From positions 1,790,576 to 1,854,575 of the forward strand of contig NZ_CP048877.1 in the NCBI RefSeq assembly GCF_011207455.1: a stretch of DNA of 64,000 bases, read 5' to 3'. The translations under genes were made by a program, and so were the position numbers. Below, one piece after another: positions 1-64,000 of this stretch. Origin of the DNA: Thermosulfuriphilus ammonigenes. Lineage in GTDB: Bacteria > Desulfobacterota > Thermodesulfobacteria > Thermodesulfobacteriales > ST65. Numbering within the stretch: the first letter of the stretch is position 1; every line of letters starts with the position of its first letter. The notes below the pieces were generated by a model. That model searched no databases. It was not told the DNA's origin and saw nothing but the letters and a program-made list of their open reading frames with translations.

Positions 1-1
1 T

Positions 2-1486
2 AAAAAGATGAAAGGCCTTAAAGGTAGAATTTTTGTAATGACTGGAGATGGAGAACTTCAAGAAGGTCAGATATGGGAGGCCTTACAGACTACTGTTCAT
101 CAAAAGATTACCAATGTTAATGTGATTGTGGATTTTAACAAAATTCAAACGGATAAACCTCTAAAAGAGATAATCGATCTTGGTGATCTGGAAAAGAAGT
201 TCGAAGTTTTTGGCTGGTATGTCAAAAGATGCGATGGTCACGATTTCAGGGATTTGGAAGATGCCTTCTCAGAACTCAAAGAGATAACGGATAGGCCGAA
301 AGTACTAATAGCCGACACTATTAAAGGAAAGGGTGTCTCCTTTATGGAAGGACCCACAGCTCTAGAGCAGGGTAATGGCCTGTATAGGTGGCATGCCGGT
401 GCACCTGATGATGATTCGTACGAAGCCGGATTTGCCGAATTGATTGATAAGATAAACGGTCATCTCCGGGATGTCAGCCTTGAACCTGTAAAACTTGAAC
501 TAGTTGAGACAAGGCAGAAGGGCAGAGTCAGGCTTAAAGATGTAGCAGAAAAGGTTGTGAATGCCTATGGAGAGGCACTGGTTGAGATAGGTAAAAGGAG
601 AAAGGATATTATTGTTCTTGATGCTGACCTGTCCGCTGATTGTGGATTACGTCCCTTTGAAAACACCTTTCCTGACAGATTTATTGAAAATGGAATAGCC
701 GAGCAGGATATGGTCTCTATGGCAGGTGGATTGGCCCTCCAAGGATATTTGCCTATAGTGAACTCTTTTGGTGTTTTTCTTGCTTCTAGAGCTAATGAGC
801 AGATTTACACAAATGCGACGGAAAATACAAAGATAATTTATGTATGTCATTATGCCGGTCTGATACCAGCTGGACCTGGTAAATCTCATCAAAGTCTAAG
901 GGATATTTCTCTTTTTGGTGCATTGCCTAATTGTATCATAGTAGAACCTTGCAATGCAATAGAAACCAAGAAAGCACTTCAATGGTGTGTTGATGAATCT
1001 AGAGAACTTTGTATGATGAGGCTAGTGATATCGCCCTCTCCTCGTACTATTCTATTCCCAGATAATTATGAATTTTCCTTTGGGAAAGGTACTGTTTTAA
1101 AGGATGGTGAAGATGTAATTATTTTTAGCTATGGTCCTGTTATGCTGAATGAAGCCTTGAAGGCATCTGAGATTTTAGAGAAAGAAAATATTTCACTGAA
1201 GGTGGTAAATATGCCTTGGATAAATCGGATAGATAAAACCTGGTTTGAAAATATCTTGACTAATTTTGAGTCCATTTTTGTTCTTGATAATCATTCAATA
1301 TATGGAGGATTAGGGGATTTTTTTCTTAATGTTTTGATGGAATCTGATAATCTTAGAGGAAAAAGACTTTATAAACTTGCAATTAATGAATTTCCCGAGT
1401 GTGGTACTCCTGTTGAGGTGTTAAAATATCATAGACTTGATGCTGAAAGTTTGGCTAGTTTTATAAAAACAAAGATTTTTAAATAA
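2..1486 (+). CDS. Transketolase, 5' end outside window
   Basis: This is a thiamine-diphosphate transketolase carrying the TPP-binding and pyrimidine-binding domains in one chain. The reading frame is open to the left edge of the window, so the ATG at 8 is probably internal and about 120-140 N-terminal residues are missing. The TPP motif begins at GDGELQEGQIWEA and ends at the downstream DFNK. The central domain has the GIAEQDM segment that supplies the cofactor-activating Glu. Family members interconvert pentose, tetrose and heptose phosphates. Inside a polysaccharide locus such an enzyme may make an unusual sugar precursor, but that is inference. Base composition drops visibly in the last third of the gene. 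The stop is followed by a CMP-sugar synthetase 82 bases on. Confidence 0.9.
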   Translation, partial: KKMKGLKGRIFVMTGDGELQEGQIWEALQTTVHQKITNVNVIVDFNKIQTDKPLKEIIDLGDLEKKFEVFGWYVKRCDGHDFRDLEDAFSELKEITDRPKVLIADTIKGKGVSFMEGPTALEQGNGLYRWHAGAPDDDSYEAGFAELIDKINGHLRDVSLEPVKLELVETRQKGRVRLKDVAEKVVNAYGEALVEIGKRRKDIIVLDADLSADCGLRPFENTFPDRFIENGIAEQDMVSMAGGLALQGYLPIVNSFGVFLASRANEQIYTNATENTKIIYVCHYAGLIPAGPGKSHQSLRDISLFGALPNCIIVEPCNAIETKKALQWCVDESRELCMMRLVISPSPRTILFPDNYEFSFGKGTVLKDGEDVIIFSYGPVMLNEALKASEILEKENISLKVVNMPWINRIDKTWFENILTNFESIFVLDNHSIYGGLGDFFLNVLMESDNLRGKRLYKLAINEFPECGTPVEVLKYHRLDAESLASFIKTKIFK

Positions 1487-1568
1487 TATCAATCCGATTG
1501 TTCTTGTTTGCATAAAGAATATATCTTATTGCAAGACGGTTTGTTCCTTTTATAAGGAGAATTTTGGC

Positions 1569-2273
1569 ATGAAGATATTGGGATTTATCCCGGCTCGCGG
1601 AGGATCAAAAAGAATTCCCAAAAAGAATATTAAATTGTTACATGGTAAACCATTAATTGCTTATACAATTGAAGCAGCTAAAAAATCTAAATATATTAAT
1701 AGAATCGTTGTTTCAACTGATTCAAAGGAAATAGCATTAGTGGCTGAAAAATATGGGGCCGAGGTGCCTTTTTTGAGACCTGCTGATATTGCCCGTAGTG
1801 ATTCTACGGAAATGGAGTTTTTTGAGCATGCATTAAATTGGTTTTCAAAGTATGAAAACTATGAACCAGATTTAATCGTTTTGCTTTATCCTACTTCACC
1901 TTTAAGGAAGACCGAGTCAATTGATAAAGCAATTGAAAAGATGTTACAGCACCCGGAGGCGGACTCTTTAAGATCTGTTAGGCTTTGTTCTGAGCATCCT
2001 TATAAAATGTGGTTAATTGAGGGAGAGTATCTTAAGCCTTTTGTTAAAGAACAAGATTCAAACATGCATACTCTTGCCTATCATCTTTTGCCAAAAATTT
2101 ATATTCAAAATGCAAGTATATATATTACTAAGCCGTCTACTATAAAGAATAAAAAGACACCTATAGGAGATCTTGTGGTTCCGTTTATAATGGATGATAT
2201 TGAATCCATTGATATTAACACCCCTCTTGATTTTAAGCTTGCTGAAATTATTTTAAGGGAATTTAATCTATAA
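1569..2273 (+). CDS. Acylneuraminate-type cytidylyltransferase (CMP-sugar synthetase)
   Basis: This 234-residue protein has the N-terminal signature of CMP-sialic/legionaminic acid synthetases (PARGGSKRIPKKN, residues 8-20) and the downstream YPTSPLRK segment. The family transfers CMP from CTP to a nonulosonic or related acidic sugar in the cytoplasm, with release of diphosphate. The length is typical. A good ribosome binding site (aaggag, about 1555-1560) precedes the ATG. No nonulosonate synthase (NeuB type) is in the window, so the true substrate cannot be named. It lies between the transketolase and a glycosyltransferase, which fits a role in nucleotide-sugar supply for the surface polysaccharide. 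Composition is strongly AT-rich. Confidence 0.85.
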   Translation: MKILGFIPARGGSKRIPKKNIKLLHGKPLIAYTIEAAKKSKYINRIVVSTDSKEIALVAEKYGAEVPFLRPADIARSDSTEMEFFEHALNWFSKYENYEPDLIVLLYPTSPLRKTESIDKAIEKMLQHPEADSLRSVRLCSEHPYKMWLIEGEYLKPFVKEQDSNMHTLAYHLLPKIYIQNASIYITKPSTIKNKKTPIGDLVVPFIMDDIESIDINTPLDFKLAEIILREFNL

Positions 2274-2283
2274 ATCCTGTGAT

Positions 2284-3969
2284 ATGTTTTTTAAAGATCT
2301 TGCGAAAAAGAGTCGCATATTAAGACTTTTAGTCCGTCGATATCGCTTAAAAAAATATCAACCCTCCTGGAAGTATTTATTAAAAAAAGATGAACTTCTT
2401 TGGGAAAAATCCTTAAAAACTGCTACTAAGGGACCCAATGTTTTACTTCCAACAAGTGTTGGGGCATATTTATCAGGTACTACTTTAGAAAGTCTTTTAG
2501 CTGTAGCTCTAACTTTGAGAGGTGTTGAGGTTCATGTTCTCTTATGTGATGGTATATTGCCAGCCTGTTTTGAATGCTGGATAGGGTGGTACTCTAATGA
2601 GAAAAAATTTCTAAAATATGGTCCTCAAGGTCTTCTTTGTAATGATTGTTTTTTGCCAGCTTATAGACTATTTACTTCACTTGGTGTTAAAGTCTATAGA
2701 TATAGTGATTTTTTGTCCCAAAGTGAATTGCATGAACTAGATTCTCTTTCTTCATTAATATCTTTTGAAGATATTGGCGACTATTTTTTAGATGGAATTG
2801 CAATTGGTGAACATGCTATGGCAGGAGCTTTGAGGTTTTATGCTCGTGGTGATTTAGATGATGAACCGTATGCTGAACATGTGTTGAGACGTTATTTTAA
2901 AGCTTCTTTGATTACGGCTTATGTAATGCGACGTTTTCTTGATAAAGAAAACTATATATCTTCCGTTTTTCATCACGGAATATATGTTCCTCAAGGTCTT
3001 ATAGGAGAAGTTTGTCGTCAAAAAAAAGTTCCAGTTGTTAACTGGAATCCTGGTTATAGAAAAAATACTTTTATTTTTAGTCATTATGACACATATCATC
3101 ATACAATGATTACTGAATCTCTCGATAATTGGATAAACATTCAATGGAATGACGTTTTAGATATAAAATTAATGACGTATTTAAAAAGCCGTTGGAAAGG
3201 AAGTCAAGATTGGATATGGTTTCATGAAAAACCCAGTTTTGATTTAGAAAAAATAGAAAAAGAAATAAATATTGATTTTTCAAAACCTTGTATAGGAATG
3301 CTAACAAGTGTAATGTGGGATGCGAGATTGCATTATCCATCTACTGCTTTTCCTAGTATGCTTGATTGGGTTTTACAAACTATTCAATATTTTAAGAAGC
3401 GTCCTGATCTTCAATTAATAATTAGAATTCATCCTGCTGAAATACGAGGTACTTTGCCATCAAGGCAGAAAATAATGGATGAAATTAAAAAAAGATATCC
3501 GACTTTACCCCAAAATATTTTTATAATTCCCCCTGAAAGTCGAATCAGTACTTATGTACTTATGCTTCAATGTGATACCGTAATTATTTATAACACTAAA
3601 ACTGGTATAGAGCTTGCCGCAATGGGTATTCCCGTTATTGTCGCTGGTGAGGCCTGGATTCGTAATAAAGGATTTGCTATGGAAGTTGATAATTCAAAAT
3701 CATATTATGAACTTCTTGACAGACTACCATTAAATAAAAGAATGTCCTCTGAAGATATACTTAAAGCTAAAAAATATGCTTATCATTTTTTCTTTCGGAG
3801 AATGATTCCTCTGGAGTTCATGAAACCCACTGGAGGTAATCCCCCATACAGGATACAACTTGAGAGTTTAAAAGACTTATTACCTGGCAAAACTATAGGG
3901 CTTGATATTATTTGTGATGGAATATTAAAAGGCTCTGATTTTATTTATCCTGCTGAATTTTTAACTTGA
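2284..3969 (+). CDS. Capsule-type glycosyltransferase-like protein with cysteine cluster
   Basis: This 561-residue protein looks like a GT-B-type surface-carbohydrate enzyme. The C-terminal half has an RIHPAE segment (about residues 383-388) and a later NTKTGIELAAMGIPVIVAGEAW stretch that resembles the donor-site region of capsule glycosyl- or glycerophosphotransferases. The N-terminal half has cysteines at about 88, 95, 98, 119 and 122, forming two CxxC pairs that could bind a metal. It starts 10 bases after the cytidylyltransferase stop, so the two are probably co-transcribed, although no strong ribosome binding site is visible. The acceptor and donor are unknown. The call rests on motif appearance and context, not on a specific family match. 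Confidence 0.6.
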   Translation: MFFKDLAKKSRILRLLVRRYRLKKYQPSWKYLLKKDELLWEKSLKTATKGPNVLLPTSVGAYLSGTTLESLLAVALTLRGVEVHVLLCDGILPACFECWIGWYSNEKKFLKYGPQGLLCNDCFLPAYRLFTSLGVKVYRYSDFLSQSELHELDSLSSLISFEDIGDYFLDGIAIGEHAMAGALRFYARGDLDDEPYAEHVLRRYFKASLITAYVMRRFLDKENYISSVFHHGIYVPQGLIGEVCRQKKVPVVNWNPGYRKNTFIFSHYDTYHHTMITESLDNWINIQWNDVLDIKLMTYLKSRWKGSQDWIWFHEKPSFDLEKIEKEINIDFSKPCIGMLTSVMWDARLHYPSTAFPSMLDWVLQTIQYFKKRPDLQLIIRIHPAEIRGTLPSRQKIMDEIKKRYPTLPQNIFIIPPESRISTYVLMLQCDTVIIYNTKTGIELAAMGIPVIVAGEAWIRNKGFAMEVDNSKSYYELLDRLPLNKRMSSEDILKAKKYAYHFFFRRMIPLEFMKPTGGNPPYRIQLESLKDLLPGKTIGLDIICDGILKGSDFIYPAEFLT

Positions 3970-4174
3970 AGTAAATAATAGAGAGTTTTGAAAAATTATG
4001 GTGATTAATCTTATCCAATTATATTCTGCTCTTCTGTTAGTTATTTGTGTCTGTAAATCTCTATACTGCAGATCTAAATTTTCTTTATTTTCGTTTTTTT
4101 TCTGGTATTTTTATTCTCCATCCTCCTTATCTTTTATTTTTAGACAGAATATTGCCAATATATATCTGCTTCTC

Positions 4175-4660
4175 TTAAAAACTTCCTCTTCTCCTCATTT
4201 TCCAGGTCAGATTCAGCAAATTGTAGATAAAATACGTAAGAAACAAATGAATCTCGTTGATCATAAGCCTTACATACCTTGCCCTCTGAAGATGCAAAGA
4301 GAAGATACTGAATACCCGTTCCACCGTAGCTCTTATGCGCGAAAAGATCCGGTTCCGTTTCTTTTGCCTACCAGAGAGGGGCGGACCCCGACAGGCTTTG
4401 GCCAATATGCCACAAAATTTGCCCTCCTCACGGTACTTTTGCCTAATGTTGTCATAGGCTTTGTCTGCAAAGATGGTCTTCTCGTCTCCCTCAAGCAGCT
4501 CATCGAGGACCTGAGAGTCATGGACGTTGGCTGGCGTACAGACAAACTCGGACACAAAATCACTTTTGGGATCAATGGCAATATGATCTTTGTAGCCATA
4601 GACCACTTTACCTATGGTGGGCTTGGTAACAATATATTGAATCTTTTTAAACGAAGCTCA
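4175..4660 (-). pseudogene. IS5-family transposase, C-terminal remnant
   Basis: On the minus strand an open stretch encodes the back half of an IS5-type DDE transposase. It has a YGYKDHIAID start-like segment, a VHDSQVLDELL segment, ADKAYDN with the second catalytic Asp, and RIRATVERVF with the catalytic Glu. The frame is open upstream to an in-frame stop near 4662. The N-terminal third with the first catalytic Asp is missing, and no terminal inverted repeats were recognised. It is therefore a dead fragment. It sits between two polysaccharide genes and its GC content is above theirs, a trace of past insertion and rearrangement in the island. Confidence 0.8.
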
Positions 4661-4810
4661 GTCAATGAAAGATAAAGATATAAGGCTTTATAAAACTTGG
4701 GACTAACAGAACACTCTCAATGAGGCAACTACCTGAGATAGAGATATTGAAGTGCCATAGACCTTGATAGTGGACTATAGCTACAACAAAATGAGGATCG
4801 AGGTTAATAT

Positions 4811-5878
4811 ATGAGCGAATCAAAAGAAAAACCCTCTGAAATAAATGAAGAGGTTCTTGAGAGAGCTATCAGAAAGGTACATAAATTGATTTTATCAAAA
4901 ATCAAAAAGTTTGAGCATGAACTGAGTTTATTTAATGACCCCTATCAGAAATATAAAATCATACAGGAATCTAAAGATTTCCTTTCTAAAAAGCTAAGGC
5001 AAATTACAACAAAGATAGAACACAAATTTGATCATCTGGAAGAACTTGAAAGAGAGATAGTCAATACCTATATAAGAGATCTCCGGAAGATGCCCTCCAT
5101 TTTAAAAAGAAATATCCGGAAGATAGAAGATAAAAATTTCAGAAAGGCTTTAAGCAACCATCTTAAAGTTATAAAAGAGAAAGAGCTTCTTATAGCTATA
5201 GAGAGTGGCCTGATCTCCTGGGAGAAACTACTTGATACAAAATACCGTTTCGGGGAGGGAATGGATGAGAGAGTAATAGAAGTTCCACTTGCCATAGAGG
5301 TTGGCAGTTTTTCTCAGCCAGGAAAAGTCCTTGATGCAGGAGCAGCATTGAATGCGAAATACATCAGAGATTACATAGGCAGGCCTGAAGCATATATAGT
5401 TCATTTTACACAAAGTGCACAAAAAGAGGAGGTCATGCCTCTTGATGATAGAGTCTCATATATATTCGGTGATTTAAGAGACATGGATTTCAAGGATGAG
5501 GTGTTTGATAGGATTATCTGTATTTCAACCCTGGAACATATAGGAATGGATAATACAAGGTACGGAGGGCAGAAGGAAAATAATCCGAATTCGTATCTGA
5601 ATGCAGTCAGGGAGATGTTTCGTGTTCTTAAAAGAGGTGGACGTCTTTTATTCACCTTTCCTTATGGTAAGCCAATGAATTTTGGCTGGTATCGAATTTT
5701 TGGTCGTAGTGACATAGAGCATATTATTGAAATATGCAGTGGCTGTGAATTTAAAGAGAAATATTTTTATTACAATGGCTTTTGGTATGAAGCAACAGCA
5801 GCCCCTCCAGTTAATGGAACATATAATGACGAAGAGGATATTGAAGGTGTGGCTGCTATACTTATTATCAAAAATTAG
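4811..5878 (+). CDS. SAM-dependent methyltransferase with N-terminal helical region
   Basis: The first 150 or so of the 355 residues are rich in Lys and Glu and look like long helices or a coiled coil. The rest resembles a class I methyltransferase: a motif I-like VLDAGAALN (the usual second Gly region is altered), an acidic GDLRDMDF segment, then DRIICISTLEHIG and a post-motif VLKRGGRLLFTFPYG. It probably methylates a sugar or a chain end of the exported polysaccharide; this is inferred from its place directly before the ABC-2 permease. The helical N-terminus may be a ruler or docking element, as in chain-length-controlling methyltransferases, but nothing in the sequence proves that. Confidence 0.7.
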   Translation: MSESKEKPSEINEEVLERAIRKVHKLILSKIKKFEHELSLFNDPYQKYKIIQESKDFLSKKLRQITTKIEHKFDHLEELEREIVNTYIRDLRKMPSILKRNIRKIEDKNFRKALSNHLKVIKEKELLIAIESGLISWEKLLDTKYRFGEGMDERVIEVPLAIEVGSFSQPGKVLDAGAALNAKYIRDYIGRPEAYIVHFTQSAQKEEVMPLDDRVSYIFGDLRDMDFKDEVFDRIICISTLEHIGMDNTRYGGQKENNPNSYLNAVREMFRVLKRGGRLLFTFPYGKPMNFGWYRIFGRSDIEHIIEICSGCEFKEKYFYYNGFWYEATAAPPVNGTYNDEEDIEGVAAILIIKN

Positions 5879-5892
5879 ATCTGGATGAAATT

Positions 5893-6687
5893 ATGCAAAT
5901 TTACCAGATAAAAAGAGAGATATTCAATACTGTAAAACTAGGATGGTTTTTATTCCTCAGAGACTTCAGATACAGATTCAGACAGACTTATTTCGGATAT
6001 ATTTGGGCCTTTATAAAACCTTTGTTGGCTGCTCTACCAATTATTATTGTAGGTAACCAGTTTGATTTGGACAGGAACAATCCTCTTAACGTGAACTATG
6101 CAGTTTTTTCTTTTGTAGGGCTTATGTTATGGCAGGTTTTCTGGGATTCCATTGTTTTTCCTCAGTGGATGATGAGAAGAACAAGGAGCATTTTAAAAAG
6201 GGTGCCTTTTAAGTATTGGGCTATTGTTGTCGCCGGATGCTTTTATGTGCTATTCAATCTGCTCATTTATATAAGTTTAACGTTTATAGTATTAATAATA
6301 TTTAATGTTTCTCCTCCTTGGACTGCTTTTTTAGGTGTATTGGCACTAATTCCACTTATACTCTGTGGATTGTCAATAGGTATTTTTATTGCTCCGATAA
6401 CATTGGTATATCTTGATCTCAGATACAGTTTACCTACTCTTGCTGGTCTTCTTTTATGGAGCGTTCCTATTGTATACGTAACACCCGAGACAGGGTTGCT
6501 AAATATTATAAACAGATGGAATCCGGTCACTTTTTTGATCAATGTACCCCGGGCATGGCTTATTAGCGGACTCAGTAGTTCAGACTGGATGTTTTTCTTA
6601 TCGTGTATGTTGTTCTTTGTATTTTTTCTTTTCAGTGTGAGATTTTACAAAAAAGCCATGCCTGTGGTGGTTGAACAGATTGTTTAG
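5893..6687 (+). CDS. ABC-2 type polysaccharide export permease
   Basis: This 264-residue membrane protein has about six hydrophobic segments and the layout of the KpsM/Wzm permease family: an N-terminal cytoplasmic stretch with RDFRYRFRQTYFGYIW, then membrane helices through to a basic tail. Such permeases form the inner-membrane channel for finished polysaccharide chains and need a cognate ATPase. It starts 14 bases after the methyltransferase stop. The ATPase fusion follows immediately, or overlaps by 17 bases if its TTG start is used. No Wzx flippase or Wzy polymerase is visible in the window, so ABC export is the only polysaccharide export route seen here. Confidence 0.85.
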   Translation: MQIYQIKREIFNTVKLGWFLFLRDFRYRFRQTYFGYIWAFIKPLLAALPIIIVGNQFDLDRNNPLNVNYAVFSFVGLMLWQVFWDSIVFPQWMMRRTRSILKRVPFKYWAIVVAGCFYVLFNLLIYISLTFIVLIIFNVSPPWTAFLGVLALIPLILCGLSIGIFIAPITLVYLDLRYSLPTLAGLLLWSVPIVYVTPETGLLNIINRWNPVTFLINVPRAWLISGLSSSDWMFFLSCMLFFVFFLFSVRFYKKAMPVVVEQIV

Positions 6688-6703
6688 AGTATATTTCGGT
6701 AAT

Positions 6704-8647
6704 ATGGGTAATTATAAAAACACAGATCTTAGAGATGTAATAATTTTTGACAATGTCTCCAAGTTCTATTCACTGGATATAAAAATAACCAAGCGACGCA
6801 CTTTTTACAGTATCCTTTTCGGGAAGAGAAGAGGCTGGGAACAGGGTGAAAAAGTACATTGTGTTCTTCATAATCTGTCTTTTTCGGTTAAGGAAGGAGA
6901 AAAACTCCTTATTCTTGGTCCCGCTGAGTCTGGTAAGTCAACAATTGCAAAGCTGATTTGTGGTCTGGCTTATCCAACTGAAGGTAAAATTGTTGTCAAA
7001 GGTAAAGTAAGATATGTAACATCAACTCCTATAGCTTCAAATCCTCTAATGACTCTTAAAGAGTACTCTCAGCTGCTTGCAATGATTTGTGGCGCTGATG
7101 GAAAACATTTGACAGAGCTTTGTGATGATATATTAAATTGCTGTAATCTTGGAGACCTGAAAGATACAAAGATCTATGATTTGCCAGGAAGAATACTTAA
7201 AGAAATGGTTTATTATACCATGATATCTATAGATGCGGATATTTATGTATTTGATAATACTTTAAGATTAGATCATTCCAGTTTTGGAGACCTTTGCTGG
7301 AACAAGATTCAGAATATTTTGAGAGAACGTACAGTTATAATTTTGAAGAAAAATATCCAACATTTAGATAAGCGTGTGATAAAATATTTGGATAAAGTTT
7401 TAATGCTTGAAGAGGGAAGAACAGTGTTTTTTGGTCCATATAAAAAGGCTTTTAATGCTGATTACTCTGTTGATAAGAGTGTAGAAAGAAAGGGTAATGT
7501 GGAACAATCCTCTTATCCTGCTTATCATAATGATGATAGTATTTCAGATAGCAGTGATCCACAAGGACGAACATCTTATCCTGCGTATCTTGTTATTAAC
7601 AGGATCTTAAAAGAATATAAAAAAATAAACAATGAAACCAGGGGGCAGGCTCCTTCTTTGGAGGAGTTATTGCATGTTAATTTAAGGAAAGAACTGGAGG
7701 AAGTAATAGATACATCTAAAACAATTGTTCTGGGTCCTTATATTTCGGATGTAGGTGTAGAGTTCACTTACTGGATTCCTTTTCTCAGATGGTTAATTCA
7801 TACCTATAAACTTGATAGCAGGCGTATTATCGCTATCTCAAGATGCGGTGCAAGGCTCTGGTATGAAGATTTAGGTGTTGAATATCTTGATTTATCGGAT
7901 TTAATCTCTGATACAGAACTTTCAGAATACTTCCGTAATATAACATCAGGATGGAACATGAAACAGTTTTATTTATCTGTTGGAGAAAAAGAAATTCTAA
8001 ATCGAGCTATAAAAAAATTGGGACTCTTTGATTATTGTTTGATTCATCCTGCTTTAATGTGGAATTTATTTTTACCTGTATGGAAGCGCTTTTTACCTCT
8101 GGATTTTATTTATGATTATACTATATACGAGCCCTTTAATCACGTGGACTGGAATAAAGAGGATCAATTCGATCTTCCCGAAAAGTATATTGTGGTTAAG
8201 TTCAGTTTTTTTCCTCATTTTCCACAGACGAAGGAAAATCTGTCTTTTTTAGATAAGCTTGTTAGAGAACTGGCTAAGAATTTTAATGTTGTAAGTTTGC
8301 ATACGGATATACTAGTTGACAGACATAGAGACTTTATTTGTGATACAAATGGTTTATATGAAATCAGGGATAAAGTGAACTACAAAAATATACTCGAAGT
8401 TCAAACTAAAATAATAAGAAATGCTGCTTTCTGTGTGGGAGTTCAGGGCAATATAATATCCTTTGCACCGTATATGAATGTAAAAACTCTAAGTATTTAT
8501 TCTCATAAGGAGGCCGGTACCTTTCCTATGACTTTAACGCTTTACGAATCACATCTTTCAAGGCTCTTTGAAGGTTCGTGTAATTCTTTAGATATAAGCA
8601 GGTCAGATGTTTCCGATGTGATTGATAGCATTAGTGAAGTCATGTAA
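6704..8647 (+). CDS. Degenerate ABC ATPase fused to a glycosyltransferase-like module
   Basis: Numbering is from the ATG at 6704 (647 residues); a TTG at 6671 would add 11 residues, and neither start has a strong ribosome binding site. Residues 1 to about 250 form an ABC nucleotide-binding domain of the KpsT/Wzt kind, with an intact Walker A (GPAESGKST, 72-80). The signature region reads DLPGRILKE where family members have an SSG/SGG motif. Walker B ends FDN, so the catalytic Glu is Asn185. The switch region reads IILKKN with no His at the usual place. A linker holds SYPAY twice (about 270 and 291). Residues from about 338 to the end form a module also present at the end of the protein at 10311. 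It should work with the permease just upstream; reduced ATPase activity is inference. Confidence 0.75.
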   Translation: MGNYKNTDLRDVIIFDNVSKFYSLDIKITKRRTFYSILFGKRRGWEQGEKVHCVLHNLSFSVKEGEKLLILGPAESGKSTIAKLICGLAYPTEGKIVVKGKVRYVTSTPIASNPLMTLKEYSQLLAMICGADGKHLTELCDDILNCCNLGDLKDTKIYDLPGRILKEMVYYTMISIDADIYVFDNTLRLDHSSFGDLCWNKIQNILRERTVIILKKNIQHLDKRVIKYLDKVLMLEEGRTVFFGPYKKAFNADYSVDKSVERKGNVEQSSYPAYHNDDSISDSSDPQGRTSYPAYLVINRILKEYKKINNETRGQAPSLEELLHVNLRKELEEVIDTSKTIVLGPYISDVGVEFTYWIPFLRWLIHTYKLDSRRIIAISRCGARLWYEDLGVEYLDLSDLISDTELSEYFRNITSGWNMKQFYLSVGEKEILNRAIKKLGLFDYCLIHPALMWNLFLPVWKRFLPLDFIYDYTIYEPFNHVDWNKEDQFDLPEKYIVVKFSFFPHFPQTKENLSFLDKLVRELAKNFNVVSLHTDILVDRHRDFICDTNGLYEIRDKVNYKNILEVQTKIIRNAAFCVGVQGNIISFAPYMNVKTLSIYSHKEAGTFPMTLTLYESHLSRLFEGSCNSLDISRSDVSDVIDSISEVM

Positions 8648-8919
8648 GATGTCAGGTAGCTGGATGTGAAGTATTGGGATTTGCTTTGGATCATGAGAGA
8701 TCATCAAGGACATATGTACACTCAGACAACGATTATAATGGCGGGATGGAACAAAATATTACAGCTTAGAGAAGCTTTTGTTGTGTAGCGCTTTCAGGCA
8801 GAAATGCTGAGGAATGCCAGAGGGAGAGTTGCATTCAGGAAGAGTTTATTCTAGAGTGAAAAACAGAAGAGCTAAACGAAGTTTATTTTGTTGATGTTTC
8901 TGTAGTAAGTGAAGAGGGT
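8648..8919 (+). other. 272-base gap, possible decayed coding DNA
   Basis: No intact gene is seen. A short open stretch from a GTG at 8666 reads about 40 codons to a TAG, and coding-like sequence continues briefly after that stop. GC content is a little higher than in the flanking genes. This could be the residue of a broken gene, but I recognise no family and no repeat. Confidence 0.3.
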
Positions 8920-9717
8920 ATGGTGTCAGAATTGGAAAGACTTTTAATTTATCAGATGGGTAGAGTGGGCTCTAAAACTATTGAATATTCATTAAAGGCA
9001 ATAGGGCTATCGCCTTATCATGTTCATACACTTAGTGATAAGGGATTAAGCTATTATAAGGACATGTTATCCGTGTCTGAGAAGGGTAGCCAACAATTTA
9101 AAAAATACCATAATAAGCTTAAAGAGATAGAGTACTTGCGTACACAAATAAAGCAGGGAAATCGAAAATGGAAAATTATAACCCTTACGAGAGATCCAGT
9201 TGCCAGAAATATATCTTTTTTCTTTTATTATATTTTCAATCTACAAGCAAAATTAAGCTTTAACCTGGATCCTGAAAATCTTGAAGGATTGTTGTCTTTA
9301 TTTTTGAACTGTCCGTCTTTAGATGGTTTTAACACTCATGAAACACCCCTGGCTTGGTTTGATATAGAAATGAAAGCAGTTTTCGGCATAGATGTGTACA
9401 AGACTATATTCCCATTTCATAAAGGTTATAAAATATATGAAGGGGAAAAGGCTGACCTATTATTAATAAGGCTGGAAAATCTTGATCGATGTCATCAACA
9501 GGCTTTTAAGGATTTTCTGGGAATAGAGATTTTTAAACTCGTAAATAAAAATATTGCAAGTACTGGACTGTATTCTTCTATATATGAACAGTTTTGTAAA
9601 AATGTGGTTTTACCTGAAGACTATATGGACAAAATGTATAATTCCAGATATGCTCGCCATTTTTATACTGAAGAAGAAATTGATTTTTTTAGGCGGAAGT
9701 GGAGTGGCCTGATATAG
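8920..9717 (+). CDS. Sulfotransferase-like capsular polysaccharide protein
   Basis: This 265-residue protein has two motifs expected of PAPS-dependent sulfotransferases and the related putative capsular synthesis family. YQMGRVGSKTIEYSL near the N-terminus resembles the 5'-phosphosulfate loop. TLTRDPVARNISFFF about 90 residues in resembles the 3'-phosphate-binding segment (RDP followed by Ser). The C-terminal NSRYARHFYTEEEI recalls the conserved tail of putative capsular proteins. It would modify a sugar in the cytoplasm. No PAPS-making genes are in the window, so the donor is unproven. The ATG follows a gaagaggg stretch at very short spacing; the GTG one codon later is an alternative start. 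Confidence 0.6.
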   Translation: MVSELERLLIYQMGRVGSKTIEYSLKAIGLSPYHVHTLSDKGLSYYKDMLSVSEKGSQQFKKYHNKLKEIEYLRTQIKQGNRKWKIITLTRDPVARNISFFFYYIFNLQAKLSFNLDPENLEGLLSLFLNCPSLDGFNTHETPLAWFDIEMKAVFGIDVYKTIFPFHKGYKIYEGEKADLLLIRLENLDRCHQQAFKDFLGIEIFKLVNKNIASTGLYSSIYEQFCKNVVLPEDYMDKMYNSRYARHFYTEEEIDFFRRKWSGLI

Positions 9718-10310
9718 GTGGTTTAAAGATTATCGGAAGAATTTTATGCAAGGTACTGAGGAAGGATATTGTGTCAGATATATGTGAAAATGGCAGTAGA
9801 GCCGGCTGAAGCTTAAGAGATCGGCCAGTACGATATCGAGGCATTCGGACACGGAGCGTCGAGGGTGAAACTTGCACGGAAGGTCATCTGGATAATTAAT
9901 GGAGGCACAAAGCCTTGCGGGAGAACTTTTGCAGAAGTTAATGCATCAAAGATGCACGATTAATAAGGTCGGAATATTCAGGGATATCTGGCAAAATGAT
10001 ACAGTAAGGACTGTCAGATCGAGAGTTTGTTTTCCATCATAAAGGAAGATGAGGTAAACATTAATCGGAATTGTAATAGTACAATATTCAGAGCTGTTCT
10101 TTCATCGTGTTTCTTTATAGTTCAAGTCAGTTAAGGGATATGCATTGATACTAAAGTGCATTTGATTGCTTTTATTAAAGTACATGAAAAAACGAGTCAG
10201 TAGATGAAGATGGTTGAAATCAGTTGGAAAAGGTATGAACTTGATGAGAGCCATTCTGATATTTTTATAAGAAGTTAACATTTTTCAGTAAAAGAGGAGG
10301 CTCATACTTT
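9718..10310 (+). other. 593-base intergenic region with a decayed open segment
   Basis: No complete gene is visible. One plus-strand frame is open for 48 codons, from the stop at 9814 to the TAA at 9961, and reads like real protein (GHGASRVKLARKVIWIING within it), but it has no start codon and I cannot name its family. The rest has stops in all frames. A clear ribosome binding site (gaggagg, about 10294) belongs to the next gene. The region is best read as remnants of one or more lost genes. Confidence 0.4.
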
Positions 10311-13025
10311 ATGAGAATACTTTTCATTATGTTACATCCTGGATATGTACGAAATTATGAGTCGGCAATTCGACTCCTTGCCGAAAGAGGGCATAAGATT
10401 CATGTATGTTTCTCCCAACCTAAAAAACAAGCAGAAGACAGACTCATCGAAAGACTTGCCGCGGAGAATAAAAACATCACCTATGATAAGAAGAAGATTC
10501 CCAAAAGGAATCTTCTGTGGAGATATCTTGCACAGGCAATTCGAGGTGGTCGGGATTATGTGAGATATTTTCATCCAAGATATGAAAATGCAACGAAGTT
10601 AAAGGAAAGAGTAGCCATTCGGTTTGGTGTTGTATTGCGACCTATAGCAAGTACAATACTAAGTTTTTTGGCTTCTCTCAAGGCAGTAAGGTTAATAGAT
10701 AAACTCCTTGTAATGCTGGAGACAGCACTGCCTAGTTGTAAGAGGATCGATGATTTTCTTAGGTCTAAAAATCCCGATATTCTTTTAGTAACACCAATTG
10801 TAAACATAGCCTCTGATCAGGTAGACTACGTTAAAAGCGCAAAATCACTTGGAATAAGATGTGTAGTATGTGTAGCAAGCTGGGATAATCTGACGAATAA
10901 AGGATTGATACGAGTGGAGCCAGATGCTGTAATTGTATGGAATGAGATCCAGAAACAAGAAGCTGTGGAGCTACATAACATTCCAGAGTCAAAAGTTGTA
11001 GTAACTGGTGCCCAGTGTTATGACAAGTGGTTTGATATGAAAGCAAGTACTACCAGAGAGGAATTCTGCCGTAAGGTTGGATTAATATCTGAACATTCAT
11101 ACATACTTTATGTATGCTCTTCTCCCTTTATTGCTCCAAATGAAGTGAAATTTGTTGAGACCTGGATAAAAAACATAAGATCATCAAAGGACCCGAACAT
11201 ATCAAATATTGGGATCCTTGTAAGACCTCATCCTCAGAATGCAAAACAATGGGAAGGAGTAGATTTTTCACATTATGGAAACGTCACCATTTATCCCCAG
11301 GGAGGTGCCAATCCGGTAGATGAGGAATCCAAAAGAGACTTCTATGAGTCTATTTTTCATAGTAAGGCTGTGGTTGGTATAAATACAAGTGCAATGATAG
11401 AAGCCGGAATTTTGAATAAGCCGGTCTTTACAATTCTGAATCCAGAATTTGAAGGAACCCAGCAGGGCACACTCCACTTCCATTATCTTGTTAAAGGAGG
11501 GCTACTTCATATTAGTAGAAGTTTTGATGAACATATACAGCAACTTGAATCAGTGATAAGCGGAGATGGTTCGTATATTAATAGAATCAGGAAATTTATT
11601 GAAATTTTCGTGAGACCTCATGGGCTTGATAAGCCATCAACACCGATTTTTGCTAATGCTATTGAAGAGATAATGAATTCACCTGCACCTCTCCCTTTAA
11701 AAACTCCTCTTTGGTGTTATTTAATGCGTCCTATTTTATTAGGGCTTGCTATTCTAGTTCTTTTATTTAAAAAGGATTTCAAGAAAAATTTGAAGCGATC
11801 TTTGACTAATAAAAAGAGAGTTATAAAAGATGCTTTGTTTAAAAAACCTTTGCCAAGAGTTATAAGATTTTTTCGTCCTATTTTTCTGCCTATTTTTAAG
11901 TCTTTTATAAAAAGACCGTTTGTAAGAGAATATATAATTCCCCGAATAATAGAAGAATATGCCAGTAGTAGTGCTAATAAGAGATTTATTTATACTAATA
12001 GTATTCTTAAGAAAATAAGAAGGATTTCAAAATCACCAAAGCCAATTATTGTTGGTCCCTGGCTATCAGAAGTAGGTTTTGAAATTCTCTATTGGATTCC
12101 CTTTTTAAACTGGGCATTTGAAAGATTTAATCTCGAAAAAGATCGAATAATTGTGATATCTCGGGGAGGAGTAGAGGCCTGGTATAATGGAATTTACAAA
12201 CATTATATAGACATCTTTGATTTCTTTGGAGAGGAAGATTTTAAAAATAAAAACCAAAGACGAATAGAGATTACAGGTGCTCAAAAGCATAATATTATAT
12301 CAGATTTTGATTATGAGATTCTAGAAATAGTAAAGTCTAAATTAAATATAACTGAGTTTGATTGGTTTCATCCTTCGCTTATGTACCAAATGTTCCAATC
12401 CTATTGGAGAAGAAAAGCCCCTATTTCTTTGATTGAGTCATATACGAATTATAAAAAGTTTAATCGTAATGTTATTAAAAACAATGATATTGACCTGCCT
12501 AACAAATATATCGCTGTTAAGTTCTATTTTAGCTCTTGCTTTCCTGATACTAAAGAAAATAGAATGATGATATCGCAATTGTTGAATTTTTTTTCTACTT
12601 ATATAGATATAGTATTGCTGGCTACCAATATTGATATAGATGATCATGTTGACTTTTCTCTTAATGCAAATGGTAGAATTCATTTGATTAAAGATAAAAT
12701 GACTTTAAGAAATAATCTGGAAATACAAACTAAAGTTATTGCTAATTCTTTAGCTTTCTTTGGCACTTATGGAGGGTTTTCGTATTTGGCTCCTTTTTAT
12801 GGAGTACCTTCTGTGGCTTTTTATTCGAATGAAGAGAACTTTTTACCAGTCCATTTAGATGTAGCATATAGGGCCTTTCGTTACTTAAAATTTGGTTCTT
12901 TTGATAAGGTTCGAAAAAACAACTTCTTCTATCATACTCATGATAGAAAAGAAAAATATGAATTTTTGCCTATAAATATTAAAACTTTAGATCTTTTAAA
13001 AATTTTCAAAAATAAAGTGAGGTGA
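10311..13025 (+). CDS. Two-module glycosyltransferase-like protein, 904 residues
   Basis: The N-terminal 460 residues look like a GT-B glycosyltransferase or capsule enzyme: MRILFIMLHPGYVRNYESAIRLL at the start, then VASWDNLTNKG, LVRPHPQN and the donor-site-like INTSAMIEAGILNKPVF. A hydrophobic segment follows at about 470-486 and then a basic linker. Residues from about 575 to 850 form a second module (GPWLSEVGFEILYWIPFL, HPSLMYQMF, FGTYGGFSYLAPF) that is clearly related to the C-terminal module of the ABC-ATPase fusion at 6704. Codon use changes near 11690: the first half resembles genes 4811-9717, while the second half is as AT-rich as the genes downstream. It may be a recent in-frame fusion. 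A strong ribosome binding site precedes the ATG. Confidence 0.65.
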   Translation: MRILFIMLHPGYVRNYESAIRLLAERGHKIHVCFSQPKKQAEDRLIERLAAENKNITYDKKKIPKRNLLWRYLAQAIRGGRDYVRYFHPRYENATKLKERVAIRFGVVLRPIASTILSFLASLKAVRLIDKLLVMLETALPSCKRIDDFLRSKNPDILLVTPIVNIASDQVDYVKSAKSLGIRCVVCVASWDNLTNKGLIRVEPDAVIVWNEIQKQEAVELHNIPESKVVVTGAQCYDKWFDMKASTTREEFCRKVGLISEHSYILYVCSSPFIAPNEVKFVETWIKNIRSSKDPNISNIGILVRPHPQNAKQWEGVDFSHYGNVTIYPQGGANPVDEESKRDFYESIFHSKAVVGINTSAMIEAGILNKPVFTILNPEFEGTQQGTLHFHYLVKGGLLHISRSFDEHIQQLESVISGDGSYINRIRKFIEIFVRPHGLDKPSTPIFANAIEEIMNSPAPLPLKTPLWCYLMRPILLGLAILVLLFKKDFKKNLKRSLTNKKRVIKDALFKKPLPRVIRFFRPIFLPIFKSFIKRPFVREYIIPRIIEEYASSSANKRFIYTNSILKKIRRISKSPKPIIVGPWLSEVGFEILYWIPFLNWAFERFNLEKDRIIVISRGGVEAWYNGIYKHYIDIFDFFGEEDFKNKNQRRIEITGAQKHNIISDFDYEILEIVKSKLNITEFDWFHPSLMYQMFQSYWRRKAPISLIESYTNYKKFNRNVIKNNDIDLPNKYIAVKFYFSSCFPDTKENRMMISQLLNFFSTYIDIVLLATNIDIDDHVDFSLNANGRIHLIKDKMTLRNNLEIQTKVIANSLAFFGTYGGFSYLAPFYGVPSVAFYSNEENFLPVHLDVAYRAFRYLKFGSFDKVRKNNFFYHTHDRKEKYEFLPINIKTLDLLKIFKNKVR

Positions 13026-13030
13026 AAAGG

Positions 13031-14149
13031 ATGATAGTAAACTATGATGATCTGGTTAAATATCAGAGGAAATGTGTGATGGTTGATGGTTGTTTCGATC
13101 CTTTGCATATTGGGCATTTAAAATATTTTGATGTGGCTTCTACTTTAGGTTTTCCTCTTTTTTGTAATGTTCAGTCAGACGATTATATTTCTAATAATAA
13201 AAAAAGACCTAATCTCTTGCCAGAACTTCAAAGAATCAATCTTATTGATTCTTTGAAAACAATTTCTTATGTCCATTTGTGTAAAACTTCTACTTCTGAT
13301 GTTCTTTCAAAATTACAGCCCTTAAAATACGTTAAGGGAATGGATTGGAAGAAAAAGGGTTTACCTAATGATGAGCAAGAAGTATGTAAAAAGTATGGAA
13401 TAGAAATTTTATTTTTAGATACTAATGTAGATAGTTCTACTAATATTGTTAGAGATTTTATAAGAAACAAAGATTGTAATTCTCTAAAAGAGTTTGAAGG
13501 TATATTATTTTCGCAAAAGGAAATTGAGCCCCATTACTATGATGAGCACTATTTCCGTGGTGATTGGAGAAATGGCCAAAATGATTATTCACTTGAGACA
13601 AGAAGAATAATTGAAGCCAAGAATCCCGTAAATATAAAAGAAGTTTTTCGGCCCAAACGTGTTTTAGATGTTGGCTGTGGTCCTGGGGCATTAATGTATT
13701 TTCTATATGAATTAGGTATAGAAACATATGGAATAGATTTCAGTCAAGCTGCCAAAGACTTGGCTCCAAAAGAAGTGCGTTCTAATATTGTTGTAGCTCC
13801 TGTGACTGAATATTATAATTTCGGAATCGATTTTGATCTTGTTATTTGTCGTGAGTTGTTAGAACATTTGACAATTTTGCAGATTAGGCAAGCTGTTAAG
13901 GTTTTAGCTGATTATACCTCCAAATACTTATATGTTACTACTAGGTTCCATCCATCTCCAGTTTCTCTTTTAGATGTAACAGATGATAGAGTGACTGATC
14001 CTACTCATATAACTTTGCTGAATAAAGACTTTCTTAAGTTATTGTTTATGTTAGAAGGGCTTAGACCACGTCCAGATTTAGAGGAGAAAATGGATTGGAA
14101 AAAATTGGGTAGAGTTTTGGTTTTTGAGAGGGTTTATAAAAATGTATAA
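13031..14149 (+). CDS. Fused nucleotidyltransferase and methyltransferase
   Basis: Residues 1 to about 145 are a cytidylyltransferase-like domain of the TagD/RfaE C-terminal type, with GCFDPLHIGH and DSSTNIVRDF. These enzymes load CMP (or AMP) onto glycerol-phosphate, phospho-amino-alcohols or heptose-phosphate. Residues from about 200 onward are a class I methyltransferase: VLDVGCGPGALMYFL, then YGIDFS, then DLVICRELLEHL. The two domains in one chain suggest activation and methylation of one small building block, for example a phosphoryl substituent; this is inference. The ATG at 13031 is preferred over the GTG at 13022 because gaggtg lies just before it; it follows the previous stop by 5 bases. 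Confidence 0.75.
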   Translation: MIVNYDDLVKYQRKCVMVDGCFDPLHIGHLKYFDVASTLGFPLFCNVQSDDYISNNKKRPNLLPELQRINLIDSLKTISYVHLCKTSTSDVLSKLQPLKYVKGMDWKKKGLPNDEQEVCKKYGIEILFLDTNVDSSTNIVRDFIRNKDCNSLKEFEGILFSQKEIEPHYYDEHYFRGDWRNGQNDYSLETRRIIEAKNPVNIKEVFRPKRVLDVGCGPGALMYFLYELGIETYGIDFSQAAKDLAPKEVRSNIVVAPVTEYYNFGIDFDLVICRELLEHLTILQIRQAVKVLADYTSKYLYVTTRFHPSPVSLLDVTDDRVTDPTHITLLNKDFLKLLFMLEGLRPRPDLEEKMDWKKLGRVLVFERVYKNV

Positions 14150-15065
14150 ATATTTAGTGAGCTCTCATCTTAATCCAAGTTTATCTGGAGTTGCAAAATT
14201 TAATCAAATTCTTGCTATGAAGTTAGATGTTCCTTGCTTGAGTGTTTTTGATATTCAAAGTATTGATAAAGGACCTATTCTTTTTTCTTTAAAGGTTCGT
14301 GATTTAAATGATTCAGAATGCCTTCTTCTCTCTAAATATTTAAATTTTCTTGTTGCTAAAAATATTGAATATGATCTTTTCTTTCATACATTTGATGGAT
14401 TGGATTTGGAATATGAACTTTTGAAATATTCTCGAATAATATATTCTGGAAATTTAGAAATTTATTCTGCTCTTAAAGGAATTAACAAAAAAATAATATC
14501 TGCCTGGTGCCCAGCTCTTATAACTGGTGATCATATTGTACGAGAAACTTCTCTTAATCTTTTTTCGTTTGGTATGGCCCATAAATTACAACTAAAGTAC
14601 TATAAAATTCTTCAAAATTTTTTAGAAAATTATAATATTGATTATGTACTATGGGTTTCCACAGCTTTTCATGAGAAAGCAAATTTTGGTGATTTTGATT
14701 CTGTAAGTAATCAATTGTCTAAAATATTTGGTTTTCGTATTCAATTTTTAGGATTTCTTTCTGATGATGCTATTAATTATTTCCTTGATAAAACTCAACT
14801 ATTTGTTGCCTTTTTTGAAAAAGGTGTTAGAGCAAATAATACAAGTATTTTTGCTGCAATGAATAGAGGATGTGCTATTATTACCAATATTGATGAATAT
14901 TCACCTTCTTGGATTAAACATAGTGTGAATGTTCTTGATATTCGTCTACTTAAACCTGAAAATTTGAAATTAGATTTTTTAAAAAAAATTGGTTTGCAGG
15001 CTAAAAACGATGTTCAGAGATATGCAAGTTGGGATAAATTAATAGAACTTTTTTCTGTGATTTAA
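14142..15065 (+). CDS. Glycosyltransferase-like protein
   Basis: This 307-residue protein has the look of a GT-B enzyme that lacks much of the usual N-terminal domain. A C-terminal segment (LFVAFFEKGVRANNTSIFAA followed by MNRGCAIITN) resembles the donor-sugar site of retaining glycosyltransferases, but the canonical EX7E pattern is replaced by KGVRANNTS. Start at ATG 14142 is chosen because gagaggg lies about 9 bases upstream; a TTG at 14124 would add six residues. It overlaps the end of the nucleotidyltransferase fusion by 8 bases and so is probably translationally coupled to it. The substrate is unknown. Confidence 0.55.
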   Translation: MYKYLVSSHLNPSLSGVAKFNQILAMKLDVPCLSVFDIQSIDKGPILFSLKVRDLNDSECLLLSKYLNFLVAKNIEYDLFFHTFDGLDLEYELLKYSRIIYSGNLEIYSALKGINKKIISAWCPALITGDHIVRETSLNLFSFGMAHKLQLKYYKILQNFLENYNIDYVLWVSTAFHEKANFGDFDSVSNQLSKIFGFRIQFLGFLSDDAINYFLDKTQLFVAFFEKGVRANNTSIFAAMNRGCAIITNIDEYSPSWIKHSVNVLDIRLLKPENLKLDFLKKIGLQAKNDVQRYASWDKLIELFSVI

Positions 15066-15090
15066 TTTGCTTTTCTTCTATTAGATTTTT

Positions 15091-16155
15091 ATGATATTTG
15101 TTAATTCCCGTTTTTTCTTTCAAAAAGTTACAGGTGTTCAAAGATGGGCTTTAGAAATTTCCTATCATTTAAGTCGTTTAGACTCTTCTTTAAAATTTAT
15201 AACTTTTAAACAGAATTTGGACCCTTCCAGGGATCATTTAAATGTTTTGTTTTGTGGATTTTTTAGAGGACATTTGTGGGAACAGATAGATTTGCCTCTT
15301 TTTCTTTATAGAAAAGGTAATCCATTATTAATTAATTTATGTAATACGGCTCCATTGTTATATGTTAACCAACTAGTTTCAATACTTGATTTATCCTTTA
15401 TAAGAAATCCCTCTTGGTTCTCCAAGAAATTTGTTTTATTCTATCGATTTTTAATACCTAAGATAGCTAAAAGAGCTAAAAAAATTATCACTATTAGTGA
15501 ATTTTCAAGGCAAGAAATAGTAAGCTTGTTAAACATTCCAGGGGAAAAAATAGAGGTTATTTATTGTGGAGTTTCTGAAAGACTTAAATTTTTTTCTCAA
15601 AAAGATTTCCCTAATAAATATGGTCAATACATTTTGACTGTTTCTTCGCTTAATCCTAGAAAAAATTTCGGCAATCTTATTCTTGCTTTTAATAAGTTAA
15701 AGCTTAAAAACTTAAAATTAGTTATAGTTGGTGATTTTGATAGTAGGGTCTTTTCTAATCAAGTATTAAGTGATTTAATTTTGGGTAATCCTAATATAAT
15801 TAGAGTTGGCTATGTTTCGGATCAAGAATTATCTGGATTGTATAAAAATGCTTTATTGTTTGTGTACCCTTCTTTATATGAAGGCTTTGGTTTGCCCCCC
15901 CTTGAAGCAATGTCATGTGGTTGTCCAGTAGTTGTTTCTAATATTGCTAGTTTGCTAGAAGTTTGTGGTACCGCAGCCTATTATGTGAATCCTCATGATA
16001 TAAATGATATAGCTAGAGGTATTTATACAGTTTTAAAAAATAAAGACCTTCGAGATGATTTAATAAAAAAAGGTTATGATAGGGCTAGACTTTATACTTG
16101 GCATGGGTCAGCTCAAAAAATGATGAGGTTAATAAGGGAGGTTGTTAATGGATAA
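15091..16155 (+). CDS. GT4-family glycosyltransferase
   Basis: This 354-residue protein has the features of a retaining GT-B family 4 enzyme. GVQRWALEI near the N-terminus matches the acceptor-side glycine loop of mannosyltransferase-like members. SSLNPRKNFGNLI opens the C-terminal domain. YEGFGLPPLEAMSCGCPVV carries the EX7E catalytic/donor motif. It probably adds mannose or a related sugar from a GDP- or UDP-sugar at the inner face of the membrane. It overlaps the start of gmd slightly, which suggests one transcript and fits use of a GDP-mannose-derived donor, although the donor is not shown by the sequence. Confidence 0.85.
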   Translation: MIFVNSRFFFQKVTGVQRWALEISYHLSRLDSSLKFITFKQNLDPSRDHLNVLFCGFFRGHLWEQIDLPLFLYRKGNPLLINLCNTAPLLYVNQLVSILDLSFIRNPSWFSKKFVLFYRFLIPKIAKRAKKIITISEFSRQEIVSLLNIPGEKIEVIYCGVSERLKFFSQKDFPNKYGQYILTVSSLNPRKNFGNLILAFNKLKLKNLKLVIVGDFDSRVFSNQVLSDLILGNPNIIRVGYVSDQELSGLYKNALLFVYPSLYEGFGLPPLEAMSCGCPVVVSNIASLLEVCGTAAYYVNPHDINDIARGIYTVLKNKDLRDDLIKKGYDRARLYTWHGSAQKMMRLIREVVNG

Positions 16156-17176
16156 GGTTGCACTAATTACAGGTATTAGAGGCCAGGACGGAGCATATCT
16201 TGCGGAATTTCTTTTAAAAAAAGGATATAAAGTTTATGGGGCAGATAGAAGGAGTGCTGATTCTACTAATTGGAGATTGAAAGAACTTGGTATTGATAAA
16301 GAGGTAGAAATAGTTTATATGGATTTATTGGAGTTGACTAATGTTATAAAGACAATAGAACAGGTTAAGCCTGATGAGGTTTATAATCTTGCTGCGCAAA
16401 GTTTTGTTGGTGTTTCTTTTCAGCAGCCTATTCTTACATCCGATGTAAATGCTTTAGGTGTTTTGCGTCTTTTGGAAGCTATTAGATTGTTTAGTCCTCA
16501 TGTTAAGTTTTATCAGGCATCTACTAGTGAACTTTTTGGTAAAGTTTGTGAAATACCCCAGACAGAAAAAACACCGTTTTATCCTCGTAGTCCTTATGGA
16601 GTAGCTAAGCTTTTTGGTCATTGGATTACAGTAAATTATCGTGAGGCTTATAATATGTTTGCCTGTTCTGGTATTTTATTTAATCATGAGTCTCCTTTGC
16701 GTGGTTTGGAGTTTGTGACTAGAAAAATAACATATGGGGTAGCCCGAATTAGATATGGTCTTCAGGATAAGATTTTTTTGGGAAATTTAGATGCTAAAAG
16801 AGATTGGGGGTATGCAAAAGAATATGTTGAAGGAATGTGGTTAATGTTACAGCAAGATTCTCCTGGTGATTATATTCTTGCTACTGGTGAGACTCATTCT
16901 GTAAAAGAGTTTGTTGAATGTGCGTTTGCAGTAGCAGGATACAATATTTATTGGGAAGGTGAAGGTTTGAACACCAAAGGAATTGATAAAAAGACGGGGA
17001 AAATAATGATAGAAATTTCACCTAAATTTTATCGTCCTTCTGAAGTTGATATATTAATAGGTAATCCCAAAAAGGCAAAGGAAAAACTCGGTTGGATGCC
17101 TAAAACTAAATTTGAAGATTTAGTTAGAATAATGGTAGAGGCTGATCTTAACAGAGTTCAGCGAGAACTGAAATGA
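16148..17176 (+). CDS. gmd: GDP-mannose 4,6-dehydratase
   Basis: This 342-residue short-chain dehydrogenase/reductase converts GDP-D-mannose to GDP-4-keto-6-deoxy-D-mannose with bound NADP. It shows the Rossmann motif TGIRGQDGAYLAEFL, the ADRRSADSTNWRL segment, the catalytic STSELFG, and the SPYGVAKLF motif with Tyr and Lys four residues apart, followed by NYREAYNMFACSGILFNHESP, which is diagnostic of Gmd. The start at ATG 16148 is chosen because aagggagg ends 6 bases before it. No reductase or epimerase (Rmd or Fcl type) that would finish rhamnose or fucose is in the window; it may lie elsewhere. The gene is more AT-rich than the core genome. Confidence 0.95.
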   Translation: MDKVALITGIRGQDGAYLAEFLLKKGYKVYGADRRSADSTNWRLKELGIDKEVEIVYMDLLELTNVIKTIEQVKPDEVYNLAAQSFVGVSFQQPILTSDVNALGVLRLLEAIRLFSPHVKFYQASTSELFGKVCEIPQTEKTPFYPRSPYGVAKLFGHWITVNYREAYNMFACSGILFNHESPLRGLEFVTRKITYGVARIRYGLQDKIFLGNLDAKRDWGYAKEYVEGMWLMLQQDSPGDYILATGETHSVKEFVECAFAVAGYNIYWEGEGLNTKGIDKKTGKIMIEISPKFYRPSEVDILIGNPKKAKEKLGWMPKTKFEDLVRIMVEADLNRVQRELK

Positions 17177-18282
17177 AGGTTTCTTTGATTCATGATTGGT
17201 TAGTTACATTTGGTGGGGCTGAAAGTGTTCTGGAAAGTATTTATGAACTTTATCCCGGCTCCATATATACTCTAGTTTTTAATAGAGAGCCCTTTAAGGG
17301 GACTATTTTTGAGAGTTGTGAAATTTATACTTCTTTTATACAAAATCTTCCAAAATCAGAAAAAAAATATAGAAATTATTTGCCTTTTTTTCCTCTAGCT
17401 GTGGAGCAATTTGATCTTTCGTCTTCAGATTTAATACTATCTATTAGTACCTGTGTTGCAAAGGGTGTTTTAACGCGATCTGATCAGCTTCATATTTGTT
17501 ATTGCTGTACACCAGTTAGATATGCTTGGGATCTTTACTATTCTTATTTGAATTCAACTGGTTTAAATAAGGGATTTCGGGGAATGCTTGCTAAAATTAT
17601 TTTACATTATATTCGTATGTGGGATATTTCGACGGTAAATAGAGTTGATTTTTTTGTCACTCTTTCTCATTCCATAAAAAGGAGAATTAAGAAAATTTAT
17701 GGACGTGATTCGGAAGTTATCTACCCTCCTGTAAATACTAATAAATTTAATGTTTTTTCTGATAAAGATAATTTTTATTTAACAGTTTCACGTATGGTAC
17801 CTTATAAAAAGATCGATTTGATTGTTGACGCTTTTACTCAAATGCCAGAAAAAAAATTAGTTGTTATTGGAGATGGTCCTGATCTTAAAAAAATTAAATT
17901 AAAAGCTAAAAAAAATATAGAAATTTTAGGTTTTCAACCTTTCGAGGTCTTAAAAACTTATATGGAAAGAGCAAAGGCTCTTGTTTTTGCTGCAGAAGAG
18001 GATTTTGGTATTGTAACAGTTGAAGCACAAGCCTGTGGGACTCCGGTTATCGCCTTTGGAAAAGGAGGAGCTACGGAAACGATAATTGACGGAAAAACTG
18101 GTCTTTTTTTTAAGGAACAAACTGTTTCTAGTCTTATAGAAGCTATTTTAAAGTTTGAAAAGATAGAAGATAAATTTGATCCTCAAGTAATTCGTTCTAA
18201 TGCAGAACGATTTAGTAAAGAAAGATTTAAAAAAGAATTTAAAGACTTTGTCGATGGTAAAATTTCTGTTTTTTGGGATTGA
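17173..18282 (+). CDS. GT4 mannosyltransferase-like (WbaZ type)
   Basis: This 369-residue protein begins MKVSLIHDWLVTFGGAESVL, a start typical of the WbaZ-like GT4 group. It contains CTPVRYAWDLYYSYL and, in the C-terminal domain, SRMVPYKKIDLIVDAF, VVIGDGPDL and EEDFGIVTVEAQACGTPVIAFGKGG, which includes the EX7E motif. It would add mannose or a similar residue to the growing lipid-linked chain in the cytoplasm. Its ATG overlaps the gmd stop (ATGA), so the two are translationally coupled. Its stop abuts that of the minus-strand WbaP gene with no space for a terminator. Confidence 0.85.
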   Translation: MKVSLIHDWLVTFGGAESVLESIYELYPGSIYTLVFNREPFKGTIFESCEIYTSFIQNLPKSEKKYRNYLPFFPLAVEQFDLSSSDLILSISTCVAKGVLTRSDQLHICYCCTPVRYAWDLYYSYLNSTGLNKGFRGMLAKIILHYIRMWDISTVNRVDFFVTLSHSIKRRIKKIYGRDSEVIYPPVNTNKFNVFSDKDNFYLTVSRMVPYKKIDLIVDAFTQMPEKKLVVIGDGPDLKKIKLKAKKNIEILGFQPFEVLKTYMERAKALVFAAEEDFGIVTVEAQACGTPVIAFGKGGATETIIDGKTGLFFKEQTVSSLIEAILKFEKIEDKFDPQVIRSNAERFSKERFKKEFKDFVDGKISVFWD

Positions 18283-19818
18283 TCAATAACTACCTTCTCT
18301 TTTTAAAACTACAGCAATGGTTTTTATCAAAATAGTAAAGTCTAACCATAGTGACCAATTAAGAACATACCAAACATCCATCTGAAGGCGGTCTTTAAAA
18401 GTTAATTTGTTTCTCCCTGATACCTGCCATAATCCACTTATTCCCGGCCTTGTTTGAAGAATGAGACTTTGAAAATCATTCATCTCTGGTTCTTCTTGGG
18501 GCAGGTAAGGGCGAGGGCCAACTAAAGACATCTCTCCCTTTAAGACGTTAAAAATCTGCGGGAGTTCATCTAAGGAAGTTTTTCTGAGTAATTTCCCTAT
18601 TCTGGTTACTCGAGGATCATTATTTTTAAGTTTTTTGTAAATTTGCCATTCTTTGGCGGCTTTAGGATTTTTTTGCAGATATTTCTGAAGAATTTCGTCT
18701 GAATCTTGGTACATTGTCCGAAACTTATAAATTTTTATCCTCTGCCCCCAGCGCCCTAGACGTTCATGGACAAATATAGGGGCTCCCGGGGAGTCAATTA
18801 TGATGGCCAGAGAGAGTATTCCCATCAAAGGAAGTAGGAATGGAAGCAAAAGAAGACTTATGCCTAAATCAAAGAAGCGCTTAATAAACTGGTTAAAGGG
18901 TGATTTAAGGTTGTTACGTACTTTAATAAAGAAAAGTTTTTCTTGGAAAAGAACCTGGGTCTCAGCATTTAACATACCAAAGTTTTTGAAGTCTGGAACA
19001 ATGCAGATTTCTTTTACCATGCTCTGGACTGAGGCAAAAATTTCAGAAAGCTCTCGGCTACTGAAAGAAGGTACGGCCACAAAGACGGTCTCTACTCCAA
19101 GAAAAGAGATAAATTTGCTAATTTGACGCAAGGAACCGAAGACCTTTTTACCCTCTATAAACTGACCATGTCTGTGAGAAGCATCATCTAAAAGTCCTAT
19201 TACTTCGTACCCAAGATAAGGTTCTTTCTCTATAGAACGGATGAGCTCTGCGGCTCCTTGTCCGGCTCCAAGGACTAATGCCCTACGTCGATAAAGAGAA
19301 ATTTTAAAAAGAGTGGATTTAATTAAATAGCGAGATAAAGGAAGCAAAAAGATAGAAGAAGAGAAAGTTAATCCCACAATCAGTCTAGGAACCTGATTAC
19401 TCATCTTTTTCATGGCTACCAAAGCGTAGATGATTACAAAAGCTAAAAAGAGAGCCTTGATAATCTCTTTGGTCTCTTCCCAAAAGGGAAGACGCCTATC
19501 ATAGACCCTTTGGTAAGCGAGGGAGAAGGGAACAGCAATAAATAACCACCAGAACCGCTGAAGGTTTTCCAATCCCGACATCCATGTATATGCAGGTAAA
19601 GATGGGAAGATTTCTCCCAGATAATTACGTAACCAAAGAGAAAGAAATAGACTAATTACCAGAGAAGATAGATCGCCTAGTATAAGGAATAAATAGTATT
19701 CAGGTCTTTCTTTACCCGTTTGAAAGAGATGGCGAGGATAAAAGGTAACAATTTTTCCCCAGGAAAGATCTGATATATTTTCATTTTTAAACTTAGGTGG
19801 TTTTGTATTTCCATCCAT
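18283..19818 (-). CDS. wbaP: Undecaprenyl-phosphate sugar-1-phosphate transferase (WbaP type)
   Basis: This 511-residue polyprenol-phosphate hexose-1-phosphate transferase starts glycan assembly by moving a sugar phosphate from a UDP-sugar to undecaprenyl phosphate. The N-terminal half has several membrane helices and a soluble CoA-binding-like domain (ALVLGAGQGAAELI). The C-terminal catalytic domain starts after a final hydrophobic segment and has KFRTMY, the DEPQIFN-type segment LDELPQIFNVLKGEMSLVGPRPY, and RPGISGLWQVSGR. The ATG at 19818 is preceded by gaggtgg. It is transcribed towards the rest of the locus, so it needs its own promoter upstream of 19818. GC content is between that of the island and the core. 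Confidence 0.93.
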   Translation of the reverse strand: MDGNTKPPKFKNENISDLSWGKIVTFYPRHLFQTGKERPEYYLFLILGDLSSLVISLFLSLWLRNYLGEIFPSLPAYTWMSGLENLQRFWWLFIAVPFSLAYQRVYDRRLPFWEETKEIIKALFLAFVIIYALVAMKKMSNQVPRLIVGLTFSSSIFLLPLSRYLIKSTLFKISLYRRRALVLGAGQGAAELIRSIEKEPYLGYEVIGLLDDASHRHGQFIEGKKVFGSLRQISKFISFLGVETVFVAVPSFSSRELSEIFASVQSMVKEICIVPDFKNFGMLNAETQVLFQEKLFFIKVRNNLKSPFNQFIKRFFDLGISLLLLPFLLPLMGILSLAIIIDSPGAPIFVHERLGRWGQRIKIYKFRTMYQDSDEILQKYLQKNPKAAKEWQIYKKLKNNDPRVTRIGKLLRKTSLDELPQIFNVLKGEMSLVGPRPYLPQEEPEMNDFQSLILQTRPGISGLWQVSGRNKLTFKDRLQMDVWYVLNWSLWLDFTILIKTIAVVLKREGSY

Positions 19819-20587
19819 CTTTCCACCTCAAGAGTTTTTTAAAACCTTGTTAGAGATACTTTAAGTCATATAAAAATATTTTTTCTCCTTTAAGTTTATC
19901 TTTATACAAGATATATGGCCTTTATTTCCGCTTTTCATCAGATAGATTATCTATTGAAAGACATATTTGCGTTCTGTGATCCTTATAGAAAATTCTCTAA
20001 AAGTGTTTTTTTTTCAGAAGTTACATATGTCTTAAAGGATTTCATAACATTTTTAGTATCCATGATCCCAGCCTAAAGGGCATAATAATTTTATCAAATA
20101 TGGCCTAGGGTTTTTTGATGAGTTTACACTTTTAGCCTTACCATCCGTGGGGACTTAATTCTAGGGGAAATGGAAAGGGGATTTTCAACTTTTTGACACT
20201 GGACGTTTTAAAAAATATCGGACGTGAATACTCATTTTTAGCTATTTTAAGGATTCCCACTTTTATATGGGTTTTGGTAATGCCTTTTGAGGCGGGGACT
20301 TCAGGGTTTTTTCGGCTTTGACCTAAACGGACTCTTAAATTTCACGGTTGGATACGACAGATCCTTTATACATCATCACTTTTCCCTAGACTACATAAAG
20401 ACGCATATGACAACTTCAGAATAAGTTATAGCAGGAACGGTTAAGCTATTACGGACGTCCGACAGCATAGCCTCGACTACTGCCGGCACTTCCGTTGAGG
20501 TAGTGGAGGGCCGAGGCCTCTCCCCTAACGGATCATATGGAAAGATATCATCAAGCTCTTCTAAAGCCCCAAAAACATGGGATATAT
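19819..20587. other. 769-base gap between wbaP and IS630 element
   Basis: No gene is supported. The wbaP promoter should lie at the left end, which is very AT-rich. The middle has a short palindrome (CCCAC/GTGGG-like, near 20260) without clear function. The right part, 20452-20531, is a dense group of palindromes reported separately. I see no tRNA and no intact ORF. Parts may be eroded mobile DNA, since the IS630 element starts at its right edge. Confidence 0.4.
20452..20531. repeat. Cluster of palindromes and competing hairpins
   Basis: Within 80 bases there is a perfect 10-base palindrome CGGACGTCCG (20452-20461), an 8-base palindrome TGCCGGCA (20481-20488), and a stem pairing CCTCGACTAC (20471-20480) with GTAGTGGAGG (20500-20509) at 9 of 10 positions. 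The second arm of that stem also falls in another imperfect hairpin (20492-20531, CCGTT to AACGG), so the two folds exclude each other. This resembles a REP-like element or a structured RNA; its role is unknown. Confidence 0.4.
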
Positions 20588-20612
20588 TAATCAGAGCACA
20601 AAATAGTCGACA
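20588..20612. repeat. IS630 terminal inverted repeat, transposase 3' side
   Basis: This 25-base end matches the reverse complement of 21703-21727 at 21 of 25 positions. It ends one base before the transposase stop codon. Confidence 0.8.
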
Positions 20613-21674
20613 TCAATCTAAGGCATACCTTACCATCGGAGCACGAAAGTAACTCCTCACTATCTCCGGCTGCCTCTGCGTGCTCATAAGATAGCTGCGT
20701 ACATTACCCTCCATCTCCTCCATGCTCCGCTTCCGGCGCCTCCCCACCGCATTCGTCTTCACATCCTGGTTCAAATACTCATCCGGATTAAGCTCCGGAC
20801 TGTATCTCGGCAAATAATGCAGTTCCAACTCGTCCTCTTTGCCCTTCAACCACTCCTTAATCCTCTTTGCCCGATGCACACGGTGATTATCCACTATAAG
20901 ATAAATCTTCCGCCCCTTTTCTCGTGATCTTATCAGCCTTCTTAAAAATTCAAGAAAAACTTCTGTCGTAAATCTCTCCCTAAAAATCATAAACTTAAGC
21001 TTCCCCCGGTTGTTGATGGCAGAAATCATATTGAATCGAAATCTCTTGCCGCTCACCTCCACCACCGGTGTCTCTCCCCTCGGCGCCCAACTCCTCCCCG
21101 CTTGATGATCTGACCTGATCCCTGTCTCATCTCCCCACCAAATCTCTGCCCCTTCCTCCTTGGCCCTCTTCCTTATCCGGGGATACTCCTTCTCAAGCCA
21201 GGCCTTTACTTCCTTCGGATTTCTTTCATAGGCCCGTTTCAAAGGCTTCTGCGGCGTGAAATTCCATCGCCTCAAATACCGGCCCACCGTCCATATCGAA
21301 AGCCTTATCCCAAACTTCCTCTCTATCAGTTGCCCCACCGCCTCCCTGGTCCAAAGGGAAAAGGGAAGCTTCAACTGATCAGGACAACGGTCCCGGATGA
21401 TGCTACAAATGGTAGCTGCTTGCCAGCCCAAAAGTTTTCCTCCCTTAGGACGTCCGCGAGGCTTGATTTTAAGGGCTTCCTCCCCACCTTGGCGATAAAG
21501 TTTTAGCCAGTAAGTCACAGTGGTTCTGGCTATTCCCAACATTTGGGCCACTTCTTCCTGGGTTTTTCCTTGTTCCAACACGGCGTGGACGGCTCTAAAA
21601 CGCAAAGCTTCTTGAGCTTTGGGAGGAAGTTTACGTGCGTCTATTTTGGGAACTTTTGGAGGGCTAGAGTCCAT
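20613..21674 (-). CDS. IS630-family transposase
   Basis: This 353-residue protein has an N-terminal helix-turn-helix region (KTQEEVAQMLGIARTTVTYWLKLYRQGG) and a second DNA-binding part, then a DDE catalytic domain. Its acidic residues lie in WGDETGI, in YLIVDNHRVH, and in YLPRYSPELNPDEYLN; the last is the typical IS630/Tc1 ending. No frameshift or internal stop is present and the terminal repeats are recognisable, so the element may still be mobile. It is a single-ORF element without passenger genes. Confidence 0.95.
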   Translation of the reverse strand: MDSSPPKVPKIDARKLPPKAQEALRFRAVHAVLEQGKTQEEVAQMLGIARTTVTYWLKLYRQGGEEALKIKPRGRPKGGKLLGWQAATICSIIRDRCPDQLKLPFSLWTREAVGQLIERKFGIRLSIWTVGRYLRRWNFTPQKPLKRAYERNPKEVKAWLEKEYPRIRKRAKEEGAEIWWGDETGIRSDHQAGRSWAPRGETPVVEVSGKRFRFNMISAINNRGKLKFMIFRERFTTEVFLEFLRRLIRSREKGRKIYLIVDNHRVHRAKRIKEWLKGKEDELELHYLPRYSPELNPDEYLNQDVKTNAVGRRRKRSMEEMEGNVRSYLMSTQRQPEIVRSYFRAPMVRYALD

Positions 21675-21702
21675 ATCTTTACATACCAGGAATTGGCCCT
21701 AT

Positions 21703-21727
21703 TGTCGAGTATTTTCTGCTCCCATTA
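21703..21727. repeat. IS630 terminal inverted repeat, transposase 5' side
   Basis: The reverse complement of this end aligns with 20588-20612 with four mismatches. It lies 28 bases upstream of the transposase start codon. Confidence 0.8.
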
Positions 21728-21904
21728 ATAAATGTCACACAAAAAGTGCTTTCAGTATAAAAAGGATGTGCTCTGTTTTAAGAGAAATAGCTGGGAAAAG
21801 ATTTTTTGGGGAAGATTAAAGGGCTCTGATGACCTCTGGGGCCTATAAAGTGCAGGCCATGGGCATGAAGTTTTTCTTGAAAGGTTGATATCCTACTAAA
21901 AGCT

Positions 21905-21981
21905 TGGCGCGCCCGGGAGGACTCGAACCTCCAGCCTTTGGATTCGTAGTCCAATGCTCTATCCGATTGAGCTACGGGCGC
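21905..21981 (-). tRNA. tRNA-Arg (ACG)
   Basis: The minus strand folds as a 77-base tRNA with a 7-base-pair acceptor stem (GCGCCCG with CGGGCGC), an anticodon stem TTGGA/TCCAA, loop CTACGAA giving anticodon ACG, a TTCGAGT T-loop, and an encoded CCA. It differs from the second tRNA-Arg at 22052 at only four positions. Confidence 0.97.
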
Positions 21982-22051
21982 GCATAAGGAATTTTTGCCA
22001 AAGTTACCCCATTTACGGAGGCTTTTCAATAAAGGTCTTCTAGATATAAAA

Positions 22052-22128
22052 TGGCGCGCCCGGGAGGACTCGAACCTCCAACCTTTGGATTCGAAGTCCA
22101 AAGCTCTGTCCGATTGAGCTACGGGCGC
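22052..22128 (-). tRNA. tRNA-Arg (TCG)
   Basis: The minus strand gives a 77-base tRNA with the same acceptor, D- and T-arms as the neighbouring tRNA-Arg, an anticodon loop CTTCGAA giving TCG, and an encoded CCA. Being upstream on the minus strand, it is probably transcribed first, with the ACG gene 70 bases after it. Confidence 0.97.
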
Positions 22129-22229
22129 GCACCTAAGCCCTGAAAGATCAAGACCTTTCCTTGACGGCTTAAGCAAAATACATTAGATCGGCCTGTGTTT
22201 CCAGATAATTTTTGCTGGGGGAGTTAGTC

Positions 22230-23720
22230 GTGGAAGAAAGTGGGGTTTTACAGAAGAGGAGAGAGAAGGCTGAAGAGCTTGAACGTTTGGGAATCCCCCT
22301 TTATCCAAATAATTTCCGGGCTAAAGACCGAGCGGGGGCCATTCTGGAGGTTTTTGGAGACTATAAGGCTGAAGAGCTAGAGAAGGTCCCTGGTCCCTTC
22401 GTTTTGGCTGGTCGACTTATGGCCCGCCGAGATTTTGGTAAGGCCTGCTTCGGTCATATTCAGGATGAAAGTGGTCGGATCCAAATCTTTGTTAAGAGAG
22501 ATGAAGTAGGGGCCGAAAACTTTAAGCTTTTTAAGAAATATATAGATATCGGGGATATAATTGGTGTTAAGGGTCGACTTTTCCGAACTAAGACGGGTGA
22601 GCTGACGATTTTGGTAGAGGAATTTTCTCTGGTTACCAAAAGCCTCCGTCCTTTGCCTGAGAAGTTCCACGGCCTCCAGGATATAGAGCTTCGCTATCGC
22701 CAACGGTATCTGGATCTTATCGTTAACCCCCGGGTCCGGGAGATCTTCCGCCGACGAACCAAGATTATTCGCCTCATCAGGGAGTACTTTGCCTCTCGAG
22801 GATTCCTGGAAGTGGAGACTCCAATGATGCAACCCATCCCCGGCGGGGCTACGGCCCGGCCCTTTAAGACCCACCACAATGCCCTGGGGGTAGATCTTTA
22901 TCTGCGTATCGCCCCGGAGCTTTATCTTAAGCGCCTTCTGGTGGGAGGGTTCGAGCGAGTCTTTGAGATAAATCGCAATTTTCGCAACGAGGGGATTTCC
23001 ATCCAGCATAATCCCGAATTTACCATGTTAGAGTTTTATCAAGCCTATGCCACCTACGAGGACCTCATGCCGCTTACCGAGGACCTCATCAGTTATTTGG
23101 CCCAGGAGATCCTCGGAGATACCAAAATCACCTATCAGGGTGAGATTATAGACCTTACTCCCCCCTGGCCCCGACTGGCTTTTAAAGAGGCTCTCTTGAA
23201 GATCGGGCAGGTGCCAGAGGAAGTTCTTAAGGATCGGAAGACGGTTATCGCCTTTGCCCGGGAACGAGAAATAAAACTTGATGAACGAGAGCCCCTGCTT
23301 GGCAAACTCTGGGCCAAGCTCTTTGATGCCCTAGTGGAGCCTAAGCTTATTCAGCCTACCTTTGTCACCCATTTCCCGGTGGATATCTCGCCTCTTGCCC
23401 GACGTAATGAGGCTGATCCAACGGTTACTGATCGCTTTGAGCTTTTTATCGCCGGGCGAGAGATCGCCAATGCCTTCTCCGAGCTTAACGACCCTCGAGA
23501 TCAGCGGGAACGTTTCCTTGAGCAGATCAAAAAAGGACGCCACGACGAGGAAATTCACCCCGAAATGGATGAAGACTTCGTCCGGGCCCTAGAGTACGGT
23601 ATGCCTCCCGCAGCCGGCGAGGGAATAGGAATTGATCGTCTGGTGATGCTTTTTACCGATAGCCCATCTATTCGAGAGGTGATCCTCTTCCCTCAGCTTC
23701 GTCCTGAAAAGAAAGGATAG
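22230..23720 (+). CDS. lysS: Lysyl-tRNA synthetase, class II
   Basis: This 496-residue enzyme charges tRNA-Lys. It has an N-terminal OB-fold anticodon-binding domain ([25 protein letters not shown]) and a class II core. Motif 2 lies at [21 protein letters not shown] and motif 3 at the C-terminal [10 protein letters not shown]. The GTG at 22230 is chosen as start because a gggggag ribosome binding site lies 7-8 bases before it; a TTG at 22212 is less likely. It heads the long plus-strand run of envelope genes and is the first GC-rich coding gene after the IS element. Confidence 0.97.
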
Positions 23721-23728
23721 GCCTCCTC

Positions 23729-24991
23729 ATGGCACTTGAGTGGTTCGTCAGCCTGCGCTACCTCTGGGCCGGCCGGAAAAGACCGGTAACCGCCTTTTTT
23801 ACGACCATCTCTGCCCTGGGAGTGGCGGTGGGGGTTATGGCCCTCATTGTAGTCATTGCCGTAATGAGCGGCTTTGAGGATCACCTCCGGGATCGAATCC
23901 TGGGAGTGAACTCCCACATTATCGTCCGGAGCCTGGCCGGGGAGATAAGAGACTATGATCAACTCTGCCAACGTCTAGAGAGAATCCAGGCTCCGGCCTC
24001 GGGCTTCTGGGGGCGGCTCCTGGGGCAAAAGGCCAAGGTGCTGGCTGCCTCTCCTTATGTTTACGCTCAGGGGCTCCTTTCGGCCCCCGGGGGCACAAAG
24101 GGGGTGGTTATCCGGGGGATTGACCCGGCTCGGGCCTCTCGAACCATCAGGGTCTCTTTTGTTCAGGGGAGCTTTAGCGAGCTGAAAAAAGGCAAAGGTC
24201 TTCCCGGGATCATACTGGGAAAGGAGCTGGCTAAGGCCCTGGGAGTGGTTCCTGGAGAGAAGGTCCGTCTTCTTCTCCCCGGTGGTCTGGCTACTCCCTT
24301 GGGGCTTCTTCCTCAGGTCGAAGTTCTTAGGGTAGTGGGGATCTTTGACTCCGGAATGTATGAGTTTGATTCCTCCATAGCTTTCATCTCTCTGGCTGAG
24401 GCCCAGAGGATCCTTGGGCTCGGAGAGGCTGTTCACGGTATAGAGTTGATTGTCTCTGACATCTTTGCCACCGATCGTCTGGCCCGTGAGATTTCAAAGG
24501 TTCTCGGTTATCCCTTTGTGGTTATGGACTGGCGTCAAATGAGCCGCTCCCTCTTTTCAGCCTTAAAACTAGAAAAGCTGGCCATGTTTATCATCCTTAC
24601 CCTTATTGTTCTGGTGGCGGCCTTCAATATTGTCTCCACTCTTATTTTGATGGTTATGGAGAAAAGGCGGGATATCGCCATTCTCAAGTCTATGGGAGCC
24701 ACTGATGGGGCGGTTATGCGGATATTTGTTTTAGTGGGTCTGGCCCTTGGTGGTTTGGGGACTCTATTGGGGGTTTCCGGCGGGGCCGGAATCTGTTTCC
24801 TGATCTCCCATTATCATCTCATTAAATTGCCGGCAGACGTTTATTATATAGATCATCTCCCGGTGAGGATGGAGCTGGCCGATGTGTTCATTATTGCTAC
24901 CTCGGCCATGCTCATCTCCTTTGCGGCCACAGTTTATCCCGCCCTTCAGGCAGCCCGGCTAAATCCAGCCAAGGTTCTGCGCTATGCCTGA
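23729..24991 (+). CDS. lolC: Lipoprotein-releasing ABC permease (LolC/LolE family)
   Basis: This 420-residue inner-membrane protein has one N-terminal helix, a large periplasmic domain, and three C-terminal helices with the FtsX-like core (IVLVAAFNIVSTLILMVMEKRRDIAILKSMGA). With LolD it extracts mature lipoproteins from the inner membrane for delivery to the outer membrane. Only one LolC/E gene is present, as in organisms that use a homodimer (LolF-like). The gene overlaps lolD by 8 bases, so they are coupled. Confidence 0.92.
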   Translation: MALEWFVSLRYLWAGRKRPVTAFFTTISALGVAVGVMALIVVIAVMSGFEDHLRDRILGVNSHIIVRSLAGEIRDYDQLCQRLERIQAPASGFWGRLLGQKAKVLAASPYVYAQGLLSAPGGTKGVVIRGIDPARASRTIRVSFVQGSFSELKKGKGLPGIILGKELAKALGVVPGEKVRLLLPGGLATPLGLLPQVEVLRVVGIFDSGMYEFDSSIAFISLAEAQRILGLGEAVHGIELIVSDIFATDRLAREISKVLGYPFVVMDWRQMSRSLFSALKLEKLAMFIILTLIVLVAAFNIVSTLILMVMEKRRDIAILKSMGATDGAVMRIFVLVGLALGGLGTLLGVSGGAGICFLISHYHLIKLPADVYYIDHLPVRMELADVFIIATSAMLISFAATVYPALQAARLNPAKVLRYA

Positions 24992-25694
24992 GGTGGCCAT
25001 TGAAGTCCAGGATCTGGAGAAGACCTTTGTCTCCGATGGCCATCGGGTAACGGTTTTCTCCGGCCTTAACCTGACCATCTACAGTGGGGAGGCGGTGGCC
25101 ATTGTTGGAGCCTCGGGGGTGGGCAAAACCACCCTTCTCCATATTTTGGGGACGCTGGAGAGGCCCAGCCGGGGTAGAGTCTGGCTCTTCGGACAGGATG
25201 TCTTTTCCCTTTCGGAAAGGGAGCTTTCTCGTTTCCGCAACCAAGAGATTGGCTTTGTGTTTCAGTTCCACCATTTACTGCCGGAGTTTACAGCCCAGGA
25301 AAACGTCATGATACCTTGTCTCATCGCGGGGCTCCCTCCTGCCGAGGCCGCTAAGAGGGCTCAGGGGCTTCTTGAGGCTGTCTCTCTTGGTCATCGTCTG
25401 GACTACCGGGTAGGGGATCTTTCCGGAGGGGAGCAGCAGCGGGTAGCCATTGCCCGGGCTTTGGTTCTCTCCCCCCGTCTCCTTCTGGCCGACGAGCCCA
25501 CGGGGAACCTGGATCCCAAGAGCGGAGAAAAAATTGGACAGTTGATTTTAGACATGAACCGGGCTTATCATACCACGACCGTAGTGGTCACCCACAACCT
25601 GAGCCTGGCCAGGCGTATGGATCGCTGTCTGGGGCTCTCCCAGGGCCGGGTAATCGAGCTGGACAAGGAGCATCCGTGGCCCGATTGGGAATAA
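24984..25694 (+). CDS. lolD: Lipoprotein-releasing ABC ATPase
   Basis: This 236-residue ABC ATPase has a Walker A (GASGVGKTT), a Q-loop (GFVFQFHHLLPEFTA), an LSGGEQQRVAIARAL signature, a Walker B (LLLADEPTGNLD) and a switch His (VVTHN). It powers the LolC/E permease just upstream; the MacB/LolD class is clear from the EPTGNLD form. The start lies inside the end of the permease gene. Its 3' end overlaps the start of bamA by 19 bases. Confidence 0.95.
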   Translation: MPEVAIEVQDLEKTFVSDGHRVTVFSGLNLTIYSGEAVAIVGASGVGKTTLLHILGTLERPSRGRVWLFGQDVFSLSERELSRFRNQEIGFVFQFHHLLPEFTAQENVMIPCLIAGLPPAEAAKRAQGLLEAVSLGHRLDYRVGDLSGGEQQRVAIARALVLSPRLLLADEPTGNLDPKSGEKIGQLILDMNRAYHTTTVVVTHNLSLARRMDRCLGLSQGRVIELDKEHPWPDWE

Positions 25695-28351
25695 TAGTTG
25701 TTATTTTTCTATTGTTCGTGCCGCTATCGGTCAGGGGGGCCATTGGCCCTCAAGAGAAAGTATTGGTCCTCCCTCTCAAGATCTATGCTCCCCAGCCTCG
25801 CTTGGAGCTAAAAAAGGAGCTTTATGATCTCCTGGTGCAACGCCTTGTGGGTGAGGGGCTCCAGGTGATTTTACCTTCTCGGGCCCAAAAGGTCCTGGGG
25901 GGCTTACCGGAGGAGCCATCTCTGGGACAGCTCAAGGAGATAGCTGAGAGGCTCAAGGTCTCGGCCATTGTCTGGGGCAGTGCCACCGAGTTTGCTGGGC
26001 GTCTTTCTCTGGACCTTAAAGTTTTTAGACCTGGCTATCCGCTACCGGCTAAAGCGATTTACGCCGTAGGAGATCCCGCCTCCCCGGCAGACTTGGCCCG
26101 TCGGGCGGCCAGAGACCTGGCTATAGTGATTCTGGAGCGCAAAAAGGTGGCCCGGATTCAGATCCTGGGGTGCCAGACCCTTGATCCTGATGCTGTTCGG
26201 GCCATCATCAAGACCAGGGTGGGAGATATCTACGACCCCAAGACCATCAGGGATGACATCAAAAACATCTTTAAGATGGGTTACTTCGATGATGTCCGGG
26301 TAGATGTAGAGGAAAAAGATGGCGGGCTTTTAATCACCTACATCCTTAAAGAAAAACCCACGGTGCGTAAGATCCGCATCGAAGGCAATAAGGCTATCTC
26401 CGATCAAAAACTTATGGAGATTCTGGGGCTTAAGACCCATTCGGTCTTCAACCCTAAAGAAATCAGAGAGGCCGAGGAAAAGATCAGGTATGTCTATCGG
26501 GAAAAGGGCTACTATGACACCAAGGTTTCCTCGGAGGTGAGGCCTTCGGGCCCTAAAGGGGTGGAGGTGGTTTTTAAGGTTAAGGAAGGCCAGAAAATCT
26601 ATATCAAAGAGATCCGCTTTGAGGGCAATCGGGCCTTTAAAGATAGCGAACTTAAAGACATTCTGGAGATCAGCGAGAAGGACTGGCTTACCTGGCTCAA
26701 AAAGGCCAAGAGCATCTTTACCGGTGGTGGGGTCGAGCCCGGGGTATTGGCCTGGGGGACCCTCCGTCGTGATCTGGGTAAAATAGTCTCTTTCTACCAC
26801 AACCATGGCTATATTGACGCCCGGGTGGGCGAACCAAAGGTGGTTCAGAAGGGACGGTGGATATATATCACCATTCCGGTGGAAGAAGGTCCTCAGTACG
26901 GGGTGGGCAAGGTAGACATAGAAGAAGACCTCTTCAAAGACAAAAAATTTCTTCTCTCTCAGCTCTCTATCACCAAAGAGAAGGTCTTCAGTCGAGAGAC
27001 CCTTCGTCGAGATGTCCTTAAACTTACCGATCTTTACGCCGACAAGGGCTATGCCTACGCCGAGGTAGAACCAGAGATTAAAAAAGACCCTAAGGCTCTC
27101 AAGGTGGATGTGGTCTTTAAGGTGGACAAAGGCCCCCGCGTTTACATCAACCGCATCGAAATTACCGGTAATACCCGCACCAGGGACAAGGTCATCCGAC
27201 GGGAGCTTCTGGTGCAGGAACAGGAGTTCTTCTCGGCCACGGCCATTCGTAAGAGCAACAACCGTCTGCGACGTCTGGGCTATTTTGAAGACGTGAGCAT
27301 CTCCCCGGAGAAAGGGGTCAGAGAGAATGAAATGAACCTTGATGTCAAGGTCAAGGAGCGACCTACCGGGACTTTCAGTATCGGGGCCGGCTACAGCTCA
27401 GTAGATAATGTCATCGTTATGGGAGAGATTTCGCAGCGGAACTTTCTGGGTAAAGGGCAGGTTCTTTCCTTCCGGGGAATCCTTGGTGGGCGGACCAACC
27501 GCTACACCTTTTCCTTTACCGAGCCCTACTTCAGGGATACCCATCTTTCGGTGGGGGTGGATCTCTACAACTGGGAACGGATCTATGACGACTACACCAA
27601 AGACTCAACCGGTGGGGGGCTGAGATTTGGCTATCTCCTCGATCCAGACACCAGGCTCTACTGGGGCTACCGTTTTGACAACACCACCCTTAAGGATGTC
27701 AGCCCTTGGGCTGCCTGGGCCATCCGGGAGAGTCTGGATATAAACATCACTAGCGCCGTGAATGTGGGTATCTCTCGGGATACCCGAAACAACTTTTTTG
27801 ATCCCACCGGGGGAGCCCTTAATTCCATCAGTCTGGAGTACGCAGGAGGCCCCCTTGGGGGAGACAGCGCCTTTATTAAGATCCAGTACACGGGAAGCGT
27901 CTATTACCCATTTATTCTGGGGACAACCTTTCATCTCCGGGGAGGGGTTGGCTACATCACCGAAGGCTCTGGAGGAAAGCTTCCTATTTATGAAAAATTT
28001 TACCTTGGGGGGCTGGAGAGTGTTCGGGGCTATCGCTACTGGGATATAAGTCCGGTTGATCCAATAACCGGAGAACGAATTGGCGGCGAGCGCATGGCCT
28101 TTGTCCAGATTGAGGATATCTTCCCCCTGGTGGCCAACATCGGCCTCAAGGGAGTGGTCTTCTTTGATATGGGCAATGTCTGGGGTAAGGACGAAGGCTA
28201 CAACCTCTCAGACATCCGGCAAAGTGTGGGCTTCGGAATAAGATGGCTTTCTCCCATGGGGCCAATGCGCATTGAGTGGGGTTACAACCTCAACGCCAAA
28301 GAGGGAGAGGACAAAAGCAGCTGGAATTTCCGTATCGGGGGGTATTTCTAG
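25676..28351 (+). CDS. bamA: Outer-membrane beta-barrel assembly protein BamA with extra N-terminal domain
   Basis: BamA folds beta-barrel proteins into the outer membrane. The 891 residues comprise a signal peptide (about 1-22), an extra domain of about 130 residues that looks like a TolB/FlgO-type fold (EKVLVLPLKIYAP near its start), five POTRA repeats from about 160 to 570, and a C-terminal barrel with the VRGYR segment (about residue 782) that matches the conserved VRGF/Y-R-type motif. It ends in Phe, as outer-membrane barrels do. The GTG start has aaggag 6 bases upstream and overlaps lolD. It is longer than the E. coli protein because of the extra domain. Confidence 0.95.
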   Translation: MARLGIIVVIFLLFVPLSVRGAIGPQEKVLVLPLKIYAPQPRLELKKELYDLLVQRLVGEGLQVILPSRAQKVLGGLPEEPSLGQLKEIAERLKVSAIVWGSATEFAGRLSLDLKVFRPGYPLPAKAIYAVGDPASPADLARRAARDLAIVILERKKVARIQILGCQTLDPDAVRAIIKTRVGDIYDPKTIRDDIKNIFKMGYFDDVRVDVEEKDGGLLITYILKEKPTVRKIRIEGNKAISDQKLMEILGLKTHSVFNPKEIREAEEKIRYVYREKGYYDTKVSSEVRPSGPKGVEVVFKVKEGQKIYIKEIRFEGNRAFKDSELKDILEISEKDWLTWLKKAKSIFTGGGVEPGVLAWGTLRRDLGKIVSFYHNHGYIDARVGEPKVVQKGRWIYITIPVEEGPQYGVGKVDIEEDLFKDKKFLLSQLSITKEKVFSRETLRRDVLKLTDLYADKGYAYAEVEPEIKKDPKALKVDVVFKVDKGPRVYINRIEITGNTRTRDKVIRRELLVQEQEFFSATAIRKSNNRLRRLGYFEDVSISPEKGVRENEMNLDVKVKERPTGTFSIGAGYSSVDNVIVMGEISQRNFLGKGQVLSFRGILGGRTNRYTFSFTEPYFRDTHLSVGVDLYNWERIYDDYTKDSTGGGLRFGYLLDPDTRLYWGYRFDNTTLKDVSPWAAWAIRESLDINITSAVNVGISRDTRNNFFDPTGGALNSISLEYAGGPLGGDSAFIKIQYTGSVYYPFILGTTFHLRGGVGYITEGSGGKLPIYEKFYLGGLESVRGYRYWDISPVDPITGERIGGERMAFVQIEDIFPLVANIGLKGVVFFDMGNVWGKDEGYNLSDIRQSVGFGIRWLSPMGPMRIEWGYNLNAKEGEDKSSWNFRIGGYF

Positions 28352-29388
28352 TGGGCAAAAGGCTTTCTGAACTGGCTTCTCTGGTTGGGGGGCGCCTGGA
28401 GGGGCCAGATATGGAAATAAAGGGTCTGGCTCCTCTTTCTCACGCCAGGCCAGATGATCTTTCTTTTGTCATCTCTGGCAAATATCTGGCCGAGGCCAGG
28501 GGCTCACAGGCCGGGGCCCTTATCGTCCCCGAATCGTTGGCTTCAAAACTTTCTGACCGGAGTCTGATTGTTGTCAGCGATCCCTATCTTGCCTATGCCA
28601 AGGTGGCCCAGGTCTTCTTTCGAAAGCCCTACCGACCCTCAGGGATCAGCCCTCATGCGGTGGTAGGAAGGGAGTGCCAGATTCCAGATGATGTCTCCAT
28701 TCATCCCCTGGCTGTCTTGGCAGATGGTGTGCGTTTGGGCCATCGGGTGGTGGTTTTTCCGGGAGCTTATCTGGGAGAGGGGGTTGAGGTGGGAGATGAT
28801 TCGGTCATCCATGCCAATGTGGTGGTCTATGCCGGTTGTCGCATTGGCCGTCGGGTGACTATTCATGCCGGGGCCATTATCGGAGCCGATGGCTTTGGCT
28901 ATGCCCGAGATGGTCAGGAGTGGGTCAAGATCCCCCAGGTGGGGACAGTGATTATCGAAGACGATGTGGAGATCGGGGCCAATACCACCATTGACCGGGC
29001 TGCCTTTGGAGCCACGGTGATCGGCCGGGGGACCAAAATCGACAATCTCTGCCAGATAGCCCACAACGTCCGCATCGGTCCTCACACGGCCATGGCCGGC
29101 CTGGTGGGAATCGCTGGCTCGACTACTGTCGGCCGGGGGGTGATGCTCGGTGGCGGGGCCGGTTTGGCGGATCATCTCCGTATCGGCGACGGAGCAATGG
29201 TGGCTGCCCGGGCCGGTGTCCACAAGGATGTCCCCGACGGATCGATAGTCGCCGGGGCTCCGGCCATGGAACACCAGCGCTGGCTACGGACCATGGCCGC
29301 TGTAGCCAGGCTACCGGAGCTAGTTCGGGAGATCCGGCGCCTTAAGGAGCGCCTGGCACGTCTTGAGGAGGGCCGCCATGAAGAATGA
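28351..29388 (+). CDS. lpxD: UDP-3-O-acylglucosamine N-acyltransferase
   Basis: LpxD adds the N-linked acyl chain in the third lipid A step, using acyl-ACP. An N-terminal uridine-binding domain is followed by a left-handed beta-helix of hexapeptide repeats and a C-terminal helix. The catalytic His lies in QIAHNVRIG. The GTG at 28351 shares its first base with the last base of the bamA stop and gives 345 residues, the normal length. A longer open frame upstream only shadows bamA. Confidence 0.95.
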
Positions 29389-29821
29389 TTTTCAGATAGA
29401 AATCCAGAAGATTATGGATTTTCTGCCCCATCGATATCCCTTTCTTTTGGTGGATCGTATTCTGGAGGTGGAACCCGGGGTCTCTATAAAGGGGCTTAAA
29501 AATGTGACCATCAATGAGCCCTTCTTTCAGGGACACTTTCCCGGGCAACCCATTATGCCCGGGGTGCTTATTCTTGAGGCCATGGCCCAGGTGGCTACCA
29601 TTTTAGCCAAACTCACTGATCCGGAAGAACTGGCCGACAAGTTGGTTTATTTTGCCGGAATTGATGGGGTACGTTTTCGACATCCCGTACATCCAGGAGA
29701 TCAACTTATCCTGGAGCTCGTTAACCTCAAACGCAAACGAAACATCTGGAAAATGGCCGGCAAGGCCTATGTGGCTGATCGTTTGGTAGCTGAAGCCGAA
29801 CTGATGGCCGCTATCCGTTAA
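29378..29821 (+). CDS. fabZ: 3-hydroxyacyl-ACP dehydratase
   Basis: This 147-residue hot-dog-fold enzyme dehydrates 3-hydroxyacyl-ACP in fatty acid elongation and competes with LpxA for the same substrate. The motif [22 protein letters not shown] contains the catalytic His and Glu. The ATG at 29378, preceded by gaggaggg, overlaps the lpxD stop. The placement between lpxD and lpxA is the classic order. Confidence 0.97.
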
Positions 29822-29848
29822 TTTCAGATTAAACTTTTAGGAGGTTAG

Positions 29849-30649
29849 ATGATCCATCCCACGGCAATAATCCATCCCGGGGCCAAGATAGGCCCTGGGG
29901 TCTCCATTGGGCCCTATACCGTCATAGGAGAGGAGGTGGAGGTAGGTCCAGAGTGCGAAATACACTCCCATGTGGTCATCGAGGGCCGGACGAAGATCGG
30001 GGCCCGCAACAAAATTTTTCCTTTTGTTTCCATTGGAGCTCCCCCACAACACCTGAAATATGGTGGTGAACCCACCAGGGTGGAGATCGGCGATGACAAC
30101 GTTATTCGGGAATACGTGACAATCAATCGGGGTACGGTTTTAGATAAGGGCGTTACCAAGATCGGAAATGGCTGTTTTCTTATGGCCTACGTCCACGTGG
30201 CCCATGATTGTATCCTCCACGATGGGGTAATTATGGCCAATGCCGCCACCCTGGGAGGACACGTGGAGATAGGGGAGAGGGCCATTCTTGGTGGCCTGGT
30301 GGCTGTTCATCAATTTTGTCGGATCGGGCCTCTGGCCTTTATCGGGGGGGCCTCGGGAGTAAATAAAGACATTCCCCCCTTCACCATGGCCCGTGGCAAT
30401 CCGGCCAGACTTTACGGTCTTAATCTGGTGGGCTTAAGGCGGGCTGGCCTCAGGCCAGAGGCTATTGAGGCCCTGAGACAGGCCTTTCGGATTCTTTTCA
30501 AATCTTCTCTTCCCCTTAAGGAGGCCCTGGCCAGGGTGAGGGAAGAGGTCTCTCCTCTTGATGAATTAGAGACTCTTCTTTCCTTTATTCAGTCTTCTCA
30601 GAGGGGAGTGGCCCGTCTGGTCAGCAAAGTCGAAGAGAACGATTTTTGA
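29849..30649 (+). CDS. lpxA: UDP-GlcNAc acyltransferase
   Basis: LpxA performs the first step of lipid A synthesis, moving a 3-hydroxyacyl chain from ACP to UDP-GlcNAc (or a 3-amino analogue). The 266 residues form hexapeptide repeats plus a C-terminal helical region. The catalytic His is in VHVAHDCILHD. A perfect taggaggt ribosome binding site precedes the ATG. The oxidoreductase two genes downstream raises the question whether the real substrate is the 3-amino sugar. Confidence 0.96.
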   Translation: MIHPTAIIHPGAKIGPGVSIGPYTVIGEEVEVGPECEIHSHVVIEGRTKIGARNKIFPFVSIGAPPQHLKYGGEPTRVEIGDDNVIREYVTINRGTVLDKGVTKIGNGCFLMAYVHVAHDCILHDGVIMANAATLGGHVEIGERAILGGLVAVHQFCRIGPLAFIGGASGVNKDIPPFTMARGNPARLYGLNLVGLRRAGLRPEAIEALRQAFRILFKSSLPLKEALARVREEVSPLDELETLLSFIQSSQRGVARLVSKVEENDF

Positions 30650-30652
30650 AGA

Positions 30653-31483
30653 ATGCCAAAGATCGGTCTGGTTGCCGGAGGAGGGAAGTTTCCTGTTCTC
30701 TTTGCTCGGGAGGCCGCCTCTCAAGGATATGACGTAATCTGCGTGGCCCATGTGGGGGAGTCCGATCCAGTGCTTGAGGAGGTCTGTCATCGCCTCTACT
30801 GGATAAGACTGGGCCAGCTGGGACGTCTAATAAAAATCCTCAAAAAGGAGAAGATCTCAGAGGTAGCCTTTCTGGGACGCATTACCAAGACGCGGATGTT
30901 TCGTGATGTGCGCCCGGATCTTCAGGCCCTTCTTCTCTGGCGTAAGATCAAAGATCGTCATGATGACGCTATATTGAGGGCCGTGGCCCAGGAGCTGGAG
31001 AAGGAGGGGATTCAGGTTATCGAGAGTACCCGGTTTTTAAAAGACCTTCTCATGCCTTCCGGCGTTCTCACCCTTAAACGTCCCAATGCCGAGCAATGGG
31101 AAGATATAGCCTTTGGTTACCGTATGGCCCGGGCTATTGGGGAGCTGGATATCGGTCAGTGTGTGGTGGTCAAGGATCGCACAGTTTTGGCGGTAGAGGC
31201 CATTGAGGGGACAGATGAAACCATCCGACGGGGCGGAAGACTTTGCGGTCAGGGGGCCGTAGTGGTCAAGGTAGTCAAGCCCCAGCAGGATCGCCGTTTT
31301 GATCTTCCTTCCGTAGGCCTTAAGACCATTGAAACCATGGCCGAGGTCCGGGCAGAAGTTTTGGCGGTAGAGGCCGATGAGGCCCTCTTCTTTGATCGGG
31401 CCGAGGCCATTGGCCTTGCCAACAAGTTGGGAATTTGTATAGTGGGGGTAACACCTGAGGTTCAGGCCCATGGGAGACCTTAA
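30653..31483 (+). CDS. lpxI: UDP-2,3-diacylglucosamine pyrophosphatase, LpxI type
   Basis: This 276-residue protein matches the LpxI (DUF1009) family, which replaces LpxH in many bacteria and cleaves UDP-diacylglucosamine to lipid X and UMP. Seen in the sequence are the start KIGLVAGGGKFPVLFA, VAFLGRITKTRMF, and the C-terminal LPSVGLKTIETMAEVRA and VLAVEADEAL segments, which are family hallmarks. It starts 3 bases after the lpxA stop and overlaps the next gene by 14 bases. Confidence 0.93.
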   Translation: MPKIGLVAGGGKFPVLFAREAASQGYDVICVAHVGESDPVLEEVCHRLYWIRLGQLGRLIKILKKEKISEVAFLGRITKTRMFRDVRPDLQALLLWRKIKDRHDDAILRAVAQELEKEGIQVIESTRFLKDLLMPSGVLTLKRPNAEQWEDIAFGYRMARAIGELDIGQCVVVKDRTVLAVEAIEGTDETIRRGGRLCGQGAVVVKVVKPQQDRRFDLPSVGLKTIETMAEVRAEVLAVEADEALFFDRAEAIGLANKLGICIVGVTPEVQAHGRP

Positions 31484-32471
31484 AGTCGCAGTTATCGGAG
31501 TAGGTTACCTGGGGCGCTTCCACGCCGAAAAGCTGGCCAGGATGCCCGGGGTCCGGCTGGTGGCGGTGGTGGATATTGTCCCGGAGAGGGCCAAGGAGGT
31601 AGGAGAGAGGCTGGGGGTAGCCTCTCTTACTGACTATCGGGATCTGGCCGGTGAGGTGGAGGCGGTAAGCGTGGTTGTTCCCACCAGAGAACACTTCTCG
31701 GTGGGGCGTTTTTTCCTTGAGCAGGGAGTCCATGTCTTTGTGGAAAAGCCTATCACCGCCACCTTGGAGGAGGCCGATCAACTTATCGAGCTGGCCGGAG
31801 AAAAGAACCTGGTCCTTCAGGTGGGTCATATCGAGCGTTTTAATCCGGCTGTGGCCGAACTCCTTAAGCAGGTCGATCGCCCCCTATTTGTTGAGGCCCA
31901 TCGCCTCTCGGGCTTTAAAGAGCGGAGCCTGGATATAGATGTTGTCCTGGATCTGATGATCCACGACTTAGACATTGTTCTGACCATGGCTCGAGCTCCG
32001 CTTAAGACCCTTCATGCCGTAGGGGTCCCGGTGCTCTCAGATAAGGTTGACATTGCCAGTGTTCGTTTGGTTTTTGAAGATGGCTCTACAGCAAATCTTA
32101 CAGCCAGTCGGATCTCTTTGCGGGCCATGCGCCGGATCCGGGTTTTTGCCGCTGGTCGTTATCTGGCCGTAGATAGCATGACCCGCAATTTTCTCTCTGT
32201 CAGTCGTCTCGTTCGCCCGGGCGGCCAGAGCACCTTTATTCCGGATGAAAGATCCTTTCCGGAAACTGACCCTCTTTATGAGGAACTAAAGACTTTTGTT
32301 CAGGCGGTAAAGGAGGGACAGGAGCCACCGGTTTCAGGGCGTGAGGGGCGGGAGGCCCTGGGCCTGGCCCTGACCATTCTTAACGAGATCTCTCGACACC
32401 TTCAAGAACATCCCATTCCTCTTAACGACCCTTGGATTCAGGACTTAAAAGCCACCTCCGTATTGCCATAG
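31470..32471 (+). CDS. Gfo/Idh/MocA-family oxidoreductase, GnnA-like by position
   Basis: This 333-residue protein has a Rossmann NAD(P)-binding start (VAVIGVGYLGRFHAEKLA), the VEKPITATLEEAD motif with the catalytic EKP, and the H-x-x-D type segment DLMIHDLDIV. Members oxidise or reduce sugar carbons. Between lpxA and lpxB this position is held in some bacteria by GnnA, which makes the 3-keto precursor of UDP-GlcNAc3N for amide-linked lipid A. No GnnB aminotransferase is adjacent, so this role is only a possibility. It overlaps both neighbours. Confidence 0.8.
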   Translation: MGDLKVAVIGVGYLGRFHAEKLARMPGVRLVAVVDIVPERAKEVGERLGVASLTDYRDLAGEVEAVSVVVPTREHFSVGRFFLEQGVHVFVEKPITATLEEADQLIELAGEKNLVLQVGHIERFNPAVAELLKQVDRPLFVEAHRLSGFKERSLDIDVVLDLMIHDLDIVLTMARAPLKTLHAVGVPVLSDKVDIASVRLVFEDGSTANLTASRISLRAMRRIRVFAAGRYLAVDSMTRNFLSVSRLVRPGGQSTFIPDERSFPETDPLYEELKTFVQAVKEGQEPPVSGREGREALGLALTILNEISRHLQEHPIPLNDPWIQDLKATSVLP

Positions 32472-33583
32472 TCGCTGGAGAGGCCTCGGGAGATCTTCAC
32501 GGGGCGGCCTTCATACGGGCCATTCGGGATCTCTGCCCCGGCACCCAGGTAGTGGGTATCGGCGGGGAGAGAATGGTTCAGGCCGGCTGTGAGGTCTTCT
32601 TCCACGCCAGTCGCCTGGCCGTGGTGGGGCTGGCGGAGGTCTTTCCCCGCCTGCGGGATGTCGTTCGGGCTTTCCAGAAGATGAGATCCTACCTTAAAGA
32701 TTCGCGGCCGGATCTTCTGGTGCTTATAGACTTTCCGGAGTTTAATCTTCTCCTGGCCCGGGTGGCCAAAAGGTATGGAGTGCCCGTCTTCTACTACATA
32801 AGTCCTCAGGTCTGGGCCTGGCGCCAGGGGCGAGTCAAGACCATTGCCAGGGTAGTGGATCTGATGGCCGTGGTCTTGCCCTTTGAGGAAGAGTTTTATC
32901 GCCGTCATGGGGTAAGGGTACACTATGTGGGCCATCCTCTACTTGACCTGGTCAAGGTTCATTTATGCCGAGAAACATTTCTTAGGGTCGTCGGTCTTCC
33001 CCCTGACTGCCGCCTTCTGGCCCTTTTACCTGGCTCCCGACTCCACGAGGTGGAAAGGCTCCTTCCGGCCTTTGTTGGGGCCTATGAGCGCTTAAGATCC
33101 GAAATTAATGGTCTTCAGGCCCTCTGTGTTCGGGCTCCAGAGGTTCCCATGGAACTTTATGCCCCGGCCTTTGCCGCCGGGGTTAAGGTAATAGACGGCT
33201 ATGCTTATGAGACCATGGCCGCGGCTGAGGTGGCTCTGTTGGCCTCGGGCACCGTGACTCTTGAGGCGGCCATTGTGGGGGTGCCCATGGTCATTGCCTA
33301 TCGTTTGAACCCCCTGACTTACTTTTTGGCCAGGAGGCTGGTGAGGGTGCCTTATATTGGTTTGGTTAATCTGGTGGCTGGTGAAAAGGTGGCTCCGGAG
33401 CTCATTCAGGAGGAGGCCACAGCCCAGCGTCTGGCCGAAGAGGCCCGCCAGATTCTCCTTGATGAGGATCGGGCCCGGAGGATAAGGGCCCGTCTGGCCG
33501 AGATTAAGAACTCTTTGGGCCCCGGACAGGCCGCTTATCAGGCGGCCAATCTGGCCCTTAACCTGGCAAGTGGAAGAAGGTGA
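32432..33583 (+). CDS. lpxB: Lipid A disaccharide synthase
   Basis: LpxB (GT19) joins lipid X and UDP-diacylglucosamine to the lipid A disaccharide at the inner membrane. Signatures are RIAIVAGEASGDLHGA at the start, IDFPEFNLLLA, YYISPQVWAWRQGR, LLPGSRLHEV and the C-terminal LLASGTVTLEAAIVGVPMV. No ATG is available near the conserved start; the TTG at 32432, inside the previous gene, is used here with low certainty. Confidence 0.95.
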   Translation: MDSGLKSHLRIAIVAGEASGDLHGAAFIRAIRDLCPGTQVVGIGGERMVQAGCEVFFHASRLAVVGLAEVFPRLRDVVRAFQKMRSYLKDSRPDLLVLIDFPEFNLLLARVAKRYGVPVFYYISPQVWAWRQGRVKTIARVVDLMAVVLPFEEEFYRRHGVRVHYVGHPLLDLVKVHLCRETFLRVVGLPPDCRLLALLPGSRLHEVERLLPAFVGAYERLRSEINGLQALCVRAPEVPMELYAPAFAAGVKVIDGYAYETMAAAEVALLASGTVTLEAAIVGVPMVIAYRLNPLTYFLARRLVRVPYIGLVNLVAGEKVAPELIQEEATAQRLAEEARQILLDEDRARRIRARLAEIKNSLGPGQAAYQAANLALNLASGRR

Positions 33584-34797
33584 TATCCCTTTATCTCTAT
33601 CGCTGTCTCTCCTGGTTGATTCCTCCCCTGGCCCTGATAAGGGGGCTTGGAGGACGAAGCTCCCTGGCCCTTAAGAGGCTGGCCCCTGATCTTTCTCAGG
33701 CTCCGGCAGGAGGGATCTGGGTCCACGGTCTTTCGGTGGGTGAGGTGGGCGCGGCGGCGGCCTTCATCCAGGCCTTCAGGAGGGCCCATCCGGATCAGGA
33801 GATTCTCCTTTCGACTTCTACCGCCTGGGGCCTCTCGCGGGCCCAAAAGGAGAGGGCCTTTGTCTTTCCTGCTCCTTATGACTTTTATCCTCTGATAAAG
33901 AGGGTCATTGCTCGTTTAAGGCCCCGACTCTTTGTGGCCCTGGAGACTGATCTCTGGCCTAACCTTCTCTGGGGGCTTAAGGCGGCTGGAGTGCCCCTGG
34001 CCCTGATCAATGCCCGCATATCGCCTGCTTCGGCCAGGCGACTGAAACGATTTCCCTTCCTGGTGGAGCTGCTCTATGGGGCCTTTGATCTTATCTGTCT
34101 TCCTTCAAAAAGCGTGGGGGATCGCCTGGCCTGGCTGGGGCTTAAGGTACCCTTTGAGATCACGGGAAACATCAAATACGATCTGTCCCCCCCTGATGAG
34201 GGCAAAATTTCCTCCTTGGCCCAGGAGTTTTCCTTTCTCGGCCGCCCTCTGATTGTAGCCGGAAGTACCCATCCGGGAGAGGAGGAGATCCTTATTGAAG
34301 CCTTTGTCCGTCTGCGGCACAAAAAACCTCGGGCTTCTCTTATTCTTTGCCCCCGTCATCCAGAAAGGGCCACCGAACTCTTGGCCTGGCTGGGGCAAAA
34401 GAACCTCCCGGCCTCTCGGAGAAGCGTCCCCCAAAGGGGCTCAGCGGTCGTGGTGGTAGATACCATGGGTGAACTCTGGGCCTTTTATGGTCTGGCTGAT
34501 CTGGCCTTTGTGGGGGGGACGCTTGTTCCCCTAGGGGGGCATAACCTGCTTGAACCAGCGGCTCTCAAGGTACCGGTTACCTTTGGTCCTTATGTCTCCG
34601 CCGTAAAAGAGGTGGCTGAGGAGCTTGTGGAGTCTGGCGGTGGTCTTAAGGCCAGAGAGGTCTCAGATCTTCTGGGAGCCTGGCAAAGACTTCTTGAGGG
34701 CCGCGAGAAGGCCGGTAAGGCTGCCTGGTCGGTCTTCAGGAGGCACCAGGGAGCTACCGCTCGGGCTGTGGCCGCCGTAGGGAGGCTTCTTTCATGA
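33580..34797 (+). CDS. waaA: Kdo transferase
   Basis: This 405-residue GT30 enzyme adds one or more Kdo residues from CMP-Kdo to lipid A. A membrane anchor region at the N-terminus is followed by IWVHGLSVGEVGAA, with the conserved Glu, then ALETDLWPNLLW, INARIS and the C-terminal FVGGTLVPLGGHNLLEPAALKVPV, all hallmark segments. It starts with a GTG overlapping the lpxB stop by 4 bases and overlaps lpxK by 4 bases. Confidence 0.96.
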   Translation: MISLYLYRCLSWLIPPLALIRGLGGRSSLALKRLAPDLSQAPAGGIWVHGLSVGEVGAAAAFIQAFRRAHPDQEILLSTSTAWGLSRAQKERAFVFPAPYDFYPLIKRVIARLRPRLFVALETDLWPNLLWGLKAAGVPLALINARISPASARRLKRFPFLVELLYGAFDLICLPSKSVGDRLAWLGLKVPFEITGNIKYDLSPPDEGKISSLAQEFSFLGRPLIVAGSTHPGEEEILIEAFVRLRHKKPRASLILCPRHPERATELLAWLGQKNLPASRRSVPQRGSAVVVVDTMGELWAFYGLADLAFVGGTLVPLGGHNLLEPAALKVPVTFGPYVSAVKEVAEELVESGGGLKAREVSDLLGAWQRLLEGREKAGKAAWSVFRRHQGATARAVAAVGRLLS

Positions 34798-35804
34798 GCC
34801 CCCTTCATCTCCTGGGAAGGCTTTATGGAAGACTTATGACCATAAGGGCCAATCTTTACCGCCGGGGGTTTTTAAGATCCTATACCCTTCCTGTCCCGGT
34901 TATAAGCGTGGGTAATCTCAGCCTGGGGGGGACGGGGAAGACGCCCTTTACCCTTTGGCTGGCCCGGTTTCTTATTCGTTTTGGTCATCGGCCGGTGATT
35001 CTCTCCCGCGGTTATCGGCGGCGGGGAAGGGGAACGGTGGTTGTCTCCACCGGCTCTGGCCCACTGGTTACTCCGGAGCTTGCCGGAGACGAGCCTCATC
35101 TTCTGGCCAGCCGGCTTTCGGGGGCCCTGGTAGTAGTGGATAAAGATCGCTACCGGGCCGGGGCCCTGGCGATATCCAGACTCTCGGCCTCTATCGCCCT
35201 CCTTGATGATGGTTTTCAGCATCTTCGCCTAAAGCGGGACCTAGACATTGTCCTCGTCTCACCGGAGACCGATCCCCGACGGGAGGCAATCTTTCCGGCG
35301 GGCCGCCTTCGGGAGCCCCCGGCGGCCCTCTCTCGGGCCGATGCCCTGATAATTACCAAGGCCAATCTCTTCCCGGAGGAGAAGGTAAGAGGGCTTGAGG
35401 ATTATCTGGCCTCCTTTGGTCTTCCAGTCTTCAAGCTCAACTACCGGGTAGAGGGGCTGTATGATCTTTCGGGAGATCCGGTGGCTTGGCCCGAGCCTCC
35501 CTGGGGGGCCTTCTGTGGCCTGGCCCAGCCCTCAGCCTTTTTTGCCCTTCTGGAATCTGAAGGGCAAAAACCGGCCTTCAGGCTTTCCTTTCCGGATCAC
35601 CACCGCTACAGCTCCAGGGATCTTGTCCGTCTGGGGAGGGCCTTGCAGCAAAAGGGGCTGAGGGCCCTGATCACCACAGAAAAAGACGCTGTCAAACTTA
35701 GGTCTTTTGAGCCGGAGTTGCCCATCTTCTGCCTCCGACTTGATCTTGAGGTGGCAAAGGATCTGGAAGGTTTTATAATCGAAAAACTAAAGGGCTTGTC
35801 CTGA
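34794..35804 (+). CDS. lpxK: Tetraacyldisaccharide 4'-kinase
   Basis: LpxK phosphorylates the 4' position of the lipid A precursor at the inner membrane. The 336 residues show an N-terminal hydrophobic region, the P-loop NLSLGGTGKTPFTLWLA, ILSRGYRRRG, and the DDGFQHLRLKRDLDIVL motif that contains the catalytic Asp. It follows waaA with an ATGA-type overlap. Confidence 0.95.
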   Translation: MSPLHLLGRLYGRLMTIRANLYRRGFLRSYTLPVPVISVGNLSLGGTGKTPFTLWLARFLIRFGHRPVILSRGYRRRGRGTVVVSTGSGPLVTPELAGDEPHLLASRLSGALVVVDKDRYRAGALAISRLSASIALLDDGFQHLRLKRDLDIVLVSPETDPRREAIFPAGRLREPPAALSRADALIITKANLFPEEKVRGLEDYLASFGLPVFKLNYRVEGLYDLSGDPVAWPEPPWGAFCGLAQPSAFFALLESEGQKPAFRLSFPDHHRYSSRDLVRLGRALQQKGLRALITTEKDAVKLRSFEPELPIFCLRLDLEVAKDLEGFIIEKLKGLS

Positions 35805-35825
35805 AATATCTTTAAGGAGGAGGCC

Positions 35826-36113
35826 ATGGAGGATAAAGACGTCAAAGAGAGGCCGCCGGAGACTCCTCTCCCCCCGGTTAACTTTAGTACCTTTATCCTT
35901 TCTCTTAGTACCTCGGCCTTAGTTCACCTGGGAGAGCTACCGGAGCCTGAAAGTGGAGAGAAAAGGGCTAATATTGATCTGGCCCGGCACGCCATAGACA
36001 CCTTGGCCATGCTTAAGGAAAAGACCAAAGGTAACCTTACTCGCGACGAGGAGGCCCTTCTGGATCATATCCTTTATGACCTTCGCCTCAAGTTTGTCCG
36101 GCTTCAGGGCTAG
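35826..36113 (+). CDS. DUF1844 family small protein
   Basis: This 95-residue soluble protein matches DUF1844: VNFSTFILSLSTSALVHLGELP is the conserved core, followed by ANIDLARHAIDTLAMLKEKTKGNL. The function of the family is unknown. A strong ribosome binding site (aaggaggagg) precedes the ATG. It is directly joined to ispE, whose ATG follows its stop. Confidence 0.85.
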   Translation: MEDKDVKERPPETPLPPVNFSTFILSLSTSALVHLGELPEPESGEKRANIDLARHAIDTLAMLKEKTKGNLTRDEEALLDHILYDLRLKFVRLQG

Positions 36114-36962
36114 ATGAAGGAGAGACTCCGGGCCCCAGCCAAGATCAACCTTTTTCTTCAGGTTCTGGAGCCCCTTCCAAGTGGCTACCACGAAATTTAT
36201 ACCCTTTTTCAGAAGGTAACTCTCTTTGACGAGCTGGAGATTGAGCTTGTGGACATCCCCGGGATCAAACTCCAGGTTACTGGAGGGGAGGTTCCTGAAG
36301 GAGAGACCAATCTGGCCTTCAAGGCCGCTAAAGTCCTTCTGGATGAGCTTGGGAGTGATCAAGGGGTCAGGATTCATCTTCGGAAGGTCATCCCTGTGGC
36401 TGCCGGCCTTGGTGGCGGAAGCAGTGATGCGGCGGCTGTGCTCAAGGGGGTGAATAAACTCTTAGGGGCTCCTTTGAGCCAGGAGGAGCTGGCTCACCTG
36501 GGACGCCCTTTAGGGGCTGACATTCCCTTCTTTGTCTGGTCTTATGGGGCGGCCCTGGGAGAGGGCATTGGTGACATCCTTACTCCCTGGCCGGTCCACA
36601 AGGCCTTTTACGTTCTCTTTACTCCTCCCTATGAGGTTTCCACCGCCACGGTCTATAAAAAATTGCGATTGACAAGGCGAAAGGAGCCCTTTATTTATGA
36701 TCCCGGCCAGCCGCCTTGGCTGAGAGGTCTGGTGAATGATTTAGAAAAAGTCACCTTGGCCCTTCATCCAGACCTCGAGGAGGTAAAGGCGGCCTTTATT
36801 GCTTTTGGGGCCCTAGCCACCCTTATGAGCGGCAGTGGCCCAACAGTCTTTGGGGTTTTTGATCAATACCAAAGGGCAACTCAGGCAGCCAGGGCCTTGG
36901 CATCGAGGTTCTCAGGCCGGGTCCACGTGGTTAGGCCCTGTGGGATGGAAGACAAGGGGTGA
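36114..36962 (+). CDS. ispE: 4-diphosphocytidyl-2-C-methylerythritol kinase
   Basis: This 282-residue GHMP kinase catalyses the fourth step of the MEP isoprenoid pathway. It shows the N-terminal APAKINLFLQV with the substrate Lys, the phosphate-binding loop PVAAGLGGGSSDAAAVL, and a C-terminal MSGSGPTVFGVF loop. It probably feeds undecaprenol and quinone synthesis. The start codon immediately follows the DUF1844 stop. Confidence 0.96.
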   Translation: MKERLRAPAKINLFLQVLEPLPSGYHEIYTLFQKVTLFDELEIELVDIPGIKLQVTGGEVPEGETNLAFKAAKVLLDELGSDQGVRIHLRKVIPVAAGLGGGSSDAAAVLKGVNKLLGAPLSQEELAHLGRPLGADIPFFVWSYGAALGEGIGDILTPWPVHKAFYVLFTPPYEVSTATVYKKLRLTRRKEPFIYDPGQPPWLRGLVNDLEKVTLALHPDLEEVKAAFIAFGALATLMSGSGPTVFGVFDQYQRATQAARALASRFSGRVHVVRPCGMEDKG

Positions 36963-36968
36963 GAAACC

Positions 36969-37916
36969 ATGTTTATTAACCACCTGAAGATCTTTACCGG
37001 CAACTCCAATCCCCAAATGGCCAAGGAGATCTGCAGTTATTTAAGTATTCCCCTGGGGTTGGCCACGGTGCGTAAGTTCAGTGATGGGGAGACATTTGTC
37101 GAGATCGGAGAAAACGTCCGGGGAGCTGATGTCTTTGTTATTCAATCCACCTGTCCTCCGGTGAATGACTATCTCATGGAGCTTTTAATTATGATTGATG
37201 CCCTCCGGCGGGCATCAGCCAGGCGGATTACGGCAGTGGTGCCATATTATGGCTATGCCCGCCAAGACCGTAAGTGTGCCCCTAGAGTGCCTATATCAGC
37301 CAAGCTGGTGGCCAACCTTATTACCGTGGCTGGAGCCAGGCGTCTTCTCTCCATGGATCTTCACGCTGGCCAGATTCAGGGCTTTTTTGATATCCCGGTG
37401 GACCATCTCTTCGCTGCCCCGGTGCTCCTTTCTTATATTAAGGAACAATTTCGTGATGAGCAGATTGTTATGGTCTCTCCGGATGCCGGGGGAGTGGAGC
37501 GCACCCGGGCCTTTGCCAAGCGTCTCAATGCTCAACTGGCCATCATTGATAAGAGGCGGGATCGTCCCAATGAGAGTCAGGTGATGAATGTCATCGGTGA
37601 TGTCAAGGGCAAGGTGGCCATTATCCTGGATGATATGATCGATACGGCTGGCACCATGTGCCAGGCGGCCCAGGCCTTGATGGACCATGGAGCTAAAGAG
37701 GTTCACGGCATGGCCACCCACCCAGTGCTCTCCGGCCCGGCGGTGGAGAGAATTAAGAAGGCCCCACTAAAGAGTGTAGTGGTTACCAATACTATCCCTT
37801 TGAGGGAAGAGGCCAAGGCTATCGGAAAGATCGAGGTCCTTTCGGTCTCTAACCTTCTCGGGGAGGCCATAAGGCGCATTCACGCCGACGATTCGGTGAG
37901 CTCTCTTTTTGTCTAA
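36969..37916 (+). CDS. prs: Ribose-phosphate pyrophosphokinase
   Basis: This class I PRPP synthetase has 315 residues. It has the [16 protein letters not shown] segment, the metal-binding region [18 protein letters not shown], and the PRPP motif [15 protein letters not shown]. The product feeds nucleotide, His and Trp synthesis. The order ispE-prs-rplY-pth is a common bacterial arrangement. Confidence 0.97.
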
Positions 37917-37930
37917 AGGAGGTTTTCCCC

Positions 37931-38575
37931 ATGAAGCAGGTAGAAATGACGGTTCAGGTAAGAGAGAAGACGGGTAAGGAGGTGGCCCGCAAGCTCCGAC
38001 GCCAGGGGCTTTTGCCGGCTATCATCTATGGCCGCGAGACAGAAAATATCCCTCTGGCGGTGGAAGCCAACGAGTTAAAAAAGATCCTCTTCCGCCACCG
38101 GGGAGAACAGCTCATATTCAATCTCAACCTTAAAAACAACGGTTCGGAAAGCCGGAAGATGGCCATCGTCAAGGAGATCCAGGCCCATCCGGTAACCGAT
38201 GAGCCCCTTCACGTGGACTTCTATGAGGTCTCCCTGGAGCGCGAAATCGAGGTGGAGGTTCCGGTTGAGATAGTGGGTAAGGCCAAGGGTATGGAACGGG
38301 GAGGAATTCTGGAGGTCATCACCCGAGAGCTGACCATCTCCTGTCTCCCTATGGCCATCCCCAATAGCATCAAGATAGATGTGAGCAGTCTTGATATCGG
38401 TGATTCCTTCCACGTGGAAGATCTCCCAGCCATGGAGGGAATCCGGGTTCTTGATCCTCCCAAAACAACCATTCTGACCATTGTCTCTCCGGAGGAAGAA
38501 GAGGAGGCCCCGACTGAGGAGGCCCTGGAGACAGAGGTCATCGCCAAGGGCAAAAAGAAGGAAGAATCAGAATAG
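37931..38575 (+). CDS. rplY: 50S ribosomal protein L25 (CTC/TL5 type)
   Basis: This 214-residue protein has the two-domain TL5/CTC form: a 5S-rRNA-binding domain (GKEVARKLRRQGLLPAIIYGRE) and a C-terminal domain with DISSLDIGDSFHV-like sequence, then an acidic, Lys-rich tail. Aaaggagg precedes the ATG. Confidence 0.95.
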   Translation: MKQVEMTVQVREKTGKEVARKLRRQGLLPAIIYGRETENIPLAVEANELKKILFRHRGEQLIFNLNLKNNGSESRKMAIVKEIQAHPVTDEPLHVDFYEVSLEREIEVEVPVEIVGKAKGMERGGILEVITRELTISCLPMAIPNSIKIDVSSLDIGDSFHVEDLPAMEGIRVLDPPKTTILTIVSPEEEEEAPTEEALETEVIAKGKKKEESE

Positions 38576-38580
38576 CCGAC

Positions 38581-39150
38581 ATGTGGCTTGTGGTGGGCCT
38601 GGGCAACCCGGGCCCTGCCTATCAGATCACCAGACACAACGTGGGTTTTATGGTTCTTGACGCCATGGCCAAAAGGCTTGCCCTTAAGGGGTGGGAGGAG
38701 TTCTGTCAGGCTCTGGTCTTAAAGTCAGAGAAGCTCTCTCTGGCCAAACCTCAGACCTTTATGAACCTATCCGGTCAATCGGTATCTTGCCTGGCCAGAC
38801 AGTGGCAACTCTTTCCGGAAGAGATCCTGCTTGTCCATGATGATCTGGATCTGCCTTTAGGGCGGATTAAGATCGTCCGCTCCGGGGGCTCCGGTGGCCA
38901 CCGGGGAGTAGCTTCGGTGATTGAACATCTGGGAAGCAGGAATTTTCCTCGAATTAAGGTCGGCATTGGCCGGCCAGGGCCGGGAAAATCGGTCTCGGAT
39001 TATGTGCTCTCTCCCTTTGAAGAGCAGGAGCTTAAGGTCGTGGCGGAGATAATTGAAAAGGCCGCCGAGGCCATAGAGACCATTGTCGAATCTGGCCTGG
39101 AGCGGGCCATGAACATTTTCAATGCCTTGAGACCAGCTTGCTCCCTTTAG
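38581..39150 (+). CDS. pth: Peptidyl-tRNA hydrolase
   Basis: This 189-residue enzyme recycles peptidyl-tRNA. It shows the start VVGLGNPGPAYQITRHNVGFMVLD with the catalytic His, PQTFMNLSGQSV, and LVHDDLDLPLGRIKI followed by GGSGGHRG. It is the last gene of the run; two tRNA genes follow on the same strand. Confidence 0.96.
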   Translation: MWLVVGLGNPGPAYQITRHNVGFMVLDAMAKRLALKGWEEFCQALVLKSEKLSLAKPQTFMNLSGQSVSCLARQWQLFPEEILLVHDDLDLPLGRIKIVRSGGSGGHRGVASVIEHLGSRNFPRIKVGIGRPGPGKSVSDYVLSPFEEQELKVVAEIIEKAAEAIETIVESGLERAMNIFNALRPACSL

Positions 39151-39185
39151 GGGCCTGTGTTACCAATGGGGTATCAATAGATTGA

Positions 39186-39262
39186 CGGGGCGTAGCGCAG
39201 CTTGGCAGCGCGCCTGCCTTGGGAGCAGGAGGTCGGCGGTTCAAATCCGCCCGCCCCGACCA
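39186..39262 (+). tRNA. tRNA-Pro (TGG)
   Basis: The 77-base cloverleaf has an acceptor stem CGGGGCG/CGCCCCG, an anticodon stem CCTGC/GCAGG, loop CTTGGGA giving anticodon TGG, a TTCAAAT T-loop and an encoded CCA. Confidence 0.97.
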
Positions 39263-39320
39263 GAGGTCTGAATATTGCATATCTTATGATGGAGTGTTAA
39301 ATTTTTAGGGTCATAGTGGA

Positions 39321-39398
39321 GGTGAGCGTAGCTCAACGGGACAGAGCACCGGACTGTGGCTCCGGAGGTTGAGGGTTCAAGTCCCTCCGCTCACCCCA
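39321..39398 (+). tRNA. tRNA-His (GTG)
   Basis: The cloverleaf has an acceptor stem GTGAGCG/CGCTCAC, an anticodon stem CCGGA/TCCGG and loop CTGTGGC giving GTG. An extra G at 39321 faces a C discriminator, as expected for bacterial tRNA-His. CCA is encoded. Confidence 0.97.
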
Positions 39399-39404
39399 CT
39401 TTTT

Positions 39405-39490
39405 TTATCCCCAACCGCCGGAAAGATCTCTATCACTTCTCCAACCTTAAGGACTCCCCCCTCTAAAAATCTTAAAATCAATTGATTAGC
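39405..39490 (-). pseudogene. MoaD/ThiS-like C-terminal remnant
   Basis: On the minus strand about 28 codons read like the end of a MoaD-family sulfur carrier: ILRFLEGGVLKVGEVIEIFPAVG. As read, the frame runs on past this point into the tRNA-His gene. Adding one G to the GGGG tract (39409-39412 region) would give the proper VGG-stop ending of the family. The N-terminal two thirds cannot be found. It is therefore a remnant, or a gene with a lesion or sequencing error plus loss of its front. It lies beside a molybdopterin enzyme. Confidence 0.5.
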
Positions 39491-39727
39491 CAGCTCACCT
39501 GTTAGGCACCTCACTTAAAGAAAAATCCCCACGAGGATTGCCCATTAGTTAACTGGCTCGCCTAGCGGCTGCTACCAACAAAAATGTTTTCTTATCTTAT
39601 CTGTCAATTTTGTTTTTATTTAGATAAAAACTTGCTTGCTATCATTTTCACATTATTATCAGATATATCCATCTAGGAGGCTTATAAGTGAAAAAATTCC
39701 AAAAAATGATTAATTTTGCTTATTTTC

Positions 39728-39756
39728 TTGACATATTCTTAAAAGTCCATTAAAAA
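39728..39756 (+). promoter_or_regulatory. Sigma-70-like promoter candidate
   Basis: TTGACA (39728-39733), a 17-base spacer, then TAAAAA (39751-39756). The -35 is a perfect consensus and the -10 matches at four of six positions. It would drive the molybdopterin oxidoreductase operon with a leader of about 90 bases. Confidence 0.45.
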
Positions 39757-39853
39757 CATTTGTATCTAATATTGTCAGCTAATGATCAAAATATCTTTGG
39801 ATACAAAGACAGGGATTCCCTCTTTAATAAATTATTAAATCTGAGGAGGAAGT

Positions 39854-41944
39854 ATGGCTGAGACTAAGGTTGTCTATAGTATCTGCGGTATGTGTGCTGT
39901 CCGCTGTCCAATAATGGTAGAGGTAGAGGACGGTAAGGTAACCTGGATATCGGGCAACCCTCATGATGCCGGAATCGGCACCGGACTTTGCGCCAAAGGA
40001 GTTGCCGGTCGTTCCGTCCTCTACGATACCGAAAGGCCACTTTCTCCTATGATTCGGGAAGGAGAGCGGGGCTCAGGCAAGTGGCGAACGGTTTCCTGGG
40101 ATGAGGCCTTGGATTATGTAGCTGAGAAGCTTCGCGAGATTATCGACAACTATGGCGGTCGGGCCATTCTTCTCAGCGATCGAGGGGGTCCCTTTGTTGA
40201 GATCCGCAAGGCCTTTATGCAGGCCTTGGGGTCTCCCAACTACTGTAACCATGATGTCACCTGCGGCATTTCTGTGAATCACGCCGCCATGTCCCTCTTT
40301 GGCTTTGGGCGAACGGGTTTTTCCTATGATTACAAAAACGCCAAGCACGTGGTGCTCTATGGCCGGAACATGCTGGAGTCAATCAAGGTTAAGACGGCTC
40401 GGGCCATGATAGACGGCTTGGCCAAAGGGGCCAAGATCACCTACATTGATCCGCGCTTCTCTGTTACGGCCTCCAAGGCCCACCGCTGGTGGCAGATCCG
40501 TCCGGGGACAGATTATGCCCTTAATCTGGCCCTTATTCATATCCTTATTAAGGAAGGTCTTTACGATAAGGCCTTTGTCTCTCGCTGGGTGGAGGGCTTT
40601 GAGTATCTGGCCAACTTTGTCAAACCCTACACGCCAGAGTGGGCCGAAAAGGAGACCGGCATCCCGGCCCAGGAGATGTATCTCTTTTGTCAGGAAGTGG
40701 CCAAAGATGCCCCCCATGTCATCTTCCATGGAGGCTGGATGCGGGCCCGCTATCGGCAAGCCTTCTATGAGGCCCGGACTACCTATATCCTAAACGTCCT
40801 CTTGGGGGCGATCGAGGTTCCTGGAGGGCTTGTTTTTGTTAAAGGCCCGGGTGATGCCGGCAAGAAAGGGCTGAACAAGATCGGGGTTAATCTTCCCAAA
40901 GTGGAGGAGAAGAGGGCCGATGGGGCAGGGTGGAAGTACCCCCACATTAAAACCCCTCTTCTTCACCGGGCCCTGGAGGCCATAAAGACGGGAGATCCTT
41001 ATCCCATAAAGGCCTACTTCGTCCATCGTCATGACCCCCTCCTGGGGCTTCCAGATCCCGAGGCCCAGATCGAGATCTATAAGAATCTGGATCTTCTGGT
41101 GGTCTGTGACATTAACTGGAGCGAAACCTCCTGGTGGGCCGATGTTATCCTGCCTGAGTGCACCTATCTGGAGCGTTCGGATATCATTGCCACCCAGAAG
41201 GGCTTAAAGCCTGGCTTCAGGCGGCGTAAGGCGGCCATAAGCCCCATGTACAATACCCGGCCGGGCTGGTGGATATATATCCAGCTGGCCAAACGGCTGG
41301 GCAAGGGGGAGCATTTCCCTTATGAAACCATAGAAGATATCTGGCAGGCTCAACTTGAAGGTACCGGGGTCTCCATCGAGGATTTTGAAGCCAAGGGTTC
41401 GGTGACCCTGGTAGATAAACCCATTTGGTTTGATCGGGAAAACGGCCTTCCCTTTAAGACCCCTTCGGGCAAGATCGAAATCGTCAGCCAGAAGTGGGAG
41501 GAGGCCGGCTATCCCTCTCTTAAAGAATACGAGTCTCCCGAGGCTCCCCCTGAAGGTCGCTTCCGTCTCCTCTTCGGTCGAGTGGCCTATCAGACTCATG
41601 GTATGTGGATGAACAACCCGGCCCTTCATCCCTATCTGAAAGAGAACATTCTCTGGATCAACAAAGACGTGGCCGCCAAGATGGGTCTTAAGACGGGAGA
41701 CTTGGCTGAGGTGGCCAATGGTTCCTACCGCAAGAAGATCCGAGTCTTTGCCACGGAGCTCATCCATCCCGAGGCCGTTTTCATGCTCCACGGCTTCGGT
41801 CATACCGTGCCCTATCAGAGTCGGGCCTACCAGAAGGGGGTGGCCGATCAGCGGCTGGAGGTAGGGCTTCTGGATGTCTTTGATCCGGCCGGAGGAGCCA
41901 GTGCCCTTTGTGAGTGTTTTGTAGAAGTTAAGCCGGCCAGCTAA
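39854..41944 (+). CDS. Molybdopterin oxidoreductase, polysulfide/thiosulfate reductase-like catalytic subunit
   Basis: This 696-residue member of the DMSO-reductase superfamily binds a [4Fe-4S] cluster through Cys11, Cys14, Cys18 and Cys46 and a bis-MGD molybdenum or tungsten centre. Later landmarks are NYCNHDVTCGISVNH (probable region of the metal-ligand Cys), IDPRFSVTASKA and FKTPSGKIEI. It has no Tat signal, so it should be cytoplasmic, unlike classical PsrA/PhsA. It pairs with the four-cluster ferredoxin just downstream; no PsrC-type membrane anchor follows. The substrate (polysulfide, thiosulfate or other) cannot be fixed from sequence. Confidence 0.85.
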   Translation: MAETKVVYSICGMCAVRCPIMVEVEDGKVTWISGNPHDAGIGTGLCAKGVAGRSVLYDTERPLSPMIREGERGSGKWRTVSWDEALDYVAEKLREIIDNYGGRAILLSDRGGPFVEIRKAFMQALGSPNYCNHDVTCGISVNHAAMSLFGFGRTGFSYDYKNAKHVVLYGRNMLESIKVKTARAMIDGLAKGAKITYIDPRFSVTASKAHRWWQIRPGTDYALNLALIHILIKEGLYDKAFVSRWVEGFEYLANFVKPYTPEWAEKETGIPAQEMYLFCQEVAKDAPHVIFHGGWMRARYRQAFYEARTTYILNVLLGAIEVPGGLVFVKGPGDAGKKGLNKIGVNLPKVEEKRADGAGWKYPHIKTPLLHRALEAIKTGDPYPIKAYFVHRHDPLLGLPDPEAQIEIYKNLDLLVVCDINWSETSWWADVILPECTYLERSDIIATQKGLKPGFRRRKAAISPMYNTRPGWWIYIQLAKRLGKGEHFPYETIEDIWQAQLEGTGVSIEDFEAKGSVTLVDKPIWFDRENGLPFKTPSGKIEIVSQKWEEAGYPSLKEYESPEAPPEGRFRLLFGRVAYQTHGMWMNNPALHPYLKENILWINKDVAAKMGLKTGDLAEVANGSYRKKIRVFATELIHPEAVFMLHGFGHTVPYQSRAYQKGVADQRLEVGLLDVFDPAGGASALCECFVEVKPAS

Positions 41945-41962
41945 GGGAAAGGAGGAACAAAG

Positions 41963-42490
41963 ATGGCCAAGTACTACATTTATCATGATCCTTCTCGGTG
42001 CATCGGGTGTCTTTCCTGCGAATTGAGCTGCAATGACTGGAAGGGCCTTCCTTATGGCCAGTCCAACTGTCGGATATTTCAGTATGGCCCGGAGGTGGAG
42101 GATGGACAGCCTGTTTTGGGGTTTGCTTATGTCTCCTGTTTTCACTGTGAGAGGCCATTCTGTGTGGAGGCCTGTCCCTCGGCGGCCTTGATCCGGCGTG
42201 AAGGTGACGGGACGGTTATCTTTCGAGAGGAGCGTTGCATTGGCTGTCGGGCCTGTCTTACCGCTTGTCCATGGGGAATTCCCCAGTGGAACAGTGTCAA
42301 GGGGAGGATCCACAAGTGTGACTACTGCCTGGAGAGAATAGACAGGGGGCTTGAGCCGGCTTGTGTTACCCGCTGTCCCACCAGGGCCCTGCACTTTATG
42401 ACTGCTCAGGAGGCCGCCTATCTTAAGCGGGCCCGTTGGCTTGAAGAGACTTTTGGTCATCATGTGCGCCCGGTAGGGGAGCGTTCCTGA
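41963..42490 (+). CDS. Four-cluster ferredoxin subunit (DmsB/PsrB type)
   Basis: This 175-residue electron-transfer protein has four Cys clusters in the DmsB pattern: CIGCLSCELSC near the start, CFHCERPFCVEACP, CIGCRACLTACPWG, and CDYCLERIDRGLEPACVTRCP. It passes electrons to or from the catalytic subunit upstream, from which it is separated by 18 bases with a good ribosome binding site. No signal peptide is present. A terminator-like hairpin follows it before nuoA. Confidence 0.93.
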   Translation: MAKYYIYHDPSRCIGCLSCELSCNDWKGLPYGQSNCRIFQYGPEVEDGQPVLGFAYVSCFHCERPFCVEACPSAALIRREGDGTVIFREERCIGCRACLTACPWGIPQWNSVKGRIHKCDYCLERIDRGLEPACVTRCPTRALHFMTAQEAAYLKRARWLEETFGHHVRPVGERS

Positions 42491-42534
42491 GGAAATTCCC
42501 CTTAAATAGGGCTCCTTTTATAGCTGGTTGTTCA

Positions 42535-42561
42535 GGGAAAGGGGAAATGGTCCCCTTTCCC
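42535..42561 (+). terminator. Perfect 11-base-pair hairpin between the oxidoreductase operon and nuoA
   Basis: GGGAAAGGGGA (42535-42545) pairs perfectly with TCCCCTTTCCC (42551-42561) around a 5-base loop. No T-run follows directly, so it may be a weak terminator, an attenuator or an mRNA-processing/stability element. A second small GTTTC/GAAAC stem followed by AATTTTT lies at 42570-42590. Confidence 0.55.
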
Positions 42562-42628
42562 CTAAATCAGTTTCAGATGAAACAATTTTTCCAATAATTG
42601 CTAAAAGATCCAGGTATTGGAGACCTTT

Positions 42629-42997
42629 ATGGAGATAGCCCTGAGTCTCAAGTATCTGCCCATTCTCATCCTGGCCATGATTGTCTCTGTTATGGCCGGG
42701 GTCCAGGTGCTGGTTAACCAGATTCTGGGTCTAAGGCGACCTTATCCAGAAAAGCAGACTCCCTATGAGTGCGGCTTTACCCCTAGCGGTGAGGTGCGTC
42801 ATCGGTTTCCTATCAAGTTTTACGCCATCGCCATTCTCTTTTTGGTCTTTGATGTAGAAGCCGTCTTTCTTTACCCCTGGGCGGTGACCTTTGATGAACT
42901 GGGGCTCTTTGGCTATCTGGAGATGATCGTCTTCATCATTCTTCTCCTGGTGGCCTATTTCTATGCCTGGATGAGGGGGGCCTTCCGATGGGAGTAA
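42629..42997 (+). CDS. nuoA: NADH-quinone oxidoreductase subunit A
   Basis: This 122-residue protein has three membrane helices and the conserved [10 protein letters not shown] and [26 protein letters not shown] segments of NuoA. The ATG at 42629 is chosen because ttggag lies 7 bases before it. It overlaps nuoB and is the first gene of the 11-gene complex I cluster. Confidence 0.95.
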
Positions 42998-43503
42998 AGG
43001 TGCCTCTGGTCAAAGTAAGTGAAGGCGTCTCCCAGATACCGGGAGTGGATGTTTTTGTCACCACGCTGGACAAGCTCATCAACTGGGCCCGGACAGGCTC
43101 GATGTGGCCGGCAACCTTTGGCCTGGCCTGCTGTGCCATTGAGATGATGGCCACCGGTGCCAGCCACTATGATCTGGACCGCTTCGGGATCATCTTTCGG
43201 GCCTCTCCCCGGCAGGCCGATGTCATGGTGGTGGCCGGCACGGTGACCAAGAAGATGGCTCCGGTGGTCCGCCGCGTCTATGATCAGATGCCAGAGCCCC
43301 GATATGTGGTTTCTATGGGGAGTTGCGCCTCTTCGGGAGGCATCTTTCAGACCTACTCTACTGTTCAGGGGTGTGATGAATTCATTCCTGTGGATGTTTA
43401 TGTCCCCGGCTGTCCTCCCAGGCCAGAGGCTTTAATCCACGGCCTTCTGAAGCTTCAGGAAAAGATCCGTCAGGAAAGAGGGCGCTGGGGGGCCCTGAGA
43501 TAG
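42988..43503 (+). CDS. nuoB: NADH-quinone oxidoreductase subunit B
   Basis: This 171-residue protein binds cluster N2 next to the quinone site. The tandem Cys pair is in [11 protein letters not shown], with further ligands in MGSCASSGG and VPGCPPRPE. It sits in the Q-module between the soluble and membrane arms. Confidence 0.96.
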
Positions 43504-43511
43504 GAGGTCTC

Positions 43512-44063
43512 ATGAAGGCGGTAGAGCACCTAAAAGAACGTTTCCCGGAGGATCTCATCGCTGTCTCCCGTTTTCGAGGAGAGGTTACCGCCTGCATCAG
43601 GAGGGAACGCCTCTATGAGATCCTTGAGTATTTAAAGAATGATCCCGAGCTTCTTTTTGACCACCTGGTTGATCTCTGCGGAGTGGACTGGCTGGGCAAG
43701 AAGACTCCCCGCTTTGAGGTGGTTTATCATCTTTATTCTATCCGCTATCGGCAGTTCCTACGCCTGAAGGTTCCTGTCCCTGAAGAAGATCCCACTCTGG
43801 CCTCAGTAGTTTCCCTCTGGAAGACGGCCAATTGGTTTGAGAGGGAGTGCTATGAGATGTTTGGAATTGTCTTTAAGGGGCATCCTGACCTCCGGCGGCT
43901 TTTGACCCCTGAGGATTGGGACGGATACCCTCTCCGTAAGGACTATCCTCTTTTTCTCTCGCCTGAAAACGAGTGGCCAGGGTATCGGGAGCTGGTGGAA
44001 AAGGCTCGGGAGCTTTCCCGGTATGACTGGTATCCCAAGCTGGCCTCAAACGAGGACTCTTAA
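43512..44063 (+). CDS. nuoC: NADH-quinone oxidoreductase subunit C
   Basis: This 183-residue protein has the 30-kDa-subunit motif [29 protein letters not shown] followed by [10 protein letters not shown]. It is a separate gene, not fused to nuoD as it is in E. coli. Confidence 0.95.
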
Positions 44064-44078
44064 TCAAAGGAGTGGTTC

Positions 44079-45308
44079 ATGGCCCCGGTGGTAGAAATCG
44101 TCCAGAAAGATAGTCAGAGTCAGGGCTGGGAAGAGCCTTACTACATCAATATGGGGCCCCAACACCCGGCCACCCATGGGGTGCTTCGGCTCTTTCTAGA
44201 GCTTGAGGGGGAGACCATTGCCTCTTGCCATCCAGATATCGGTTATCTCCACCGGGGCATAGAAAAACTGGCCGAACACCGAACCTATGCCCAGGCCATG
44301 GTCCTTACCGATCGGCTGGATTATATCTCCTCGGCGGCCAACAATATTGGCTATTGTCTGGCGGTGGAGAAGCTCTTTGGCCTTGAGGTTCCCTACCGGG
44401 CCCAGGTTTTGCGAACTTTGGCCTGCGAGATGGCCCGGATCGCCAGTCACCTCCTCTGGCTGGGGACTCATGCCCTGGATATAGGGGCCATGACGGTTTT
44501 TCTCTATTGTTTCCGCGATCGAGAGCGTATTCTGCGGGCCTTTGAGAAGCTTTGCGGGGCCCGTCTGACCGTTAGCTACCCTCGGATAGGGGGAGTAAGA
44601 CAGGATATTACCCCGGAGATCATGGAGGATCTGAGGCGCTTTGTTGAAGACTTCCCTCAGGCCATAACCGAATACGAGACCCTTATCGATGTCAACCGCA
44701 TCTGGCTCAAGCGAACCAAAGGGGTAGGGGTTATATCCGCTGAGGAGGCGGTGAATCTTGGCCTTACTGGGCCCTCTCTTCGGGGCTCCGGGGTGGCCTA
44801 CGACGTGCGACGGCATCGCCCTTATCTCATCTATGAGGAGCTAGAATTCGAAATTCCGGTAGGTAGTGTTGGCGATGTCTATGATCGTTATCGGGTGCGA
44901 ATGCAGGAGTTAAGGCAATCCACCCGGATCATCTCTCAGTGTCTGGATCGCCTGGAGCAGACCAAAGGGGAGCCCACGGTGGCCCCGGGGGCTCCGGATC
45001 TGGTGATGCCCTTTAAGAAGCGTCAAGCGGCTGTCCGCTTTGTGCCCAAGAGGCACGTCATTGTCCGGGCTGAGGAGGGGCCTGTGTTCCCCGAAGGGGA
45101 GGTCTATGTGGCCATCGAGGGTTCCAAAGGAGAGCTGGGCTACTATCTCATAAGCGACGGCACCGGGCAGCCTTGGCGCCTCCGGATCCGGGCCCCCTCT
45201 TTTGTTCACATCTCGGCTTTGCCATCCCTGGCAGAAGGACAGATGGTGGCCGACATCATCGCCATCATCGGTAGCGTGGACATTGTCCTTGGAGAATGCG
45301 ATCGGTAG
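44079..45308 (+). CDS. nuoD: NADH-quinone oxidoreductase subunit D
   Basis: This 409-residue 49-kDa subunit forms the quinone pocket with NuoB. It has the NMGPQHPATHGVLRL start, HPDIGYLHRGIEKLAEHRTY, and the C-terminal FVHISALPSLAEGQMVADIIAIIGSVDIVLGECDR. An N-terminal extension of about 20 residues precedes the conserved start. Confidence 0.97.
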   Translation: MAPVVEIVQKDSQSQGWEEPYYINMGPQHPATHGVLRLFLELEGETIASCHPDIGYLHRGIEKLAEHRTYAQAMVLTDRLDYISSAANNIGYCLAVEKLFGLEVPYRAQVLRTLACEMARIASHLLWLGTHALDIGAMTVFLYCFRDRERILRAFEKLCGARLTVSYPRIGGVRQDITPEIMEDLRRFVEDFPQAITEYETLIDVNRIWLKRTKGVGVISAEEAVNLGLTGPSLRGSGVAYDVRRHRPYLIYEELEFEIPVGSVGDVYDRYRVRMQELRQSTRIISQCLDRLEQTKGEPTVAPGAPDLVMPFKKRQAAVRFVPKRHVIVRAEEGPVFPEGEVYVAIEGSKGELGYYLISDGTGQPWRLRIRAPSFVHISALPSLAEGQMVADIIAIIGSVDIVLGECDR

Positions 45309-45315
45309 GTGGGAT

Positions 45316-46332
45316 ATGGGAGACCTGCTAAATCAGGCCTATCAGACGGTGGATCAGCTCAGTTTAAGGTATCTGGGCCTTTCGGCCCTTAAGGGGTTTA
45401 TCCTCCTCAACATAGCCATGCTTCATGTGGCCTATATCACCTACGCCGAACGAAAGATAATCGGTCGCATGCAGCAACGACTTGGTCCCAACAGGGTGGG
45501 GCCCCGGGGCCTGCTCCAGCCCATTGCCGATGTAGTCAAGCTTCTGACCAAAGAAGACATCTGTCCGGCTCAGGCTGACCGGCCGGTATTCTATACCGCT
45601 CCCTTTATTAGCTTTATTGCCGCCGCTACCAGTCTGGCTGTCATTCCCATCTGGGAGAATTTTGTCATTGCCAACGTCAATGCGGCCTTGTTGGTTATCT
45701 TGGCCCTCTCTTCCCTTTCTTCATATGGTGTCATCTTAGCCGGTTGGGCTTCAAACTCTCGTTACAGCTTTCTGGGAGGCCTGCGGGCCTCGGCCCAGGT
45801 TATCAGTTATGAGATTGCCCTGGCCCTTTCTCTGGTGGGAGTAATGATGATGGCCGGCTCCCTCAATATCTCTGACATTGTTAGGGCCCAGGCCGAAAGC
45901 CCCTTTAAGATCTACGCTATTCCTCAGGCAATTGGCTTTTTTATCTTTATGGTGGCCGCTGTGGCCGAGACCAACCGGGTTCCCTTTGACCTGCCTGAGG
46001 CCGAGACAGAGCTTGTGGCGGGTTACTTTGTGGAATACAGCGGCATCCGCTTTGCCCTTTTCTCCCTAGGAGAATACTTTGGCATGCTGGTAATGTCTGC
46101 TGTGGCTGTAACCTGCTTTCTGGGGGGCTGGTACGGTCCCTTTGAGATTCCCGGGGTGCCCTTCTTCTGGTTCTTGGTCAAGCTTTACCTTCTTATCTTC
46201 TTCTACATCTGGATCCGGGCCACCCTGCCTCGCTATCGCTATGATCAGCTTATGGGCCTTGGCTGGAAGATTCTTATCCCCCTGGCCCTTTTAAACATTG
46301 TCATCACTGGTTTGATCAAGATTGCCATCTAG
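45316..46332 (+). CDS. nuoH: NADH-quinone oxidoreductase subunit H
   Basis: This 338-residue membrane subunit links the Q site with the proton channels. It shows YITYAERKIIGRMQQRLGPNRVGPRG, GGLRASAQVISYEIALAL, AETNRVPFDLPEAETELVAGYFVEYSG and RATLPRYRYDQLM. The ATG at 45316 has a taggtggga ribosome binding site; longer versions only shadow nuoD. Confidence 0.96.
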   Translation: MGDLLNQAYQTVDQLSLRYLGLSALKGFILLNIAMLHVAYITYAERKIIGRMQQRLGPNRVGPRGLLQPIADVVKLLTKEDICPAQADRPVFYTAPFISFIAAATSLAVIPIWENFVIANVNAALLVILALSSLSSYGVILAGWASNSRYSFLGGLRASAQVISYEIALALSLVGVMMMAGSLNISDIVRAQAESPFKIYAIPQAIGFFIFMVAAVAETNRVPFDLPEAETELVAGYFVEYSGIRFALFSLGEYFGMLVMSAVAVTCFLGGWYGPFEIPGVPFFWFLVKLYLLIFFYIWIRATLPRYRYDQLMGLGWKILIPLALLNIVITGLIKIAI

Positions 46333-46342
46333 AGAGGGCTCT

Positions 46343-46888
46343 ATGGATGCCAAAAAGATAATCAAAACCATCTTTCTGGTGGAGATCTTAAAGGGCCTTT
46401 CCCTTACCTTGCGAAAGCTTTTTGCCCGTCCGGTAACAGTGCAATACCCCGAGGAGCAGATCGCCCCGGCCCCTGGTTTCAGAGGGCGTCATGCCCTGGT
46501 CAGGGATCCTGAAACGGGTCTGGCTCGCTGTGTCGGTTGCTATCGCTGCGTTCAGGTTTGTCCTTCAAGATGCATTCAAATTAAGGTCAGCCGGGATGTA
46601 GAGACCGGGGTCCGGGTGGTGGATGAATATGTCATTGAGGCCCTGCGTTGCGTCTATTGTGGCTACTGTGTCGAGGTATGCCCGGTAAATGCCTTGGTTC
46701 TTACGGAATTCTATGAGTACTCCAACTTTGAGCGAGATGACTTTCGCTTCACCAAGGAGCGGCTTCTTGCCCACTGGGACGAGTTTATCGCCCGGCGGGA
46801 ACGTCCGTATTTTAATCCCTTCTGGAGACCGAGGGGGGTTCCTGATCAGCTTCTTCCAGCACCTAAGCGCAAGGCGGAGGGTATCTGA
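46343..46888 (+). CDS. nuoI: NADH-quinone oxidoreductase subunit I
   Basis: This 181-residue subunit carries clusters N6a and N6b through CVGCYRCVQVCP and CVYCGYCVEVCP. An N-terminal amphipathic helix precedes them. The ATG at 46343 follows an agaggg site. In a complex without NuoEFG this subunit is the likely entry point for electrons from ferredoxin. Confidence 0.95.
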   Translation: MDAKKIIKTIFLVEILKGLSLTLRKLFARPVTVQYPEEQIAPAPGFRGRHALVRDPETGLARCVGCYRCVQVCPSRCIQIKVSRDVETGVRVVDEYVIEALRCVYCGYCVEVCPVNALVLTEFYEYSNFERDDFRFTKERLLAHWDEFIARRERPYFNPFWRPRGVPDQLLPAPKRKAEGI

Positions 46889-47421
46889 TGGAGGGAATGT
46901 TAGCCAAGGTGGTTTTTATTTACCTGGCAGTGGCCTTAGTTGTCACCTCAACGTTGGTGATCACTACTCGAAATGCGGTCCACGCTGTTCTCTGGATGCT
47001 GATTATGTTTTTTCACCAGGCGGTCTTGTTCCTCACCGCGGGGGCCGAATTTTTGGCTGCTGTCCAGATAATCGTCTATGCAGGAGCGGTTCTGGTCCTT
47101 TTTCTCTTTGTGGTTTATCTGATAAATCTCCGCTCCGAGATTCGCATCCAAAACTTCGTCATCTACTGGCCGGTGGCCCTCTTTATGGCGGCCTCTCTGG
47201 GAATGCTGGCCGTGGGAGCCGTCAAAGATTTTGTCCCCGGCCCCAAGACGGGAGTCCTTACTTCCCAGGCTCTCCTTGAGGTTGGCCACACCCGGCTTTT
47301 AGGCCGCCTTCTCTTCAGCGAACATGTCCTGGCCTTTGAGGCGGCAGGAGTGATTCTCCTGGTGGCTGTTTTGGGGGCGGTCATCCTGACCCGACGTCTT
47401 CATCAAGGAGTAAAGAGATGA
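46888..47421 (+). CDS. nuoJ: NADH-quinone oxidoreductase subunit J
   Basis: This 177-residue membrane subunit has five hydrophobic segments and the conserved AEFLAAVQIIVYAGAVLVLFLFVVYLINLR region. Its ATG shares a base with the nuoI stop, and it overlaps nuoK by 4 bases. Confidence 0.95.
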   Translation: MEGMLAKVVFIYLAVALVVTSTLVITTRNAVHAVLWMLIMFFHQAVLFLTAGAEFLAAVQIIVYAGAVLVLFLFVVYLINLRSEIRIQNFVIYWPVALFMAASLGMLAVGAVKDFVPGPKTGVLTSQALLEVGHTRLLGRLLFSEHVLAFEAAGVILLVAVLGAVILTRRLHQGVKR

Positions 47422-47720
47422 TTCCAGTGTCCTGGTACCTGACCTTGAGCCTGATCCTTTTTGCCCTGGGGGCCTTTGGCTTCCTGGTGCGCCGTAACGT
47501 CATCATCATGCTTATGGCCATTGAGATCATGCTTAATGCGGTGAACATCTCTCTGGTGGCCCTTTCCCGGGGCCTTGAGGATCTCGTCGGTCATCTGCTG
47601 GTCTTTTTTGTCATCGCGGTGGCCGCTGCCGAGGCGGCCATTGGCCTGGCCCTGGTAGTCCTTCTCTTTCGGAGGACCAGGGAGATTCACCTGGATGAGT
47701 TTCGTCTGCTTAAGGGGTAG
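47418..47720 (+). CDS. nuoK: NADH-quinone oxidoreductase subunit K
   Basis: This 100-residue protein has three membrane helices with the conserved acidic residues in MLMAIEIMLNAVN and AAAEAAIGLALVV. The MrpC-like length is typical. Confidence 0.96.
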   Translation: MIPVSWYLTLSLILFALGAFGFLVRRNVIIMLMAIEIMLNAVNISLVALSRGLEDLVGHLLVFFVIAVAAAEAAIGLALVVLLFRRTREIHLDEFRLLKG

Positions 47721-47723
47721 CCC

Positions 47724-49673
47724 ATGAATTACGTCGTCTTCATACCCGGTCTGCCACTGTTTGCCGCTATTATTACCCTGGTCTTTGGGCGTCGCTACAT
47801 TAGGGAGAAGGCCCACTGGTTGCCGACCTTGGCTGTCTTTGTCTCTCTGCTCCTCTCTCTTAAGGCCCTCATGGAGGTTATCTCTGGGGCCCGGGCCAAC
47901 TTTGACCTCTACACCTGGGTCTTGGGCGCCAGCTTCAAGGGGAGCGTTGGCTTTTTGGTGGATCCCCTCTCGGTGATGATGCTGGCCATGGTCTGCTCCC
48001 TTTCCTTCTTCATCCATGTCTATTCCATTGGTTATATGGCCGGGGACCCGGGCTATTATCGCTTCTTTGCCTATATCAGCCTTTTTACCTTCTCGATGCT
48101 GATGCTTGTCTTGGCCAACAACTTTCTCCAGCTTTTTTTCGGCTGGGAGGCAGTGGGTCTTTGTTCTTACCTGCTTATAGGCTTCTGGTACCGTAAGAGA
48201 TCAGCGGCCAACGCCGCCAAGAAGGCCTTTATTGTTAACCGCTTTGGTGATTTTGGCTTTGCCCTGGGGATCTTTCTCATCTTTCTCCTCTTCAAAAGCG
48301 TCTATTATCAGGATGTCTTTGCCGCGGCCGAGACCATGGCTGACCGGAACATAGCCTTTTTGGGCCTTGAGGCCTCTTTGGCGACTGTCATAGCCCTTCT
48401 TCTTTTCTGTGGGGCGGTGGGCAAAAGCGCTCAATTCCCGCTTCATGTTTGGTTGCCGGACGCCATGGAAGGCCCCACACCGGTTTCGGCCTTGATCCAT
48501 GCTGCCACCATGGTCACCGCCGGGGTTTTTATGGTGGCCCGTTGTCACGCCTTCTTTGTGCTCTCGCCCACGGCCATGGCTGTGGTGGCCCTTCTGGGGA
48601 CCTTTACCTGCTTTATGGCCGCCACCATTGCCATCACGCAGTTTGATATCAAGCGAGTCATTGCCTACTCCACCCTTTCTCAGTTGGGTTACATGTTTAT
48701 GGCCTGCGGGGTGGGGGCCTTTGATGCCGGCATGTTTCATCTTTTCACCCACGCCTATTTTAAGGCCCTGCTCTTTTTGGGGGCCGGTAGTGTCATCCAC
48801 GCCATGCACCACGCCCCTGATCCCAACGATATGCGCTATATGGGAGGGCTTAGACGGTTTATGCCCGTGACCTATGTCACCTTTCTGGTGGCCTCTCTCT
48901 CCATCTCTGGAATCCCTGGTTTGGCCGGCTTTTTCAGCAAGGACATTATCCTCTTTTCGGCCATCGCCTCCAAGTACCCCTGGGGCCGATTGGTTTGGGC
49001 TGTGGGCACCTTGGTAGCGGCCATGACAGCCTTCTACTCCTTTAGGGTAGTCTTCATGACCTTCTTTGGAGAGTTCCGGGGCTATCGGGCTCTCAAGGGT
49101 CATCTACCCCAGGAGTCTCCAGCGGTTATGACTGTGCCCTTGGTTATTCTGGCCGTAGGGGCCATCGTTACTGGCTATCTCTGGATTCCTCATGCCTTTG
49201 GCGGTCCGGACCGTTTTGGCCACTTTTTGGCTCCGGTGCTGGGGCACCATCCCTATTTGGCAGTTTCCCACGAGGAGGCGGCCTCTTTAGAGTATCTGGT
49301 CTGTGCCACCTCCATTCTGGCTGGCCTTTTAGGCATTGGTCTGGCCTGGCTGTTGTATGTCCGCCAGCCGGATCTTCAGGGCCTTGTTCCTCGGCTCTTC
49401 CCGGGTCTATACGATTATGTCTATCGCAAGTGGTACTGGGACGAGATCTACCATTGTCTGGTGGTGGTGCCCACCCGGTCTGTGGCCTGGTTTCTCCAGC
49501 GGGTTACCGATGGACTGATCATCGAGGGAGTGGTCAACGGGGTGCCAGCCGTCATCCAGCGGACAGGGCTTTTCATCCGTCGAATCCAGTGTGGGGTGGT
49601 CCACATCTATGCCTTGGCCATGACCACCGGCGTGGTGGCCGTAGTGGCCCTGATCTACTTGCTTAGGGGGTAA
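47724..49673 (+). CDS. nuoL: NADH-quinone oxidoreductase subunit L
   Basis: This 649-residue antiporter-like proton pump has the core motif GWEAVGLCSYLLIGFWY, GKSAQFPLHVWLPDAMEGPTPVSALIHAATMV, and AYSTLSQLGYMF. The C-terminal part should form the lateral helix and an anchoring helix (VVALIYLLRG end). Confidence 0.97.
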   Translation: MNYVVFIPGLPLFAAIITLVFGRRYIREKAHWLPTLAVFVSLLLSLKALMEVISGARANFDLYTWVLGASFKGSVGFLVDPLSVMMLAMVCSLSFFIHVYSIGYMAGDPGYYRFFAYISLFTFSMLMLVLANNFLQLFFGWEAVGLCSYLLIGFWYRKRSAANAAKKAFIVNRFGDFGFALGIFLIFLLFKSVYYQDVFAAAETMADRNIAFLGLEASLATVIALLLFCGAVGKSAQFPLHVWLPDAMEGPTPVSALIHAATMVTAGVFMVARCHAFFVLSPTAMAVVALLGTFTCFMAATIAITQFDIKRVIAYSTLSQLGYMFMACGVGAFDAGMFHLFTHAYFKALLFLGAGSVIHAMHHAPDPNDMRYMGGLRRFMPVTYVTFLVASLSISGIPGLAGFFSKDIILFSAIASKYPWGRLVWAVGTLVAAMTAFYSFRVVFMTFFGEFRGYRALKGHLPQESPAVMTVPLVILAVGAIVTGYLWIPHAFGGPDRFGHFLAPVLGHHPYLAVSHEEAASLEYLVCATSILAGLLGIGLAWLLYVRQPDLQGLVPRLFPGLYDYVYRKWYWDEIYHCLVVVPTRSVAWFLQRVTDGLIIEGVVNGVPAVIQRTGLFIRRIQCGVVHIYALAMTTGVVAVVALIYLLRG

Positions 49674-49680
49674 AGGAAGG

Positions 49681-51225
49681 ATGAGCTTTTCCTTAAAGAT
49701 GGCCACATTTCCCTGGTTGTCCCTGATCATCTGGCTTCCTATTTTAGGGGCCCTGGCCCTTCTCCTCCTACCCCGAAGGGATGGGCTCATCAGACGTTTT
49801 ACCCTGGGCGTGGCTGTGGCGGACTTTTTGGTGGCCCTGCCTCTTTTTTTCTCCTTTGATAAATCCTTTGCCGGGATGCAGTTTGTCGAACGCCACCTCT
49901 GGATAAAGGCCTGGAATATTTCCTACTTTCTGGGGGTGGATGGGATAAGCGTTCTCTTTGTCCTCCTTTCCACCATTCTGACCATTCTCTGTGTACTCAT
50001 CTCCTGGGAGGCAGTCACAGAGAAGGTAAGAGAGTTTCATATGGCCTTGCTTCTAACCTCGGCCACCATGACCGGGGTCTTTTGTGCCCTGGACCTCTTC
50101 CTCTTTTATATCTTCTGGGAGGCCATGTTGGTCCCCATGTATCTTATAATTGGTATCTGGGGGGGGCCCCGCCGGCTTTACGCCACTGTTAAGTTTTTCT
50201 TCTACACCCTGGTAGGTTCTATCCTCATGCTGGCCGGGATCATCTTCCTTTACCTCAAGACCGGAAGCTTCGCCCTTCCGGAGATTGTTCGCACCAGTCT
50301 GCCCTATGTCTATCAATTTTGGCTTTTCTGGGCCTTCTTTGCCGCCTTTGCCGTCAAGGTTCCCATGTGGCCGGTTCATACCTGGCTCCCCGATGCCCAC
50401 ACCGAGGCCCCTACGGCGGGTTCGGTTATCCTGGCCGGGATCCTCATCAAGATGGGGGCCTATGGTTTTCTGCGCTTTTCTCTGTCCTTTATGCCTTTAG
50501 CCGCCAAGGCCATGATGGTCCCGATGCTTGTTCTCTCGGTGATTGCCATCATCTACGGAGGAATCATCTGTCTGGCCCAGGTGGATCTAAAGCGTCTCAT
50601 CGCTTACAGCTCTGTGAGCCACATGGGTTTTGTGACCCTGGGTATTTTTTCCCTTGAGGCCAACGCTGTGGAAGGGGCCATTTTGCAGATGATCAACCAC
50701 GGGATTGTCACCGGGGCCCTCTTTATGTGTGTAGGGGTGGTCTATGACCGGACCCATAGCCGCCTTATCAAGGACTACGGTGGTCTGGCCACAGTAATGC
50801 CTATTTACGCGGCCTTTTTTCTGGTTTTTACCCTGGCGGCCGTGGGGCTCCCGGGGACCAACGGCTTTGTGGGCGAGTTTTTGATCCTCCTGGGGACTTT
50901 TGCCTCTAAAAAATGGGCCGCCCTTTTGGGGGCCAGCGGTTTGATTATCGGGGCTGCTTACATGCTTTGGCTCTATCAGCGGGTTTTCTTTGAGGAGATC
51001 AACCCTAAAGTCAAGGGGCTTAAAGATCTTGATTTTCGGGAGACCTTGGCCCTGGTGCCCCTTCTGCTTCTGGTCTTGCTAATTGGCTGTTATCCCACAC
51101 CTTTTCTCGGATTCATGCACCAGTCAGTAGCTGCTCTTATGGATCATGTCCATCAGGCCGGGGTTCCGGCCATCTCCATAACTCAGCTGATCAAGGAGAG
51201 TCTCCATGTGGTCATCCCTTCCTAG
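49681..51225 (+). CDS. nuoM: NADH-quinone oxidoreductase subunit M
   Basis: This 514-residue antiporter-like subunit has IFWEAMLVPMYLIIGIWGG, VKVPMWPVHTWLPDAHTEAPTAGSVILAGILIKMGAYGFLRF, and AYSSVSHMGFVTLG. It starts 7 bases after nuoL with an aaggaagg site and overlaps nuoN by 20 bases. Confidence 0.97.
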   Translation: MSFSLKMATFPWLSLIIWLPILGALALLLLPRRDGLIRRFTLGVAVADFLVALPLFFSFDKSFAGMQFVERHLWIKAWNISYFLGVDGISVLFVLLSTILTILCVLISWEAVTEKVREFHMALLLTSATMTGVFCALDLFLFYIFWEAMLVPMYLIIGIWGGPRRLYATVKFFFYTLVGSILMLAGIIFLYLKTGSFALPEIVRTSLPYVYQFWLFWAFFAAFAVKVPMWPVHTWLPDAHTEAPTAGSVILAGILIKMGAYGFLRFSLSFMPLAAKAMMVPMLVLSVIAIIYGGIICLAQVDLKRLIAYSSVSHMGFVTLGIFSLEANAVEGAILQMINHGIVTGALFMCVGVVYDRTHSRLIKDYGGLATVMPIYAAFFLVFTLAAVGLPGTNGFVGEFLILLGTFASKKWAALLGASGLIIGAAYMLWLYQRVFFEEINPKVKGLKDLDFRETLALVPLLLLVLLIGCYPTPFLGFMHQSVAALMDHVHQAGVPAISITQLIKESLHVVIPS

Positions 51226-52633
51226 CTTTAGCGTCATTTATCCCGAGGCCCTTCTAGTAACTGTGGCCAGCGCTATGGTCCTTATGGACCGTTTCGTGCG
51301 GGAGAAGATGGTCTTTGTCTGGATGAGCCTGGGGGGCATTGGTCTGGCCCTTTTCCTTACCCTGACCACGGCGGGATCCAGCTTCGGTGAAGTCTATAGT
51401 GCTGATCCCTACAGTCTCTTTTTCCGTTTGGTCTTTCTTCTTGTGCTTGCCCTGGTAGTCCTTCTTTCCCCGGGCTACACCAGGGAGCAGGGGATAAACT
51501 TCGGCGAGTACTACGGGATGATTTTCTTTGCCGCGGTGGGCATGACCATTTTGGCCTCAGCCCGGGATCTTCTCCTGGTCTATCTGGGTATTGAGCTGAT
51601 GTCCCTTTCGATTTATGTCTTGGTGGCCTTCCTTTATCCGGATCTGAGGTCTCTTGAGGGGGCCCTTAAATATTTTCTTCTGGGGTGCTTTGCCTCGGCC
51701 TTTCTCCTTTTGGCTATAGCCTTTGTCTATGGTCTGACCACCACCACGGCTCTAGACCTGATAGCCCAGAGACTTACGGGGGCCGACGGTCTGGACCGCT
51801 CCCTTCTTTTCGTTATGGCTCTCTTTACCGTTGCCCTGGGCTTTAAGATTGCCGCCATTCCCTTTCATATGTGGGCTCCAGATGCCTACGAAGGGGCTCC
51901 CACCAGTGTTACGGCCTTTATGTCTGTGGGGCCTAAGGCGGCGGCCTTTGCCGCCCTGGGGCGGATCTTCATGACGGCCTTCTTCCCGGCCCGGGCCGAT
52001 TGGGTGGAGATCCTCATCCCTTTGGCCATGCTCACCATGATTGGGGGAGCCCTGATGGCCCTGGTTCAGACCAATATTAAGCGTCTTCTGGCCTACTCCT
52101 CTATTGCCAATGCTGGCTGTGCCCTTCTGGGAGTTATCGCGGGCACAGAAAACGGCCTGGCGGCCCTGATGGCCTTTCTCTTCATATATGCCCTGATGAC
52201 TCTGGGAGTTTTTGGAATCGTGCTCCTTGTTAGCCGACGTCAGGGGCAGGGAGAGTCCATCTTTGACTATCAGGGGCTGGCCAAGACCCATCCCTGGGCG
52301 GCCTTTCTGATGCTCATCTTCCTTTTTTCTCTGGGAGGCATCCCTCCTACGGCCGGGTTTGTGGGGAAGTTTTATCTCTTCAAGGTGGCCTTTGAGGCCG
52401 GTTACGTGGCCTTGGTGGTCATGGCCGCCTTGACCAGTATTGTTGGGGCCTACCCCTATGTTCGCATAGTCCTTCTCATGTATATGAAAGAACCCGAGGG
52501 GGATATCCCTCTTAATTCTACCGCCTATCTGGTGGCGGGGCTGACCATATCCCTGGCGGGGGTGCTGGTCTTTGGCCTTTGGCCTGCGCCACTTATAGAT
52601 TTTGCCAGAAGTTGTGTCTTCGCCCTACCCTAG
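51206..52633 (+). CDS. nuoN: NADH-quinone oxidoreductase subunit N
   Basis: This 475-residue antiporter-like subunit has YLGIELMSLSIYVLVAF, FKIAAIPFHMWAPDAYEGAPTSVTAFM, and LLAYSSIANAG. It ends the cluster. NuoE, F and G are absent, so the complex has 11 subunits. Its stop overlaps the 3' end of the convergent archaemetzincin gene by 9 bases. Confidence 0.96.
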   Translation: MWSSLPSFSVIYPEALLVTVASAMVLMDRFVREKMVFVWMSLGGIGLALFLTLTTAGSSFGEVYSADPYSLFFRLVFLLVLALVVLLSPGYTREQGINFGEYYGMIFFAAVGMTILASARDLLLVYLGIELMSLSIYVLVAFLYPDLRSLEGALKYFLLGCFASAFLLLAIAFVYGLTTTTALDLIAQRLTGADGLDRSLLFVMALFTVALGFKIAAIPFHMWAPDAYEGAPTSVTAFMSVGPKAAAFAALGRIFMTAFFPARADWVEILIPLAMLTMIGGALMALVQTNIKRLLAYSSIANAGCALLGVIAGTENGLAALMAFLFIYALMTLGVFGIVLLVSRRQGQGESIFDYQGLAKTHPWAAFLMLIFLFSLGGIPPTAGFVGKFYLFKVAFEAGYVALVVMAALTSIVGAYPYVRIVLLMYMKEPEGDIPLNSTAYLVAGLTISLAGVLVFGLWPAPLIDFARSCVFALP

Positions 52634-53152
52634 AGGGAGCCCGAGGCGTTTTAGACAATTGCTACAGAAGGTATCCGGTTTTTCGTCTACCTCCTCCAGG
52701 CAGTTTGAGAACCTCATCACGCACCACCGGTGGCAGTGTCTGAGCCCAAGGGCGTGCCCCAGTTCATGAAGGGCCTCCTTAAGGGCCCGGAGGCAAAGGA
52801 GTTTTTGATTATCTGGCCGACCGTAAAAGCTCTCTCGAAGTCGATGATAGGAGAAGATGGCCAGACCTCTTCCAATGAGGGCCAGTCCAAAGACAAAATT
52901 AAGCCCGGGGCTGTAAAGATCCTCACCGGTGACCCCGAGCCGGAGAGAAGTGGGGTCAGAGCTTTGAGCCAGATGGGTCAAAAGGGCCTCGGCCTGCCAT
53001 TGACCACGCAGAGGGTCAAATCCAAGGGGAGGGAGGCTCAAGGGAGGGCCTGATTTACAGGAGAGAGAAGGGAGTCTTTTAGGAAGGGCCTCCTTAAGAA
53101 AAATTAAAATTCCTTCGGAGGCCCCCTTAAAGGGAAAGAGGGTCAGGATCAT
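52625..53152 (-). CDS. Archaemetzincin-like zinc peptidase
   Basis: This 175-residue protein carries the archaemetzincin signature: HELGHALGLRH at residues 129-139 (zinc His129, His133 and His139 with catalytic Glu130), followed by Cys140, Cys144, Met146, Cys151 and a CxxC pair at 163 and 166 that bind a second zinc. These small single-domain peptidases are frequent in archaea and scattered in bacteria; their cellular role is unclear. It is translated after the lipoprotein gene with a 4-base overlap, so the two probably share a transcript with the two-component genes upstream. Confidence 0.9.
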   Translation of the reverse strand: MILTLFPFKGASEGILIFLKEALPKRLPSLSCKSGPPLSLPPLGFDPLRGQWQAEALLTHLAQSSDPTSLRLGVTGEDLYSPGLNFVFGLALIGRGLAIFSYHRLRESFYGRPDNQKLLCLRALKEALHELGHALGLRHCHRWCVMRFSNCLEEVDEKPDTFCSNCLKRLGLPLG

Positions 53153-53913
53153 GACCCCCCAGGGCTGGCCAAATTAAGGGGGATATTTACCACCTTAAGC
53201 TCCCCTCCAATCCGGAGGGCTAATCTCAAGGAAGAGACAGACTTAATCTCTTCGGCCTTGCCTGGAAAGAAGAGAAAACCGTGGGCCAAAAGCCCCGGTT
53301 CGATGGTCTGGTTGTGGAGCTGACGCTGGGCCAGATCGTTTTTAATCCGTTCGCCAACAGTGGCGTAGGCCCCTGCTCCTCCGGCCAGGGCCCCGGCGGT
53401 AGCCCCGATAACCGCGCCCTTACCAGTGCTCTCCCCGACGTCTTCACCGGTAACCACCCCTACGGCAAAACCCACCAGGGCTCCAGCGGCACCAAGAAGG
53501 GCCGCTGGCTTTAAAGTTCCCTTGGCGGTTTCAGCCACATCTACGTGCCCCTTGATGCGGTTGTAGGCCTCTTCGGAGGTCAGAAGTGGCCAGGCCTGAC
53601 CACTCTGGTCGATGAGAAAGGTCTGACTGGGGTCTATCCACATTTCTTCTTTTCCCTGGTTGTCAATAGTCACCTGGACAGGGACAAGCCCGGCCCCTCG
53701 GGCATCAAAGCCCAGGGCCTGCTTGGCCGCGGAGGGATCCAGATAGACCCGGGCCGAGATATACGCTCCGGCAACCACCACATGGCCCGGCTGGCTCTGG
53801 GGAAGGGCTACAGGGGCTACTCTCTTGCCGTAACCAGAGCAACCGGAGATGATGAGCAGGGAGATAAGAAGAGGCAGGGCCAGTCGGTAAAGATCGTGCC
53901 GCAAAAGGGCCAT
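53149..53913 (-). CDS. Lipoprotein with glycine-zipper segment
   Basis: This 254-residue exported lipoprotein has a signal peptide ending in the lipobox ISGC with Cys25 as the lipidated residue. The middle (about 135-200) is rich in Gly and Ala with GxxxG patterns (ALVGFAVGVVTG, GAVIGATAGALAGGAGAYATVG), typical of a membrane-inserting glycine zipper. The flanking soluble parts look beta-rich (DNQGKEEMWIDPSQTFLID). The exact family is not recognised. The residue after Cys is Ser, which suits outer-membrane sorting. It lies between a sensor kinase and the archaemetzincin, all on the minus strand. Confidence 0.7.
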   Translation of the reverse strand: MALLRHDLYRLALPLLISLLIISGCSGYGKRVAPVALPQSQPGHVVVAGAYISARVYLDPSAAKQALGFDARGAGLVPVQVTIDNQGKEEMWIDPSQTFLIDQSGQAWPLLTSEEAYNRIKGHVDVAETAKGTLKPAALLGAAGALVGFAVGVVTGEDVGESTGKGAVIGATAGALAGGAGAYATVGERIKNDLAQRQLHNQTIEPGLLAHGFLFFPGKAEEIKSVSSLRLALRIGGELKVVNIPLNLASPGGS

Positions 53914-53942
53914 TTTGACCTCCTTGGTTTTATTTTTCTAGG

Positions 53943-55349
53943 TTAATGGCCGGATGTTCCCTTGGCAAGCTCAGGGGATGGCAGATAAACGGAAAAGAGA
54001 CTCCCCCTCCCAGGAGAGCTAGAGACCAGAATTTGTCCCCCGTGGGCCTCTATATAGGCCTTGGCCAAGGCCAGCCCCAGGCCTCTTCCTGAGGGGCTTC
54101 GGCGATAAAAGCGTTCAAATATTCTAGAAACTTCTTCTGGAGCAATACCCGGGCCGGTGTCAGAAATGCGGATCTCCACTCTTCCTTCACCTTCCCGGGC
54201 TTCAAGGACTACCTCTCCTCCTGGAGGGGTGACCTTAAAGGCATTGTCCAGAATGTTTAAAAGGGCCTGGAGGATCTTTCTTCTGTCGCCAAAGACAACC
54301 TTGTTGTTTTCTCGATATCTGGTCTGAAACCTGATTTTCTGGCTTCGGGCAAGGACCCTGAAAGGCTGGGCTACTTCTTCAACCAGGTCTTTTAAAAGAA
54401 GGGGTTCCTTCCGAAGATGGAGAAGGCCGGTTTTGGCCTCGGAGATATCCATGATGGCGTTTAAGAGATTGAGGAAGCGGTCGCTTTCGTCCATTATCTG
54501 GACCAGAGCCGCCTTTACCGCTTCCGGATTCTGATCCTGAAGGCTGGTTTCGGCCATGGTTCTAATGCGGGCCAGGGGCGTTTTAAAATCGTGGGCCGTG
54601 TGGTCTATCATCTCTGAAAGCTCCCGGACAAAGGCCTCCAGCCTTTCCAGCATAAGGTTAAAGGTAGAGGCTAGACTATCTAGTTCGTCTTCGGTTCCCT
54701 TGAGGGGGACCCGCTGAGAGAGGTCGTTGCTGGTAGCGATTTTGCGGGCCACGGCGTCTATTTTTCGAATTTGGGAGATGATCTGGCGGGCCAGGAGAAG
54801 GCCAGCCAGAAGGGCGGCTATGAGGGTGGCTCCGGCCCCCAGGATAAGACTTTGGCGGAGTTTTTTGAGGAGGTCCTCCCGCCACTTAAGGGCTATGGCC
54901 TCCTCCAGGAGGAGACCTTCCCGAAGAGGGGCAACCATTACCCGGGCCTTATGTTCTGGTCGTCGAGGAATGGAGACGGTGTGGAAAAGATGACCCTGGA
55001 TCTCCAGCGGAGGAGGGGAGGCGGGGAATAGGCCTTCTCCCCAGCTGGCAGGGTCTGAACTAAAGATGAGGTGGCCATTTCTGTCCCAGACGCGCACAAA
55101 GACATCTTCCGGGCCGTCGTCGAGGACTTCCTCCCTAATGAAGGCCTTCATTAGACCGAGGCCTCCTTTCTGATAAGCGGATTTTATCTCGGCCAGATCT
55201 TCTAAGAGATCGACATCGGTTTCATGGAGAAGATCCCGATAGAAAAGCTGATAGAGGCCAAAGAGGATGAAAAAGAAGGCCGAAAAGAAAAGCAGGCCAT
55301 ATAACCCCGTCAGCCGGAAGATCAGGCCTCTTGGACACTTAGGTTTCAT
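53943..55349 (-). CDS. Sensor histidine kinase with HAMP domain
   Basis: This 468-residue membrane kinase has a first helix at about 11-33, a periplasmic sensing domain to about 165, a second helix at about 168-190, a HAMP linker, a dimerisation domain with phospho-accepting His253 in HDFKTPLARI, and an ATPase domain with NILDNAFKVTP, DTGPGIAPEE, FERFYR and GRGLGLALAKAYIEAHGG. It resembles the CusS/PhoQ type. The signal is unknown. Its start overlaps the response regulator stop by 11 bases, so they form a pair. Confidence 0.93.
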   Translation of the reverse strand: MKPKCPRGLIFRLTGLYGLLFFSAFFFILFGLYQLFYRDLLHETDVDLLEDLAEIKSAYQKGGLGLMKAFIREEVLDDGPEDVFVRVWDRNGHLIFSSDPASWGEGLFPASPPPLEIQGHLFHTVSIPRRPEHKARVMVAPLREGLLLEEAIALKWREDLLKKLRQSLILGAGATLIAALLAGLLLARQIISQIRKIDAVARKIATSNDLSQRVPLKGTEDELDSLASTFNLMLERLEAFVRELSEMIDHTAHDFKTPLARIRTMAETSLQDQNPEAVKAALVQIMDESDRFLNLLNAIMDISEAKTGLLHLRKEPLLLKDLVEEVAQPFRVLARSQKIRFQTRYRENNKVVFGDRRKILQALLNILDNAFKVTPPGGEVVLEAREGEGRVEIRISDTGPGIAPEEVSRIFERFYRRSPSGRGLGLALAKAYIEAHGGQILVSSSPGRGSLFSVYLPSPELAKGTSGH

Positions 55350-56019
55350 CGGTCAGCATATATCCTGCTCCCCGGATGGTCCGGATCAATCCCCTGTGGG
55401 CAGATCCCAGTTTTTCCCTCAGGCGGCAGATGTGGACATCCACTACATTTGATTCTGGATCAAACTGATAGCCCCAGATCTTCTCCAGAATCTGGATTCT
55501 CGTAAGAACCCGTCCCTTGTTTCGGGCCAGATACTCCAGAAGGGCGAACTCTTTGGGGAGAAGATCTATTTTTTCTTGCCCTCGTCGAACTTCTCGGGCC
55601 AGCAGGTCTATTTTAAGCCCCCCTACCTCTATGACCAATCTTTCTGGTGGCCGTCCGGCTCTTCGGAGCAGGGCCCGGATGCGGGCCAAGAGTTCAGCAA
55701 ATGAGAAGGGTTTGGTGAGATAGTCATCACTTCCCAGCTCAAGGCCTCGCACTCTATCCTCTACGGACCTCTTGGCGCTTAATACCAGGATGGGCAGGGT
55801 GGGCCTTTTGACTCGCAAGGAGCGAATGAGTTCAAAGCCATCTATCAGGGGGAGCATAATGTCCACGATGAGCAGGTCCACCTCCAGTTGGAGGGCCAAA
55901 TCATAACCACTCAGACCGTCTTCTGCTGTCTCTACAGAAAATCCGGCCTGTTCCAGACCTTTTTTGATGAACTCCACCAGACGCTGGTCATCCTCTATGA
56001 GGAGGATTTTCATTTTCAT
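55339..56019 (-). CDS. OmpR-family response regulator
   Basis: This 226-residue regulator has a receiver domain with acidic residues at 10-11, phospho-acceptor Asp53 in LLIVDIMLP and Lys103 in TKPF, and a C-terminal winged helix (LLPKEFALLEYLARNKGRVLTRIQILEKIWG and VDVHICRLREKL). It is the partner of the kinase downstream and likely controls this operon and outer-envelope genes; the targets are not visible. Confidence 0.95.
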   Translation of the reverse strand: MKMKILLIEDDQRLVEFIKKGLEQAGFSVETAEDGLSGYDLALQLEVDLLIVDIMLPLIDGFELIRSLRVKRPTLPILVLSAKRSVEDRVRGLELGSDDYLTKPFSFAELLARIRALLRRAGRPPERLVIEVGGLKIDLLAREVRRGQEKIDLLPKEFALLEYLARNKGRVLTRIQILEKIWGYQFDPESNVVDVHICRLREKLGSAHRGLIRTIRGAGYMLTDET

Positions 56020-56156
56020 AAAATCATTTTAAAACCATGAAGCTGAAATAACCATTAAACCAAAATGACAAATTTTTAATCTTTTCTTAAGCCTTCTTTA
56101 ATCTCTGGCTGGCCTTTTAGACCTAAAAGGGCCGGTGCCCGGCCCGGAGGCTTTTT

Positions 56157-57962
56157 ATGTGTGGTATTGCCGGGGTCTTGAGCTGGAAGGGGCCAGCCAG
56201 GCCTAAGATGCTTCATAAAATGAAAAATCGCCTCACTCACCGCGGCCCGGATAGTCAGGGGATATACCTTCAGGGACCGGTGGGGCTTGTTCACACCAGG
56301 CTCTCGATTATCGATGTTTCGGGCGGATCCCAGCCCATTATCTCCAGCTCTGGCCGGCAGGCCCTGGTAGCCAATGGAGAGATTTACAACTTCAAGGAGG
56401 TTCGGGAACGCCTGGAACTAAAGGGAAGGGCCTTTATCTCCCACTCCGACAGTGAGGTTATCCTTCAGGCTTATCTGGAATATGGGCTGGACTTCCTCCG
56501 CCATTTGGCGGGGATGTTTGCCTTTGCCATCTGGGATGGGGAAAGAAATAGCCTCATTCTGGCCCGGGATCGTCTGGGTATTAAGCCCCTTTATTACCTG
56601 GTCGGGAGGGATTTTTTTCTCTTTGCCTCCGAGAAGAAGGCCCTTCTCCCTTTTCTTGCCGGGGAGCCGGAGATTCGCCCTGAGGCCCTTTTTGAGACCC
56701 TTCAGTACCAGTTTTTAACCGGAGAAAAGACCCTTGTTCAGGGCATCAACCGTCTCCCCCCGGCAGAGATGCTGATCGTCTATCTCCATAGAAGACTTGA
56801 ACGAAGGCGTTATTGGTCGCCGGCCACCCTGAGGCCCCGTCGTCTTGGCTTTGAAGAGGCCAGAGATCAATTTGATCTTCTCTTTGAAGAGGTCTTTGTC
56901 CAGCATCTGCGATGTGAGGTCCCTTTGGGAGTTTTCCTCTCGGGAGGCCTGGATTCTGCGGTGATTCTGGCCTGCTTAAGAACTCTTAAGGCTGGTCCGG
57001 TTAGGGCCTTTACCGTAGTCTATCCTCAGGATCCGGGGGTAGATGAGTTTGCTCGGGCCAGGTGGGTTGCCAGACACCTGGGAGCCAGTCTTATCCCCGT
57101 AAGGCTTCATCCTGAAGATATCTGGCCCCATTTGCCTCGGTTGGTCTGGGCTTTAGACGAATTTATGTGGGATCCGGCCTGTGTTCCGACCTTTTTTCTG
57201 GCTCATACAGCCCAGAAGCACCATCTTAAGGTGGTCTATACCGGCGAGGGAGGCGATGAGGTTTTTGCCGGCTATGGCCGCTACCGAAAGGGTTTCTTCC
57301 TTCGTTTTCTCCGCTCCGTGGCCAGGGTCTCTTATCGGGGGCGAGGGCACTGGCCCCCTCTCTGGCAGGAGAAGGTATTCGGGCACCCCCTTAAGGCCGC
57401 TGTTTGTCAGCCTCCCTTTAGGTGGCTATGGGCCAAAAGCCCCAGAAGTTGGGGCTTTGTCACCCGGGCCCAATATGTAGATATCCAAACCGAACTTGCT
57501 GATGACCTTCTGGTCAAGGTGGATCGTATGCTTATGGGCCATGGCCTTGAAGGAAGGGTTCCCTTTCTGGATCATCGGGTAGTAGAGTTTGGCCTTTGCC
57601 TGCCCAGTTACTTGAAGGTCGGTCCCCATCAGGGCAAAGTCTTTCTTCGGAGGTGGGCTGAAGCCCTTCTGCCTCGAGACTATCTCTGGTCAAAGAAGAA
57701 GGGGTTCCATGTGCCCCTTGACCGATGGTTGAAGGGGCCGATTATCTCCGGTCTCCAGAAGACCCTGCCTCATAATCGAGCCCTAAGAAACTGGTTTGAT
57801 CCAGGAGGGCTCAGAGAGCTTTTGACCTTTCAGGAGGGCCGTGGTGGTCTCGGAGGGTTGATCTGGTCCCTTATTGTCTTTGCCCTGTGGCACCGGATTT
57901 TTATCGAAGAAAAAGGGGAGCCTCCGGGGTCCAGGGAAGATTTTCTTGATTTTATGGCCTAA
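56157..57962 (+). CDS. asnB: Asparagine synthase (glutamine-hydrolysing)
   Basis: This 601-residue class II amidotransferase has the nucleophile Cys2 (MCGIAGVL), RLTHRGPDSQG, the glutaminase motif VANGEIYNF, and a synthetase domain with the PPi loop GVFLSGGLDSAVI and the YTGEGGDEVFAGYGRY segment. It makes asparagine or amidates a related carboxylate, possibly in envelope glycans. A ggagg site lies 6 bases before the ATG. It is divergent from the response regulator, with a GC-rich palindrome (GGGCCG/CGGCCC) in the shared upstream region. Confidence 0.92.
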   Translation: MCGIAGVLSWKGPARPKMLHKMKNRLTHRGPDSQGIYLQGPVGLVHTRLSIIDVSGGSQPIISSSGRQALVANGEIYNFKEVRERLELKGRAFISHSDSEVILQAYLEYGLDFLRHLAGMFAFAIWDGERNSLILARDRLGIKPLYYLVGRDFFLFASEKKALLPFLAGEPEIRPEALFETLQYQFLTGEKTLVQGINRLPPAEMLIVYLHRRLERRRYWSPATLRPRRLGFEEARDQFDLLFEEVFVQHLRCEVPLGVFLSGGLDSAVILACLRTLKAGPVRAFTVVYPQDPGVDEFARARWVARHLGASLIPVRLHPEDIWPHLPRLVWALDEFMWDPACVPTFFLAHTAQKHHLKVVYTGEGGDEVFAGYGRYRKGFFLRFLRSVARVSYRGRGHWPPLWQEKVFGHPLKAAVCQPPFRWLWAKSPRSWGFVTRAQYVDIQTELADDLLVKVDRMLMGHGLEGRVPFLDHRVVEFGLCLPSYLKVGPHQGKVFLRRWAEALLPRDYLWSKKKGFHVPLDRWLKGPIISGLQKTLPHNRALRNWFDPGGLRELLTFQEGRGGLGGLIWSLIVFALWHRIFIEEKGEPPGSREDFLDFMA

Positions 57963-57966
57963 AAAT

Positions 57967-59715
57967 TCAGCTTACCAGCTGAGCGTAAATCTTGAGCCCC
58001 TCCCTGAGAAAGGCCTCGGGGATCTTTCCTCTTGCGGAAACCGTCTCTAGAATTCTTCTGGGAATCCGAAGATCCTTAAAGGAAAAACCTTCCCGAAGTT
58101 TGAAACGATACTTGATCTTAAGAATCTTTTGTCCCAGTTCTCTTAGTTCTTCAGGAGAGAGATTAAAGCCTACGGTGGTCAGGGCCCGGGAAGCGGTTTC
58201 ATAGCCGTAGATACTGCGGGCGAAAAAGCAGACCACCAGGCTGGAGAGGATCTGTCTGAAGCTTTCCTCCCTGAAGAGGTGTTCGGCTAGTTCCTGAGGG
58301 GTTTTTTGGAGGGTTTCCTCCTTTTCGTCCAGACTGTAGCCTCCTGAATCCAGGTGGCTGTGTCGGGCTCCGGTGAGGTGGGTCAGGTGGGCTGCCGGCC
58401 CGGTATGGTAGCCGGGCATTTCGTTGCCGCCAAAGGCCAGGGCAAACTCCTGACCACCATATTGGGAGGAAGCGTAGTCTACACCCCGGCCAAGGGCCCT
58501 GTAAAAGTCATTTTTTTGCTGAACAAGGGCGGAGATCATCTCCAGAAAGATCTCGGTCTTTCCCCAATCGGGCTCAAGGCCTTCTGTCTCCCGGGTGGTA
58601 ACCAGCCCGCGTTTGAAGGCCTCTGTGGCCCAGGCCAAGACCACCCCTGTGCTCATGGCGTCAAGGCCAAGGTTGTCGATCCGGTGAAGGAGTCGGAGGA
58701 CCTCTTCCGCCTGCCCTATGCCAATCATGGAGCCCAGAGAATAGAGTAGCTCGTAGTCATAGGAAATGAAGGTCGTCTTATAAAAGTAGGCCTCATCTTC
58801 GTACGGGGTGCGGAGGGCCGCCAGATGGATACAGGCCACCGGGCAATGGGCACAGGCCAACCTTCGACCAAGAAGCCTCTGGGCAAGGTATTCTCCAGAA
58901 ATCTTTTCGGCCATTTCAAAGGAGGTCTTCTGAAGATTATAGGTAGGCAGAGCCCCCAGTTGATTAAGGGGCAAGATGTTAACGGCCGTACCTAAGTCGT
59001 GGTACTTTTTCAGAGAATCGGTCCGGGTGATTTTTTGAAAGATTTCCTCGTAGGTTTCCCGGTAAAGGCGCCGGTCAGCTGTTTTAAGGCTACCTCGACC
59101 GCTGATGATAATGGCCTTGAGTTTTTTGGCCCCCAGGACGGCCCCCAACCCCAGACGACCGAAGTGACGGTATGTCTCGGTAACGGCACAGGCATAGGTG
59201 ATCAGCCTCTCACCCGCCGGTCCGATTCGAATAATGCTCCTTAAGCCGGAGTCCCCAGCTACCTCTCGGAGAGCTCGCCCGGTGGCCCCCACCTCAAGCC
59301 CCCAGAGAGAACGGGCATCGAGAAAAGAGACCTTATGGGGCGAGATGACCAGCAACACCGGGATATCACTGCTTCCCTTGATGACCAGGGCTCCTATACC
59401 AGCCATTCTTAAGGCAATGGCACTCCGCCCTCCGGCATGACTTTCCCCCAGATTCCCGGTATGGGGAGACTTGAAAAGGGCTGTGGTCTTTGAGGCCATG
59501 GGGAAGTGGCCAGTAAGGGGCCCCACAGCCAGAATAACCGGGGCTTCTGGAGAAAGAGGATCTACTCCTTCTGGACACTCCTCAAGAAGGAGCCTGCTGG
59601 CCACCCCTGTTCCTCCAAGGAGGGTTTCAAAAAGATCCGGCCGGTGTTCTATAGAAGAGGTGCGTCGGGAAAGGTCGATGTAGAGGACACGCTCAAGGGG
59701 ATCGTGGGGAATCAT
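57967..59715 (-). CDS. Aldehyde:ferredoxin oxidoreductase (tungsten type)
   Basis: This 582-residue enzyme of the AOR family oxidises aldehydes to acids (or the reverse) with a tungsten bis-pyranopterin and one [4Fe-4S] cluster. The cluster ligands are Cys288, Cys291 and Cys295 in CAHCPVAC and probably Cys496. The N-terminal domain has LGGTGVASRLLLEE and GESHAGGRSAIALRMAGIGALVIKG, typical of pterin binding. No signal peptide is present, so it is cytoplasmic. Its start overlaps the stop of the ferredoxin gene upstream (ATGA), so the pair is coupled. The aldehyde substrate is not determinable. Confidence 0.92.
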   Translation of the reverse strand: MIPHDPLERVLYIDLSRRTSSIEHRPDLFETLLGGTGVASRLLLEECPEGVDPLSPEAPVILAVGPLTGHFPMASKTTALFKSPHTGNLGESHAGGRSAIALRMAGIGALVIKGSSDIPVLLVISPHKVSFLDARSLWGLEVGATGRALREVAGDSGLRSIIRIGPAGERLITYACAVTETYRHFGRLGLGAVLGAKKLKAIIISGRGSLKTADRRLYRETYEEIFQKITRTDSLKKYHDLGTAVNILPLNQLGALPTYNLQKTSFEMAEKISGEYLAQRLLGRRLACAHCPVACIHLAALRTPYEDEAYFYKTTFISYDYELLYSLGSMIGIGQAEEVLRLLHRIDNLGLDAMSTGVVLAWATEAFKRGLVTTRETEGLEPDWGKTEIFLEMISALVQQKNDFYRALGRGVDYASSQYGGQEFALAFGGNEMPGYHTGPAAHLTHLTGARHSHLDSGGYSLDEKEETLQKTPQELAEHLFREESFRQILSSLVVCFFARSIYGYETASRALTTVGFNLSPEELRELGQKILKIKYRFKLREGFSFKDLRIPRRILETVSARGKIPEAFLREGLKIYAQLVS

Positions 59716-60116
59716 GATTCCTCCTTTACTAAGGCCAGAACTCCATGGGGACAGTACCGGGCACAGGTGCCACAGTGGACACAGAAGACGGGTTTATTGC
59801 GCTCCTCATCCCAGAAGATGGCTCCGGGCAGACAGGCGCGGAGACAGTGACCACAGCCCAGACAGCGTTGGGCCACATGGACCACTCCGCCACCCTGACG
59901 GGGTTTAAGGGCCTCTGTGGGGCAAACAGCGGCACAGGGAGGATCCTCACAGGCCCGGCAGACGGTAACCGTAAGCCCTCGGCTCAAACCTCCCCGGGAA
60001 TGAGGGAGAATGGCCGCCCGGGAAAAGCCCCCCAGGGAAAACCTCCTCTGACAGGCAAACATGCAAAGCTGGCAACCGACACATCTTTCTGCATCTACCA
60101 CCGCCAGATGGGTCAT
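59712..60116 (-). CDS. Ferredoxin-like electron carrier of the AOR
   Basis: This 134-residue protein has four clusters of Cys: CVGCQLCMFACQ near the N-terminus, CRACEDPPCAAVCP, CLGCGHCLRACLPG, and CVHCGTCARYCP. It resembles HycB/AOR-associated polyferredoxins that take electrons from AOR. It precedes AOR on the same strand with a 4-base overlap. The carrier probably links the enzyme to other ferredoxin users such as the complex I-like enzyme; this is inference. Confidence 0.9.
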   Translation of the reverse strand: MTHLAVVDAERCVGCQLCMFACQRRFSLGGFSRAAILPHSRGGLSRGLTVTVCRACEDPPCAAVCPTEALKPRQGGGVVHVAQRCLGCGHCLRACLPGAIFWDEERNKPVFCVHCGTCARYCPHGVLALVKEES

Positions 60117-60230
60117 TTATCCTCCCTCTCCGACTAAGTATCCTTTTACAGGATATAGATCATTTCTAAGTCTATTAGAATTAAAATCTTTTAACTTGTT
60201 TTGGCGAAGGGGGGTTGTTTAAATCTGTTG

Positions 60231-61717
60231 ATGATGGATTCTTTTGTTGCCCGGCGATACCTTCTCCTGGCCTTCCTTCTTGTCTTGGCCCTGGTCTTTC
60301 AGGGAAGCCGGGGACTATATGATCGTGACGAGACCCGCTATGCCGAAGTGGCTCGGGAGATGCTTGTCTCCGGGGAGTATCTCATTCCCCAGAGAGACTT
60401 TCGTCCTCACCTGACTAAGCCGCCTCTTACCTACTGGGCCCTGGCGGCCAGTATGAAAATCCTGGGCCAGAATGAATGGGCGGTGCGTCTTCCCAATGCC
60501 CTGGCCTTTGCCCTGACAGCCTTTGTGGTGGGCCTTATTGGTGAGGCCCTCTGGGGCAGGAGGGGGCTATGGGCCGGGGTAATCTATGCCACCAGTCTTT
60601 TTCCTTTTGCCGCGGCCAATATAGTTACCACGGATACCCTGCTCGTCCTCTGGGAGACCGCCGCGGCCTGGGCCTTTGTCAAGGGATACCTGAGCCAAAG
60701 AGCGGAAAGGGCCCGGGTTTGGTTCAATCTTATGTGGTTTTTTTGGGGCTGGGGTTTCTGACCAAGGGGCCAGCCATTTTCCCGGTGGCCGCCGGTCTGG
60801 TTGTTTTCTGGCTCCTTAAGCGACGGGAATATCCCCGTCATCCCTGGCCACCGGAAGGAGTGGCCATTTTCCTATTAGTGAGCCTCAGTTGGTATATCTT
60901 TGTGGCCGGCCGGATTTCGGGCTCCCTTTCTCTCATTTTAAATGAACAGATCATCGGTCGTCTCTTTAGCCCCGTCTATCATCGAAACTGCGCCTGGTAT
61001 GCCCCTTTTTATCTCTATCTTCCCATTATCCTTTTGGGGCCTTTCCCCTGGGCCTTTATGTGGCCCCAGGCCTTAAAGGAAATGGCCACGGGGTTAAGGT
61101 CTAAGAGCCTGCCCGGTCTTCTTTTAGGGCTATGGTTTTTGGTTCCTCTGGTGGTCTTTTCCCTGGCCAAATCAAGGCTTCCCCTCTATGTGCTTCCTCT
61201 TTTTGCCCCTATTTCTCTGATGTTCTATTTTGCCTTAAGTAAGGGGACAAAACAGGGGCATTCCTTGGCCAGGAGTCTTCTTTCTCAAAGGGTACTGGCT
61301 GTCTGGGTTCTGATTCTCTGGGGGCTTAAATTCGGGGCGGCCCTGGTTAAGGCTCCCCAGGATGCCCGGGCCTATGCCCAGGTCTTTGCTCCCTATCTTG
61401 ATTCCAGCCCCTGCCTTCTGGGCCTTGGAGGTTCATATTTTGACGGCCTTTCCTTTTATACCGGTCTTGATTTTGAATATCTTCCTCAACGAGGGGATGA
61501 GGGAAAGGCCTATGTGGAGGATAGCTGGCCGGAAGAAGTGGCCGAGATTCGCTCTCGCTGGAGACGCTGTCTTTTGGTGGCCAAAGGGGGAGATTTTTAC
61601 CCCCTGATTCCTCTTCTTCAAAAGGAGGGCTTAAAGGTTGAAAAACTCTCCCATTACGGGAAACTCCGGCTTTACGAAATAGGCCTTGCAGGCGATTATG
61701 GGGCCAGGCATAGGTAA
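60231..61717 (+). pseudogene. ArnT/PMT-type glycosyltransferase, frameshifted
   Basis: Two overlapping frames encode one GT-C membrane glycosyltransferase. The first (from ATG 60231 or 60234 to the TGA at 60759-60761) holds DRDETRYAEVAREML, the catalytic loop, and KPPLTYWALA. The second, open from 60569 to 61717, resumes at GFLTKGPAIFPVAAG and carries the remaining membrane helices. The break lies at a run of seven T (60728-60734); an eighth T would restore one chain of about 495 residues. Both halves look otherwise intact, so this is a recent lesion, a phase-variable tract, a slippage site or a sequencing error. Family members move sugars from polyprenyl phosphate to lipid A or other acceptors. 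Confidence 0.8.
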
Positions 61718-62169
61718 TCTTGATCAGCCTTCTCCCTCCGGAAGAGCTCCCCATCGCTGGCCAGGATAATCTGAGAAACCCAGCGATCAAGGGCTAGAAG
61801 ATACTCCTCTCTTTCCGCTGGTTCGGCTTCAAGGTGGGCAATTCGCTTCTCAAGCTGGATAAAACCTTCCTCAGGAAGGAGATGCCTTAGACGGACGGAG
61901 ACCATTAGGCGTGGTTGTCCTTGAGAATCACAGAGACTATAGACGTGTTCTCCAAGGTCCTCAACCATTAAACGAAAGCCCATAAGAGAAAGAACCTGGT
62001 TGCCTAGCAAACCATTGTAGCTTACCACCATGTGGTCTTCTATCTTCTTGTCCTGACGGATTAACTCCCGTCGGAAGAGGTCTCCTACCCGCCACCCGAT
62101 AGCTACCTCAGGGGAGAGAAAACCCACCTTCTCCGCCAGAATCTTTAGCTCCAGGGGCACCCAGATCAT
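61696..62169 (-). CDS. Unrecognised 157-residue protein
   Basis: I do not recognise this protein. It has no signal peptide or membrane helix, and is a mix of helix and strand with many charged residues (LEKRIAHLEAEPAEREEYLLALDRW near the C-terminus). Its ATG at 62169 is the first residue of MIWVPLELKILAEK. Its 3' end overlaps that of the frameshifted glycosyltransferase by 22 bases on the opposite strand. Codon use is like that of the core genes, which supports it being real. Confidence 0.6.
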   Translation of the reverse strand: MIWVPLELKILAEKVGFLSPEVAIGWRVGDLFRRELIRQDKKIEDHMVVSYNGLLGNQVLSLMGFRLMVEDLGEHVYSLCDSQGQPRLMVSVRLRHLLPEEGFIQLEKRIAHLEAEPAEREEYLLALDRWVSQIILASDGELFRREKADQDYLCLAP

Positions 62170-62272
62170 AGACCTTTGATAACATGTTTTTTAAAAAAGT
62201 GCCAAAGCAATCTGACAAAGGGTCTTAAAAGTCCTCTGTGTAGGGGTGTAACGGTTTTATAATTATTTTTTA

Positions 62273-62301
62273 TTGATTTCACGGTTTTAGATAAATATCT
62301 T
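62273..62301 (+). promoter_or_regulatory. Possible sigma-70-like promoter upstream of glgP
   Basis: TTGATT (62273-62278), 17 bases, then TATCTT (62296-62301), in an AT-rich stretch between divergently oriented genes, about 80 bases before the phosphorylase ATG. Each box matches the consensus only in part. Confidence 0.35.
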
Positions 62302-62382
62302 TCTTTTAAAGATACAAAAGGGCTTTTTTCTTAAAATTTAAGTTTCTAGCTCGAAAATACTTTGAAAAATGAGGAGGAATTG

Positions 62383-64000
62383 ATGCATCCCAGTCAGTAC
62401 CTTCCCCGGGTGATGCCTGAGCCTCTTAAAGCTTTGGTGGATTTAGCCCTTGATATGCGCTGGAACTGGTGTCATTTGTCCGAGCCTCTTTGGCAGTATA
62501 TAGACCCTGATCTCTGGGCCTGGACCAGAAATCCCTGGTTTATCTTGGGGCGGGTAGAACAGGAGCGGCTGAATAAGTTGGCTGAAGATCCGGGTTTTCT
62601 TCGTCTTTTAGACGAGCAGCTAAAAATGCGGGCCGAGGTGGTTACCAAGCCGGGGTGGTTTGAGGAGACCTATGGAAAGGGATCCTTGGGGATCATCGCC
62701 TATCTGAGTATGGAATTCGGGCTGGGAGAGTCTTTGCCTATCTATTCGGGAGGGCTGGGTATTTTGGCTGGTGACTACCTCAAGACAGCCAGCGACTTGG
62801 GGCTTCCGGTGGTGGGAATAGGCCTTCTATTTCACCAGGGGTATTTCCGGCAGGCCCTGGATGCCAACGGCAATCAGCTGGAGTTTTTCCTCTACAATAA
62901 CCCCACTATGATGCCCATCACCCCGGTAAGAGACGAGCGAGGAGACTGGTTGAAGATCAAGGTGATGCTGCCTCAAAGGGAGCTTATCCTCAGGGTCTGG
63001 GAGGTTAAGGTGGGCCGGGTTAGGCTCTATCTCCTCGATAGCAATGATCCCCTTAATACCCCGGGGGATCGAGGTATCACCGGAAAGCTCTACGAAGGCG
63101 GGGAGGAGACCAGGCTTCAACAGGAGATTGTCTTGGGGATTGGGGGGTGGCGCCTGCTTGAGGCCTTGGGGCTCAACTGTGAGATCCTTCACCTTAACGA
63201 AGGCCATGTGAGTTTTGCCGTCATTGAAAGGGCCCGATCCTTTATGAAGGCCAATGGCCAGCCCTTTCAGGTGGCTCTGGCCTGTACCCGGGTGGCCAAT
63301 ATCTTTACTACCCATACCCCAGTTTTAGCAGCCTTTGATCGCTACCGGCCCAATATCTTCCTCCCTTATGCCCGTTTCTATGCCCAGATGCTGGAGATCC
63401 CCGTTGAGGAATTCATGGCCCTGGGGCGTTCAAACCCCGAGGATCATGAAGAGCCCTTCAATATGGCCTATCTGGCTGTGAGGGGGTGTGGGGTTATTAA
63501 TGGGGTCAGCCATCTTCATGGCCGGGTGAGCCGACGCATCTTTCAACCTCTTTTTTCTGACTGGCCTCAAAAGGAAGTCCCGGTGGGCTATGTCACCAAC
63601 GGAATCCACGTCCCTTCCTGGGATTCCAATTATTCTCATCCCATATGGGCCAAGGCATGTGGAGAAGACTTCTGGCTGGGAATCTCGGAGGATTTAGAAG
63701 AAAAATTCGCTCAAATAGGAGATGAGGAGCTCTGGGAATTCCGTTGTGCCAGCCGCTTAAGGCTTATTTCTTTTGTCCGGCGGAGGATGATCAAACAGCG
63801 CCTAGCCCTGGGGCTAGAGGAAAAGACCTTGGAGCGTTGTCAACACCTGCTTGATCCCAACACCCTGACCATTGGTTTTGCCCGAAGGTTTACGGCCTAT
63901 AAACGTCCCAACCTCCTCCTTCATGACCCGGATCGTCTGGAGCGACTTCTCACCAACCAGGAACGTCCGGTTCAGCTTATTATTGCCGGCAAGGCCCATC
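62383..64000 (+). CDS. glgP: Alpha-glucan (glycogen) phosphorylase, 3' end outside window
   Basis: The open frame from ATG 62383 (preceded by gaggagg) runs off the right edge with 539 complete codons. It is the compact type of alpha-glucan phosphorylase with an N-terminal DUF3417 region (LVDLALDMRWNWCHLSEPLWQYIDP). Core segments are YLSMEFGLGESLPIYSGGLGILAGDYLKTASDLGLPVVG, LHLNEGHVSF, THTPVLAAFDRY, YVTNGIHVPSW and FARRFTAYKRPNLLL. The PLP-binding Lys lies beyond the window. It would release glucose-1-phosphate from storage glucan, a source of sugar nucleotides. Confidence 0.95.
   Translation, partial: MHPSQYLPRVMPEPLKALVDLALDMRWNWCHLSEPLWQYIDPDLWAWTRNPWFILGRVEQERLNKLAEDPGFLRLLDEQLKMRAEVVTKPGWFEETYGKGSLGIIAYLSMEFGLGESLPIYSGGLGILAGDYLKTASDLGLPVVGIGLLFHQGYFRQALDANGNQLEFFLYNNPTMMPITPVRDERGDWLKIKVMLPQRELILRVWEVKVGRVRLYLLDSNDPLNTPGDRGITGKLYEGGEETRLQQEIVLGIGGWRLLEALGLNCEILHLNEGHVSFAVIERARSFMKANGQPFQVALACTRVANIFTTHTPVLAAFDRYRPNIFLPYARFYAQMLEIPVEEFMALGRSNPEDHEEPFNMAYLAVRGCGVINGVSHLHGRVSRRIFQPLFSDWPQKEVPVGYVTNGIHVPSWDSNYSHPIWAKACGEDFWLGISEDLEEKFAQIGDEELWEFRCASRLRLISFVRRRMIKQRLALGLEEKTLERCQHLLDPNTLTIGFARRFTAYKRPNLLLHDPDRLERLLTNQERPVQLIIAGKAH

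Follow-up and report, generated by a model that had tools for sequence, protein, structure and literature searches.

A predicted fusion of a degenerate Wzt/TagH-like ATPase subunit and a GT-B-like module next to an intact ABC-2 permease

Known ABC glycan exporters and the layout of the locus

ABC exporters of glycans are thought to require ATP hydrolysis by a Wzt/KpsT subunit, which is a homodimer in the Wzm/KpsM systems. The signature serine of the Wzt-type nucleotide-binding domain (NBD) contacts the gamma-phosphate of ATP (PMC6379404), and the exchange of the Walker B glutamate in KpsT (E151Q, Glu to Gln) is sufficient to abolish capsule secretion (PMC11041684). Heterodimeric ABC exporters with mixed canonical and degenerate sites are also known (PMC5216877, PMC7544095).

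The gene described here is located in a 64,000-nucleotide stretch of the Thermosulfuriphilus ammonigenes genome (the window) and starts 16 bp downstream of an ABC-2 permease gene (Table 1). The locus shares with Wzm/Wzt, KpsM/KpsT, TarG/TarH, and TagG/TagH the order of the gene pair, an ABC-2 permease with the Wzm residues, the NBD fold, the gate-helix extension, Walker A, and the A-loop. In contrast to these systems, the signature, the catalytic Glu, and the D-loop are lost, and the C-terminus is a predicted GT-B module instead of a carbohydrate-binding or SH3-like domain. An NBD followed by a C-terminal glycan-related extension is also found in Wzt proteins with a carbohydrate-binding domain (Aquifex aeolicus, K. 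pneumoniae O12), but the extension is a beta-sandwich there, whereas a GT-B fold of 330 amino acids is predicted for the fusion protein. Longer Wzt-type proteins (L050-L052) possess a canonical NBD, unlike the fusion protein. Losses of the catalytic Glu and the signature similar to those reported here occur in TM287/288, ABCB11, MRP1, and CFTR. These proteins pair one degenerate with one canonical site, whereas a homodimer of the fusion protein would have two degenerate nucleotide sites. A fusion of an NBD and a glycosyltransferase was not found described in the literature searched.

The permease shows a weak match to the galactan Wzm family NF050109 (1.8e-4). It retains G-x-x-W, Pro, and Asp, corresponding to the LG-loop Gly, Trp27, Pro32, and Asp167 of Wzm, while Leu23 is replaced by Phe (reference: PMC6379404). 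Homologues of the permease are encoded in four genomes of the same order, and the copies in three of them (G025, G018, and G022) adjoin canonical KpsT-like genes. The genes upstream encode NeuB, a short-chain dehydrogenase, an aldehyde dehydrogenase, transketolase domains, a NeuA-type cytidylyltransferase, a capsule-synthesis-like protein, and the helical methyltransferase protein at 4811-5878, which is a possible chain terminator by analogy to WbdD. Downstream, an NKWYS protein, several glycosyltransferases, an initiating sugar transferase, and an enzyme resembling GDP-mannose dehydratases, identified solely by inspection, are encoded. A broken IS5-like transposase remnant, also named by inspection, is located within the glycan cluster (4175-4606, minus strand). 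Each of the two surface-glycan regions of the genome has a transposase of 353 amino acids next to it, apparently the same one in both cases (20613-21674, minus strand, and L122:5304-6365). The stretches 8648-8919 and 9718-10310 between the cluster genes contain no open frames and are perhaps degraded genes.

Table 1. Features of the fusion gene and its neighbors (window coordinates)
Feature	Position	Strand	Basis
Protein with long helical N-terminus and methyltransferase domain, directly upstream of the permease	4811..5878	+	PF08241, 1.8e-8
ABC-2 polysaccharide permease, Wzm/KpsM-like, 264 aa	5893..6687	+	NF050109, homologues, key residues
Whole fusion gene, intact ORF, 647 aa	6704..8647	+	ORF and translation
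Predicted degenerate TagH/Wzt-type NBD, residues 12-245	6737..7438	+	PF00005, TarH match, AF2/Foldseek
Gate-helix region, positively charged, KITKRRTFYSILFGKRR	6776..6844	+	Position equals Wzt beta1-beta2 extension (PMC6379404)
Walker A GPAESGKST, intact, residues 72-80	6917..6943	+	Sequence, alignment
Signature region DLPGRILKE replacing YSSGMxxRL, from residue 159	7178..7204	+	Alignment
Walker B IYVFDN, near residues 180-184, catalytic Glu to Asn (AAT)	7241..7258	+	Alignment
Switch region IILKKNIQH, His position occupied by either N217 or H220	7337..7363	+	Alignment, profile
Linker with repeated S/T-S-Y-P-A-Y peptide	7497..7610	+	Sequence
Predicted GT-B-like module, residues 321-647	7664..8644	+	AF2, Foldseek, paralogue identity
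VGVQGN replacing the GTYGG loop of the module family	8435..8452	+	Family alignment
Glycosyltransferase, 904 aa, BFO_1060-like N-terminal half; C-terminal half is the same GT-B module with conserved motifs kept	10311..13025	+	

The two halves of the fusion protein

The first-pass annotation described an ABC export ATPase that had lost catalytic motifs and gained a glycosyltransferase-like module; its coordinates, frame, and quoted motifs were all confirmed. The N-terminal half matches PF00005 (5.4e-12) and TarH (6jbh, 4.7e-19) and reaches 121 bits with the KpsT/Wzt family profile. Its AF2 model (pLDDT 81), with TagH, TarGH, and WzmWzt as top Foldseek matches, still superposes on TagH/Wzt. Judged by homology and predicted structure, this half is an NBD of the TagH/Wzt/KpsT type. 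A match to mad8 of PADLOC (3.6e-5) was dismissed because it covered the P-loop region alone.

As stated in the first-pass annotation, Walker A is intact, and the A-loop residue Tyr22 is retained as well. The gate-helix region was modeled with a low pLDDT of 27-48. The remaining motifs were compared with 33 KpsT/Wzt homologues of the same phylum, four of them from the same order, in all of which the signature, Glu, and His are canonical. The alignment bore out the proposed loss of the signature (Y-S-S/T-G-M-x-x-R/K-L in the family, LPGRILKEM here) and the exchange of the Walker B Glu, which is present in 33 out of 33 homologues. The D-loop VGD is changed to LDH. The description of the switch region held for the presence of IILKKN at residue 212, but less so for the loss of the His: an ungapped count from Walker B places N217 at the switch-His position, whereas the homologue profile aligns H220 there after a three-residue insert (KKN), with low confidence. 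Overall, of the 51 NBD positions that at least 90% of the homologues share, 32 are changed in the fusion protein (63%), compared to four at most in any homologue, a divergence that, by this alignment, is far beyond chance. ATP binding without normal hydrolysis, as the first-pass annotation had it, is what would be expected from these motif losses (cf. KpsT E151Q; PMC11041684). The protein is assigned to the Wzm/Wzt kind by homology and, judging from the alignment, not as a working member, because both the signature and the catalytic Glu are replaced.

The C-terminal half is, according to structure prediction, a glycosyltransferase fold of the GT-B type. The AF2 model of the module family (pLDDT 80.7, pTM 0.82) displays alternating helices and strands and, together with Foldseek, indicates two Rossmann-like domains. 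The Foldseek search with this model retrieved GT9 heptosyltransferases and TibC (probability 1.0, E about 1e-4, TM-scores about 0.4). This is in accordance with the glycosyltransferase-like character proposed for this half, and the GT-B model rules out the beta-sandwich carbohydrate-binding domain of Wzt, as had also been proposed. The quoted motifs were located at residues 344 (GPYISDVGVE) and 356 (YWIPFL). The module resembles GT9/TibC-like GT-B enzymes in its predicted fold, but its motifs are different and no sequence match was obtained: searches against Pfam gave no match below 0.1, and those against PDB sequences, NCBIfam, PHROGs, and plasmid and phage records gave none, so that the module has no sequence membership in GT9 or any other named family. 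Between the two halves, the linker carries the near-repeated peptide SYPAY at 7511-7525 and 7573-7587, possibly a fusion scar.

The module is 36% identical (E 6e-53) to the C-terminal third of the 10311-13025 protein (12000-13022). In the module family alignment, the rows of which are mostly viral contigs, so that a clade bias is possible, 23 out of 60 conserved positions are changed in the fusion copy; the in-cluster paralogue, with 4 out of 58, argues against such a bias. The most conserved C-terminal loop of the family, GTYGG-YL-P, reads GVQGN-SF-P in the fusion copy and is probably the donor-binding loop. By alignment, the NBD and the module thus appear to have each lost probable active-site positions. 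When the two halves were aligned jointly, NBD rows fell on the module, and this alignment was set aside for that reason.

Proposed role and competing explanations

The sequence features suggest that the fusion protein probably holds or couples machinery rather than driving export. We tentatively favor, with a confidence somewhat short of even, a double pseudo-enzyme that acts as a docking scaffold on the permease, composed of a non-hydrolyzing or poorly hydrolyzing, ATP-binding Wzt/TagH-like subunit and a degenerate GT-B module. A Wzt/TagH-like ATPase subunit would have turned into an ATP-binding subunit with no or very poor hydrolysis, joined to a GT-B module in which conserved positions have been lost as well. 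The protein would dimerize on the Wzm-like permease via its NBD and gate-helix region, and the dimer would provide a membrane docking platform for the lipid-linked glycan and the glycosyltransferases of the cluster, the latter perhaps recruited by module-module contact with the 10311-13025 enzyme. ATP binding would be a switch at most, not a power stroke, and the GT-B fold, inactive or weak, would serve as an interaction module. The retention of Walker A, Tyr22, and the charged gate region next to a replaced signature, Glu, and D-loop is consistent with such a scaffold, as are the intact permease features and the lack of a canonical partner ATPase in the complete genome. The first-pass annotation proposed that the protein may be a scaffold coupling chain modification or synthesis to the permease; such coupling by an active enzyme is doubtful in view of the 23 conserved family positions changed in the module. 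A further-reaching version, in which this double pseudo-enzyme, a non-hydrolyzing NBD with an inactive glycosyltransferase fold, is the sole ATPase subunit and forms an ATP-gated docking platform, and the permease translocates without conventional hydrolysis, is rather unlikely.

Alternatively, the ABC export of the cluster might be inactivated and in early decay, with the glycan no longer exported by this route. The loss of conserved motifs in both halves, the transposase remnant and degraded stretches in the cluster, and a separate Wzx/Wzy-type cluster with a Wzx flippase beside other surface-sugar genes at 2.06 Mb are in line with this explanation. However, the 647-codon frame is fully open, the permease and all neighboring enzymes are intact, and Walker A and the fold are preserved. 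When the fusion ORF was mutated neutrally in 200 simulated runs scored for stops, none (0/200) was stop-free at a protein divergence of at least 10%, so the 63% of changed NBD positions without stops exceed neutral drift, and the motif changes arose while selection held the frame. Selection on the frame is therefore apparent and may have been relaxed in recent times. Inactivation is considered somewhat unlikely for these reasons.

The exporter might also be powered by another ABC ATPase, either as a heterodimer partner or as one shared between permeases. The first-pass annotation suggested a second, active ATPase elsewhere, but none of the KpsT/Wzt family was detected when the canonical KpsT/Wzt profile was run over the complete, single-contig genome: the best match was the fusion protein itself, and the remainder were generic ABC ATPases. 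Because the complete genome lacks a canonical KpsT/Wzt gene, a decaying duplicate beside a normal gene, which the first-pass annotation had named as contrary evidence, is ruled out. The Wzm-like permease is intact, the genome encodes many ABC ATPases, one of which lies, together with an ABC-2 permease, upstream of the window at a distance of about 8 kb, and the mixed sites of heterodimeric ABC exporters provide a precedent. Nevertheless, a borrowed ATPase is improbable, since the next-best ATPases score like any ABC protein, the nearest is associated with its own permease, and the ATPase subunit of Wzm/KpsM systems is a homodimer.

It is similarly improbable that the module is an active glycosyltransferase for which the ATPase half is merely the membrane anchor. 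The predicted GT-B fold, the stand-alone relatives in phage sugar cassettes, and the retained positions GP-S-[DE]-VG-E, YWIPF, SR-G-WY, K, HP-M, D-H, and Q would fit an enzyme, but the altered GTYGG loop and the far higher number of changes than in the paralogue argue against it. That the exporter functions with a non-canonical catalytic site is very unlikely, although Walker A is kept, H220 is possibly the switch His, and no other ATPase was found for the permease, because both the signature Ser that contacts the gamma-phosphate and the catalytic Glu are gone (PMC6379404, PMC11041684).

An intact, apparently selected gene that has given up the chemistry of hydrolysis, next to an intact permease and without a replacement from its family in the genome, is a directly testable case. 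It raises the question of whether such permeases run, are gated, or are only scaffolded without hydrolysis.

Relatives of the module on viral contigs

The fusion of NBD and module was seen in one genome. The profile search for the module covered one phylum, and neither the module in other genomes nor a recurrence of the fusion, which the first-pass annotation had raised, was found among the 395 genomes sampled from it or in three class-level searches of 141 genomes in all. Two weak matches in the phylum were rejected: L036 is a GT9-like protein of the ordinary kind, and L037 is an oxidoreductase matched by chance. One scan of genome contigs with the single sequence yielded generic ABC proteins and no others.

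Using an alignment of the fusion module and the 10311-13025 module, relatives were identified on viral contigs, where they are stand-alone genes of about 330 residues located in sugar cassettes of phages. Genes for a phage terminase or portal protein are present on two of these contigs. One phage contig with a terminase gene (L043:523-5921, identical to L077) was compared with 1569-2273 and 13022-15065 of the window and with L012:15662-16708. It encodes NeuB, NeuA, a nucleotidyltransferase-methyltransferase, a relative of the 14124-15065 protein, and the GT-B module. The presence of these five cluster parts on a single contig suggests a sugar-building cassette common to phages and bacterial surface-glycan clusters. 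The GT-B family of the module, previously unnamed, occurs in both. The protein encoded at 13022-14149 is an RfaE-type nucleotidyltransferase fused to a methyltransferase, and its phage relative consists of two overlapping frames.
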